Assembly: GCA_029717555.1 (NCBI GenBank)
Contig: JAMDHS010000064.1
Location: forward strand, 57,365 to 121,364
Source of the DNA: Peribolospora baueri
Taxonomy: Eukaryota; Basidiomycota; Peribolosporomycetes; Peribolosporales; Peribolosporaceae
DNA: 64,000 nt
Direction of reading: 5' to 3'
A program made the position numbers and the translations under genes. Shown here in pieces: positions 1 to 64,000 of this stretch (positions within the stretch are counted from its first letter, which is position 1; each line of letters opens with the position of its first letter). Below the pieces are notes generated by a model. That model was not told where the DNA came from. It worked only from the letters and a program-made list of their open reading frames with translations, and searched no databases.

Positions 1-2383
1 CATACAAGCGTGTAGCCATTGTAGGCGCCGGCGCCGGTGGCACTTCGGCTGCCTATTTCCTCTCTAAGGCCAACCAGCCCCTTCCTGAAGATCGTCAGCT
101 GGAGATTACCTTGTATGAGAAGGAAGAGGGCAGGATTGGGGGAAGGACTGGCGTAGTATATCCCTACGGAAAGGAGGGAGAGAAGAAGGGGCTTCGCCCG
201 ATCGAGCTCGGGGCAAGCATCTTCGTGGAGGTCAACAGGAATCTCTGGAGGGCCGCACAGGTGAGCGACGAGGAGAAAGAGAGGCAAAGCCATGCCGATG
301 AATTCCTGCGTACGCTATTTGCTCATACTGTTGCATCACATATTGCTCTTTGCGCTTGTCCGCGCTCCTAGGACTTTAATCTAACTATCACCTCGCGCGG
401 AATCGACGAGCCCGATAGTCTTATGGGCGTCTGGGACGGCTCCCAGTTCGTCTATGAGGAGACCGGAGGGCTCGGCTGGTGGGACAGTGAGTTGCCTGCA
501 ACTGTTACCCTTATTACGAGACAGACAGCGTGGGGAGGCTCATCCTTGCTCTGAACTTCCAGTGGGCAAGCTTTTCTGGCGATACGGTTACTCGCCTGTG
601 ACGACGCGCAATCTGTAAGCTTCTGAGCTTATGATGTCTGTCCGTATTGTCGAACATGCTAGAGCTTATTCTGGCGCTGTTTTTTCAATTGTTTGACCTT
701 GTCCATTACAGCGTCAAAGGCCTCACCGATGCCTTCCTGTCCCTTTACAAGCCTTCCTTCGTGCACAAGCGTTCCAAGCCACACTTTCCTTGGAACACAG
801 TCGAGGACTTTGCCGAAGCACTCAACTTTACGGAACTTTACAGACGACAGGCGCAGAACTGGCTATATGAAAACAGCGTCTCGATCCTTTTCATTGAGGA
901 GATCATTGAGGCAGCGACTAGGTGAGGCCGGTCAGTTTCTGGAGTGTGTTTCTGCGCTGGCTTGAAGTGAATCTGTATTCCCTTCCCTCGCATCCAATGT
1001 CAGGGTTAACTACGCCACGAACGTCGACGTGATCCACGCCATGGGCGGCATGGTCTCTATGGCCGCCAGTGGCGCCTCGGCCGTCGCGGAAGGCAACTAC
1101 CGCATCTTCGAGGAGATGCTCGTCCGCTCCGGCTCCAAGGTGCGCTTTGGACTCGACGGCGAGGTCACGGGTCTCATCAAATTCCCTTCCATCAAGGCTG
1201 CCTACGCTGCGGGCAAAGCGAGCCGCGCCGAGCTGCAAGCGGCGGAAATGGCGGCGAAGCGGTCGGGCGACATGAGGTGTTTGGAGGCGGAGCCTAGGTG
1301 GTGGGTCGGCACGCGAAGCGGGCGCGGAGGAGCTCTTTACGACGCGGTCGTGCTGGCGACGCCGTGGCACAACTCCGGGATCACGCTGCTCAACTCGCAC
1401 GCGAACATCCCCGTCTACCCTTTCGTCCACCTTCACGTCACTCTCCTCGTCACCAACGCTTCCGCTCCGCAACCGGAGTACTTCGGTCTTAGCAAGAAGA
1501 CCGCGGTGCCAAAGACGGTTCTGACGACTTATGAGAGAATGAGGCGTCATGACGGGAAGGCTAAGGAAAAGGAGACAGAGGAGGATGGAGGTGTTGAAGC
1601 GAATAAGAACGCGGACCCAGTGCTCGAGTTCAACTCTTTGAACTAGTGAGCTCTTCTTAGTCGCTGTTCCTTTACTCCCAGCCCTCTCACTGCTGATCGG
1701 TTTCTCCCTCGGCTTCACACCTGTACCAGCCTCGTTGAGCTTCCGCGTGGTTGGAACACCACCATCGACGGGGGCACATCCACGCTTCCGAAAGGAAAAC
1801 TGCCATGGTGGCGACGAGTGTTCGGCAGGGGCAAGACGAAAGGCTCCACGCCGGCCGACGCGAGCGCCGCTGCTGCGGAGCACGTTGTAAAAATCTTCTC
1901 TCCCGAGCGCATCTCGGATGAGAAACTGGTGGACCTCTTTGGCGAGGGAAATGTGCTTTGGACGTTGAGGAAGGAGTGGGACAGTTATCCCAAGTGAGTC
2001 TGATTGCTGCGGGCCGACTCGATTCATCTCGTCTTCGCATTCGAGGGCGCCAACGTTGAAGCCTTCGCTCTCTTGCCCGCCCGGCCTGCGTCGTATCGCA
2101 TAACAGACTGCTCCCAACGACCACCTTTGCTCCTCTCGTCCCAGACGAGAACCTCTACTTCGTCAACGCGCTGGAAAGACTGGTGTCGACGATGGAGACC
2201 GAGACCGTGTCGGCTCGGAACGTGGCCGGCTTGATGCTCAAGAAATGGTTCGGAGAGGAATTCGTACACGGTGGGCCTGAGTGTCGATGGGACGGAGACG
2301 AAGAGAGGGAGGACTGGGCGGGTTGGGGGTGTGCGGGAAGAAGTAAGGATGTCGTCGATAAGGGGAGGGGGGGGGTGCGTTGA
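1..2383 (+). CDS. Prenylcysteine oxidase/lyase (5' end cut by window)
   Basis: FAD-dependent thioether oxidase that releases cysteine from prenylcysteine left after breakdown of prenylated proteins. The visible frame starts at base 3 inside a Rossmann FAD motif (VAIVGAGAGG), followed by GGRTGVV and the lyase-type stretch IHAMGGMVSMA. Exons: <1-260, 372-486, 563-614, 712-921, 1004-1645, 1730-1993, 2107-2383. All junctions are GT-AG and the phase holds throughout, giving 605 codons after base 3 plus a TGA stop at 2381-2383. Exon 5 carries a local acidic/lysine-rich insert (about 1555-1620) not expected in the core fold. The start codon and any signal peptide lie left of the window. Family assignment rests on remembered motifs; another FAD amine-oxidase-like enzyme is less likely because of the C-terminal block ending NLYFVNALERLVSTM. 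Confidence 0.85.
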
Positions 2384-2719
2384 GAGACTGCGTCGACCTG
2401 CGTTTTTCTTTCTGTCCGTATGTTTGTTTCTTCTTTCGTTCGTCTGTCCGTCACATCGCACGCCCTGCACGACCTTTTACGAGCCGGTGGAGTAATGTGT
2501 TTTCCTACTTGTCGCATGTCATGATGGTCGAAGGGACAGCTAAGTGGTATCTGAGTGTGGTCGCAATGAGCGATATCTCTTGCGTGATCGGGCTGATCGG
2601 ATCCTCGGCGAGCTCACATGCGCCGATCGAGTGCTACTCGAGTGGTAACAGACGGGCGACGTCCCGCGAGGCCTTTCTTCTCGCGACCTTGGATCGTGCT
2701 TTCTTGCGTCCGCCTTTCC

Positions 2720-4729
2720 ATGTCAGCTCCCTCGCTCCGCCTTCGCTCCCTCGCAAACCATCTCCGTCTCTCTAGTCAGCACCGCTTCGCAAGGTCAGTC
2801 GCCGCGCCGGTACCATCAGGGCCAGCAACGCTTCGCCAGCCCCTCCTCGCCATGTCCGCCTCGACGACCGCGACCGACGCTCCGCCAAGGTTCGAAAGGA
2901 GCGCGGTGCCAAAGAAGAACCCTTTAGGGGAAGGAAAATATGTAAAGACGGCCGCGTGTTTGATCATCGGTGACGAGGTGCTGAACGGCAAGACGAAGGA
3001 CACGAGTGAGTGGCCGCGCGGTGCGGTGTTTCGGGGGTGGGGAACTCGGGGGACTCGAGGGAGGAAGCGCAGCGGGTCTTGTCGTCGTTCGGCGCCGTCG
3101 TATGCTCGTCGTTCACGCTCGCTCCACCTGCGCCGCTTCTGATCACCACTTTACAGACTCCAATTTTTTCGCCAAGTTTTGTTTCGACCTCGGGTGAGCG
3201 CTCACAGGTCGCTAGAAAGGCGAGGTGAGGCAAGGAACGAGAGCGCGTGCTCATCCGTTCCGCCCGTCCCGGTCGTGTGCGGCCCGCGGGCGCACGTCGC
3301 GGTTTTTAGAATCGAGTTGAAGCGCATAGAGGTGATCGCGGACGATGAGGACGAAATGTGAGTAGAATACCGATCCCTTTCATCGCTCCCGAGCGAGCCT
3401 GCCATTCTCGCTTCCGCTTTCCCGTCGTCCTGGTGTGGAGGTCACTGACGTCGTCTTTTTCGGCGCCAATGCAACCTGGCTTGTACGCTTGCAGCGCCGA
3501 AGCTGCGAGGCGCATGGTTCAGAACTATGACTTTGTGGTCACTTCGGGAGGGTGAGTAACGCGAGGAGCGCGCGAGGAGCGACGAGCAAGCTGCTGACGA
3601 CGGACGGCCGTCTATTCTTTGGACCTTTTCTACTCCGAACGCCCGCCCCTCGGCGCAGAATTGGGTGAGTGGAGAAGGTGATGCGGCTCTTCGGATCTCG
3701 AGGGAGAGACGGGCTGATCTTCTTCCGCCTTGGCCGACAGCCCGACGCACGACGACATAACATACGAATCCTTGGCCAAGGCTTTTGACCAGATGCCTCT
3801 GGAGTACAACGAAGAAACGTTGCGACGGATGGGCGTGATGATCTCGCATCGGTACAAGGAACTGGGCGAGCAGACGGGGGAGCAGGCGACGGCACGCAAG
3901 GTGGGCTCGCTGTTTCCGTGCCCAGAACGTCCGAACGGCATCGGTTGTGGGCTAAATTTTGGTTTTGCGATTCATGGCTTCGTTGTCTGTTGGCGTTCGG
4001 ACGATAGCGCATGGCTCTATTCCCGAAGGTGAGCCGTCCGCCTAAGAAAGGCATGATGAGCTGCTCGCCGACATGCTAAGCGAAGCTGTTGCGATCCCCT
4101 TCACCACGGCCCGCTGTTTCAGAACGCCGAAGTGCTATTCGTGTCTCCCGAACTATGGGTGCCGGTGGTGCGCCTGAGGGGAAAGCTGTGCATCCTGCCC
4201 GGTGTTCCGTCTCTCTTCACGCGCCTGCTCACCGACCTGACGCCTTACATCCCCCTCCAACCGGGGGGTATGAAGCCGTTCCGGAGGCTCATCCACACTG
4301 ACCTTCCGGAGAGCAACATTGCGCCGTTTTTGGGGGCTTTGCAGGAGAGGGTGAAGAAGGAGGGCGTGAGAGGTGTGTGGACGTTTCGTTTCATTCGTCC
4401 GTTTGGGAGAAGTGGATGCTGACTCGAGCGCTCTTCTGCTTGTGATGTTCGCCCGTCGTGGCCGACAGTGGGCAGCTATCCCAAGATGTATCGAGGAGGT
4501 GAGCGTGTCGGGTCGGGAAGAACGAGGTGCCTTGGACGCTGGAGCGAAGCGGAGCTGACGCATCCCATCCCGTCCCTGTCGTCCCGCACGGCGCACGCAC
4601 GCAGTCGAGGTCTCGCTCATCGGGCACAACGACGAGAGGCTACGCGAGCTGGAGGCGGAGGTGGTGAAGGAGCTCAACGGCATCGTCGTCGCGGCCGGCA
4701 AGGTCGGGGAAGAGAAGGCGGCGCATTGA
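2720..4729 (+). CDS. MoaB/Mog (molybdopterin-binding fold) domain protein with microexons
   Basis: Protein of the MoCF-biosynthesis fold, like the uncharacterised fungal YMR178W-type proteins; its substrate is not known to me. Ten exons: 2720-3005, 3157-3193, 3310-3357, 3495-3551, 3659-3664, 3741-3900, 4008-4028, 4123-4372, 4469-4498, 4605-4729, totalling 339 aa. Motifs in order: CLIIGDEVLNGKTKDTNS near the N-terminus, then TSGGIGPTHDD, then a second half with SPELWVPVVRL and VSLIGHN. The 6-nt exon 5 supplies Ile-Gly of GGIGP, and the 21-nt exon 7 supplies RMALFPK. The ATG at 2720 gives an Arg/Ser/Leu-rich leader that could target mitochondria; an in-frame ATG at 2852 would give a form without it. 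Fold confidence is high, function unknown. Confidence 0.85.
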
Positions 4730-6280
4730 GGTGCGCTGCAAAGTGCGTGGAGAGAGGAAGAGGGAAGAGGGAAGAAGAAAGAGGGGAAGTACGGTCGCCT
4801 CGCAGACGCGGATGTGACCTTATCGACGCTTCCATGACGCGTCGCGTGTCGTCATGCTGGGGCCCGAGGGCGGGGCGAGTGACCGAGTACGGTCGACACG
4901 CCGACGGGTCGATTCCAGGAAGGAATAAACGAGCGGGCGGGCGAGCGAAGGAAGGAATGAATGAACGCACGAAAGAACGAATGAGCGAGCGAGCGAACGA
5001 AGGAAGGAAGGAATGAACTAGGAAAGGCTCGCTCGGACCGGGCGCGCTTCCTTTTCGGGCAGGCCCGTTCCCGGCCAGACATTGTCTCTGGCTCGAGAAG
5101 GATGTTTGGGTCGGTCGGTCGGAGCACACGCGTCGGGCGTGCGTTGTGCCAGGATCGGTCGGCGTGTTCCCGCCGGACATGAGCGAGAAGAGTGATGTTT
5201 TCTTATGGAACGGCGGGAGCTTGCATAGATTGTATTGCATTGCATTGCATTGCGGGATGGTCTGCGCTGCGCAGACATTGCGCAGCACGGCAGGTACGCC
5301 GCGGACCTGCGTCGTCGTCATCGTTATCGTCGTCGTCGACCGAGGACGAGACGGAGGGACGACGACGGATCTCGGTCGCCGTCGTGCTCACCATCCCATC
5401 CTATCACCAAATGGATGCAACGCGATCGAGCAATGGCCGCCTCCATTCTTTCCTTCCATTTTTGCAAGCCGCCAGCAACTGCGGCAGGCTGCGGGGGGAA
5501 TGGCGATGATGGAATAATGCGGCAGAGTTCGAAGTGGGTTGGACCCGAGGCTTAGGCCAGACATTCGTTCCGAACTGGGGTCGTCGTTCGCGCTCCTCGC
5601 CGAGATTAGCGTCGACGACGACGACGATGGCGAGCACAGATTAGATGGCAAGGCAAGGCAAGGAGGACCAGCTCGCGCGGATCGTCGTCGTTTGTCGTCA
5701 GACTCGGTCAGCTGTTTCTCCTATGCGCTAACCATCTCATTCGCGCCCTCCGCCGGCGTCTCTAGCTCCATCGTCCTGTCGACTCGTCTCCTCTCCCTCC
5801 TCCGCTCACCTTCTCTCTTGCTCACCCACCAGCCGGCCAAGCCCCTCGTGGATGACCCCGACGGGCCGGACCGGACGGCGCCGACGGACGGACAGACACA
5901 GGGAAGGAGGGCGACCGCCACTGCCGCCGGCACCGTCCAACGCGTTCACGCCGACGGTCCCCTTCTTGCCCTGCCTTTCTGTGCGTTCCCTCCTCCCCGG
6001 TCCCCTCTTAACACCACCCCTTCGTTCTCGCCTCCTCCCTTTCCTCCTTCCAGCCACGTCCGACCGCCATCGCCGGCCTTCCCCTGCTTTGTCCTCCTCC
6101 TACCCCCCGTTCAACCCGACCGTAGAGCTGGTCCTCACACCCGCATCCTTTCTTTCCATATCACCGCCGCGCCTGCCGCGCCGCTCACATCTTCTCTCTT
6201 CTTCTCTCCATTCCTCTCCATCCATCTCGTCACTGTCCCTAGATCCTCACCCTCGCCCTCGACTCCGCCACTGACTCACG
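4730..6280. other. Intergenic region, no gene seen
   Basis: About 1.5 kb between two plus-strand genes. Open frames here are short, overlap in several frames and lack motifs. It holds an imperfect tetranucleotide repeat (4929-5018), a short CATTG repeat (about 5233-5253), and from about 5720 a strongly C/T-rich tract that continues to the start codon at 6281. The tract looks like the promoter and leader of the secreted-protein gene. Confidence 0.6.
4929..5018. repeat. Imperfect tetranucleotide repeat (GAAC/GAGC/GAAG/GAAT)
   Basis: About 90 bases of four-base units of the type GARC/GAAK, drifting between GAGC, GAAG, GAAT and GAAC. It sits just downstream of the MoaB/Mog-domain gene and has no coding sense I trust. 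Confidence 0.8.
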
Positions 6281-7471
6281 ATGACGCGCGTCCTCTCCCC
6301 CTTCCTCGTCGCCCTCGGCGCTCTCCTCTTCCTCACCCTCGCCGCCCCCCAAGCTCAGGCGCAAGCCCAAGCGGCCGTCGCAGAGCCCCGCGGCCTGCCC
6401 GTCGACTTCCGCGACGTAGACGCGGACGACTCGTGGATCTCTGAGCGCCGTCGCGCCCGCACCGCCGGAGGCTACGATTACGCCACCGACGACCGTCTGC
6501 CCGCCAGCATGAGGCGCTCCAGCGTCGACGGCGGCCTCGCCGATCTGCCCTCTGCCAGCGGTCTTGCCGCCCGCCAAGGTGGCGATTCCTTCTCCGTAAA
6601 GCGCCACCACCACCACCACCACCAATCCCCGCCCGTCCCCAGCGGCCTCCTCTCCCGGAAGCGCGACGTGCCCGACGGCGGATTCGCTCACCTCCCCTCC
6701 GCCAGCGGCGCCGCACATCATAAGAAGCACGGCAAACACGACAAGGTCGGAAATGGCAACCGGAAGCGCGACGCCGCCGATGGCGGCGCAATGACGGACT
6801 CGACCGGCCGCCGTCCGACGCCTAGCGGCTCCTTCGGAAAGAAGCACCACCGCCATGGCGCCGGGAGGCGCGCCGTCGACGGCGGCGTAGCCGCCGCTCC
6901 CGCTGCCAGCGCCGTCACTGCTCGTGCGAACGTGGAGCGCGATGAGGACGAGGAAGAAGGGGAGGTGAGTGGACGCGGAGCAAACGGACGGCCAGGCCAT
7001 CTGGCCAACCGGCTGCCGGCCGGTCGACTCTGTTGTGACCTCTGGGACGCGCTTAACCCGCCCGGCCATCCATTATCGTCTTCGCAGGTCCAGCGCCGTG
7101 GCCAGATGCCCTTCTCGCACCCAACCACGGCCCTCGACGCCTCGCTCTGCCCGCGCGGCCTGCTCGCCTGCCCCGTCTCCCCGCCGCCCTCGATCCGCGG
7201 TCTCGAGGCGCGCCACGCCCTCCTCGCCGGCGTCCACCCACTCTCGCCGCGCTCCGCCACCGCAGAGTGCGTCAACCCGGACGAGGAGCTCGAGAGCTGC
7301 GGAGGCTGCGCCTCCACGGCCGAGGGCCACAACTGTCTCGCCATCACCAACGTCGTCCATGCGAGCTGCGACGTCGGAAAGTGCCGCGTCCTCTCTTGCC
7401 GCAACGGCTTTGCGCCTTCGTCCAACGGCACCGCATGCGAGGTCGCCCCCGCCTCCGCCGCCGCTTATTAG
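6281..7471 (+). CDS. Secreted repeat protein with dibasic sites and C-terminal CPL1-like domain
   Basis: Two exons, 6281-6964 and 7088-7471, 355 aa. An N-terminal hydrophobic leader (residues 1-30, rich in Leu/Ala) looks like a secretion signal. Residues about 56-215 hold repeated segments, each following a dibasic site (RR at 78-79, RKR at 126-128, RKR at 161-163, RR at 196-197) and carrying a DGG motif 2-3 residues later; two also have PSASG (90-94, 139-143). A six-histidine run (109-114) follows KR 107-108. The C-terminal part is cysteine-rich (ECVN..LESCGGC..CDVGKCRVLSC..G..C), as in the CPL1-like domain of basidiomycete secreted proteins. Dibasic sites suggest Kex2 cleavage into several peptides; that is inference. 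The 123-nt intron is in frame and stopless, so retention would lengthen the protein by 41 residues. Confidence 0.8.
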   Translation: MTRVLSPFLVALGALLFLTLAAPQAQAQAQAAVAEPRGLPVDFRDVDADDSWISERRRARTAGGYDYATDDRLPASMRRSSVDGGLADLPSASGLAARQGGDSFSVKRHHHHHHQSPPVPSGLLSRKRDVPDGGFAHLPSASGAAHHKKHGKHDKVGNGNRKRDAADGGAMTDSTGRRPTPSGSFGKKHHRHGAGRRAVDGGVAAAPAASAVTARANVERDEDEEEGEVSGRGANGRPGHLANRLPAGRLCCDLWDALNPPGHPLSSSQVQRRGQMPFSHPTTALDASLCPRGLLACPVSPPPSIRGLEARHALLAGVHPLSPRSATAECVNPDEELESCGGCASTAEGHNCLAITNVVHASCDVGKCRVLSCRNGFAPSSNGTACEVAPASAAAY

Positions 7472-8208
7472 ACGCGTGATCGGGGAGAAACGCTAGCGTA
7501 GACCGAGCACGGGGCGGACGCAAATTCCGACCGACCCCGACTCTACCCAAAACACCGGGCCCGGAGCCCTTTTTTTTGTTTTTTTTTTATCTTATTTTCC
7601 TTGTCCTTCGTCCGACGCTGGCTGAGGACGAACCAACCGACCGACTCCTTTTCAAAGCGCTCTCCCTCCTCCCTCCTTACCCCACTCGCCTTCCCCATGA
7701 GCCCTTTCGTCTGTTTGTCTTGGGCTCCACATTCGCGCCCGTCAAGTCAGCCCGGGCTGTCAGATGCGCGCGGGTCGGTTCGGTGTCCCATTGCGCTTCC
7801 TTCTATTCTAAAAGACCTTCCGAACTTGATCACTTCACAGGACCCTCCTCCTTCCTCTCCTCCCCATCCTCCGCATCCAATCCATCCGTCCTGCCTCGGC
7901 TCGGCCGGCAGGGTAGCCACCACCAGGCGAACCGTCGCCCCCCCCGTCCTTCTTCTGTTTTCCTCTCTCTTCCTTTCTGCCCTTCTCCCATTAGTCTTCA
8001 CTGTAGCCTTATCTTTCCCCTCCCTTCCTCCTCTTTTAGCCTCCACAATCTTTAACCAACTCCATCCTCACTCATTTCGTCGCAATCCATCCATCCACCC
8101 GCTCACGCCCAGTCCCACCCGGTTGGCTAAGCACGACGAGCATGCCGAACGAAGGAACGAACGAAACGAGCGTATTCGATCGACGACGACTCGCTTGCTC
8201 TCTCACCT

Positions 8209-8240
8209 CTTCCTTCCTTCCTTCCTTCCTTCCTTCCCTC
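8209..8240. repeat. TTCC microsatellite
   Basis: Run of TTCC units decaying into CCCTCCC. Simple sequence, no further function visible. Confidence 0.85.
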
Positions 8241-8284
8241 CCTTCCCTTTACGGGTGCGACAGCTTGTCAGGACACCTCTGCAT

Positions 8285-8335
8285 CAGACAGACAGACACA
8301 CAGACAGACACACAGACGGATAGATAGATAGATGG
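8285..8335. repeat. CAGA/CACA then GATA microsatellite
   Basis: Compound simple repeat of CAGACAGACACA units followed by GATAGATAGATAGATG, lying between two convergent genes. Confidence 0.85.
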
Positions 8336-9107
8336 AAGGATGGCTCCGAAGCAGACTCCAGCGTGTCGCCCACTGCCACGACTGACGCCCCACGGCACGC
8401 ATGGGGAGGAGCACCGATGCATCGATCGCTCGCTCGATGGCTGGACTGGTTGGCTCGGAGGACGAGAGTGTCGGACGACTCGGAGAGAAAGACAGAGCAG
8501 CGGGAAAATCCTCCTCGCCGCCTTCATTTGTACGAGCTCGGTTTGTGTGCGCCCTTTCACCTCGCCCCATGCCGACCTGCCTGGCTGTTGTGTATCCTGC
8601 CCGGAGTTCAAGCACTGCACAAGCGCGTCCTTGCCTTCCCCTAGCGGCAGGGTCATTCCACGGCCGCCACTTTTTTTTTCTCTTTTTCTTCCCGCTCGTT
8701 CATGGCATGCGGCTGCGGGAAGGGTTAAAAGACGAGACGAAAGAGATCGTACACGGGACGCGAACGGGACGAGTCGAAGAATGAATCGGTGAATGGATGG
8801 AACATGCAAGAAAGATAGGAAGGAGGACAAGGAGAAGGAAGACATTCGGCCGGACGCGGGCGCCAAAGGACCAAGGCTGGCAACGTCGTCGAGGAAGGAA
8901 CACGGACTTGTGGCGAGGACGACGTAGGGACGACAGGAAAAGACGAAGGATTATGTAGGGACCTCGAACCTGACTTGACCCGGCCCGGTTGCTGGGTGTT
9001 CGTAATGAATGAGCAGCGTGACGTGCTCGCATGTGTACAACAACGACGACGAGGGACACGGATGTACCCCTTCGTCGCCCTTTCCTTCCCTTACTCACCT
9101 GCCTGCC

Positions 9108-12100
9108 TCACCACAGGCTCCGGTTGCCAGCGGGAGGAGGCAGGCCAGCTCGACCAAATCCGCCGCCATACCCCGACTGCGGGGCCATCATACCCACCGG
9201 CGCCTGAACAGCTCCCCCCGGCACAGGACCGGGCCCGTACTGCGAAGGAGGTGGCAGGTGTTGCTGTGGTTGATACGCTCCGACGCCGACCGGGGTCTGG
9301 TAAGCGTGGTGGTGAGGATAAGCGACAGGCGTCACGCCGTACGGTGCAGCCGTCCCGTACTGAGTCATGCCCGGGCCCGGCCTTGGTACCAGCGGCGAGT
9401 CCAACGGACCTGGCCCCATCTGTCGAGCTGCGGAAGGATCATGTCCGTATCCTCCCGACGCCGCCCCCGGCGGGACTCCGCGAGGGGGTCGAGCAGAGGG
9501 GTGTATGGCCGCTTTGAAAGCGTTCGTCACTGGCGGTTTGCCGGATCCATGGGCCCCTGGCCGGTGGTACGGAGGAGCACCGGCCGCCGAAGCTGAGAAA
9601 GCTATCGAAGGTGCTTGCTGCATCGGTCCTACCACCGGAGAGCCGCCGGTCGCCGTCGCGAGCGGCCGGTTGTAAGGACCGACCGGCGATGGTGGCACCC
9701 AGAGCCCCGCCGAGATTTGCATCGGTGCGCTGGCGGACGAGTAGTCGTACGGCTGCGACGCCGTTACCGGCTGCTGAGTGTGCAATGGGGAGTACGCACT
9801 GAATGGCCGCGGCGCTGAAGACTGCGTCATCAACGACGGCGGGCGCGCGGTTGTAAACGCTGGTGCGTGAGGGGCCGTGGAAAACGGAAGGGTACGCGAT
9901 GCCGGCGAAAGGAAGCCCTGCTGGTGCTGAGCTGTGGAGTGCGCTGGATAGAAAGACCGATGCGGGTGACCGTGGGCGCCGCTCGAATTAGTGGAAGGGC
10001 CGCCGGGTGCGGCGTGTTGTTGAGATAAAATTGACTGAGAAGAGTATGGGGGGCCAGACATGCCGGTCGAAGCGCTGTTGACGTGCGGCGAGATCAAGTT
10101 GTTGCCGCTCACGGACGTCGATCGAGGAAGAGTGAATCGGTCGCCGAGACCGTCCGCCTTAGCGGTCTCGGTCCCTTGGTCGATATCCTCCGATTTGAGG
10201 TCGTTAAGCGACGACGGTATTGCAGACGGGAAGTCGTCCGCGATCCCTCGCAGCGAGTTCTCCACTTTGGTCACCCTCGTGTCCGCCGGCTGCGACCAGA
10301 CATTCTTGATATGATCGCGATCTGGAGCGTTTTGCGACGACGACTCGAGAACAGGGAAGAGCGGGGATTGTCCCCACGTCGAGGACGCCAATGTCGAGGA
10401 CACGACAGGTTCCTTGGCCGCCGGTGATACCTGCGCACAGACGGTGAATGCAAACTCGTGAGCTCCTGAACAGGGGCGAAGCGCAGATGGACATGTCGGC
10501 ATACCTTTTCCGAAGTAACCCCGGACCCTTTCGATAGCACATCGACGCTCGATCCGGCTTCCCGAGACGAAGACGACGTCAACGACTTGGAGCCATCAGC
10601 TGCCTCCGGCTGCAAACCCGAACCCTGACCGTCCACGACGCTGCTCTCGATCTCGCTAGAGACCATGAAAGTCGCAGCGTCCGTGGTGGTGGCGTTGATA
10701 GACTGAGCTTTAACGCCGACGTCGCGCGAGAAACCGAACGCTTCGCCGGTGCGGAGGCGCGATCTCGACTTCATAGTGCCCGTCGAAGGAGACAGCGTGG
10801 ATGAGCCATCGCCTTGCTTGTACTCCCCATCGCTCGCGGCCGAGGGCGACATCGCCGTAGTTGACCCCTTGAGGTTTCCGTTGGCCTGTGATGTCGACGG
10901 TAGACGCACTTTTGGCGTGTCCGAACTCGTTCCTTCTGCAGTGACCACGGTCGTCGCCGTCTCCCTTTCATCGGAAGCGGCTTTATGGGGAGAAGGAGGA
11001 AGAGAATCCATGCGACGCCAAGAGCCCTCTTCAGGCGCGCGAAGACGGGCCCGCGAACGTCCGAGGAGACCAGGCAGCGGCGCACCACGTTCGGGGCCAC
11101 GACGGGGAATATTCAGAGTGGGAGAAACGGTAGTGGCAGGTGCAGATGGCGACGTCCGCGAGCCGGAATCGGTTGTTGAAATCGTCCGGACAGTTCCGCC
11201 GTTCGTCGTCGTCGTCTTCGCAGCCGTCGATGGCTGATTTTGGCGGAGGTTTTGCGTCGAGAATGGCTGTATACGCTTTTTAGGAAGATTGACGGGCGAA
11301 ATGACGATGCCTCGGTTGAACCTCTTCTTAAAGAACATGTCGTCTCTTTGGAGCGTCCGCTTGGACAAATCCGAGGGAGGATCCCACGACAGGAACTGGA
11401 CCGGCCAAACTGGCACGTTGTACAGTGCGCGCTGTCGAGCGCTAATCCGTGGACGAGGCTTGTTCAAAGCAAGCTTGTTGATCTTCACCGTGTACGTTTT
11501 CCACGGCCGTGGCGAATGCGGAAGCTCGGGACGCGACATGTTGAAGTCGGCCGGACTGATGATGATCATCCTGCTAGGCTGGACAGGGCGAGCGGGCACC
11601 GAAGGTGATATGGGAGGATCTGCGATGCGAGCTTTTCGGCCGCTCTTCGACGAAACCTGTCCATCGAGCGTTGTAGTGGTAGGCGTGTCGGGCCCGGCGA
11701 CGTCACTCGCCTTTGTCAGCTGAGGCACTTTGGCCTTCTGGGCGGTGGTAACAGTTGCAGCTTCGCGAGCTCTTCCTCCCTCCGCGATGGCTCCCTTGAT
11801 GCGCGTCATCACATCATCCAAGACGGACATTTCGCACAGCTTGAAGCCTTCCTTCGAGTCGATCATGGGCGCCTTGGACGGCCCGCCGACCCGAGCAAAC
11901 AAAGAAACTTTCGGAGACGTAAGTGGAGACGTCGGCGGCTTTTCGGTAGGAGGAGACGAACGAAGCCCGAGATCAGGAGTTTGCGATACGGTTTGCGCGG
12001 TCGCTTTACCCTCGCCAGGGCCGGGCCGGGTCGAAGGATCGACCGGCACGGTCGTCTCAGCACGAGTGAGAACATGCGGTGGAGTCTCCCTTGGGGTCTT

Positions 12101-15054
12101 CTTGGACGAAGGAGAAGCGACAACTGGAGCGGCGGCTCTGCGCCAGGAAAGATGCTCCTCATCTCGCGAAGAAGAGCTGGGCCCAGTCGACGGCGGTGGT
12201 GGTATTGGCGTAGAGGGGCCCGTGCTTCCCGTCCGCGGAGTCGGAATCTCTTTCCTATGAGCTTCATCTCGCTGAAAGCTCGGCGAAAGCCTTTGCGAAG
12301 GTTGGAAGGCCGCCGCGCCCGACCGCGGAAGGTCCGACTCTCGCGGTCGGCCAACGTCACGAGGAGGCAGAACCGCTTCGGATCCACGGTCGTTCTTTGG
12401 TCTCCAAGCTTCCTGCCGAGCTTGCCCCGCTGCCTGGTTAGCGACGGAGGCGGATCTGACAGACGGGGACGTCGCCGGTGGTGCAGCGGCGGCCCCCGCA
12501 CCCGGCTCCTCCGCTGCTTTCGCGGGGACAGGCGCCTTCGCTGGCTCCTTGGGCTGGGTCTCTGCCGCCGCCTTAGCACCTGCCGCAAGCGCCTTCGCCT
12601 TCTCCTCCAACTCGAGAGCCTTCTTTCTCGCCCGTTCCTTCTGCGCCTCCCGCTCTTCCTCTTCCTTCTGCCTTCGCATTCGCGCCCGCTCTGCAGCTGA
12701 ATGCATCTCATTGGCCTGCATCTTCTCAAACTCTTCCTTGTCCGGCGGGGGGAACGGTCCGGTAGCACTCGGACCCGAACCCGAACCCGAACCTGGACCG
12801 GGACGGTTCGTGCCATCGGACGGAGGAAGTTGCTGAGGAAGACTCTGTTGTGCGGCGATGGGCGACAGGAAAGACTTTAGCCCGCCGACAGCTGGTGGCG
12901 GAGGCCGTGAGGGTCCGTCAGCTGGTTGAGACTCAGAACGAGGACCGTCGGCGATCGCACCGGGCCCAGCGACGGGTAAGGGTCGCTGTGGCTCGCCGAC
13001 CGGAGCCGGAGGCTCCCGATCCCGTTCCCTTGCAGCCCGCCAATCACCGGAGGAGCGCGCCGGCTCTGCCATCGGGAACGTCCGGGCGCCCACGGCGGGG
13101 TCGCTTTGGGGGGTCCCAGCCTTGTGCGGGGGCTCGTCGTGCCTGAACTGTAACAGGCGGCCTTGAGGCCTAGGCCCGGCCTCGTTGGGCCGAGCATCAC
13201 TGAGTCGACGAGGAGCCGCAGACGATGCCGGGGATGGTACGGCCTCGGGAGGCTGGCCGACAGATGTGAGGTGAGGGGGCGCATCATGAACTCCGGACGG
13301 GCGACGGAGGAGATGGAAGGACGGATGTGGGGGAGGATCGCGTCCTCGGAAGTCTGAGCCTGGCACTTGACCAAGGCCCGGAGCCGGTCGACGATTCCAG
13401 ACATTTGCGGGCGATTCGGAGACTCTCCCGTTGTTAGGCTCCAAACGATTCGACCTCTCATTGAACAGAGCTCTCGGTCCAGGGGCGTGCGGAGGCGGTT
13501 CGCGACTCGCCCGTGGCGGCGGCAGTACGTCGCCATCCGGCGCGGCCACGCGGCTTTCCTTACTACCGGCCTCGGCAGCGGGTCCATCAGGACGAGGATG
13601 TCCGCTCCTCGGCCAGCTCCGGTCAAAGTCGTCGACGAAGCGATCTTCCTTGCTGACAGGGGGACCTCGGGATTCGTCTGCCGGTGGAGGCAGAGGTTCT
13701 TCCATGTGCTCATTCTCTTCGTGATGAGGAATTTTGTATTGCGTGCCGTCACCAAACTCGACCACCTCGTCCAAAAACCCGCTATCTTCATCCTCCATCT
13801 GATGCAAGAGGCGAGCGAACATAACGGGGAAAGGTCAGCAAGCCACAACTTTAAACCCCAAGCTCCACGATATCATCAGCTAGACAACAACGGGAAGCGA
13901 TCGTAAACAAAGGGTAGGAACGTGGCTCACCTCATCCCAATGGCTCGCATTCTTATCCAGTCCCGTTCCCCTAAATCTGTCCAAGCCCCTTAACAAAGCC
14001 TGCTGCTGCGCGGCGGCTTCTGCCGCCTCCCTCTTCTCCCTCTCCTCCTTTTCTCGCTTTCCCTTGGCCGCCTCGGCCGCCGTGGGGAAGTCCTTACTCG
14101 GCACGACGGTGGTCGTAGTTGGCGCCTTTACGACGCCCCATGCGGAGCGACTTGGAGACGCCGTGCGCACCTTCGACGCCAGCTGGCTCAGGGGCCCGGG
14201 GGACGCTCGAGGCCCTGCGCCGCCGGCACCGGCCGCTCCAGCTACGGGTGAACTGGTGCGTGAAGAGTGCCCGGAAGCCATGGACGTGAGCCGTGGAGCG
14301 GCATTGGCGGCGCCGAGAGCTGGAGAAGCGTTGGGCGATGGAGAGGAGACATTGGCGACGCCGTGGGCGGGCTGCGTTGGGGCAGCCGTAGATGAGGGAC
14401 CGGGACGAGCCCAGCCAGCGGGTGCAGAGGTGGTGCCAGTGGAGACTTTGCTCGTCACCAGGCGGGAGTGCGGGGAGGATGTGCTCAGACGTCCTGAAGG
14501 AAGGAAAGGAAGGGGGAGACTTTGTGAGAAAAGAAATGCGCAGAGCGTGTGATGGCCAGCCTTCCATCCATCCATCATCCTAAGCAGATGGGGGTCTCAC
14601 CAGCAGGGGCGACCGGGCTCGAGACGGCGGCCCTTGGCGGCGTGACGGGCGAGCTTGCCTTCTCCAGGAAGCGTCTGTTGACATTGAGGGAAGAGAACTT
14701 TTTTGCAGTCGAGGAAGCCGTCGCTGCTGCTGCCGCGGCCTTCGGACTGTTCTCGGCGCCAGTGGGTGAAGTGGACTCCAGGACAGGCGAAGCTGTCGTG
14801 GGGCCCGCGGTTTCACCTGTGGCCACCGCCGGCGCCGTCGTCGTCGTCGCCGATGTAGCCTCTAAAGTCGGGGGTGCGGTGCGTCCTGCATCAGTATCAA
14901 TCAATCCGGATGAGTGGCCTTGTCCTGTTGCGCTCTCAGCAGCTGACAGAGACGGCCGGAGAGGCACGGAGGCGGGCCCGCCACCGGTGGTGGTGTCGGT
15001 GGCACCGTCAGCCGTCGTCGAACTCGTCGCAGCCGATGTGCCTTCGCCGCTCAT
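9108..15054 (-). CDS. Very large disordered Pro/Ser/Ala-rich protein, function unknown
   Basis: Minus-strand gene in four exons: 15054-14601, 14493-13931, 13798-10505, 10430-9108. Phase is kept at all three introns (74-132 nt), giving about 1,877 aa. The protein is mostly low-complexity. Islands that look conserved are a short N-terminal motif KKFSSLNVNRRFLEKA, a charged helix KEEEEREAQKERARKKALE in exon 3, and an aromatic/basic block (VPVWPVQFLSWDPP to KKRFNRGIVISP) near 11220-11500. The C-terminus is Pro/Gly/Tyr/Gln-rich and ends NRSLW. The N-terminal motif faintly resembles BAT2/PRRC2-type N-termini; I do not rely on this. An RNA-granule or translation role would fit such composition but is a guess. 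The start at 15054 is the first in-frame ATG that leads into the Thr/Ala-rich exon; I see no convincing upstream exon. Confidence 0.75.
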
Positions 15055-15493
15055 CTCCCGTGTTGGCTGCGCCCTCGTCCTTCCTGCCGATTTGTAGGCC
15101 GGCTCTGGGAGATGGAGGTGAAGCGAAGGAGTGGGCGCGGTGCCGGTCACTCTGGGGACCGTGGGGGGAATGGAGGGGTATCTAGAGCGTCGAGAGGAGA
15201 GACTTGGATGGAGCGCGACGCGATCAAAACTTGAACCGCAGCTCACACGGGCGGGTCCAGTTTTGGCAAAACCCTGCCCCCTCCATTCGGCTTTCCTTTG
15301 CTTCGGGCGCCCGACACCGTGGGCAACGTACGTCTATGTATCAATGAGCGCATCGTGCACGGATTTCCAAGGCGAGCGTGTGTGATGCTCTCGCACGAGA
15401 GAAAAAAAAGGGAACAGGTATACACATGATGTGCAGCCATCTAGATCGACACCGGTACAGCGAAACCCCCGTTCCCTGCTTCGCTGCCGTCCT
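15055..15493. other. Intergenic: upstream of disordered-protein gene, 3' end of complex I gene
   Basis: About 440 bases between two minus-strand genes. It should contain the promoter and leader of the downstream gene (start 15054) and the 3' untranslated region of the complex I gene (stop 15494). Nothing else is recognised. Confidence 0.5.
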
Positions 15494-16981
15494 TTACTTC
15501 TTTTCGCTCTTAGCCTCCTCCTTCGGCGGCTGCAGCTTGTACGTCTCGGGCCGCGCGTCCACGCCGCTACCGACCTGTTCCCACGGAGACGTGCCCTCAA
15601 AGTTCCTGGATGCGTGGAGGGGATGATAAAAGGCAGAGAGTCAATGTCGACTCACACGAGCCTGGCCGGTTGAGTACGTGCTCACCTGAATGCCTGAGTG
15701 AGCTGGAGAGGCTCGCTGGAAGGAGCGCAAGGGAGAAATGCAAAGAACACGTGTCAAGGGCCTGCTCGACCTCCGTACAAAGAAAAGGGAGCGACCACGC
15801 GGCAGACTGTGGGACTCACTACACCACCCGCTTCCTCTCCTCGTCGTATCGCACTTCAGTGTACCCCGTCAGTGGGAAATCTTTCCGCAACGGGTGTCCC
15901 TCAAATCCTGAAGAGACGGAGGACAACAGGGGCGTGATCAGTCGTCGTAATCTCATCTGTACACGGCAGATACACGACGCGATACCGATTCGATAAGTAA
16001 TGATAAAAATCCATACCGTAGTCGGTGAGAATGCGTCGCCTGAAAAAAAAAGCGGGGAAGTGACATTACAGAAGTTGAGCGAACGATAACACTGGGCGAA
16101 GGAAGAACAGCTGAGCGATGGTCAGGTCACTCACAAGTCCGGGTGGTTGGTGAAGAAGACGCCGTAAAGGTCCCAAATCTCACGCTCGTACCTGTAAGGA
16201 TGACGCAAAGAAAAGAACAAGAGCGAGCCACAATGTTCGTTAGTCTTCCGTTCTCTGACCCAAACCTTCATCGACCACGGTCGCCGAGAGACGTTCTGCC
16301 GCGCGTGGACTCACCAGTCAGCGCTCCTGAACAGACCGGTGGCGCTGGGCACGGGAGACACCTCATCGGCGTGTGTCTTGACCCTGATCCTGGCGTTGTA
16401 ACGGATGCTGAGCATGTGGTACACCACCTCAAACCTCTGCGCCTTGGTCGGGTAATCCGCGCCGCTGACGTCCATGAGCGCCTTGAACTGGCAAGACGTG
16501 TGGTCGCGGAGGAACTGCAGAACGGGCAGCAAGCCCTCAGGGTGCGCGTACAGCGTCAGCTCGTCCTTGTACACGCTGAATTGCTGGATAAACTTGGGGA
16601 GCAAGGAGACAAGGTAGGCGCCGTAGTCGTGCAAGGGCTCCGAGACCGAAGCGAACTTTTCCGCGTGGTTGATGCCCGCAGGCTCGGCGTAGGGGGAGTG
16701 GGGAGAGACTGCGGGAGCGAACGAGACAGAAGCGACGAAGATGGATGCGACATGAGCGACGAGCGACTGCCTTTGTTATTGCATGGATGATCACACGACC
16801 TCTGCGCTATTCGCTTACCCTTGTCACCATCCTTGCGAGCGACGAAGCTTGTCTGGAAGCCGCGACGAGTGCCGGCGACGAAGCCGACCGCGGAGGACGT
16901 CCGGGCGACCGAGGTCGCGGGAGCCGGGCGGAGAGAGATAGCGGAGCGAGGGAGTACGCGAGCCACGGATCGGCAAGCCAT
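15494..16981 (-). CDS. NDUFS3: Mitochondrial complex I 30-kDa subunit (NDUFS3/NuoC type)
   Basis: NADH:ubiquinone oxidoreductase subunit of the matrix arm. Seven exons on the minus strand: 16981-16819, 16708-16315, 16191-16135, 16039-16017, 15907-15820, 15715-15686, 15605-15494; lengths sum to 288 codons plus stop. The N-terminus ([19 protein letters not shown]) is an Arg/Ser-rich mitochondrial presequence. The core carries the family signature [19 protein letters not shown] then [19 protein letters not shown], the latter created by joining the 23-nt exon 4 to exon 5. The C-terminal tail after [10 protein letters not shown] ends in Lys/Glu. Six introns in a gene this short is heavy even for this window. 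It shares a 240-bp divergent promoter with the SPF27 gene. Confidence 0.95.
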
Positions 16982-17221
16982 GGTGAAGATGGAGAGAAAT
17001 GGAGGCTTAGCGTTGGGCGAGCTGAGCTGACGCTGGACGCTGGCTAGGATAGGATGAGCGGTCGAGGAGGTCGGCTTCGATCTCGGGCGGCCGAGGCCGG
17101 ACGCAGACGGGCTTGGGTTAGGGTTAGGGTAGCTTGCTGCGGCAGCCCATCGACTGACCGGGCTGACCGTGCGTGGTCGGATCGTCGGATCGACGACGAC
17201 GACGACGACGAACACAGAACG
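16982..17221. promoter_or_regulatory. Divergent promoter, complex I subunit / SPF27
   Basis: The two start codons are 240 bases apart and point away from each other, so both promoters lie here. No clear TATA box. The notable element is a telomere-like TTAGGG run at 17115-17130, listed separately. A GAC/GAC-type trinucleotide run (about 17194-17212) precedes the SPF27 start. Confidence 0.6.
17115..17130 (+). promoter_or_regulatory. Interstitial TTAGGG repeat in a divergent promoter
   Basis: The plus strand reads GGGTTAGGGTTAGGGT, two and a half telomere-type units. Fungal Tbf1/Teb1-type Myb factors bind TTAGGG units in promoters, so a regulatory site is plausible. No flanking repeats suggest an old telomere. 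Confidence 0.6.
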
Positions 17222-18330
17222 ATGGCGGAGGCACGAGAAGCGGTCATCGACGCCCTGCCGTACTACGACAGGGAGATCGAAACCATCCAAGGTGAGCGTT
17301 CGAGGCATTTCTATCGCTTATGAGAGGCTGCAAGCTCGACTAGGCGACGGAACCCCCGCCGCACCTATTCGTTCACTCATGCGTGCCTCCCCATATTTCA
17401 CAGGCCTCCGAGCGCGAGTGGATAGGGAAATCCAGAATGAGCTCAAGGCCGTGGCTCGAAAGGAGGACCCGGAAGAGCTGACTTCGAGACTCCCACGCAC
17501 CGCCGAGCTTTTCAAGGATAACGAGTTGCTCCAGGCTGAGCTCGCTCGGGCCGAGGCGCGCACTCCCTTGGCGGCGATCGACACGTCGCGATACCAGCTG
17601 CCTGCGCCACCGGAGGGCGCTTCGGAGGAAGAGTGGAAAAAGGCATTAGACAATGCAAAGGCACAACTAGAGTATCAAGGTTTGAGGTGAGCATCAGCCG
17701 GGTGGCTGTGTTCGCGATAGTCTGAGACGGCGGGCAGAGGGTACGACCCGGGCATGCTGCTGTCGGCGACCTTTCTCTGGGCCTTGAGCCGACCCGTTGT
17801 ACCTAGTCGAGTCTACTCGGGCGTACATGTGTTCATTTCCGATTCGCAACTGACGCCAATATTTGCTTCCTCCCACCCTCCGTCCATTTTGCCCCTTGGC
17901 ATGGTCACGATATCGTAGGATGACCAACGTTGAGCTTCTCCGGCAATACGGCGCCAACGCCTGGAGGGTACACAACTTCCAACAAGAGGGCTTCGCGGCG
18001 GAATACGAGCGTGCGTTGGAAGCGATGAAGGATCAGACGACGGAAATCAACAGGCTGAGGAAGGCTGGGCAGGTGAGTCGGCTCATCTTCCCGCATCGCA
18101 CCCTTTCTGCGGCCTCGGTGCTTAATTCGACCGCTGACTTGCGTCCCTCTGTCGACCCGGGAAAGACCGAAGCGGGCTCCCGTCTGACATCTCTCGAATC
18201 CCGCTGGACGGAGCTCGTTTCTCGCACGCTCCAAGTCGAGGTTGCCAACCTAGCGGGGGAGGCCCAACTGGCAGAGCTGAGTGCGGAGGAGGAGAAGCTG
18301 AAGAAGAGGCTGGCCGAGTTGGATCGATGA
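17222..18330 (+). CDS. SPF27: Pre-mRNA-splicing factor SPF27 (BCAS2/Cwf7)
   Basis: Coiled-coil component of the Prp19/NineTeen complex that joins the spliceosome at activation. Four exons: 17222-17291, 17404-17686, 17919-18072, 18166-18330; 223 aa. Features match the family: N-terminal DALPYYDREIE, a basic/acidic coil (VDREIQNELKAVARKEDPEE), central RYQLPAPP with a following acidic segment, QYGANAWRVHN, and a long C-terminal coil ending EEKLKKRLAELDR. Intron 3 (18073-18165) ends in AAG, is 93 nt and has no in-frame stop, so an unspliced form would stay open; I exclude it because the flanking coil reads through cleanly as GQTEAGSRLTSLESRW. Length is close to the usual 220-230 residues. Confidence 0.93.
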
Positions 18331-19674
18331 TACCGTCAGGCCGGGGGGCGGGTCTTTTGGTCTCGTATTTGTATGTGTCACGTCTAGGCAGATTCGTGCT
18401 TAGGGTGCATCGGGTGTGTACGATATCTGGACGATGGATCCGATGCTGGGGGTAATCGGATGGACTTCCGACGAACTGGATGTACCTGCTGCCACCCCAG
18501 ACCCGCCTAGGTCGACTTCGGAGACGACGAAGGGATAGCCGAGTCGCACGAAAGCGCTCGGGCTGGAAACCAACCCCTTCTTGCCCCTGCCGAGGAGGAC
18601 ACGAAAGCCGGCGCGGAGGGGGAAGGGACTTTGCAGCATCCCTTTTTTCTCTCTTTTTTTCGGCGTTGCTGGTGTCGAGCACGACCGTTCGTTCGTTCGC
18701 ACGCCACCCACAGGCTCCCTCGAAGCCGTCGCATCGGCAAACGACTGCCTGCTTGCATACCGCGAGCCATAACCGTGTGTCTGAGCGAACGCTGGTCCGA
18801 AGTTGGCCCAAACAAAGGGTCACGACGACGTATTGGGATGTTCCCCGTCCATGCTCCTCCCCAATCTGCAGGACGCGGCCCCCTTGCCTCCCTCCGTCCG
18901 TCCGTGTCGTCTTTTTTCGCCGTTCTTTTCCAATGTCGGGGAGGGGGCGTAGGGGAGAGGAGAAACATGGCGTGTCTGTGTGGGCGAAAGAAGAGCGGGA
19001 GGACACCGACGACGATGACGGAATGGACGAGGCCCTGTGTCCCTGTCCTTATCCTGGCACCGCCCTCGAGGCTTGTGTGAGATGCAGAACTGCAGTCCTT
19101 TTTGCGCCTCGTCCCCTCGCTGCCAGAACATTCATGCGGTTGGCAAGGAAAGAAAGCAAGGGTCATCCCGATCGCGACGACGTGCGTGTATGGAGGGAGA
19201 GATCGGTCCGCGTCGACTCACCTTCCTTGCACGGGCAAAAAAAAAAAAGGGAAGAGAAGAGAAGAGAAGAGAAGAGAACGTTGCGGCCTTCGCATCAAGC
19301 GCCGCGTTTCGGCTTTTCTCGAGATGGGGACCAAAACTTGGCATTGCATTAGACGATGTGGGCGGGTATTGGAAATGCTGCAGACGAGCAGGACGCGGGC
19401 GGAGAGGGAAGGAAGAGAAACGACACGCGGATGGGGATGGGGACGGAGACAAGGAGAGGGAAGCCCGAACTGACGCGACTTGGCTAGTAGTCATGAAGCA
19501 ACCACGGAAAAAAACAAGAGACCTCAAAAACAAAGGTTCACCACCCTTTCACAGGCGTCGCATCGCGATCGACTCAAAAGACAGCGAGGCGAGACGAGCC
19601 AGGCATTCCGAACAAAAGCGCGCGCGCACAGTCCGGCACCAAATAAAAGGAAGGAACGAGGCGGGACGGAGCCA
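18331..19674. other. Intergenic between convergent SPF27 and BCK1-type genes
   Basis: About 1.3 kb containing both 3' ends. Open frames on both strands overlap and lack motifs. A GAAGA purine repeat lies at about 19250-19278. I see no gene. Confidence 0.55.
19250..19278. repeat. GAAGA purine repeat
   Basis: Tandem GAAGA units after an A-run (about 19238-19248). Simple sequence in the 3' intergenic region. Confidence 0.8.
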
Positions 19675-22600
19675 TCATTTCTGGTTGACGATCTTGGCAA
19701 GCTTAGAATCTTTAAAGTTCCATCCCTGTCAGCGAGCGACACGGTCAGATAGAAGTGGGGTAGAACGCATCAGTACCGCTCATCCCTAGACAATTGCGAT
19801 TCCAGCTCTCGCAACCCACCTCGGGGGGCTGCGGGAACGGGTGCGACATGAGCTGACGAGCGGTCGGCCTTGCGGCCGGATCGATGGTGAAGCACAACTT
19901 GATGAAATGCTCGGCCTCCTCCGACAACGTCACGTCGTCCGGGATCGGCGGCGCCTGGCGCTCCTTGCCGAGCTGAAAGAGGAGAATGTGGAGAACGCGG
20001 GGGAAGGGAGCGACAATGGGTTAACGGGTTCGAGTTGCGGCGAATCCTAAACGGTCGCGCGCGCCCGCTCACCCTGAAAATGGCTTGCACGGCCTGCTGC
20101 TGCGACCACGGCCGTCTGCCAGCGAACATCTCCAGAACGACGCAGCCCAAGCTCCAGATGTCGATCTTGGCGCTGTAGCCCCTGTGACTGTAATTGACGA
20201 CCTCGGGCGCCATCCAGAAGATGGAACCCTGCATCGACATGCCGCTGTCGTCGTCATAGATACCGTCGCTGCGCTTGGAGATGCCAAAGTCGGAAATCTT
20301 GCAAGTGCCGGAAAAATCGACGAGGATGTTGTCGGCCTTGAGATCGCGATGGAGGATGTGACGGTCATGCAAATACGCCAGACCGTCGAGGATCTGGTCT
20401 GTGAACGACTTGATGACGTTTTCCTCAAACTTGCCGTGCTTGTACAGACAGCGGCCGACGGAGCCACCGGGAACGTACTCGAGAAAGATGCTCAAAAAGT
20501 CTTCTGTCTCCTCGAAACCGAGGTATTGCACGATCTTCGGGTGGTCGAGGTCCTTCATCGTCACCATCTCCGACTTGAGCGCGGCCACCATGCTGGCCTG
20601 CCGGGCGTCGTCCCTGTCGGACGCCGTCCTGGGCAGCTCGACCTGTTTGACCGCAAGCATCTCTCCCGTAGTGGCGTTGAGGGCGAGGTAGACTTGGCCG
20701 AAGGAACCCTTGCCGATGCGTTCACCCTTGACCCACTTGAAGGTCGCTGTGAAAAAGAAAACGAACGAACGAGCCCAAAAGCAAAGATAGGAGAACGATA
20801 TGAGAGTGGGCTCGCGTAAGTCTCATGGTTCCACACACACACTCACGTTTTTGCGGCTCGGTCGACGAAGGAGACTCGGAGGCAGGGGTCGTGGTGGAGA
20901 CCAACCTCTCCTGAGCGGGCGTCATCTCGATGACGCGAGTGCCCCAAAGCTTGGTGCTCCGTCTCCTCGCCAACGCACCCTCCTCCTTGCCGAGCCTGCC
21001 CGCGGCGGTCTTCTCGAGCATCCGCTTGCCCTCCTGCGCGACGACCCTGATGCTCTTCCTCGAGCGCAGCCGAAGCTGTCGCTCCGTCGAAGGGCTCGTC
21101 GCCGGCACGTCGCTCTTGGGGCTGCTCGTCACCGGACTGCCGGGTAGGCCGGAGGCTTCGACGATGGGCTTGTCGAGGTCATGATTGGGGAAAAAGTCCT
21201 CCAGGTTCTCGTACACTTGCTCGGCCGGCGGACGGAAGGCCCATACGTGCTCTCTCCGGTGGAAGGAGTTGCTACGGCCCAATAGCGGCGAAGGTTTCGG
21301 TTGTGTGGACCGTGAACCAGTAGTGGAAGACGCCGATGCCGCGGGCGAGAAGTCCTCTTCCGCGGGGCTGCTGGTGACCTTGGGCGGAGAAGAGGGCACG
21401 ACGGGGTCCGGGTCGATGCGGACGCGCAGCTCCGGCTTCTCCGCCTTCTTGGAAGAACTGGCAGAGCTGGAGGGATCGGAAGGTGGGACCCACCAAGTGG
21501 TCGCATCGTCTGGCTCGTCGGGCTCATCAGGAAACGGTTCGAACGCGCCGTCTTCGTTGTCGTCCTCGGGAGCTTGGTCAAAGGCGTCGAGCCCGAGCGC
21601 GCCGCGGGAAACTCCGTTGGACTCGGACTGTTGGTTGGAAGAGATGGGCGGGACGACGGTGGAGGGGCCAATGGTGGAGGAGCCGGTGCTGCCCCTGAGC
21701 GTGCCCTCGCCGTCGCCGTCGTCGAGCATGAGGCGAGCTAAAGCGTCGGCGCCGCTGCGGCCCGGGAACGTATCTTCGTCCTCTCTGTGGCCGTCGGTGG
21801 TACTCTCCATAGGAGCCGGCTTCGGAGGCGTCGGCAGGAGACGGTGGACGATGTCCTCACGACGAGCGACTGCCGCGTCGGCGATGGGACGGACCGGCGG
21901 TGTCATCGCGACGTTGTTGTTGTTGTTGTTGCCGACGGTTTCCTTGGGCGGTCCGCTCGTCGAGCTCCTCGCCGACGTGGGAGGGCTGTGCACCTCCTCA
22001 GCGATGCCGGCGTAAGGGCTGTCTTCGTAGGACGCGTTGCGACCGTGCAAAGACGCTGCCGAGCTGGACGTGTAGGAAGACCCTGAGGACCTCGTGGCGC
22101 CGTCGACGGCGTTACGTTCGTACGGAGGCGGCGGCGGGCCTCCCTGGAACCTCTGCGGCTGTTGCCTCGCGGCCGACAAGGGGACGGGAGGCGTGCGATG
22201 GAAATGCTCCGAGACCGATCCGGCGCGCAAGGCCTCCGGCACTGACTCGACCGGGTTCTTTCTCGGGCTACGCGGTCCGTGTACGTGCATCGGCGGCAGA
22301 GGGCCGGGCCTTCCGGCTTGTGGGAACGGCGCCGAGGTGGGCTGAGGCTGCCTCGGCTGTGCGCTCTCGCGGAGCGTCTCTTGCACTGTCTTGCCCGGCC
22401 CGAGGGAGCCGACGTTGCGGGCCATGCAGAACTCGTCGACCTGACGGGCGGAGCTGTACGGGAACATGGTGGTGGAGACGTCGTTGTACGTGTGTACGGT
22501 CATTGGACGAGAGCCGGAGTACTGGGTGGGCAGGATGGGGTCGTAAGACGTGGCTGGTCGCTGACCAAACACGATGGGACTGGGCGAGCGATGCGGGTCG

Positions 22601-24640
22601 GGGCGGGCGCGATTGGGATCCATGTACTGCCTCACCGGGGACGGCGGATAAGGAGAGACGAGAGGGGACTGGGTGTAAGAAGAAGTTGACTGAGAGGGCA
22701 TGATGGGCCCCGCGCCGTTAGGTCGCGGCTGGCCGTACTGAACGGGTCGCGACACGGGAACGACGGGCACGGGCCGTCCGGAGGCGTCGAGGTACACAGG
22801 CGGGCGCATCATCCGGTTCGGATCCATGCCGGGCGGCGGCGGCGGCGGCGGCGGTGGTTGCCGTCTAGGGTCGCCAGAAACCATGTAAGAGCCCATACTC
22901 TCAAGCGACCTTTGGGGCAAGAGAGGGGGGGGGCCGGTGGGTTGCCGCGGCGGCATGGACGGCGGCTGACCCGGAGGCCACCACTGTTCGCCGCCGTTGG
23001 GCCCACCGAACCGCTGTGGTCGGATGATGGGAGAGCCGCCGGCGCTGCCGCCGCCGCCCCCGCGGAGGTCGTTCAAGTTATCCATGCTCTTGGTGCTGTG
23101 CAGGGCCGGGTTGCGGGACATTTGAGTCTGAATGGGCGCCGGATGCGGTGGGCGTCCTGGTGCGGGAGGAGGGTAGGGACCGAATGGCACAGGCGGTTCC
23201 GGTCCGCGCGAATTCTGCCTCCCCGGCTGCAGCGAAGAGGGCAGCGCGCGGTCGTACGACGGACCACGTTGAGGGGGCCTGGGCGGACCGTACCCCTGTT
23301 CCTGATATCGCTGCGGCGGCGGAGGAGGGAAGGGCGGGCCCTGCGTCCGAACGGGGGACATGGAGTTGTCGTACGGTCTCTGAGCCGAGGCGGACGGGTA
23401 AGAGTGCCCTTGAGGGCTCGACGCGGACCGGGGGTGTGGTGGTGGGCTGGAAGTGGTGGGAAGGTGGACGTCTTCGTAGTGCGCGGTGGTCGGTGCGCTA
23501 GCGACGGATGCGCTGGCGACAGAGTGAATGGACGGGCGAGGAGACTGGGGCGGCGGCTCTGGAGCGGGAGCTCGGAAGGAGGGTGGAGCACTGGAAGTGG
23601 CGTTCATCCTCTTGACGAAGAACTTGAGCGAGCCTTTATCATCTCCGCAGCCGAGACACAGGACGAGGAGCCTGTCGTCGTCGATCGGAGACTTGCTCTC
23701 GTTCTGGCCTATCTCGGTCAAAAAGAGAGCGAAGGACGACCAATTCTCGTCGTGAAGATCTGAAAATGGGGATGGATGGACGGACGGGAAAGGCCAGGCC
23801 TGCGTCAACGGACGACGAAACGAGGAAGAAGAAGAGCGGACAGGACACAAAGGAAAGCGGCGCTGGGCGGTGGGCACTCACTGAGCTTGGCGAACATTTT
23901 CTCCTTGATGGCCCGCGCCTCGTTCAAACCGGTGACGTCGACGACGGAGAAACGCTCGTTATCGTCGGTGACAGCGATGCGCACCGTGTCGGAGGAGCGT
24001 TCGAGGGAGTGGTCGCGCACGTAGCCGTTGAAGCTGCCGTCCCGACCACCTCCTCCAGCCCCTCCTCCTCCGCTGGTTCCACCAGAGCCGCGCCGGTCGC
24101 TTTCCTCGCCTCCTCCCCTTCCGCCGCCTCCGCTCCCGCCTCCACCGGCGCTACCGTCGCCGCCACTTCCCACTCCAAAGCCGATTCCGCCTCCGCCTCC
24201 GCCACCGGCCACGCCGCCGCCAACGCTTCCGCTCCTCCCGCCGCCCGTCTCCCCACCTTCCTGCGGGCGCGCTCCCCCTCCTCCGTCAGGTCCGTCTTCG
24301 AACGGCTCCAAGAGAACCTCGAAGCCATCCTGGTCATAGCTGGCTTGCCTCTCGTGCTTGTCCGACGGGGACGTGGTCATCTGGCCTCCGACGACGCCGC
24401 TTCCTTGCGGGGCTGAAGTGGTGCGCGGCGAGATGCCATCAGCGGAAGAGGGTGGGCCGGCGCTGGAGGGTGAGGATGGTGATTGAAGATAGGACAAGCC
24501 GAGCACGACCGAGGAAGCGTCGTCCCACCGTCGGCCGTCCATTCCGGAGCGGCCCAGAGACTCGGAGAGAGAGGTGAGTGAGCTGGATGCTGGGATCGTC
24601 AGGTTTCGCTGCTGAGAAAAGGTGAGGCGAGAAACACGCA

Positions 24641-24710
<70 letters not shown>

Positions 24711-25841
24711 GCCAACTGGGTGTCAGGCTGTGTCTCGCCATCGCCATTCGAGCAGGCAGTGCTGTGCCACACTCACAGGTACAGGGATGGCGCCGTTGGA
24801 CGTGTGCCGTTGAGGCTCGCTCGGCCGTCTTCCATGACCGCCCTTGAGCTTACCCCAGACGCTGCCAATGTTCTCGAACACGCTTCCCGTCTTCTTGTCC
24901 CGGTGTTCCCTGGCCGCCTTGCAGGCCTTGTCCCTGCGGCGGAGAGGGACGGAGGGACGGTCGTCGAAGGAGGAGGCGGAGGGGCTGACCTGCACGCTCC
25001 ACACGCTCTCCGCGTCGCTCTTGTCGGCAGCCCTGGCCTTGCCCTTGGTTTTGTCGTCCCTGCGGGTGACGACGAACCGAGGGCTTGGGGGTCGGTGGCT
25101 GACGACCTGGGGGGGGACCCAGGGTTGGGAGAGGGTGGACAGGCTGAGGCTGGCGCTGCTCGAGTTGCGCTGATGACCGACGTCGGAGACGCTCGACAGG
25201 CTGGTCGTGCTGGTCGACCGTCCACCGACGGCGGAGATGGGGCTGGGCAGAGTGCGGGCGGGGTTGGCAGAAACGGGGCTGGGGACCGAGGGCACGGAGG
25301 TGGCGGAGACGGGGGAGAGCTGATCGTGATGGTAGGGCGAGGCGGCGCCGGACGACGGGGTGGAGGAGGTAGGCTGGGAAGAGGAAAGGATGCTGAGCGT
25401 CGGGGCGGAGGAGGTGGGCGTGGGCGTGGGGCCGAGAGTGAGCGAGCCAGTGGAAGGCATCGTCCGAAGCGGTCTGACCTGGTCGAAGGACTGGGAAGAA
25501 GCGGAGCGCGGGCCCATGGGCCGTACGGTGGGCGTGGGCGAATTATGAGCGTCCCTCGCGTCGAGGGGGAACGTGCCGGGGATCGCCTTGCCGGCGGCCC
25601 AGCCGGACAGTCGGCTTTCGTCGTCGACCCAAAAGCTCCTATCCGATGGGAGGACGTTTGCGTTTGCGTTTGCGCTGGCCGACTCGCCGTCACTGCTTGT
25701 CCCTGCGGCGCCTCCCGTTCCTGGTCTGGCGCGGCCGGTGGGGAGGGAGGGCGAGCTGAAGGGGAGGATCGAAAGGGAGGCGTCCATGGCGTCCAACATC
25801 AGAGAGTTGGGCTTTGGAGGCAGGACGGGGGCAACGGACAT
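19675..25841 (-). CDS. BCK1: MAPKKK of the cell-wall-integrity pathway (BCK1/Mkh1 type)
   Basis: Six exons on the minus strand: 25841-24777, 24611-23882, 23759-20847, 20746-20073, 19972-19820, 19725-19675; 1,861 aa with phase kept throughout. The N-terminal third is Ser/Pro-rich. Residues about 463-545 form a glycine-rich tract. A Ras-association-like segment typical of fungal BCK1 homologues spans about 548-655 (VVDVTGLNEARAIKEKMF to FFVKRM). A long Pro-rich linker follows. The kinase domain is at about 1570-1845: glycine loop GKGSFGQVYLA, MLAVKQV, HRDLKADNILVD, DFGISKR and WMAPEVV. The last exon encodes only 16 residues (ending KLAKIVNQK). Expected role: acts below PKC1 and above the MKK-SLT2 kinases. 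The start at 25841 is the first ATG of the long open exon; upstream frame has no ATG. Confidence 0.93.
24640..24707. repeat. GA/CT dinucleotide repeat inside BCK1 intron 1
   Basis: About 68 bases of nearly pure GA on the plus strand, so CT in the transcript. It lies in intron 24612-24776 and ends about 28 nt before the 3' splice site, making it part of the polypyrimidine region. Confidence 0.9.
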
Positions 25842-26477
25842 GCCAATCGCATGGACGACGGGGCGTGAGGGGTTGGAAGAGGTGGACGTCCGTCGCCGCG
25901 GACGGCGGTGCGAAGAGGTGGACGGCCGCGCTGGTTTGTCGGGGCTGGTGGAAGGGTGTGCGGGGGAAAGAGGGAGTCGGGGAAAGGGGAGGTGGTCGTG
26001 GAGAGGGTGCAAAGGGACGGATCAATGCGATCTGGTTGTCGTCGTTGGATTTCTTTGTTTTTTTTTTTTTCTCTCCTTTACTCTGGCGCTGAGGATCGTG
26101 GTCTGTGGGGTGGCCGACAGGCGACGACGAGGGGCGGCGGAGGGGTGCGGAAGAGAGGCGAAGAGAAAGAGGGGAAGAGAACGAAGGAGGAAGGAGGGGG
26201 CGACGTGGGCGCCTTGACGATGGGAGGCGGACGAGGTGGTGGTGGTGGTGGTAGTAGTAGATGGTGGTCGTCGTCGTCGTCGTGAATGTATGCGTGGATG
26301 GTGGTGGAGCGAAAAGACGCGTCGGCGGCGGATCGACGGGAAGTTGGATTCCAGTCTTAACAACACCGGACGGACAGACAGTGTGCGCGCAGGTCCACCC
26401 CTTTTTTTTTTCTTTTAAGAGGTTCGATACCACAGTCTCAACGCGGCCGCGCGCGCCGCGCGCGTCTCGTATATTAT
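25842..26477. other. Upstream region of the BCK1-type gene
   Basis: About 640 bases, strongly purine-rich on the plus strand (C/T-rich in the transcript sense), as expected of a long leader. It includes GTG/GTA and CGT trinucleotide runs near 26236-26283, a T-run near 26402-26412, and a GC-alternating stretch (26443-26463) followed by an AT-rich patch. No gene seen. Confidence 0.5.
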
Positions 26478-28012
26478 TTAGATCACAGCTGGACACCACC
26501 CAAACAAGACCTCCTCCCGCCCTTGCAGTCTTCCATATGTGGGGTCTCCCGGGAAGACGCAAGCGTGCAAAAGGGCGCGCTGGTACGAGAGCGGCAGGCG
26601 GGCGAAGCCCTCGACCCTCGCGCCCCACCTGTCGAGGACCTTCTTTTGGTCCGCTTGGGGGCATCGGTGTGCGCGGCCTTTGCCGGCCTTGACGGCGACG
26701 GCGCTCAGGTCACAAGGGGGCACACCACGACAGGTCACCCACATCGGCTCAACGCTGAGCACCGTAGCTGAGCCGGGGAAGAGATTTCCAGCCAAGGCCA
26801 AGATCCGACGGTCGATGAGGCCCGACGAGGCCGTTTCCGGATCCGGCCGTCCTGCGCGCGCCTGGGCGAGGACGTCGTTGCGCTCGGTGGACGACAAGAA
26901 GGTCGCGGCCGATGCAGACCTCAACGCCCGCGCGATGCCGTTGTCGAGGGCCTTTGGGCCGTGGACGGCGTGTGCGGCCAGGTCGTGCGCGTAGATGGCG
27001 GGCTCGACCGAGACGCCGGGGGCCTTGGTCGCCGTGACAAGCCTCACAGGGGTCGACCGCGGGAAGCGGTGCCTGGTGTTGCGCGTCCCAAGCTCCTGCT
27101 GCCTGTACGAGGCGCAATGGAAGGAGAGGATGGAGCATCGCTCCTTGAGACGATTTTCGGACCGGGGCATGGCGGCGAGCGCCTCCATGGCCGCGACGGA
27201 ATCCTGAGTGCTCGTCCAGGCAAGCAGGTCCACTTCGCGAGCCTCCCGTCGAGCCTCCCGTGTCACCAAGTAACCCTCTCTCATGCGATTCATGCGGTTC
27301 TCCCAGCCTTCCGGGTCTTCGACGGCGGCGGCACCGCTGTTCTCGCCGCCAACGGAACGAATCAGATTCGTTCCTCCAGCTATGCCAACCGGACGTGCCC
27401 ACGGGCTTCCTCGTCGGAGCTGGCACATTCGAAGGCAGGCCCGATCGGACGTCGTCCTCGTGGGCTGCGACCAGAGCGTCCGCTTGTGTCCGCCTTTCGG
27501 CAGACTCGGGTGCCCCGATAGCCCGCATCGCACCCATTTTTGCTGTGCAGAGGTCCATCTATTAGTCCAGCCCGCCACTCGTGGCTCGACGAGAAACCAG
27601 GGGCTTACTTCTTTGGACCCGGGTCGACGCTTGCTCCGAGTGCTGAGCACGGCGAGGATCGACGCTCGGCCCGTCAGCGACGGCTTGCTCTCCACCCGCG
27701 GCGACGCTCCGCCTTCAAGCATGCGAAGGCTCCGGAGCGGTGACGCAATGCGGTCAATCTGCAAAAAAGGGCCACGTGTCAGCGTAAGCGACACGAAATG
27801 GACACTGTTCGCAAGCTACACACCTCCGCCTTGGTCTCCTCCAGCAGGCTCTCTAGGCCAATCTGCCGACACTCTTCCTCGACGTCGGCGCGCAGCTTCT
27901 GACCTGAGCGCGACGACCGATCGAGAGGGCCGTTCCCCGAGACGACGCGCTCTGCCAGCACTCGCTTGAGTTGGACGAGATACAAGAGTTTGTATCTCCC
28001 CGGCGCGAGCAC
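26478..28012 (-). CDS. Unrecognised multi-exon gene, paralogue copy A (limits uncertain)
   Basis: I do not recognise this protein. Coding character and clean splice sites support exons at about 28012-27824 (PGRYKLLYLVQLKRVLAE), 27758-27609 (starting IDRIASP) and 27558 downward (MDLCTAKMGAMRAIG), separated by 65-nt and 50-nt introns in phase. After about 27410 the coding signal moves to another frame (ENSGAAAVEDPEGWENRM), which needs a further intron or marks a frameshift. A segment RRILALAGNLFPGSAT ends at a splice donor at 26762; a final segment begins KVLDRWGARVEGFA. I cannot fix the start or the stop. Parts resemble the neighbours at 28128-29885 and 30686-30907, so this is one of a tandem set. 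It may be active or decaying. Confidence 0.4.
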
Positions 28013-28127
28013 AGTATTTGATGCACCCCGCGTGGAATGTTAACAGCAGCAGCGTGTAGCTGCCGCCGACACGAACAACAGCGAGGTTACCCGCGTCCGT
28101 GAGGAAGCCCGAGGGGTTCAGAGAGCT

Positions 28128-29885
28128 CTAGGCTGGCATCCGGGAGCGAAGTGTCGCGGCCGCCTCGTCGCCGACAGCGTCGTAGCCGTCCAGGACCTGT
28201 GACAAGAGAAGGCGGTTGACCTATTTAACTGGAAAGTGTTAGTGACGCTAGGCAGATGTTCGTCGCGATCGCGCAAGGAGGAGTACCTTGGTCGCCATTG
28301 CTGTCACGATGACCGGCTGGACGATCGCGAGGTACCTCGTGAGGAAGTGGACCGCCGTGTCTAGATGGTTAGGGCTGTAAAAAAGATGGACACCATCAGC
28401 ACCGGCTGAAATTGAAAGTACAATCGCTACTGGCGGGTTAAAAGAAAGAAAGCCTCAGCTCGGGCCCACGCACTCGAAGCAGAGGGGCCAGAGATCCACG
28501 AAAGGGCCTCGGAAAGTGGTGAGGAAGTCGAGGCTCTCTTCCCGTCGGAGGGCCTCATCCGGAAGGCATCTTGCGTGTGCGCCAATTTGCCATTTCGATC
28601 CTGGGAACCATCCAGAAGTTTAAAACGTCGGTTAGAGCGCATCAAGCAACGGTACGGTCGCAGAACCGAGTCGAACAAGCTCACCTCGGTCCCGACCCCG
28701 CACACGGGCCTCAGAACGAGGTCTTGCCGACCAGGTTCTCCAGCGTGGCATCCTTCCCAAGGAGCAGGCTGAGGACTTTCCCGTGCTGGTCAAAGGCAAA
28801 CGCGGAGGCGTTCGTAATCACCGTTTGCAGCCCGAGAGACACGGAAGAGCTTGTCAACCTCTTCCCTGCGCAGATCCAGCTCGTCACTGGGAACAGACTC
28901 GGTGAAGAGGGCCTGCTGGCCTTTGAGGATCTGAATCAGATAAATCGGCGGGGATTAAGCTGGGAGTTGGCAGTGGCCGATACAAACCGGCTCACCTTGT
29001 CTCGCAACTGCATAGCAGCTTCTGAGAGACCCAGTCGCCCTCCTCTATGCCGCCCGGGGCCGAGTTTAAGGCCGTCTGGCCGGCGGTATCGATGAGGAAA
29101 GCCTCGACGCACCCAACGTCCCTCGAAGCGAGTCGGAACATTTGCAGGGGCGTCAGAGGACTAGGAGAGTCGGCGTTTGGAGCGTTCACGGGAAACGCCA
29201 ATTCGGAAAACTCCCAGCATTCCCAGCCTGACCAGCCGCCGGAGACTTTCGCAAAGTTTGCCAGACGGGTTTGCATGGCGTGTTGCGAGTCCATTTCGAG
29301 GCGGTGGAGGGGGCTTCCAGCTAGAAAATATCCAAAAAGCCGTCAAAATTTGCAAACAGAGGCCGTCAGAGTCTAAAGCGCATGCATATACTGAAGAAGC
29401 CGAGCTGCGCATACACGCACCGACCGTCGTTCCAATAGATGCGCATGAAACGTGGTCTTCCCGCCCGCACGAGTTGTCCAAGACGTCCCAGACGGGGGCC
29501 GACCGGGCAAAGTCCGCACAATAACGGGCGTCGTAGCGTGTCAACGCTTCACGAAAGTCTTGCTGCGTGAAGCGTTTAACGCGCACATAGAATCGAGCGG
29601 GCGTCCAGCCAGGGCCTGGAGTGTGGCGACTGTGTTGGCATGCCCGAGGATGAGCCTGTCGGTGTCGGTATGTGACGGCGCTTTCCTTTACTTGCGGGCG
29701 CGCCTGGAGCAGACCATCTCGTAGAGAGACGCTCTCCTGTCAAGCAGCGTCTGCCGTTCCCGGAGCTCGGCGAGCTTGGCGTCTCTCCAGAAGGAGAGCC
29801 GAGCTTGCGCATTTAGAGCGAGGTTGGCGTCGTCGGTGTCGATCCTGCACCTCTTCGAGATGCGAGAGACGGAATTGAAGCAGTC
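28128..29885 (-). CDS. Unrecognised multi-exon gene, paralogue copy B (5' limit uncertain)
   Basis: The end is well supported: exon 28374-28287 (NHLDTAVHFLTRYLAIVQ) joins in phase to exon 28196-28128, which starts VLDGYDAVGDEAA and stops at TAG 28128-28130. Upstream coding islands on the same strand, in changing frames as expected of short exons, are CLPDEALRREESLDFL (about 28460-28570), SVPSDELDLRREEVDKLF (about 28840-28910), TPLQMFRLASRDVGCVEAFL (about 29100-29160, faintly ankyrin-like), RYDARYCADFARSAPVWD (about 29490-29550) and AQARLSFWRDAKLAELRE (about 29770-29825). I could not join all of these without a break, so either several introns or lesions remain unresolved. The C-terminal KVLD...A block resembles the end of copy A. 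Function unknown. Confidence 0.45.
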
Positions 29886-30214
29886 TGGAAGGAAAAAAAG
29901 TGAGTATATGCGCAGAAGTACTTAGTTTTCTGACGACCGACGACCGGTTCCGACGGTCTCACGTACAAAGTCGGTCGCGTTAGCGTCCTAGAGGCTGTAA
30001 AGTCACTGAAAACAAAGGATTTTCGGCCGTCTGGTCAACGGAGCGTTATAGGAGGGAGCGGTGTGAGTGAGGTCAGCGTACAGGTGAGAAGGAGTATACC
30101 GCTCAAGGGAACACGGTGAGGCACTCGTAACGTATGTTAGAGGAGGTACGAGTGAAATCAGAACGAGGTCGTGGTAGGAGAACAAGCCGTCGGTCCCAAT
30201 AGGCCTCTGCAAGG

Positions 30215-30228
30215 GCGCCTTTTATGGA
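30215..30228 (-). promoter_or_regulatory. TATA-like element upstream of copy B
   Basis: The minus strand reads CCATAAAAGGCGCC, about 330 bases above the first coding island of copy B. A second TATA-like site lies further upstream. Either could serve the gene; which one is inference. Confidence 0.35.
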
Positions 30229-30516
30229 GCGCCGCCTAGGGTCGGACACTCTAGCGTGGCTGCCGGCCGCGCGTCGCGTCGCGTTTTTTGTGGAAGGTAT
30301 CGGCGCGTCGCGATGAGAGTCGATGTCGTAGACGGTGTAAGGGGTCATGTTGGGAACGCGCGGGCTCCAGGTGTTCAGCGGTGATAACAGGGTGAATACG
30401 GAGATGAGGAGGAAGACAGAGGAGATAGGCGTGGGGGCCAACTTTCGTCAATAGGGACCATCGCGCTGACGACCGATCTTGGTAGAAGGTTAAACGACAG
30501 CCGGAGGGAGAGATTT

Positions 30517-30527
30517 GGATATATATG
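30517..30527 (-). promoter_or_regulatory. TATA box candidate
   Basis: The minus strand reads GCATATATATCC, unusual in this GC-rich window. Downstream lie an ATG (30461) with only a short frame and, in another frame, a hydrophobic stretch (FLLISVFTLLSPL). This suggests a transcript start for copy B or for a broken secreted-protein gene. Confidence 0.4.
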
Positions 30528-30685
30528 CTTTGTCGCCGGGTTGGAGGGTAAAAGGAGAGCGAGATTAGTTGTAGATGTCTCGGAATGCGGAGGTCTGGTG
30601 CCACCAAGCGGTGTCGGCCTCGCCCTCGGCCGCGACTTGGTCTTTGGGGCTCCTCCATCTCCGTCGTCGGCCTCGTCGACCGCCC

Positions 30686-30907
30686 TTAGCATTGGACCTT
30701 TGAGGCCCATACAAGAGCTAGATGTCCTCGGGTAGCGGTCGCTCCGTTCCAGAATCGCCTCGTAGGGCTTGCTCGACGGCTGATCACCGTTGCCGACATG
30801 TAGAAAACGTTCTTGGCCAAGGCCACAATTCGGTGGTCGCGCCGGTCGGCGAGGGTTTCGCCTGCTTCGACCCGAACGGCACGTCGGCATTTGTTAGCTG
30901 TCGTCAA
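30686..30907 (-). pseudogene. Paralogue fragment, copy C
   Basis: The minus strand encodes ETLADRRDHRIVALAKNVF followed by YMSAT and a GT donor at 30787. This matches copy A segment LIDRRILALAGNLF..GSAT, which also ends with codons Ala-Thr (ACG) immediately before a GTG donor. Nothing upstream or downstream continues the resemblance convincingly, so I call it a fragment. Confidence 0.45.
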
Positions 30908-31816
30908 TATACTGAATGTAGACTCGCCATATGTATAGAATATGATGTACAGAATATGGGGGTACGCAGCGTAGAGACAGACACACAGAGAGAGAGCCAG
31001 TCGGTACGGTCAGTCCAGCTCGAGGGCTTCGAACGACGTCCATGCGCACCGCTCTGAAGGGCTGGGAATGCGAAAGCTGGTTCGCGACTTTGAAAGGGGG
31101 AGCCGCGAGCCGCTCGGACCGACCGTTCAGTTTTACGTTGGGCGAGAAGGGCTAACGAGCGAGCGAGCGGGCGCCGGGGGGCGGCGCGTTCGACGACCGC
31201 GCCGTCTACTCCGAGTTCTATCGCCCGCGGACGCAGACGGACACCACGCCCCTTCTTTGCCCCGTAGACTCGTCCCCCAATAGGGTTTCGTGTTGTCGTC
31301 CATTCGTCGACGATCGAGTTCAAGGCAGATCGCGCCATTATGTTCCGCTCCCTTCTCACCATTTCACTTTCGGTTGCTCGGCGGAGATCGGTCCCCGTCG
31401 TTTGTGCGCGCATGTCGGGATCCCTCCCCTCTGGAAGCCTTGGGGTTACCGCTCCTACAGTCGAACAGCCCTGCCCAGCCGCCGCGGGGGTTTTGGGAAA
31501 GGCTGGAGGCGTCCAGCATCGTACATGCTATGCTGTCTGGAGGCATATTGGCAAATAGGATTATGCGAGGTCAGAGTGTTTTGTCGTCCGTCTCTCCCTC
31601 CCGCCCCCGCCTAGGCCTCCGTGCTGCGGCACCCGATCACGTCCTGCCGCAGCCGGCCCAGCCTGCACGACCGATCATCACACGTCCGGAAGACGTTGCT
31701 CTCGACGATCCCCCGATCCGGTCGGGTCGGTCAGGTCAGCTGGAGACTAATAGATAGATGGCCGTCTGTCGACCACTCATTGACCACCACCACCACCAAC
31801 AACACAACCACCACCC
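30908..31816. other. Region upstream of MED6, no gene supported
   Basis: About 900 bases. An ATG at 31340 opens a 72-codon plus-strand frame beginning MFRSLLTISLSVARRRS, which could be a short leader-bearing protein or the first exon of something, but no partner exon was found. The stretch 30900-30990 is AT-rich. The MED6 promoter lies in the last few hundred bases. Confidence 0.4.
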
Positions 31817-33217
31817 ATGGACAGCCAGGACCTGTCGCGCATCGTCTTCAGAGACCCAGAGGGCCTCCAGGTGAGTCGTCAACCCAAGCGAGCCGCCATC
31901 CATAGCCCAGCCAAGCTTAACCCACTTCAACACCCCCTCCTCCTACCCAGCGTCTCGGCGGCACCCTCACCGCGAACAACGCCCTGGACTACTTCATGGG
32001 CTCGCCCTTCTACGACCGTCAGAGCTCGAACCAGGTGCTGAGGATGCAGATGCAGTTCAGCGGCGGCATGCTCGAGAGGGACGAAGCGGAGGAGCTCTGC
32101 CAGTGCGTCCCCCTCATCCTCTCCGTTCGTCCGTCTGTCTCGTCTCTTCCGTCGCTCTGATCATCGGTCCCCTCCTTCGCCGGCCTCGTCCAGGCGTTTC
32201 ACCGGTATCGAGTTTGCCCTCGTCCACGCCCGTCCGCCCACGCTCTTTGTCATCCAGAAGAGGGACAGGAAGAGCCCCACGCAAGGTGTGCCGACCAACG
32301 AACAGTCCGCCGTCGTCCCACATCCAAACCCCCGCTTTCGTTGACATATTGTCCCCGCTTCTCCTTCAGCAAATCCGCTACAGGCGTACTACATTCTGAA
32401 CGGCAATATCTACCAGGCGCCCGACCTGTACTCTCTCTTGTCCAGCAGACTCGTCAGTCCCTCCCTCCCTCTCGCCACGCGTACGGTACGACGCTCACAA
32501 CGTTTTTCTTCTTTCCATCCTAACTCTCCCCCGCCCCGGATGCAGCACACCACGGTCCACTCTCTCACCTCCTCCCTCAACGCTTTGCGCGACTCCAAGC
32601 CCGACTTCTCCCCGCGGACAGGCTACCGGTGGCGGTACAAGCTCCCGGATGACGTCGCGCAGGCCACCGACAAGGACGACGAGCGGGCGAGTCCGCGTAA
32701 ACGTCCCAAGCGAGCGTCTCAGACTCCGGGGCAAGGACGAGGAGGCGATGACGTGGGCAATGTTGACGACGACGATGACAACGACGACGACAACGACGGG
32801 ACAGCCGACGGCGACCGAAATCGATCGGCGGTCAGCTTGTTACCCCTCTTCAATGCCCTCCAGAGCGCTAACGCCGCCGCGCTCGCTCGAGCGGCCGCGG
32901 AGGCGAGACCTCCCTCGCCTTCCCTGCCGGGGACGACCGAGCGCGATGGTCGACCGCCGCCGACGAGGACGACGACCAGTCGACCCGTCGCGACTCCCGC
33001 CTCCACGCCCGGTACGACTACGGGCGCGGGCGCGACCGCGGCCAACGCGGAGCAGCCAAGCAAATCGGTCGCCGCGTCCGGCGTCAGCGTCGGCGCTGGT
33101 GTTGGTGTTGGGATGAAGAGGAAGAGGGGAAAGAGCAAGACGCCCAAAGCTTCCACGCCTGCTACGACCATCAGCGGCGGCGGCGGCGGCGGCGGCGGGT
33201 CGGGCGGATCTTCTTAA
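31817..33217 (+). CDS. MED6: Mediator complex subunit 6
   Basis: Head-module subunit of Mediator, which links activators to RNA polymerase II. Five exons: 31817-31870, 31951-32102, 32194-32285, 32370-32452, 32546-33217; 350 aa. The family core is plain: NALDYFMGSPFYDRQSSNQ, then LERDEAEELCQ, RFTGIEFALVHA..LFVIQKRDR, then YYILNGNIYQAPDLYSLL. The motif FYDRQSSNQ is diagnostic. Donors include the less common GTGCGT, GTGTGC and GTCAGT; all junction phases agree. The last exon carries the conserved HTTVHSLTSSL helix and then a long low-complexity tail: basic (SPRKRPKR), Asp/Asn-rich, Ala-rich, and finally a glycine run from a CGG repeat (33174-33196). The tail is longer than in most homologues. 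Confidence 0.95.
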
Positions 33218-33441
33218 AAACGACACGACCGACCGTCCGTCCGTCCGTCCGAACGACGCCAATGGTTTTTCTGCGATGCGGTTAAATTTTTTGTTGTGCT
33301 GTATGAACGCATCTGTACTAGTATACAATGCATCCACGCCTCGGTATACCCCCCCCACAAACGCCCACCCACAGGGGCGGCTCACCTGACCTGATTTGGC
33401 CTCATCTGGCTTGGCCTGGCCTGGCCGCACGCACGCACGCT

Positions 33442-36400
33442 TCACCTCTCCCTCGGCAACGACTCTCCCATCCTCGCCGCCAACGTGCCAGCGGGACCCG
33501 GTCCACCTACCTGAGCCTGAGCTTTGAAGCTCTGGAGAAAGTTCTTGATGAGGCCGTAGTCGACGTCGTCCGGCACGTCCACGTCCGCATCCGCATCCGC
33601 ATCCAGCTCGTCGTCCGGAACCGTCGCGAGCGCTTCTTTGAGCTCCGCATCCATGGCCGCCAGCTCGTCTTCGTCCATCGCGTCGATCGCTTCCTCCATC
33701 GTCCGTCGTCCACCTCCCGACCGCTGCTGCTCCTGCTGCTGCTCCTGCTGCTGCTCCTGCTGGCCCCGCTCAGCCTTCTTACGAGCCAAGTCGGCCTCCA
33801 TCTGATCCATAATCGCGTCAAAAGAGGCGAACCGATCCGAAGAGGCCCCACCGACGTCCGCGCTCGCGCTCGCGCTGGTGCTGGCGCTAACGTTGCTGCT
33901 GGCTTTGGCATTGGACGTCGACGAAACAGCAGAATTCGCGAATCGAACTTTCGGCGATCGTCCTCCCGCACTCGTCATGTCGTCACCTGCCGTCGGCAGT
34001 GGTCGCCCACCAGCAGCGGATGATAGCCTTCCTCCCGCCTCGTCCTTCCTCTCCTTGAGGATTTTCTCAAAGTCCGTGTCGCTGAGTCCCAGAGCTTGAC
34101 GGGCGAACGCGATAAAGTCGTCCATCTCTTCGCCCATGGTTACCAGAAAGCCGTCCCCCTCCTCTTCCTCCTCCTCTTCCGTCCTTCCCTTGGGCGACAT
34201 GTCTGCGACCTTGCCTGAAGCCTGATCTGTGCGACCGCCTTCTGCTTCCTCGAGATCCGAGTCCAATTCGTCGTCCGAAGCCCCATCGAAATGCTGCGGC
34301 TCCAGACGCATCCTCCGCACAGCTCCGGCTTCTGCCTCCGAAGCGAGAGTCGGCGGCGGCCGCTCTTCGGCCTCAGCGGCCACCTGCATCGTCGAATCTT
34401 CCTTCTGACCTTCCGTAGTCGGACGCACGTTTTTCCTCTCCGACGCCTCAAGTGGACTGCTTTTCAGCCCCCATTCGTCTGGTCCTAGCGGTGGCACGAG
34501 GCGATCCATGGCGGCTTGGCGATCTTGTGCGGGAATCAACTCGTCTCCTTCATCGTCAGACTCGATGTCCTCCTCGTCGGAGAACATCTCACTGTGGCGA
34601 GACGACGGAAAGCACGTCCACCCGTCAACAAGGTCTTTCCGTCGAGCGGGGTCACACAAGTTGTCACTCACTCTTCGAATAAGGCACCGCTCTCGGTGCC
34701 TTGCCCTTCAATGAATCGCTCCATCTTCTTCGCGAACCGATCCAAAGTCTCTGCCGCCCGGTTGGCCTCCATCTCTTCGCGCTGCTCCGACGTCATCTCC
34801 GCCCTTTCCTCCCCAGACGCTTGCTGCTCCTGCGAACCGTACCGCTGGGCCAACATGGAGTCTAGTTCCTCGGGCGTGACATTGAGAAAGTCGTCCGAGT
34901 CCTCGTCGCCTGCATCCGCGACGGGCGAAGCTGCCAAAGAGGCGGCAGGGACGGCAGTCGAAGCGAGCAGCCGATCCACGTTCTCCGCAAAGTGCACATT
35001 TCGATGGCTGAAAGAGACCAAGAACGGACAAGAACATTAGCGACAGTGGGAACGGTCGAAAACGTGTGCGAACTACTCACTCCTTCTCCGCCTTTCCTTC
35101 CGCCCCTAGTCGAACTTCCTTCCACTTCTGCGCCGCCTGCGCCTCAAGCTCTCTCCATCGCTGGCTCCCAGAGAGCTCTTTCCCGAAGAAACCGAGTCGC
35201 TGCAGGTCCTCGAGGTACCTGGTGTAGGCGGGGTCAGAGGCAACGTCGCTTCCGGCCTCGGCCCCTTCGAAGAGGCCTGGCGCCCGTTGTTTGGCCTTGC
35301 TGTCCGCATACAGGATCTCAAATCCGCAAGCCTGTCAACGTGATGAAGGTGCAACAAAATTCAAAAAATCAGTTTCATGACGCAGGTCCTGCTGCCGGAG
35401 AAGAAACACGCACGATCTTGCACCCCAAATCCCACCAGACGCCTTCGCGACCCTCCTTCTCAACGTTCCAAAACGGGCCAAAGACTTTGGGCGGATAGAA
35501 ACGCTGTCCCCTCAACTGAGCATACTGCGTCTGGGTCATCTTGACGGTCGTCAAAACGACGGCGGGCTCGCTGTCTGAAGCCCCTTCAGACGATAGTCCT
35601 TGGCGAACAGGAGGAAACCGAGACATCTTTTGCACCGCCTACTCGAAAAAAATTCAACATCCACGGTCAGCAAGGTCCCATAGGAAGCGGTAAACGTGAA
35701 AATACACTCACCCGCAGCTGGAGGGCATCACGACCGTAGAAAGCCTCTGTCGCAGCGGAAATTAGGAACGGGTCCATGTGGAGTAATCGAGCAATATCGA
35801 CCGGAAGGTAGGCTTTTGCTCGATGCAAATGTTCCCTAGCAGCGTCAGGATACCTAGGATCGACGACCAAAGATGCAATAAATAAGAGTGTAACGCGACG
35901 CCCCAGCTAACCGGGGAATGCTCGCATACCTTTCGATCCTAGCAAACGCTACACGCTCGACTTGCTCCGGGGCGAGGGTGTCCGCTGTCTCTTCACGAAC
36001 GTACCGAACGGCCTCATCTCGATGAAGAGAAACGCCACCTTCCTCGTCGGCAACCTCCAGCTCACCGCTCTCATTCTGGCGCAGAGGCGTAGGGGCATCC
36101 GTAGCCCGCTCCGACCTGCAGTCCAAAGGGATGAGGTGAAGCCGACCTTGACGAATCCACACCTACGCGGCCCAGATCCAAATAAAACCAGCGCAGGCTC
36201 AGCCTCCACTTTCACCGTCTCGTTCCGGAACACAGGTGGAGACGTGAGCTGCTCACTCGGTTATCGACATTCTCTGGCGTTACCCATTTCGGCAAGACGT
36301 CCGCCGCCTCGATGAGAAGGAATTGACCGTCGGAATCCTGGGCGCTGAAGACGTGTGAATGGAAACGATGGTCAGCGCGAGCTGCGCGACATATGGATAC

Positions 36401-36774
36401 AGCGTAAGCGCTAGGACACGCGCTCACCTGATGGCGACGTCCCACAGCTTGCTTACCTCCCTCAGCAGCCACACGGCGAACCACTCGTCGTCGATGCAGT
36501 CGCCAACGTTCATGCGCCCGCTCAAAAAGATGTCCGTCTCGCCTGCAGAGGTGAGCGCGTTATCGACTTGAACGTTGAAGGCGTCTTTCTGCCATATGTA
36601 ACCTCCCACGGCGTCGCTGTTGCAGACTTCTTCCACGAACGTCGCTATGAGCGCTGCGAGCGCCCCTGCCTGGGCTATGCGCTCCGCGGGAGCCGTTCCC
36701 GGCGCAAAGGAGGGATGGAGAGTGTAGGTAAGCGCGTCATCGACCGCGTCTGCCCTGTCTAGAGCTGCCTCCAT
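33442..36774 (-). CDS. ECD: Ecdysoneless / SGT1 family protein
   Basis: Homologue of Ecdysoneless (human ECD/hSGT1), a conserved acidic protein linked to splicing, R2TP and transcription. Eight exons on the minus strand: 36774-36428, 36344-36257, 36162-35930, 35853-35712, 35638-35414, 35331-35081, 35007-34672, 34591-33442; 923 aa. Family landmarks: GGYIWQKDAFNV and NVGDCIDDEWFAVWLL, then GQFLLIEAADVLPKWVTPEN (cf. human LLIEAADFLPKW), then WIRQGRLHLIPL, and the TPEELDSMLAQRYG and MEEEMDDFI-like acidic half. The C-terminal third is Asp/Glu/Ser/Gln-rich with a QEQQ repeat (about 33730-33765) and ends GTLAARMGESLPRER. The start at 36774 matches where homologues begin; an in-frame ATG at 36930 would add 52 residues. 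Shares a short divergent promoter with the capping-protein gene. Confidence 0.92.
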
Positions 36775-37031
36775 GGTGGCGATATCGTCGCGAACTAGAC
36801 GAGATGGCGGTGGCGACCTGCAAAGGGTGGCCGTGCGCGAACGTTGGAATGGTGAATGCTTCTCGATCAGCTTCGGCTGATCGGCTGCGGCAAGCACAGC
36901 GCGAAGGGCGTGGGCTGGGGGCGATGGCATACAACCACCTCCCCCTCTTACCCTCCCGCAACCTCTCTTCCCTCTCTGCTTCTCTCCTCACATTCTCGCC
37001 TACGTCCTCGCCACTTGGACTGCTCTGCATC
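36775..37031. promoter_or_regulatory. Divergent promoter, ECD / capping protein beta
   Basis: 257 bases between divergent starts, or 101 if ECD begins at 36930. The part near 36940-37030 is C/T-rich on the plus strand, a typical leader for the capping-protein gene. Confidence 0.55.
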
Positions 37032-38358
37032 ATGTCAGACATCATCGACTCTCTACTAGACTTGTGCCGTCGACTCCCGCCCAAGAACATCTCCCAGAAC
37101 CTCGATACGCTCCTCACAGTCTGCCCCGACGAGGCCGATGAGCTGCTCAGCAGCGTAGACCAGCCCCTCAAAGTCTTGAACGACAAAAAGTCCGGGAGGG
37201 AGTATCTGGCGTGTGACTACAACAGGGATGGCGATTCTTACCGGTATGTGATCTGATGGGATGCGCTTCTCCTTCTTCGATGGGCGAGACGTTGGGCGCT
37301 GCGCTCGAAGAAGCGTGCATGCTGATGCATCCCTCTTCCCGTCTTGCAGGTCACCATGGTCGAACGAATACGATCCCCCTCTGACGGACGGCACTGTTCC
37401 TTCTGCACGGCTTCGCAAGCTTGAGATCGCCGCGAACGATGCTTTCGCCACTTACCGAGACATGTGTGTGACGACACCCGCCCAATCGAACTCCGCCCCT
37501 GGCTCACACTGAGGGTGGACTGTCCTTCCTTCTCGTGCTTTGTCCTCCGACAGGTATTTCGACGGGGGCATATCTTCCGTGTATCTCTGGGATCTGGACG
37601 ACGGCTTTGCGGGTGTGGTCCTGTTGCAAAAAGGTCAGTGATCAAATGACGGACGTCGGAAGCCAGGCTCTCCTCCCTGTGGCGCCGCCTGATTGACCGC
37701 TGCCATCAAACTACCCGATGTCCTCCATGACCCAGTCCTCCCGCCGGCGGGCTCGAATGGCGCGACGGGATCGTGGGACTCGCTGCACGTCTTCGAAGCT
37801 GCCGAGCGCGGGCGGTCGGCGCACTACAAGCTCACTTCGACGGTTATGCTCAACCTGGTCCGGGAAGAGGAGTCCAAACTGGGCAACATGGATTTGAGCG
37901 GGAGCATGACCCGGCAGGTGAGCAAGTGACAGCGATGGCGCAGTGGCCAGATTTGGAACCCTGACCGACTGTTTGGCCAACCGGCTCTCTCGGATGTCGT
38001 CTCGTGTTTCCTCATTTGAACAGGCAGAGCAAGATGCGCCGTTGCCGGAAACGTCGGCCCACGTTTCCAACGTGGGCAAGATGGTCGAAGACATGGAGCT
38101 TAAGATGCGAAATCTCCTTCAGGTGAGCCAGCTGGAGCTGTCCAGGACCTCACAGTTGATTCGCCTCCGCCCGCCCTAATTAGGGCTGCTGTACACCCGA
38201 AACCTGACGCGACCGTGCTATCGTGCCGTTCTCAGGAGGTGTACTTCGGCAAGACGCGGGACGTGGTGAACGACCTCCGCTCGGTCGAGAGCCTCGAGAA
38301 GAACCGGATCCAGCGCGACCTTCAGCGCGAGCTCCTGGGCCAGCTCGGTCGGCGATGA
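37032..38358 (+). CDS. CAP2: F-actin-capping protein subunit beta
   Basis: Beta subunit of the CapZ heterodimer that caps actin barbed ends at cortical patches. Six exons: 37032-37243, 37350-37463, 37554-37633, 37736-37917, 38024-38122, 38236-38358; 269 aa. Family blocks are clear: [111 protein letters not shown] and the C-terminal [16 protein letters not shown] tentacle region. All introns are GT-AG. The length matches the usual 270-285 residues. Its alpha partner is not in the window. Confidence 0.96.
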
Positions 38359-40396
38359 AGGATAGCATGAAGGGAGAGCGGCAGTTTGGTCGAGGGGAGT
38401 TATACCGCGGGGTTTTGGAGAGAAAATGTGCTGCTCTCCGTTCGGCGCCTGTTCGGTCGGATGGAGGGCGTGCAGAGAGCGAATGGTTCGTCTTCGAAGC
38501 GTTCCATAGCGCGTGCGTATGTTCCATGCTTATATGGCGATCGCACCGGGACTTCAAGGCGTCGATACCACGGAAGCGCGTTCGACTCTTCCAGACGCTT
38601 TCCAACGTACCGTCCTGTCGAGTACATGTGAATAGGTTCGACAGGCATGCAGGGTCTACTTCTGAAAAGGAAACATGGCCGGATCGGAGAGGACTCGAGC
38701 GACGTTGAGATGGTCGACAAATGTGTCACCTGCACGAAGCAGCGCTCCAAGCTCGTGTCTGGCCCACCTTGACGGGTGGGGTGCAAGCTTGAAACGCCGA
38801 ATACCAAAGTCGCCACCGTTTTGAGCGGCACCGACGAAGGAAAAAAAAGGACAGGCAATGACTGGGGCCGCTAGAAGTGGCGGAGCGAGAAGAGACACGC
38901 GCGCGCGCGTCCTCAACCCGCTCGCACCGCCCAACGGGACGGCGCAACCCGGCCGGAAAAACCGAGCTCGCTTGGAAGAGATGCGGCCCCTCGCTCTGGC
39001 TCCTCTTATACGCCGTCAGCGGCAATGGCACTTCTGCCGCCGGGCACCTTGAGAGGAGCGGTTGGGTTTCCGCTAACCGCCATCCGGTACGGACTACCGC
39101 ACCGTCGTTTTTCTGGGAGACGCAAAACGGGGCGGCGGGCGACGCGGGAGACATGACGATCCACTTTGACACATGTCCCTGACAGCCGGTTAGCACACGG
39201 AGCTGTGATGTGACGGGACGCATCGACTGGAATGCCGAGTCGTCTAGAAACGCTGACAAGCGAAGAAGGCGAGACGGGCGGTCGTCGGTCGGTTCTTCCG
39301 CCCGACCGCAGCCGACTGAGCCTTACTTACCGCAGCATACCTTCCTCTCTTGAGCCTCGGTCACCTTCCTCATTCTTTTCCTTCCACAAACAACCCCTCC
39401 AACCAGCGCGGTGCGAGACGCCGATGCAACTGCCTGCGATCCCGCCCGTGTCACGCGCGGTGCGGCGGCCTATCCCGGCGGTATCCGGTTTTCTGAGGGG
39501 AGAGGGAAGGCAAAGTAAAGTTACCGTCGAGACCCGATTAAGCCGGAGCGCCCGTCCCCTTTTCGTTCTCTCTCTTCGGAGGACGGGACGTCGTCCGGCT
39601 TGTCGTCGGATGGCGTCGTGGCGGGGGCTTGACTTTGTGGCTCGTACATGTGTTCCACGTTCATTTTGTTTTCTCGTCCCGTTTTTCCTCTGTTCTCGAC
39701 GACCGATCTGTTTTCATTCTGGCCAAAGGCAGCCGTCCTGTACGTCTGATATCGTCCGACGCGGATCTTCTTCAACATCTGCATTTTGGCAGTTTTCGGC
39801 CTGGCCTGCGACTTGGTTGGTTGGTCCCGAGCGGAGAGAGCTCGTAAGCATGCGAGGCGCGCCGCAGACTCTCGTGACGATGCGACTCGAGCTCGAACGC
39901 CGGTCGTAGCCACCTCAGGAGTCCGTTCACCTCGAGAGGAGTCGTGCGAGCGTCGCTCTAAGCGAAGGGAGGGTCCGTTACGATGAAGAAAGTGTCCTCA
40001 CAAACGATCGACACGCCGGCGAGAGCTTGGGGACGAAACACGGTCCGAGGCGGTGCGAAGAAGTAACGAGGAGGGCGCGGAGGGCGGTGGGAAAGGTATA
40101 CCCTGAGCGAACGGAAAGGGGGGTGGGGGAAGAGACAGACGGAAGACAGAAGACGGAAGACGAAGACGAGGATGCGGCTGCGAAGGCGGAGCGGAGAACG
40201 ACGAGACCCAGTGAGGAGAGGAGACACTAACTAGCAAGTGTATGGCCATACACGACTGATCAGTTCGCGGACAAAAAACGAGCACGGTATGAAGAACGGA
40301 TGAGCCGAGAGAGGGGTAGCAACTGAGATCAAAACTGCCATCGAAAAGCCGTCGAGGGGAAACTCGAGCATGATGAATCGAGGCGAGGAAGGGAGA
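38359..40396. other. Intergenic between convergent genes, no gene supported
   Basis: About 2 kb, long for a convergent gap here. Many short overlapping frames on both strands; none has a believable start, conserved motif or consistent splice pattern. A small unannotated gene or non-coding RNA could be hidden, but the sequence alone does not show one. Confidence 0.45.
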
Positions 40397-43300
40397 CTAA
40401 ACGCTTCCAAACTCGTAGAAGGCGAGACGCTCGTGCGGGTCGCGGACGACGGTAGCGTCCAACGCGGCCGGCAGTTGCCAGTACTTGCGATGGGCAAGAA
40501 CGACGACGAAGGAGGAAGGGAGACGCGGGTGAGCGGCGCTTGTGACGAGCGGCAGCCAAGACAAACGTGTCGCGCCGCTTTGCTTCTCACCTGTCGCATG
40601 TCTCTCTGTTCCTCCAACGCGATCTGCGCCTTGTCTCTCACGAGCCAGACCAGAGGCGGTGGCGCGAGCAGCTCCGGAGGATACATCGTCCGCTCAGCCG
40701 CCTCCCACTCCGTCTCGGCGTCGTGGGAGAAGTCGAGATGCTGGAGAAGCGGGGGCGCGCCGTACTGCGCGAAGATTGCCCGTGCCGTCGAAGCCATGTC
40801 ATCGAAGGCCTCGGCTGTGCGAAGGGCAGGAACGAAAGAAGGGAAGAGATGCCAGCCAGCCAGGGAACGGGCCGGTCAGCGCCACCACGGACGAAAGGTG
40901 AAGACGTCGAGGGGGAGAGTGAGGGGCTCACATTCCAAGGGCAAAGCTCTGCGTGCGCGAAAGTTCTCGTCGCCACCGAAAACGGCGTTGACGATGTCGA
41001 GGAGAGAGTTGACGCTCCGCCTCGTGTCGGCGGCGACCTGAAGCGGCGTCGCCGTCCTGGACGCGGAGAGCAGGGCTTGCGCGTCCATCGGCAGAGGCTC
41101 GCGGCCCTTTGCGAGGCTCTCAAAGTTCTGCAGAGCCAGCGCCGTGGATGGGTTTAAGAGCAGATGTCCGTGCGAGCGGGAGTGCCAGAAGCCGTGCGCA
41201 GCGACGAGGAGGAAAAGAAAGGCGGAGACGGCAAAGCAGGCGGTGGCGAGGTGCATCTCGCCCCGGCTCGCGAGCACGCCGCCGAGAAGGAGCGGCTGCG
41301 GGATGAGGAGAAGGCCAAACCAACGGAGCACAAAGACGACGTAGGCACCGCCAGTCTCGGCGAAGGAGATGGCGACGCAGCCGACGAGGTACCGGAACAC
41401 GGCGACTAGGGCAGCCACCAAGGTCAAAGCAGGTATGGTGACGAGCGGAAAGAGCATCGAGTAGGCGGCGGCGTAGGGCAGAACGAGCATGCAGCACGCG
41501 AGACCGACGGTGGCGGAGAGCGCTGGCGGGAACAGAGCTGTCAAGGGGACATGCGTCCGCCCAGAAATGTCTTCAGCTTCATTTTATGACCAACGAACCA
41601 ATCCTCCCCATCCCCGACCCGCGGCAGGAATTGTTTCCTGCAAACGGCTGGCTCACCTCGGAAGCGTTGTCGCGGAGTGATGGAGCGCTTCAGCCCGCGT
41701 ACCGCCCAGGCCTTTCGGACAGGCTGCAGAGCGAGCAAAGCGGGCGCGACGAGGGCGACGAGTATGCCGATGGACAGGAAGAAACCGGCGACGTTAATGG
41801 AGCCGTTGGCAACCTGACGGCCTACGGACGACGAGAGTTGCCACGCCTCGGCGGCGTACGCGATCGAGGCGGCGAGGGTGAACCAGGCGAATGCGATCCC
41901 GGTCTGATCGAAGGTGACGAGGTCAGCGAGCGCGACACGTGGACGAAGGAGAAGGGGGGGTTAAGCATTTCAAGCTCACAGAGAGCACAAATACGGCCTG
42001 GAAGGCAACGAGACGGCTCTCGGTGTGAGAGACCGGGCTCGCAAACCTGGCCATGGCTGCAGAGAGACAAATGGGAGGACGAGTGAGGACGGGCGGGCCC
42101 GCGAACGCTAGACTCGGAGGAGGACTCACCTCGAAGGGCGAGGACGGCGGCAAAAAAGAGAAAAATGACAAGAATGGCGGGGCAGGTGAGATGAGCGAGA
42201 CCGTTGGGGACGGCGCTGGTGCGAAGGACGGGCTTGAACAGGCCAAAGACGGCCGTCTCGCCTGGCGCTTCCGCGTCGGTCAGCGTGGCGATCGGAACGA
42301 CTGCAGGAGGGAGGAGGAAGAAGGAGGGGAGATGAGGACCGAGTTAGGTACCAGGCCTCCCGCCCTAGGTCACAGGAGCGATGGCGCGGCAAACGCTCAC
42401 ATGCCCCGGCGAGCACCGATCCCGTAACCATGGTGACGATCCAGAAGGCGCCCTTGCCGACGTGACCGTCGTCGGCAAGATTTCCCCACTTGACGTCTCG
42501 CTTGGTGTTTCCCGGAATCATCCTCACGCCGGGGATGTGGTGGACGCCGCGACCGACGAGCATGAACCCCTTCACACCGGTCCCCTCGGCCATGGCCGCG
42601 TACATCTGAGTCTGCATCCGCTCCACCTCCTCGTTGAGCGCCCTGAGCTCACTCCTGCCCCTGCGAATGTCGCGGTACAGGGCAGCGAGCACGTCCGAAG
42701 TAACGCCAGGGGCGGGTCGGAGGAAGGGCTGGTACCCTTGGGCGCGCGCGTGGAACGGCGGAGGGTACTGGTACTGTCCCGTGCTGGCCGTGCCCGCCGA
42801 CTTCTCCGTCGCGTGTGCACCAGCACCGGTGGCGGCGCCCCTCCTACCGGCCCGCGTCGTCGTCGTCGTCGTCGCCCTGTGCGGGAAGGACGCGTCGCCG
42901 CTAGAGTCGTGACTCCGACTCCGACTCCTGGAGAAGAGAGAGGCGATGGAAGACCAAGCGCCGGCGGTCGTGTCGAACTGAGTGGGAGGCGAGTCTCGCG
43001 GCCGGGGATCAGCGAGCAGTCCGTCTGGACTTGAGACGCGTTGCATGGGACGAGGGTACTCGGCCTCAGGGCTCGTCACCATCCGGCTGTCGCTCGTGAG
43101 CCATGGCAGATCAGCGCCGCCGCCGCCGCCACCGAGGACGCCGCCTTCTTCGGCGCTCAGTGGCTCATCCTCGACGTCGATGTGCGTCGTCGGCGGCGGG
43201 CTCAATACAGCCGACGACCTCCTCGGCGCGGTCGTCTCGCGACTGGCGCGCGCTGGCTCGTCCTCCGCTCTCGTCGTCCGACGGCTGTGATGGCTGTTGG

Positions 43301-45773
43301 ACATGTCGAGAAAGTTGGCCTGGTCGTGTGCTCGGAGCGTCCTCATGTCCGTCATCGTCGTGGCTGCCGGCGAGCTCGTCGAGCCGCGGCCGCCGCCTCC
43401 CACAGGGCTCCAGCGCCCTTGGGGATGGTCGCGAGATTCAGCGTAAGCGGACGACGTGGTGGGAATGTCGGAGGAGAGATAGGGCCCGCGCGCGCCGTGC
43501 TCGGGACTCGTACGGAGCCTAGAGTCCTGTGCGCCGAACTCGCGGTAGACGGTGGCGGGGGAGGAGAAGGGATCGGTCGTGGTGGTGGTGCTGGGAAGGC
43601 CGACGTGGACGCCGGGGGCGCTCTGGCTGGAGAATTGCATTTCGATCGGCGTCGCGGGCTCCATATGACCCCCTTCGCCGACCCTTACCTGGCTTCCAAG
43701 CGCAAACCTACTAAAGCCGCACCCGCTCGCTCTCTCTCTCTTGTTGCTCAAACCAACCTCGACAAACTTGGATCCGACGAACCGTCGCGTAAGCTTGTCC
43801 GCCAGACTGGACCGCTTGCCCTCTGTCGTCTCGTCTGCGCGCGAGACGTAGCGACGGCGCATGAGATAGCTTCCGAGAGGGGCGACGTACGAACCGAGCA
43901 GGTGTGGGTCCGAGAAGGTGCGCATCCTCCGTTTCCCGCCGCCCTTGCCCTTGCGCCTGATGTGCTTGGACTCTGACGATGGCCGAACCGAGGGCCGCGC
44001 CGACGAAGATTCGGGCTCCGCATCCGGAGGAACCTGGCGGGACACAGCCGCCGCCGACGGCGTCTCCTCCTCCGCGCCTTCTTCGCCCTCCGGAGCGACG
44101 GGCTCGAAGGAGGTGATGTACCTCGCCTCGGTGAGCTCGAGTCGTTCGAGGGCCTTGTTCCTCTTCCTGAGAAGCGTCGAGAGCTCGGTGGTGTCACTGG
44201 GGAAAAAAGGGAGGAAACAAAGCCGATGTCAGCTTCTACCGTCGCGCCTGGTTCGGCCGATCCCATCTGAACGACGTGGGAGGAAAGCCGAACCTAATTC
44301 CGCGGGACGCTTACCAGACAGCGTACACGCCTTGAACGTCGATCTGCCTATCCGGGCCTCTCCTCCGACCCCTCCTCTCGTCGCCACCTGCTGCCTGCTC
44401 GTCGTCGTCCGCGGGTCGGGCGGCGCCGCCCTCCACGTCAGTCCGCTCAGCGCGTCGACCGTCCTCCAAAGCGTCGACGTCGACGTTAGCGTCGGCCTCC
44501 CTCTCGTCCTCGCCCGCGCTGAGGCCAGTGCGGACGAAGAGGGCTCTCAGGTCGGCCTCTCCCATGCCGACAAGCGCTTTGAACGTGGCCTTGCCCTTGG
44601 CCCTCTCGACGGCCTCCCGGCCTCCGCCGCGGCGGGCCCTCGTCACCTTCTTGGCCAAGCCCAAGCTGAACCAGCCTATCTCGAGTCCACCACATCGGAC
44701 GTGTCGAAAGAGGTGGCGAAACCGATCGAGCGCGTTGAGCTCGAGCTTGAGGAGGAGGAGGACGGGTAGGGTGGGGAGGACGAGGGTGAGGACGACAAAC
44801 ACGGTGAGCCGGAGAACCAAGCCAGTGGGCAATACGGCGGCGGAGGACGCGGCGCGCTCGACTTCGACGGCGGCGAGGAGACGGAGGACGCTAAAATCGT
44901 CGAGCGAGTTCCATCCGCCGCTCAGGGCGCCCGAGCTGGATGGCGACGGAGGGTCAGACTGGCTAAGCTTGGGAAGGCGGCCGACGAAGTAGATCGGAAG
45001 GGCGGCTCCGAAGCCAGCGACGAGCCAGATGAGGAGGATCTTGAGGACGAGCCAGAGGAAGCGCAGGAAGAGCTCGTCGTCCGTCAGAAAGTGCTGGCGA
45101 GAGGAAGAGGAAGGATGCGCGGGAGGGTAAGGAGGTATGAGGGGTACTGGATGACTGCAAGTCCCGTCGGCCGCTCGAGAAGGGGGGAAGAGCCAGGCGA
45201 AGAAGCCATGGCCTATGCGCGGTGGTCGCCTGGAGAAGACGACGTCGAAGGGGATCGGCAGCAAGATGAGCACCGGTATCGGTGAGGCGAGCAAGCGCAC
45301 TCACTCTTTCTTCACGAACCACTCCCTGCAGGCGTAGATGTGCCTGTTCTTGGGCCTCTGCGAGCCGAAGAGGAACTGCGCTCGCTCGCGGTGCGCACGG
45401 ACGGACGGTGAGCGATGGGACGGACGCTTTCTCGCAAAAGCTTCCGCCGTCGCACGAGCCATGCGAGGGGACGTCGACTCACCCAGACGAAGGATCCGAC
45501 CAGCACACCAAGGACGACGGAGGCGAGCGTGCCGGCCGCCCGGGCGTCCATGGTCGAGTCGGTCTTGGAAAGCGTTTCGCCTGTCGGTGTGCCGGCTGCC
45601 GCGGCGGTGCCCGTCTCGACGGGCCCTGCTGTCAGGGTCGAGGTGACGACCGCGCGGGGATTGGGCGGAGCGGCCGTAGGGGAGCTCAAGGCGGGGGGCG
45701 TGCTGAGAAGGAGAAGAAGGGATGCCAAGGCGAAAGAGACGAGGGCAAGTGGTAGGGGCGACGGGGGCGGCAT
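40397..45773 (-). CDS. CSC1/OSCA-type (DUF221) stress-gated cation channel
   Basis: Ten exons on the minus strand: 45773-45483, 45375-45305, 45229-44315, 44196-42401, 42300-42130, 42056-41980, 41903-41657, 41537-40932, 40814-40591, 40483-40397; 1,494 aa with phase kept. The order matches the family: N-terminal hydrophobic leader, TM segment running into FLFGSQRPKNRHIYACREW, two more TMs (FLRFLWLVLKILLIWLVAGF; LRLTVFVVLTLVLPTLPVLL), a cytosolic domain with CDTTELSTLLRKRNKALERL, then the 7-TM domain opening RDVKWGNL and VGKGAFWIV. The cytosolic part is swollen by a Ser/Thr/Arg-rich stretch of several hundred residues (within 42700-43950) that homologues mostly lack. The last exon uses an AAG acceptor and encodes 28 residues. 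Expected at plasma or vacuolar membrane. Confidence 0.9.
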
Positions 45774-46119
45774 GGCATCGTCGTCCTCCGCCTTGACGGG
45801 TCGTGTCTGTCGCGCGTCGCGTCGTCGACTCGGCGGGGCGGACGAGCTGGGAGGAGGGACAAGGTGAGCGAGGGCGGAGGAGGGAGCTGTGATCGAAAAG
45901 AGTGGTAGAGAAAAGAAGAGAGGGAGGAAAGGCGAGATGAGAAAGGAAGGAGGCGAGGGTGGGAGAGGGAGAAGGGACGAGGAGGGAGGGGAGAACGGCC
46001 AAGCTGGAAACCGCTCGGGCCTCTTTTCGTCTCCTTCATCCTTCTCCATCCAGTCCGCCGACCATCGTCCATGCTTGCCGTCGCTATTTCCGCTCGTCCC
46101 CCTCGCGAACTACTCGTCT

Positions 46120-46146
46120 CCATCCATCCATCCATCCATCCATCCT
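46120..46146. repeat. CATC microsatellite
   Basis: Tandem CATC units upstream of the channel gene; simple sequence. Confidence 0.85.
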
Positions 46147-46798
46147 TTCGCCTAGACTCGGCACCCAACGCACCCGCCGTCCTATTCGCCGCTCTCTCCT
46201 ACACGCTCACCTCGCAGATGGAATGGAGAAGGGGGCAGGCTGGGCTGCGATAAGGAGGGCTGGGCAGGCGATGCGATGCGGCTGGCTGGCTGACGTCGTT
46301 TGGGAGACGGGAGATGGGTGGGCGGCGATGCGACGTGATGAGATCGGCTGTGGCGGTGGGCGGTCGGAGTTGAAGGGACGTGGGAGGGAGAAGGTGTGGA
46401 GGGAGGTGTGGGTATGACCGACGACGCAACAAGGGCAACTCTGTGCGCTCACATCCCAAGGTGCGGTCAGACGACGGTACAGTCAGTCATTAGTTACTCT
46501 TTAATAGGCGACCTGACACATGCAATACGAGGGACGCCTGTGACGTGACGGACGTCGTCGTCGTCATCGCCAAGTCCCCGACGTCACTCGACCGACCCTC
46601 CCTGCTCCGTGCCAAGTCGGCCAAGCCAGCCTGCCCGAATGCTTCATGCTTCCCGTGTGTATGTATGTGTCTTCCGTCGACGGCTGTGCTGCATTGCATC
46701 GCTGCTTCTCCTCTCGTTCCCAAGGCGACTCCCCCGTCCGGCGGCTCGCCAGCCATCCTCGCACGAAAGCGGCGGTAACGAAGAGACTAACTAGCTTA

Positions 46799-46814
46799 TT
46801 AGCCGGCCGGCTAA
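46799..46814. promoter_or_regulatory. 16-bp perfect palindrome
   Basis: TTAGCCGGCCGGCTAA is fully self-complementary. It lies about 130 bases beyond the phosphatase stop codon, on its 3' side. A dimeric regulator site or a hairpin in the 3' region are both possible; no evidence separates them. Confidence 0.4.
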
Positions 46815-46946
46815 CCGAAACTACCACTCCGTCTTGCATGGCCATGGCCGTGGCCGGGCAGGGTCGCACAAGCACGTGGCTCGTACGGACGCTAGCTAAG
46901 CTACCCCACCAGGCCGAATAACAATCTAGTCTACGTACACGCACGT

Positions 46947-48416
46947 TCATAACGAAGCTGGCTGGCGCATGCCGAGGTGATGGAGGAAGGAGTGCGAGTA
47001 GCTGTGCGGCGCGGATGCGAGGGGATGCGACGGGACGGGACGACAGACGAACGGCCACGACGTTCAGCGGTGGGACACAACCGCATCGATCGGAAAGCGC
47101 AGAGACGCAGACGCAGACGCACCGCACAACCTGCTCATACGTCTTCTCAAAACCGTCCTGCACACATCACCGACCCACCGACCGACCAACCGACCGACGG
47201 GTATCGACCGCAAAGGGGGAGCCACGCAGTCCAGTCAGTCCTCCTCTCCTGCCGCTCCCATCCGTGCGACGCTCTCGACGACCGCTCACCGAGTTCGAGT
47301 AATAAGGATCTACGATCGTCCGTCCGTCGTCAAAGGCTCCGAAGAGTCGGATCGAAGCTTTGGCCTCCCGAGGCGCCACACGCTGCAATTCGCGCAGATT
47401 GTTTGTGCTTTTTTATTTTTTTTCCGTTCCCAAACGAGCGACGACGACGGAGGAGAGGAAGAAAAAGTGGTCGGTCAGGTAAGGCCGTTCGTCCTGGACC
47501 GGGGTGACGTTTGAAATCCAAGCCGCTTCATGTGCGCCCCGCACCGTACTCACTCCATCGCAAGGATCCAATCAAACTCGTCAAAGTCCTTTCGAGAAAC
47601 TTGACGTGCGACAGAGTCGATCGGGACGCCATGCTGACGTGCGAGAGGGGAACGGAAATACGAAGAGGCGGTGGAACGGTCTGTACGAGTTGTGCTCACT
47701 TCCTCCTTTCGACCCCAAGCGGCCCCTCACCTTTCGGCACGTAGCTACCGTCCTATGCGTGCACGGAGAGGGAGAGAGAATCACAGAAAGAGCGGTCAGA
47801 GGTCGATCGGGGCGAGTCGGCGGCACCCGACACCTTACCTCTCGTCTGGATCTTCGTCCTGAGTCAAATGCGAAGGGACAGACCAAAATGAAGGCGAGAA
47901 AGGAATGTCTCCTTCAGCGACGTCAAACGAACTCGAGATGAAGCCACAGCCGGCTCTCCTCAGCCCGTCTGCGACCACTCACAATGTGGTATCCAGCGGT
48001 ACCGCAACTCTCTATCCGACCGAATCGCTCCTTCAGCCCACTCCGATTTACAATGTCTCTGAACACGGCGCCCGCCACTATCGTGTCGCAACCAGCGTCA
48101 TAGGAAGACCAAGGAGGGGACGCGGACGTCTCGTCAGCGTCCCGGCGACAGTGATTTCTTCGAAAAGCTATCCGATCTGAGCTGGAAAGCACAAAGCTCG
48201 GTTTCAAGGAATCGAAGGTACCCACTGGGACTGCACGGGCCGAGTGAAAGGACGAAAATGGGCATGAGAAGCGACGACGATGCATCAGCGCTCCACGTTG
48301 CCCCGCCCACGCGAATCTCTGCCGAGCGACGCCGCTTCCTTCGCCCACCTCCTACAGATGTTGCCCAGGCAGACAAAAAGAACGTTGATGGGCTTCTCTC
48401 CCGCCATGTTCGCCAT
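46947..48416 (-). CDS. LTP1: Low-molecular-weight protein tyrosine phosphatase, nine exons
   Basis: Cysteine-based acid phosphatase removing phosphate from tyrosine. Exons on the minus strand: 48416-48349, 48230-48226 (5 nt), 48077-47983, 47858-47839 (20 nt), 47752-47731 (22 nt), 47633-47554, 47407-47290, 47157-47123, 47001-46947; exactly 165 aa plus stop, close to the family's about 157. Joined product shows the P-loop VCLGNICRSPMAGAVF (Cys16, Arg22), ESCGTAGYH, DEDPDERTVATCRKHGVPID, FDEFDWILAMD, and the general-acid motif DPYYSNS (Asp130), then GFEKTYEQVVR. The 5-nt exon 2 is needed to give the Ser-Pro-Met that follows the P-loop arginine. The 3' splice site of exon 7 follows an A-rich stretch but is the first AG after a good pyrimidine tract. 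Divergent from GID8. Confidence 0.93.
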
Positions 48417-49052
48417 CTTGTCGTGATTGTCGGAAAGGGCGAGAGCGGTATGCAAGGTAGCGAGGTGGGTGGACGGGGAAGACGTAGACACCAACCCTCG
48501 CACGTGAGCATGGCGTTCTTGGTCGGGCGCTCCGGCCGAGCGACCGAGACTGAGCCGAGGTCGAAAATCGGTCCCCACCCACGTCCGCAGACGTCTATTG
48601 TATCGGTCTTCGGTCCCTTCGAATGGTAGCGTAGTATTCTCTGATGGACATCACAATGGGTACGCCGCCGCCGGATGGGTGCGAGAACCGCCCCGCTGTA
48701 GGCGCCAGAGAGAAAAGGAAAAGAAATGCTAGGAAAATGACAACGACACGTACGCCGCAACTCCCTACAGTCTCCTTTTGGCGTGCGAAGGTACGAGTCT
48801 TAGCCAAACATACACAGCCTTGCTTTTATTAATAGATTTTGCTTCCTGTCGGTTTCGGTCGTCACCGGCCTACTCTTGTTCAGGTTGCATACCTTGGCCT
48901 ACCGCAGCCCGCCAGGGCGCAGACCGCAATTTCGGTAAGGCTTAAGGGCTTGTGGTCGCGAGGCGGCCGTAGCTGGCGGCTTTAGGCGCCGTACCGCGGG
49001 TCTTTGCCATCGCCGAGCAGCCGTTTTTCACCTCCGACCGCGTTCGACGGCG
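48417..49052. promoter_or_regulatory. Divergent promoter, phosphatase / GID8
   Basis: 636 bases between divergent starts. No convincing TATA box upstream of either gene; a TATAAA sequence exists at 49068-49073 but lies inside the GID8 first codons as modelled. No gene seen. Confidence 0.5.
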
Positions 49053-50485
49053 ATGGATGGGACGTCTATAAAGACGGCGAGCGACCGGACGTCCAGCCAT
49101 GGTGAGTTGCGTCCGCCGGCGTCGCGCTCTCATCTCTCGCTTCGCTTCTCAGGCGCAGACTTGATTTCCGATCATGCCCGCCATGGCTTCCCTCATTCCC
49201 AGACGAAAAAGATCAACATCGCTCGTGCGGATTGGGAGAGGCGGCTGAACGAGGTGTCCATCAGTAAGGAGTGAGTCCGTCTTTCTTCCTTTCCCCTTTT
49301 CTTTCATGCTGTTTCGTGGCGGAAAAGGCGAAAGCGAGCGGAAGGGATGAGACAAATTTGCAGAAGTGGGAATCTCTCCTAATCGCCCTTCACCCGGGCT
49401 TGCGGATGACTTACGTTTCTTTTGCTCACTGATCCGTCGCATCGACCGTCATGTCATGTCTCGTCGTCGCCCTCGTAAACGTGCGTCTTGACGCCTTTCC
49501 ATTCCATGTGCGCTCTTTCTGATTACACAGGGACTTGAACCGACTCATCATGGACTATCTCGTCATAGAGGGCTACAAGGACGCCGCGGAGAATCTGTCC
49601 CAAGAGACCGGGCTGGGCCCGAACGTGGATCTGGAAAGCATCGAGAGCCGCATGCTTATCCGCACCGCCATCCAACGTGGAGATATTGAAGAGGCGATAG
49701 AGCGCGTCAACGAGTTAGATCCAGAGGTGAGTGCCGCGTGCGATCCGAACCGGCTCCTTGGATGGCATCGACGGGGAACCGAAACGATAGCGAGCGAGCG
49801 AGCGGACGAGGATGAGAATGTTCTATGCACCACTCTCAGACCCCTTCCGAGGGGTCGCTGATGAGACAAAACACCAACTTCAGTCTTCAAACTGAGTCCG
49901 CTCTTTGCTCCGGGAACGATCGTCGACGCGTGGACTTTTAGTTAACGAGAGACGCCTTTGCCTTATCTCTGGCCCTCGTCCTTTTTGTTGCCGCTCGACC
50001 GACTTTCTCAGATCCTCGACCTGAACCCAGCGTTGCACTTCCGTCTGCAGCAGCAACGTCTGATCGAGTTTATCCGATCCGGTGACGTTGCCTCTGCCCT
50101 CTCCTTCGCCCAGCAAGAACTGGCTCCTCGTGGGGAGGAAAATCCAGAGTTCTTAGACGAGCTCGAGCGCACGATGGCACTTTTCGCCTTTGATTCTGTC
50201 TCCCTCTCTCCGGAGGCGGGAAGCGGCAAGGCACCTACAAACATTGTCGAGCTCATGTCCCCTGCTCAGCGACTCAAGACGGCGGGAGAGCTCAACGCGG
50301 CCATCCTCAGCGCTCAGAATCAAGGCAAGGACCCCAAGCTGCCCGGGTTGCTGCAGATGATGGAGTGGGGTGAAACGCTCATGCTGGACCGCGCCGAGTT
50401 CCCTCGCCTCGATCTCAAGGGCGCGCTAGGAGTCGTCGAGGGGGCAGAGGCAGATGTCAAGGTCGAGGACACGATGGTGATCTGA
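49053..50485 (+). CDS. GID8: GID complex subunit 8 (LisH-CTLH-CRA protein)
   Basis: Scaffold subunit of the GID/CTLH ubiquitin ligase, which in yeast degrades gluconeogenic enzymes. Four exons: 49053-49101, 49153-49270, 49531-49726, 50012-50485; 278 aa. LisH is seen as DLNRLIMDYLVIEGYKDAAE, CTLH as RTAIQRGDIEEAIERVNELDPE, and CRA from FRLQQQRLIEFIRSGDV through FLDELERTMALFAFD to the C-terminus. Homology begins at about residue 42 (ARADWERRLNEV), so the first 40 residues are lineage-specific. Intron 1 (49102-49152, 51 nt) has no in-frame stop, and a TATAAA inside exon 1 leaves open that transcription starts later; exon 1 is the weakest part of the model. Confidence 0.93.
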
Positions 50486-50865
50486 TAGGGATGCGCTAGC
50501 ATCTCTCTTGCCCTCGCTCGTATTCTCCTTTCCTGCTTTGTTTCTTCATTTCCTCGAGGGCTTCATGGACGGCTCGGCCTCATCACTTTCGAAACTTGGA
50601 TATATGCTCTGGGCCTTTCGTATCTTCCTGTTCTCCCGCCCCCCATCTTCTACCTTCCGTTCTCTCGCTGTCTCCATGCCCTTGCCCTTGTACCATGTAA
50701 AAGCCTCGACAGCCGCTGTACTTTTTATCTCAATGCATACCTCACCATCATCGCAAATGCGTGTGCGGAGACCGGCCAGCTTGATCGGCGGCCGCAGCCA
50801 CAGCAAGACGTAGATTTGTGGGGTCGTTTGGTTGACTTCCGGTCTTCCAATGCTCGGGACTGGCC
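50486..50865. other. Intergenic GID8 to JMJD4
   Basis: 380 bases between two plus-strand genes; contains the GID8 3' region and the promoter of the next gene. Nothing else recognised. Confidence 0.5.
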
Positions 50866-52962
50866 ATGGATGGCCAAAGCGCTCCCTCCATAGACTACCT
50901 TGAACGTCCCCCGAGCTATTCGGATTTTTTGGTGAGCTTCTTCTTTCGTGAGAGGGGCGGCTCTTCCTTCCGGGCCTTCTGTCAGACCGCCCGCTCTTCG
51001 ACCGCTGTCGATCCTGTGTCGCTACTCTCGTCTTCTCCGTCCTACGGCTTTCACTCCGCCACGCAATCTTCTCTGACGTCCACTTTCCCGCACAGAATAG
51101 CTACCTTTTGCCCAACAGACCGTGTCTGATCGGACCCGCCCTCGTACGGCAGTGGCCTGCGTTTCGCTCCTGGCGTGGAACCGACGACTGCTCGCGCTCC
51201 GGACGGCCCGACGAAGGGACCTCGAAGAACACGGCGGGTCCACACACGTGCCCGTATCATACCGGTGACATCGACTGGGACCATCTGGTGGCCACGTATG
51301 GCTCCCACAGCGTCGCTGTGGCGGATTGCAATGTGCGCTACTTCAGCGACCAGAAGCGGGAGGAGATGACGTTGGCGGAAGCGGTGGGAAGGATGAAGGC
51401 TGAGATAGAACGAAGGAGGGAGGGCGTGATGCGGGAGGGGGCTGCTCCAGGACAGCTCGCCGAAAGCGAATGCGAAAGCCTGTACATCAAGGACTGGCAT
51501 CTGGTGCTACAGTCCAAGGACGCCCCATTGGAGCTGGACGATCGCATGCCGTATCGGACGCCGGGCATATTTGCCGATGATTGTGAGCGCATAGATGAGA
51601 TTTTTTTTTTTTACCCTGCAAATTCGCACGAACGGCGACCGGACTCACTCTGCTTCATCGTTCGTCGCCCAGGGCTGAACAACAACGCGGACACGTCGGA
51701 CGACTTTCGGTTCTGCTACGCTGGACTGGCCGGCACATTCACCCCGCTCCACCGCGATGTCTGTGAGGGTCATGCCGAAAAGGGCGACGTTCGGGCACGG
51801 CGCTCCGTGTGGGCCTGAATCTCACTGCGCCTTTCCCTTTCTCCGGAAACGTGCAGACACCTCCTACTCTTGGTCTACGAACATCGTCGGGCGCAAGCGG
51901 TGGTGGCTCTTCCCCCCTCATGTCGCTCATCTCCTGAGACAAGATCCGAAGAACCGCACGTCGCAATTGGCGTACGATGTGCGCGACGTCAGCGACGAGA
52001 CCTTTCCTGGTGTGAGGGATGCGCTCCAGGAGTGCAGAGTAATCGAACAGGAAGTGAGTGACTCGTTCGATCCACGTCCCCAAGAGCGCCTTCGCTAAAC
52101 GTCTTGCCCTCGTGCGACAGGCTGGAGAGACCATATTCGTTCCGTCCAATTGGCACCACCAAGTTGAAAACCTGACGGACTGCATCAGTGTGGGTGCGAT
52201 CTGACGTTTGTGCAACCTCATCTTAACGCTCACGAAGCACATTGGCGATCGTTTTGTTTTGTCTTTATTTTCCTTTCCCTCGCCCTTTGGGCAGCTCAAC
52301 GTGAGTGTGGCAACCATGCTAAACCGATTCGAAGCCGCTCTCGCACCAAGCACAGAGGATAATGACGAGTCTCTCAGCTTTCGGCCTTGTCCAGCACAAT
52401 TGGTGCAACTCGGTCACCCTGCCTTCAACGTACGAGGCGCTCAAGAACGAGGCCGCCGACGTGTCTGAGGCGATTTCAGACGTCAGAGACATGCTAAAGG
52501 AGAACGCAGAAAAGGGCAGCACCGCCGTCGCGCGGTCTAATGAGACATCCGCTGAGACGCAAGACGGGACAACGTCGCAGCCAGAGGAAAGCATGACGTT
52601 GGTGCAAGGGGACGACTGGGAAGTGGAGTGGTTGAAACTTGTCGACGACCTGATGGTGAAAGACGCCGGTTGGGGCTGGAAGCACTTCCTCGAGATGGTC
52701 GAATACAACATCTGTCCGGATACGCTAGCTACTTCAGTGAGTAGCTTTTCGCAGATCAACAAAACAATGGCGCACGGCGTCCCTTGCCCTCTGACAAGTG
52801 TTTCACTGATGCGATCCGCAGAACGAATTAAGGCCGCCTATATCCTTCGTCCACGAACGAGTCAAGGCCGTGCTGGACGACTTTGTCACACGGAAAGAGT
52901 ACGAAAAACTGGACGACTTGCGACAGATTGTGGATCGGTTGAGGAGTCGGGTCCAATGTTGA
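50866..52962 (+). CDS. JMJD4: JmjC oxygenase of the JMJD4 type
   Basis: Fe(II)/2-oxoglutarate oxygenase; human JMJD4 hydroxylates a lysine of release factor eRF1, so a role in translation termination is expected. Eight exons: 50866-50931, 51096-51582, 51673-51762, 51857-52053, 52121-52189, 52295-52300 (6 nt), 52395-52736, 52822-52962; 465 aa. N-terminal ERPPSYSDFLNSYLLPNRPC and VADCNVRYF match the family. The iron-binding HxD is in FTPLHRDVYTSYSWS, the distal histidine in FVPSNWHHQVENL, with GRKRWWLFPP between. The 6-nt exon supplies Leu-Asn of CISLNHNWCN (human: TISINHNWVN). The C-terminal part has an acidic insert rich in Glu/Thr/Ser (exon 7) before WGWKHFLEMV, and ends in a charged helix. 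Confidence 0.93.
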
Positions 52963-53052
52963 CGTTGGAAAGTGGATTTCAGGTCTCCGGAACAGAGGAA
53001 GCTGTTCCAGAATGCGACGTCCATGTAAGCTCATGTCGCTAGGAAGACGGTC

Positions 53053-54418
53053 TCAGTCGTTCTCCGCTTCCCTGTCTCCTCCTCCAGAAGCGAGGCTCCT
53101 CCGAATCATCTCCGCCATCACGTCCGAGCTGGCGTCACCGTACTCTCGTCCGCGGACAGTAATCATGTAAGAGACTGTGCAGAGAGGAACCGATATGATC
53201 ATCGTGCTAAGTTGGTCTGCGACAAGGCCACCTCGAGGTGTGATCATTGTGGTTTTATGCTTCAACGGCTCACCGTCTTCGATCTTGCGCAGCGACTGCT
53301 CGGTGACGGTCTGTTTCTTGCGAAGGTTGAAGACGAAAGGCACGAACGGCTCGAGGGCTGTAGTGACGGAAGGAAGGAGAAGGACCATAAACGATGACGA
53401 TGAGCACAAGGAGCGCATGCCAAGTCCTCGGTGGCCACCGTGAAGGACCTGCTCACCGCCCCTGATCGACCTCAGAAGCGCGCATACACCCAACGCGACA
53501 TTCGTGTTCCCGCTACCGACACTGTTGATAGCGAAGCGCATAAGCTCGCCCGTCAGGTCGGACAGGCCCAAGAGGTAGTCCGCGACGGTAACTTGCACAA
53601 TCTGCCGCACAAATCCAAGGCACGAAGCTATGTGATCAGCACGGGAGCCCTCCACCATCCGAGCACTAAGCGGGGGAGATGTGCGTCACCTGCAGTCCGT
53701 CTTCATTTGTGAGTTGTCTTCGGACCTCATCAAGAGTGATCACCTCTCCGTGCTCAAGGAAGTGCATAAAGGACACGGCTTCGATCTAGAGGGAAAAGAG
53801 AAGCTGCGTGACGCGTCAGAGCTGTCCAATATCGAGGCGGGATGGCACCCCCGGAGTCGCCAACGTTAGATGAACGAGGCATGAAGCTCACAAACTCTTC
53901 CAGACCACCAGCCACAGCCCTCCTGTACCTATTCCCATTGTCTCCCTCAACCTCACTTCCAATCCGCTTGAACAGATCCACGATCTCGTCCCTCTTCTTC
54001 TTGGCCTCGTCGAGGATCTGGCGTGACTTTTTGTCCGACGCGCCGGTGACGCGATGGAGGTGGAAGATGAGCTTCTTGGAGAGGGCAGTGATGTCTCGAG
54101 AGGTCTTTATCAGGCGCTCCCGCCGGTCATTCTTCGATTGCAAAAAGGGGAAGAAGGGAGAAGAATGGCGTTGATAAACGCCGACGACGACGGTCAGTCC
54201 AAGGGATGGAAGACGAGCTGGAGCGGGTCCTTGCTCAGAGTGCCGGACAGACCCACGTGTTGGTCCAACTCGGCCCTAAACCCCTCAAAGACGGAGAGGA
54301 CGGCGTCTGCCCTCGAGGGCTCCGCAAGCAGAGAAGATGGGCCTTCTTGTTTGGTGGAATGATCCATGTCGACTTGGACATGCCGTCGTTGACGGTCCAC
54401 CGGGATCGTGCGAGCCAT
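53053..54418 (-). CDS. TSNAX: Translin-associated factor X (TRAX)
   Basis: Catalytic partner of translin in the C3PO endoribonuclease (RNAi passenger strand and tRNA-fragment cleavage in other eukaryotes). Six exons on the minus strand: 54418-54257, 54131-53892, 53785-53690, 53601-53457, 53357-53274, 53174-53053; 282 aa. Family blocks: FEGFRAELDQHNDRRERLIK, SRDITALSKKLIFHLHRV, the glutamate-bearing GGLEEFIEAVSFMHFLEHG, and VTVADYLLGLSDLTGELMRF with the Asp of the active site, then EQSLRKIED. The acidic catalytic residues of TRAX appear kept. The C-terminus EMIRRSLASGGGDREAEND is lineage-specific. Start 54418 chosen; an ATG at 54367 is an alternative. Exon 2 uses an AAG acceptor. The stop is only 90 bases from that of the convergent JMJD4 gene. 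Translin itself is not in the window. Confidence 0.93.
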
Positions 54419-54812
54419 GGATGGTGTTTTGGTGAGTCGCAGTCGATCACTGTTCCTCTGTCACGCTGCGGCGGCGAATCCTTCCAAGGATATGCACGGG
54501 CCTCCGTCATATCATTCGTCGCGCCTTCATCTTCTTCTGCTTGTTACTCTTTGTCGTCTTCTTTTCTTTTCTTATCTTTTCCGTTTTCTGTCTCATTCCG
54601 TTGATATAAACGAGCACGCACAGGCAAAAAACGAAGGCCCTCTACGACAGTGTGACAATGTCATGGCGAGGGTGAAATGCGCATCGCACATGACGGCACG
54701 GTAAGCGTGTTCATCGATCCGACATCCTCGTAGCATTACAGACTTCCCCTTGTTTTAGGTACGATCGGCCGAAGTTGTTACATACCCCACTACGGGTCAG
54801 ATATATCAGATG
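54419..54812. other. Intergenic: upstream of TRAX, 3' of PPIL3
   Basis: About 390 bases; contains a T/C-rich stretch (54530-54600, purine-rich in the TRAX sense) and the PPIL3 3' region. No gene seen. Confidence 0.5.
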
Positions 54813-56224
54813 TTATCGGGACGAGTCCGCGATGGGATTGGCATGTACGGTTACCTGGAGAGAAGTACGGCAGAGGCAGAAGGGAACGGACGCAGGAAGA
54901 CGTCAGCGGCCAATCCCATCCACGCGCGGAAGCAGAAGCTAAAAGAACGCCAAGCAAAAGAGAGGAACATAGACGAGATCGCGCTCACATTCTTCAACTT
55001 GATCTCGTGTAACGGCCTGTGCTTCTCATTGACGGGCACCTTCTCCATCGCGTCTAGCGTCGAGTCTTGTCCGTCGATGACCCTGACGATCGATGCAGAC
55101 GTGCGGATGGCGACGTAAAAGAGGGATGGGCATGAGAGGGGATGTACACGGGGACATGAAAAAATAGATGAGTTGATCGAGCCGGGTACGAAGCGCGACT
55201 CACTTGCCGAATATTGTGTATTTTCCGTCGAGGTGCGGCTGCTTGGCGTACGTGACAAAAAACTGGGTTGGGAAAGTACGACAGAGATGAATAGGGCCGC
55301 AGTAATGAGCTCGAGGGTCATTTAAACAACGTGGGAACCCGAGGCTTGGGGCCCTACATTGTCGCCGCGGGCCACGCGCAAAAGGACGACACTACGCGCT
55401 CGTGCTCGTGCTCACCTGTGACTTGTTCGTATCAGGTCCACTGTTTGCCATAGCGACAATGCCTCGCGAGTTGAACTGAGCTCATTCAGGCACGATGAAA
55501 GGGAAACGGGAAGGAGAACGGATAGGCGTAAGGGCAAAAGGAAATCGCCTTCACGTCCTCGATCGACCTCTGGAGCTGTCGGATGCTGACCTTCAACGTT
55601 GTCCGGATCTCATCATTGAAAGCGCGTCCCCAGATGGATTGCCCTCCCTTTCCTGTTCCGGTCGGGTCACCGGTCTGTGAGGTGCGGCAGTAGAAGGGGT
55701 AAGAGTTGGAGAATAAGCTCCGCTGGTTTGCAGTGTAAATCGATGAGTGATCTGGGAGACGCACTTGGACCATAAACCCTTTGATGCTATGAGGAGAGGA
55801 GAAAAGATTCGGGACGGTCAGCTGATAAAGATTGAGGCCGGGAATAGAGACACTCACTTGCGGTGCCATATCAGATTGTCGTAGGAGCCGGCAGCGCAGA
55901 GACCGAGGAAGTTCTGTGGAGACGCGGGGAACGCGAGGACAAGACGAACGGATCAGCACGATGGAGCCGTGAGCAAGGTCGGGACATCTCGGCGGAAGAC
56001 TTCTCCGCAACCGGCATCCACGCAAAACGAAATGGCCGACCTGATGGTCCCCTCACCTCGGCTGTCTTCGGGACCGCCTCGCAGAAGACCTCGATCTGCC
56101 GGCGCCCGAAGGGGGAGAAGGGAAACAGCACATCATCAATTGAGATACAGAGGCTCAAGGCCTATGCTGTCACCAGCACACGCACCTTGAGATCTCCTAA
56201 TGTGGTGTGCAGCGTCACAGACAT
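54813..56224 (-). CDS. PPIL3: Peptidyl-prolyl isomerase-like 3 (cyclophilin)
   Basis: Spliceosome-associated cyclophilin. Nine exons on the minus strand: 56224-56186, 56095-56057, 55913-55858, 55786-55765, 55674-55591, 55475-55416, 55262-55204, 55082-54989, 54854-54813; 164 aa, matching the family's about 161. Landmarks: MSVTLHTTLGDLKIEVF, NFLGLCAAGSYDNLIWHRN, IKGFMVQTGDPTGTGKGG, SIWGRAFNDEI, GIVAMANSGPDTNKSQFF, QPHLDGKYTIFGKVIDG, and ending VTVHANPIADSSR. The tryptophan that binds cyclosporin in CypA is His here (PHLDGK), as in other PPIL3 proteins. Exons average about 55 nt; the 22-nt exon 4 encodes only IKGFMVQ plus one base. Confidence 0.95.
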
Positions 56225-57109
56225 CTTATGGTCGTAGTGGAAAGGGGGCAGAGAGGCAACGTCGTTCGAAGACTTGGCCTGAGCGTTGCCGACTTGGAAG
56301 CGCGCCGATCACAATTGCGGGTCGTGCACGTGACCTCAGGCATCGATGGTGAGTGTCCCCAAGAGAAAGGCATTTCACTTTTTCCATTCCGACGACTTCT
56401 TGCAAGCCAGTCCCGGAAGACTGGGGGAATGGAGGATGGCCACAAAGTCGGAAAGCGGGTGCGTCGCCCGGCGCCTGTGGAGGGGGGCGCCTTGCATCCG
56501 TTTGCCCCTCGGCATAGACGTTGGTCCGACCGAGCACGCCCATTCCAGCGCTCGGTTCATTGTGCCCCGCCGGCACTACTTAAATGTCCTGCCTGCTAAG
56601 CGGTCTCACGGCGACGGTTGGCTGGTATCATCGCTTACGTGTCTCGTTTGACGGACACGGCTCCTTCCCCAGATTTTATCTTCCTCCAGCCGGCTTCCTT
56701 CCCCGCATCAGATGCTCCACATTCGGGGCCTCGGCTTGGTTGGGCCTCACCCGTTGCCTGAATGGGCGAATAGCGCTGTCTACCCCAAAGGCTGAAGGCG
56801 TGGAGAACATCCACACAGCTAGCTATTCTCCGCTTTTTCATCTTTGCTTATCGGGTCGCATCGGAAGGTTGTCAAGCCATCGACGTTCTGTTCTCTCTGA
56901 GCTCGTCCACATGGTTGGCGCGTGGCGTCAACCGTCGGGGTCGCTCTGAGCGGGGAAGCGAGTTCCGGAAGCCACAGGTAGCCGGCTTCGAAGGTTCAAA
57001 AGCAGACCAGATCTCCACCGTAGATCCTTACACTCCACTCTCTCCAGTCGTCTCGTCTCGTTCCTCTTTTACATTTCATCCAATCGTCCTCGCAACGCCA
57101 CAAGAGAAG
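56225..57109. promoter_or_regulatory. Divergent region, PPIL3 / flavin monooxygenase
   Basis: 885 bases between divergent starts. Short overlapping frames on both strands, none convincing. The last 100 bases before 57110 are T/C-rich, a likely leader of the monooxygenase gene. Confidence 0.5.
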
Positions 57110-59860
57110 ATGGCCACCGTAGATCCGTCCAGCGCCTTGCCCAACCCGCCCAAGCTCAGCGCTACGGTGTCACACCTCGAACACCCTGCACCTCCAACGA
57201 CAAACGCAAGCGTCGATGCAAAGTCAATCGCCGCGTCCTGGCTCACCGACTTCTCTCAAGCGATCGCCTCTTCCAAGCCGGAAGAGGCGGTGACGGCCCT
57301 CTTCCTCCCCAACGGCTACTGGAGGGATTTGCTCTCCCTCAGCTGGGACTTCCGCACGCTCCACGGTCACGACAAGATCAAGGCGTTCTTGGCACAGGAC
57401 AGCGACCTTTTCAAGAAACGTGGCCTCAACGCCATCCGCGTCTCTGGAGAGCCGGCGCTCGTCCAGGGAAGCCCCGAGCACGAATGGGTCCAGACCTTCT
57501 TCGAGTGAGTGGACATCCGCGCCGGTTCTTCGATCGCTCAGCCCGTCGACCCTTACCAGGAACCACCTTCGGTTTTCTCTTTCCTTCCGTTCCCATTCAG
57601 CTTCGAAACCTCTGTCGCCCGCGGCCGAGGTCTAGTCCGCCTGATGCGCGACCCCCAAGACCGTACGGAACAGACCTGGAAGGCCTTCACCTTCTACACT
57701 GGCATAGAAGAGATGAAGGGTCACGAGGAAAAGTCAGGACCGACGAGGCCTAGGGGCGTCAACCACGGTGAGCACGAAGGACGCGTGAGCTGGAAAGCAC
57801 GCAGGGCCGCTAAGAAAGATTTTGTCGATTCTGAGCCCGAGGTAAGCTAGCATATCGGCCATCTCTATCCATTCCTTGAAGAGAGAGGGGGGAGACTCTC
57901 TCTTCTTATGCACTTCCGTCGCTGATTTTAATTGAGCCGTCTGACAGGTCGTCATCGTTGGTGCGGGCCAAGCCGGCTTGACCGTGGCTGCGCGCCTCGG
58001 TCAACTGGGCGTAGACACGCTGATCGTCGAGCGCAATGCACGGATCGGAGACAATTGGCGCAAGCGTTATGATTTTCTCGTGCTTCACGATCCCGTGTGG
58101 TACGACCATTTGCCTTACATAAACTTCCCTCAGAACTGGCCCATCTTCACTCCCAAGGACAAGGTGAGTCAGACGTCCCAAGGTGTTGTTTGTGCCGCCC
58201 TCGGAGAGTAAACCTTTACCCCGTCTCCCTCCCCCTCTCCATCCAGCTCGCAGACTGGTTCGAAGCCTACGCCGCGTCGATGGAGCTCAACATCTGGCTC
58301 TCCACCGAGCTCCAGTCAGCCGTCTACGACGACGCGTCGCGCAAGTGGACCATCAAGGCCACCCGCCCCGACGGCACCGAGCGCTGCCTCCGCCCCGCTC
58401 ATCTCGTCATGGCAACGGGCCACTCTGGAGAGCCGAACATTCCCCACTTCAAGGGTCTCGACAAGTTTAAGGGCCAGGTGTGCCATTCAAGTCAGCACGG
58501 AACGGGCGCCAATTGGCGCGGTAAAAACGCCGTCGTCGTGGGATGTTGCAACTGTGAGCCCGTGCTCTCGATTGCCGGTCTTTGGCCTGCAATATCTTTC
58601 TCGTGGCGTGCATTCGCCTTTCGCTGACGACCTTTAAATTATACTCTTTTTCGGCTGCCGCTGTTTAAAGCCGGGCACGACATTGCACACGACTTCTACG
58701 TGAGTGTATCTCTTGATGTCTCTACCCTGCAAGTCCAGAGACCAAGACCAGTAGCTCTAAACCGATTTCCCCCATTCCCGCTGTCTGTCTTGATTGTTAT
58801 AGGAGAGCGGCGCCAAGTCCGTGACGATGGTACAGCGGTCTAGTACCTACGTGATGAGCTCCGACTCGGTGCTTGACATTCTCATGAAGGGACTCTACGA
58901 CCAAGGTGAGTTTTCACGGTGGGGACCCACAAGGACGTGGGGGACACGCAGGGTTGACCGAGACCGCCCCCCGGTCTCTTGCACCATCCGCAGACGGCCC
59001 TTCGGTCGAAGACGCGGACGTCCTCTTCAACTCGGTACCCAACCCGCTCTACCTCACTCTGCACAAGCACGTCACTCAACGGATCGCGGAATACGACCGT
59101 GAGACACTCGACGGCCTTCGCAAAGCCGGCTTCAAACTCGATTTCGGTCCGAATGATTCAGGCTTCCTCATGAAGTACTTTACCAGGGGCGGGGGGTACT
59201 ACCTTGACGGTGAGCATGCATTCTGATTTCAAAGGCATCGCGCTAGTTTCGTCGGCGCGAGATCTAGACCCTGAATCCAATCGTCGCTCTTGCGCATTCA
59301 GTCGGAGCTTCAAAGCTCATCGCGGACGGAAAGATCAAAATCAAGCAAGGCAAAGAGATTGACTACTTCGATGACGACGGCGTCGTCTGTGCGTACGAAG
59401 TCTCTTGACTCGATTTGGGGACACCCGTCTCACTAGGGCTTTCTTGCTTCCTTTTGTCGCCACGTCCTTTAGTCGAGGACGGGTCCAAGCTCCCTGCGGA
59501 TGTCGTGGTTCTCGCAACCGGGTATCAGAACATGCGCACCACTGCACGTCGCATTTTGGGAGACAAAGTTGCCGATCGGGCTAACGACGGTGAATTTCGC
59601 TGCCCCTCTCAACGATTCGCGTCTGGCGTCGAACAGGCGGTTCCGACGGCCCCCGCTCACGCACACTTTACTCGCCCTGTCCTCGCGCCTTGCTCGCAGT
59701 TTGGGGCCTCAACGAGGAGGGAGAGATCCGGACAATGTGGCGCTTCTCCGGCCATCCTGGCTTCTGGTTCATGGGCGGAAACCTCGCCCTGTGCCGGTTC
59801 TACAGCAAGCGACTGGCGCTCCAGATCAAGGCCATTCAGCTCGGCCTTCACCGACAGTAA
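57110..59860 (+). CDS. Flavin-containing monooxygenase with N-terminal NTF2-like region
   Basis: FAD/NADPH-dependent monooxygenase of the FMO/YUCCA-like class common in fungi; substrate unknown. Ten exons: 57110-57504, 57601-57841, 57948-58163, 58247-58553, 58671-58699, 58803-58905, 58994-59209, 59302-59388, 59473-59589, 59700-59860; 623 aa. The first about 200 residues (SWLTDFSQAIASS..FLPNGYWRDLL..LHGHDKIKAFL) resemble a SnoaL/NTF2-type fold. FAD motif VVIVGAGQAGL starts at residue 213; NADP motif is VVVGCCNSGHDIA, built across the junction to the 29-nt exon 5; LATGYQN near the C-terminus is the usual FMO motif. Ends with FWFMGGNLALCRFYSKRLAL. Exon 5 uses an AAG acceptor. No neighbouring biosynthetic gene hints at the substrate. 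Confidence 0.93.
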
Positions 59861-60096
59861 TTCCGGCAGTGTGATTCGATTTTCGGACCGGTTTCTCTCC
59901 TCTCCTTTCCTCTCTCAACGTGTACGTATGCCTCAGATGATGTGCGAAAGAACAAAAGACGCCGCGTTACAAACAGGTCTACATATTAGAGACATGGGGG
60001 CAAGATACATGGAAATGTCTAGGTGTCGATCAAGAGTGGTACATGTGGGAGAATCGCAAGTGTCCATGGCCGGCCGACGAACAGGGGCATCTCCGT

Positions 60097-61101
60097 CTAC
60101 TTCACGTCTCGTCCCCTGACCGTGGCCCTTCCCTCAGCGTCCGTGATATCAAACTGAATCACAAAGAACGTCTTCGAGCCGTCCCTCGTCTTGCACTCGT
60201 ACCGCACAGGCTGGCCGTCCCAGTACCTCCGCAGGTCAAAGCTCATTCCCCCGGAGAAGGGGATCCCGAGGCTGAGATCGGAAAAGTTGACGAACCCGTT
60301 CATAAAGTCGCAGGTGACAACGTCGCGCGGGGTGATGCGCACCGACGACCGTCGTTCGGCCGAGGAGAAGTGACTTCGTCGGACGTCGTGCGGCCTGGGC
60401 GGAGAGGTAAAGTCGGGTAGCTTGGCGGGGGATACGCCGGTCGTAGGATCCAGCTCGTCCTCGTCACCGTCGTCGGACGCAATGTAGAAGAGAGGCGTCA
60501 CATTGTCCTCGACATCCGTCTCGGCCGTCCAGCCCGCTTCCGTGGAGGGGAAGGCGGGCCAGCCGCCCTTAGCGAACTCGTGCTGCGCGTCGCCTGACAC
60601 GTCCGAGGTCGCCGCCGTCCCGGGCAGCCTCGTCACGTTTAACCTCTGCATGGTGGCAACGAGCGGGCTGACCGCCCACGGTTTGTCGGCGTAGAGGTCA
60701 CATGTCAGGCTAGGATCGATGACCTTTGCGAACTGGACCGCCGCGCTCGTGCCCCACGGCAGCGAGTCTCGGATGGGCCGGTCAAAGAAATTGCCGAAGA
60801 CGATGTCGTCGGCCGAATACGACCCGTCCTCCGAGTCGGAGCTGGGCAGAAAGCGACCCTGTATGACGATGCTCCATGTCATGCCGTGGCCGTTGGTGCC
60901 GGGACCCGCGTCGAAGTACGGCGACGACTCGCGGTGGTCCACGCCAGCCGGGTCCTCGCCGGTGAAGTCCTTGATGCGCACAGCGATGCGGCCGACAAAG
61001 TGACGGGAAGCAACAACAAACGGTATGTCATCGTGGTTGACGGCAACGGCGGAAAGCGAGTCTGGCGACGGCCCGGCGGTGACGCTTAGGCGTGGTGCCA
61101 T
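60097..61101 (-). CDS. DUF1769 family protein
   Basis: Intronless as modelled, 334 aa, start ATG at 61101 and stop TAG at 60097-60099. The N-terminal HFVGRIAVRIKDFTGE and following SSPYFDAG..GMTWSIVIQGRFLP, then DDIVFGNFFDRPIRDSLPWG and DPSLTCDLYADKPWAVSPL, fit the fungal domain of unknown function DUF1769. A Ser/Asp/Thr-rich linker follows, and the C-terminal block FVNFSDLSLGIPFSGGMSFD with CKTRDGSKTFFVIQFDI resembles the second conserved part of these proteins. Function is unknown. Convergent with the monooxygenase gene, whose stop is 236 bases away. Being intronless is rare among the genes of this window. Confidence 0.8.
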   Translation of the reverse strand: MAPRLSVTAGPSPDSLSAVAVNHDDIPFVVASRHFVGRIAVRIKDFTGEDPAGVDHRESSPYFDAGPGTNGHGMTWSIVIQGRFLPSSDSEDGSYSADDIVFGNFFDRPIRDSLPWGTSAAVQFAKVIDPSLTCDLYADKPWAVSPLVATMQRLNVTRLPGTAATSDVSGDAQHEFAKGGWPAFPSTEAGWTAETDVEDNVTPLFYIASDDGDEDELDPTTGVSPAKLPDFTSPPRPHDVRRSHFSSAERRSSVRITPRDVVTCDFMNGFVNFSDLSLGIPFSGGMSFDLRRYWDGQPVRYECKTRDGSKTFFVIQFDITDAEGRATVRGRDVK

Positions 61102-62405
61102 GGTAGCGGGCCGGAGGAAGGAGCGACGATGGTGAACGTCGTGTGTACGAACGCAATCGGACAAGGCAGCTTATGTAACACTTGGCCATCCTTCCCTTCG
61201 CCGCAGCAGATGTCACGTGCAAATGGGAGGACATGGATGCGAACGGGCCATCGACCATTCCGGTCGCGCGACACGGCGTAGTGATCCGAAAACAACACAC
61301 GCTGTTTCAACGAAACCGGCGTCCGTCTTCAGAAATGAATGTCTCAAGCCCGGTGGGGTAAGCGTTTGATGGAACACTTACGCTACTATAGCTCGACCGA
61401 ACAGCTCACACTATGACATGTGCGTCTGCTCCGAAAACAACGGACGCGTGTGCTGTTTTGGAGCGCCATAGAATGCGTGCTCCCTTAATCAGGCGGGGGG
61501 TTCACTAAAATCTGAACGGGATTCGTCTCCTGCTCGTCCACTTCCTACGGAATAGGCACTCTTCTTCTTCTATAACCATCTCACAGCAGCACACCAGACG
61601 GATGCGGTGGTCGGGACGTGGAAATGCTGTGAATCTACTCACCATTTCGCACCCATCCGGTGATGGCACCCTGATTCAACTTCACACTTTGCTGTGGATG
61701 CGACATCGACACTGAAGCAAACAGCCGGAAAGGTAGAGATGGGGCCATGGACAAGACGGGGTGCTCAGCGTTGGCCTCACCGCCTAAGGTATAAGAAGAC
61801 CGGCTCTCGTCGGTGTCCTCTCCATTTCCTTCACCAGCAGCCCAGAGCTCTCTCTCTATTCTCCATCTAGATCTTACAATTTCCCTAGATCAGTGAGTTT
61901 AAGTCTCTTCCTTTTATTGAGCGCCCTCACCCTCCTTTTCTTCACTCCAGCAACAGCCCAGCGAGCCGTCTCTCAATTTGCCTCATCCACCACGCAACCA
62001 CCTAGGTTCAAGTATCTCTATTTTCTTAAACGCCGTAGCTTGTGTGCAACTGACCTTTTCGGCCGCCGTACTCACAATAATAGCTGTGATTCCCCTACTC
62101 ATACTGGTTTTGGCTGCCGTATTAACCCTGGTTTTGCGACCTAAGGCGTGCGGTGCCGGTCGCTGCTGCGGGGCCCTCGACTGGGGATGCGGCCTGGGGA
62201 TGCGGCAGATGGAGGGGTGGAGGTCAAGATGAGCTGCGGTGGAAAGACATCAGAAGAGTCGCTGGTTGGAGGTGTTCGTGGAGGGGCATCGGACGGCGCT
62301 CAGGGGTCCGGAGCTCCGACAATCACAGCCACGCGCCAACGCGTTTTCCCTTCCACTTCTACGATTACCGCCCTTGGTGTTGGCGTCCCTCCTCCCATGC
62401 ATAAG
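61102..62405. other. Upstream of DUF1769 gene, then possible start of an unrecognised transcript
   Basis: The left part is the DUF1769 promoter. From about 61790 there is a TATAAG sequence, C/T-rich leader-like DNA, a good intron shape (about 61893 GTGAGT to 61952 CAG), and a plus-strand stretch about 62005-62143 encoding hydrophobic segments (AAVLTIIAVIPLLILVLAAV). No complete gene model was reached. The end of this region runs into the tandem cassette array. Confidence 0.35.
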
Positions 62406-63269
62406 GTGAGAACTTCCAAAACCTCCCTCTCATTGATTGTGCTGATCTTAACCAATGCTCTCTTTTCCTCTGGTAGGTACCGGCCTTGGTGCGGAGGAGG
62501 AGGTGATGCGGGGGGGTGGGTTGGCTTCGCATGCTGCCTGTGGGCTGGCATCGCGTCCCGCCTCCAATGCACACGGTGAGTACTTCCAAAACCCTCCCCT
62601 CTTATTGACTGTGCTGACCTTAGCCAATGCTCTCTTTTGCTCTGGTAGGTCCATTATATCCCTTCCTACACCCATGGACCTTGATGCAGAGGAGGTGCGA
62701 TCATTGGGGACCAAACCCAATGATCGAGCCCCCCACCCCCTCTTTCCTGGTGGTAACCTTCAGACTCCAATGCACAAGGTGAATACTTTCAAAACCTCCC
62801 CCTTCATCGACTGTGCTGACCTTAACCAATGCTCTCCTTTCCTCTTGTAGGTCCATTATACCCCTTCCTTACCCATGGACCTTGATGCAGAGGAGGTACG
62901 ATCATTGGGGACCAAAATCACCAATTGATCAGGCCACCCGCACTGGTGTTGGCCTCCCGCCTTCAATGCACAAGGTGAGCACTTCCAACCCTCTCCCCCC
63001 AATGTATATGCTGACCTTGAGACCAATGTTCTCTTCGTGCTTTGGCAGGTCCATGATCATTGGGTAGACCACCCCTTTGATCCTCTCCTCTCCTCTATAT
63101 TGGACTTGATGCAGAGGCGGTGGAGATCATTGGGGAAATTGGGCACCCCATTGATCTCACTCTTCTGGTGTTGACCTCCCGCCTCCAATTCACAAGGTGA
63201 GCACTACCAAACCCTCTCCCCCTCATTGACTGTGCTGACCTCAACCAATGCTCTCTTTTGCTCTGGCAG
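62406..63269 (+). repeat. Tandem array of five intron-bearing cassettes
   Basis: Five diverged copies of a module about 170-222 bases long. Each contains a splice-ready intron of 71-74 nt: 62406-62476, 62576-62648, 62779-62850, 62975-63048, 63197-63269. Each starts GTGAG or GTGAA after an exon-like ATGCAYAAG (variants ACACG, ATTCACAAG), has a TGCTGAYCTT branch-like site, then ACCAATGCTCTCTTTT-type pyrimidines and TAG/CAG. The exon-like parts (99, 130, 124 and 148 nt) share TCCATTATA, GACCTTGATGCAGAGGAGG and GATCATTGGGGACCAAA, but indels shift their frames relative to each other. Read as an array of duplicated exon-intron units; coding or non-coding is open. Confidence 0.8.
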
Positions 63270-63777
63270 GTCTATGATCATAGGGGCTGGGACCCTTTGA
63301 TCAGACCTTGATGCTTTGAAAGCGGAGTGGCGGCACAGGCTGGTCCTGCGCCGCAGGTAATCGTAGGGAAGGGAGACGCGGGCCGTGGTTGGGCGTCGGC
63401 AGTGGACGGCCCCTGGCGCTCGTCAGCCCCTGAACACTTTTCGACCAGCGACTTGAGGGAGAGGTCTCTCTCATAGGCGGTTTGTTGCGACTTCCCCACT
63501 CCAAAGTCTGTCGCAAAACCAGGTTGCAGAGCCATACTCGGGTCTTGTTGGTGGACGGCAGGCACCAGCATGACCTTTGGTCGCAAAACTAGTTTTTTTT
63601 TTTTAGCAGATTACAGCTACAGGTACCCGCACGGACCTTGGCCGCAAGGCCTCCTTCCTATTTCCCCTTTCTTTCCCTCCCTTTCCACCCACAGGCACAG
63701 ACAAGCCATTGACCAGGATCTCCTTCCATCGACAGGCATCTCAGGGTCACTCTCACTTTTATCTCCCCCTTTTTACA
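63270..63777. other. Region between cassette array and T-tract repeats
   Basis: About 500 bases without a supported gene. It has a T-run (63593-63604) and two occurrences of GTCGCAAAAC that are the reverse complement of a GTTTTGCGAC at 62131-62140, hinting at inverted repetition across the array. Confidence 0.4.
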
Positions 63778-63860
63778 CAGGTACCATCAAGCCTCGACAC
63801 ATCCACCCATCAATCCATCAACCTCGACCTTTTTTTCTCTCTCCCCTTCTCCCCTTCTCT

Positions 63861-63891
<31 letters not shown>

Positions 63892-63966
63892 CCCAGGTAC
63901 CATCAAACCCATCCATCAATCCATTAACCTCGGCCTTTTTTTCTCTCTCCCCTTCTCCCCTTCTCT

Positions 63967-63998
<32 letters not shown>

Positions 63999-64000
63999 CC
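63778..64000. repeat. Tandem repeat with two 29-30 base T-tracts
   Basis: Two copies, from 63781 and from 63897 to the window end. Each begins GTACCATCAA right after CAG, continues through CATCAATCCAT and TTTTTTTCTCTCTCC, and ends in a T-tract (63863-63891 and 63969-63998). The first copy ends in CCCAG, so each unit resembles an intron 3' end. The second is cut by the window edge. Confidence 0.85.

Follow-up and report, generated by a model that had tools for sequence, protein, structure and literature searches.

How small can an internal exon be and still be used in a conserved gene? The question is raised by a tyrosine phosphatase gene in the window (the whole stretch of 64,000 nt that was analyzed, from the intron-dense basidiomycete Peribolospora baueri, whose assembly comprises 178 contigs and 22.1 Mb), where the codons of the catalytic loop appear to be interrupted by two introns only five bases apart. 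A low-molecular-weight tyrosine phosphatase of 165 aa is encoded on the minus strand at 48416-46947 by a complete gene with nine exons. Its coding exons measure 68, 5, 95, 20, 22, 80, 118, 35, and 55 nt, its eight introns are all GT-AG and 86-148 nt long, and the spliced frame of 498 nt stays open until the stop codon in exon 9. The coding part of exon 1 (48349-48416) comprises 68 nt, and its last residues are CLGNICR, with AG left over in phase 2. It is followed by intron 1 (48231-48348; 118 nt, gtgggc...gtgcag), by exon 2, the microexon TCCCA (48226-48230, 5 nt), which completes a Ser codon, encodes Pro and starts a Met codon, and by intron 2 (48078-48225; 148 nt, gtgggt...cgatag), whose donor and acceptor are both weak. 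In the homologue-guided spliced alignment, exon 3 (47983-48077, 95 nt) was recovered with 99 of 120 homologues, and exons 4 (47839-47858; 20 nt, DEDPDER) and 5 (47731-47752; 22 nt, TVATCRK), which are also microexons, with 108 and 120, respectively. The corresponding counts were 120 for exon 6 (47554-47633, 80 nt), 119 for exon 7 (47290-47407, 118 nt) and 93 for exon 8 (47123-47157, 35 nt); exon 9 (46947-47001, 55 nt) includes the stop codon. A neighboring gene on the plus strand (window 49523-50485, at least two exons) encodes LisH (PF08513, 3e-10) and CTLH (PF10607, 5.5e-22) domains, and we take it to be GID8-like.

In the current analysis, we conclude that TCCCA at 48230-48226 is very probably a genuine coding exon of 5 nt that is normally included, in the only gene of this phosphatase family found in the assembly. 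Exon 1 ends in TGT AGG AG ahead of its gtgggc donor, TCCCA stands between cccgtgcag and gtgggt on the minus strand, and exon 3 starts at 48077, behind cgacacgatag, with the bases TGGCGGGC (TGG CGG GC). Joining the three exons gives CLGNICRSPMAGAVF, in which TGT AGG AGT CCC ATG GCG reads C R S P M A. Inspection shows no room for the canonical junctions around TCCCA to slide. The five bases would supply the Ser-Pro-Met of the catalytic loop CLGNICRSPM. When exon 1 is joined to exon 3 without them, the frame shifts and a stop follows after 54 aa; retention of intron 2 likewise leads to a stop after 54 aa, and a product of either kind should be non-functional. TCCCA has features expected of a constitutive ultrashort exon: the AG and the GT on either side of it belong to introns of ordinary length (118 and 148 nt), the frame depends on it, and its skipping would destroy the product. 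Alternative microexons of the neuronal type have lengths that are mostly multiples of three, a pattern that the 5 nt found here do not follow. A twin intron (stwintron), in which introns are nested with zero exonic bases between them, was rejected as well: if the whole 271 nt from exon 1 to exon 3 is taken out, the frame shifts, so the five bases must stay.

Since an exon of five bases cannot carry the exon-bridging complex that exon definition requires, introns 1 and 2 would most likely each be recognized by their own ends (intron definition) and removed one after another. The donor of exon 1 and the acceptor of the microexon outscore the sites of intron 2, which suggests that intron 1 may be removed first, joining TCCCA to exon 1; 73 coding bases would then precede the intron 2 donor. 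This order is made less certain by potato invertase, where the second of the introns around a 9-nt exon is removed first, according to work cited in PMC4674806. Skipping of TCCCA would require a 271-nt intron and would shift the frame. Conserved genes of this genome, 19 in number, supplied 94 introns for comparison (median 111 nt, range 69-422 nt), and only four of these were that long.

Measured against the same 94 introns, the donor of intron 1 ranks at the 16th percentile and its acceptor at the 21st, while the donor (CCA/GTGGGT) and acceptor of intron 2 lie at the 5th and 3rd percentiles. The weak sites of intron 2 tell mildly against the microexon model. GTGGGT or GTGGGC donors are found in 5 of the 94 introns of other genes, and a G at -1 is missing in 23 of the 94. 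Intron 1 contains a branch-like CTGAT about 55 nt from its 3′ end, and the acceptor of the microexon is the first AG downstream of this motif. A branch-like CTGAC occurs about 56 nt from the 3′ end of intron 2, followed by one AG 4 nt away and then by the AG of the exon 3 acceptor. The presence of these motifs is weak evidence, since YTRAY is found in 54 of the 94 comparison introns.

The weak sites of intron 2, together with the early stop at 54 aa on both skipping and intron 2 retention, would also suit a microexon that is real but regulated, with some transcripts skipping TCCCA or keeping intron 2 and being lost, so that intron 2 tunes phosphatase output. However, weak sites are not peculiar to intron 2. 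The exon 8 acceptor ranks at the 5th percentile and the exon 4 donor at the 9th; the acceptor of exon 7 (window 47408, minus strand; aaaaaag) sits in the A-rich stretch ggaaaaaaaataaaaaag, which lacks a pyrimidine tract, and its score is lower than that of any of the 94 comparison acceptors. Constitutive use is also in keeping with a length not divisible by three. We consider regulation of this kind unlikely, and it would refine rather than exclude a real exon included as a rule, so the probabilities of the two overlap.

A considerably less probable alternative is that TCCCA is a chance match, and that the true transcript has a different structure, with another exon or a non-canonical intron, or that the assembly is wrong here. 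In favor of this reading are, besides the weak sites flanking intron 2, an apparent non-GT-AG intron in the calmodulin gene of this genome and the frequency with which equally good tiny exons arise in shuffled introns. The DNA between exons 1 and 3 was dinucleotide-shuffled 20,000 times; an exon of the form AG-5nt-GT that encodes SP[MLV] appeared in 491 of the shuffles (2.5%) and one that encodes Ser-Pro-Met in 83 (0.4%). The real alignment score was reached in 11, 11, 17, 11, and 11 of 400 shuffles with five homologue queries, all of them scored on the same 400 shuffles. By itself, the local match to a tiny exon is thus worth only a chance level of about 2-4% and is suggestive.

The case for the microexon becomes strong because an intact conserved enzyme is needed, and the genome context adds help. 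Single-intron models leading from exon 1 to exon 3 were listed with GT, GC, or AT donors within 48376-48297, with AG acceptors, or AC acceptors in combination with AT, and with introns of at least 30 nt; 256 were obtained, 72 of which keep the frame of exon 3, and none of these 72 gives RSP[MLIV]. With two introns, GT or GC donors and a middle exon spanning 0-60 nt, 407 models were in frame and stop-free, and C-x5-R-[ST]-P-[MLIV] was produced by a single one, the model with the 5-nt exon. The remaining 406 fail at the P-loop, where they lose residues common to all 120 homologues (the best 120 of 4,365). A protein-to-genome spliced aligner written for this purpose, with only the homologues as input, returned exactly 48230-48226 with 114, 111, and 108 of the 120 homologues at intron costs of 10, 14, and 18, respectively; at a cost of 14, another model was preferred with 9 of the 120. 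With the best homologue, all seven internal exons were placed exactly as modeled, and the same aligner reproduced near-complete actin, CDC42, tubulin, and protein-phosphatase genes. When the acceptor of the microexon was overwritten, the median drop in alignment score was 17 (range 0-17), and for at least one homologue the loss of this acceptor cost nothing. The enumeration and the homologue-guided alignment agree with the preliminary description of this DNA, which had placed a 5-nt microexon at 48226-48230 and had it restore the P-loop region; its further claim that TCCCA restores the frame is borne out by the early stop that follows when the five bases are left out. Given also that the remaining eight exons make up a gene that is intact, we regard a chance match as very unlikely.

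Low-molecular-weight tyrosine phosphatases are marked by a P-loop, C-x5-R-[ST], near the N-terminus and by a DPYY-type loop that carries the general-acid Asp. Here, CLGNICRS followed by PM is present only with the microexon in frame, and IVDPYYSN is encoded in exon 7. The protein matches PF01451 over positions 1-144 of the 144-position profile with 148.3 bits (curated cut-off 23.2; 2.2e-43), as well as 46 distinct sequences from solved structures, and its top homologue among 4,365, from Sporobolomyces ruberrimus, is 62% identical. Within the best 120 of the 4,365 homologues, C-x5-R-S-P is present in all 120 and RSP is kept throughout, with the next residue being M in 106 and L in 14; the loop reads CLGNICRSP in 119 and CLGNIARSP in one. 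A search of the fungus's own 22.1-Mb assembly found the phosphatase at one place only, with no second copy. In a coarser, exon-by-exon family search of the same genome, no phosphatase match was obtained at E ≤ 0.001, an expected outcome because the exons are so short. On a tree of 33 selected proteins, the phosphatase of the window groups with Mixia and a JGI protein (support 95/85), a placing that is rough because Pucciniomycotina was not recovered as one group on the same tree; a basidiomycete resembling Pucciniomycotina is the likely affiliation. That the gene is instead decaying and yields no working enzyme, so that no exon need be invoked, is suggested by its weak splice sites, such as the acceptor of exon 7, but is extremely improbable in view of the 165-aa open spliced frame, the match to the whole Pfam profile, the retained catalytic residues, the 62% identity to the best homologue and the lack of a second copy in the assembly.

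The 5-nt exon does not appear to be isolated in this genome. Exons of 20 and 22 nt lie in the same gene, and with the same aligner exons of 4-12 nt were obtained in other conserved genes. A UBC4/UBE2D-type gene (L008; G000:C93:149349-152534) has a 4-nt exon, GGCA, at 1269-1272, followed by a 19-nt exon at 1391-1409, with canonical sites. The shuffle test among these other tiny exons covered the 4-nt exon only, for which the chance level was 11 of 400 shuffles. The calmodulin gene (L031; G000:C162:67900-71300), read on the reverse complement, contains a 7-nt exon, ACCGAGG, at 1221-1227 and a 12-nt exon at 1395-1406, both near the start of the protein, and a beta-tubulin gene (L028; G000:C103:173200-177800, minus strand) has an 11-nt exon, CAACATGCAGG, that precedes the last aligned exon. 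A 5-nt exon adjoining a 45-nt intron in L020, which was dropped at 42% identity, is regarded as unreliable.

The calmodulin gene also contains an intron of 146 nt at 1904-2049 of the L031 reverse complement that begins with AT (ATGAGTGTCT) and ends with AC (GGCTCAGCAC), and only with these ends is the correct reading MSNLGEKL obtained. A rare AT-AC intron, whose donor looks ordinary in other respects, is the probable explanation. This intron was miscalled through a stop, the AT-AC fit being better, and is still counted among the 94 comparison introns.

The genes behind these comparisons were drawn from 39 stretches (L014-L052), of which 32 were aligned (L038, L039, and L048-L052 were left out); with L006-L008 this gave 35 genes, and the 19 with at least 60% query identity were kept and 16 dropped. 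Internal exon lengths were counted for 75 exons of these 19 genes and compared with the expectation from random intron placement within each gene; the phosphatase gene was excluded from the count because it had been chosen for its microexon. Internal exons of up to 30 nt are depleted about twofold, yet not forbidden (8 of 75 observed, 16 expected, P = 0.007). The shortfall of the very shortest is not significant, with 1 of 75 observed vs. 2.9 expected at up to 5 nt (P = 0.20) and 4 of 75 vs. 6.9 at up to 12 nt (P = 0.16). It is conceivable, although we hold this view only tentatively, that exons can be of practically any smallness for the spliceosome of this fungus. Core genes would then use exons of 4-12 nt constitutively (ubiquitin-conjugating enzyme, calmodulin, beta-tubulin, and tyrosine phosphatase), and very short classes would not be detectably rarer than random intron placement predicts; intron definition alone might be enough, and tiny exons might be what remains where two introns landed close together.

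The phosphatase gene shows cleanly how part of a catalytic loop would be lost to a gene finder that sets a minimum exon size, and annotation of such genomes may misframe or lose conserved proteins. Together with the 4-nt exon of UBC4 and the 7-12 nt exons of calmodulin and beta-tubulin, it suggests that this fungus could serve as a model of spliceosomal handling of exons too short to bridge.

Small exons have been described in several other systems. Among basidiomycetes, the P450 genes of Phanerochaete chrysosporium contain microexons of which the shortest reported is 6 bp (PMC1184071). They resemble the present case in having small exons within multi-exon genes; the genes themselves differ, and the exons found here are 5 nt and, in UBC4, 4 nt long. 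These two are shorter than the 6 bp of PMC1184071, the one printed fungal minimum exon size that a narrow literature search brought up, too narrow a search to call shorter fungal exons unpublished; the portions of PMC3990503 and PMC8056616 covered by it yielded nothing on the shortest fungal exons. The introduction of PMC11121469 names Schizosaccharomyces pombe as the only fungus in which microexons had been experimentally tested earlier. In Trichoderma virens, inclusion of the Xlr2 microexon differs with glucose and acts as a switch (PMC11121469). The Xlr2 microexon is likewise fungal, but it is switched, whereas the phosphatase exon is probably constitutive. In plants, MEPDB collects 2398 small internal microexons from 10 species, most of them unannotated, and stresses the class of 1-15 nt (PMC12409088); TCCCA would similarly be a very small internal exon, here in a fungus and read from DNA. 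The preliminary description had placed 5 nt near the lower limit known, a statement overtaken by the constitutive single-nucleotide exon of Arabidopsis APC11, which was demonstrated with reporter constructs (Guo and Liu, 2015; PMC4674806). For that exon, the authors propose intron definition combined with recursive, stepwise removal (PMC4674806). Like the APC11 exon, TCCCA is ultrashort, is not a multiple of three and lies between two introns, although its constitutive use is inferred. Unlike TCCCA, which has 5 nt and is deduced from the DNA of a fungus, the APC11 exon has 1 nt, belongs to a plant and was verified by reporters. Ultrashort constitutive exons are thus already known elsewhere, and the phosphatase exon would add one case of that kind.
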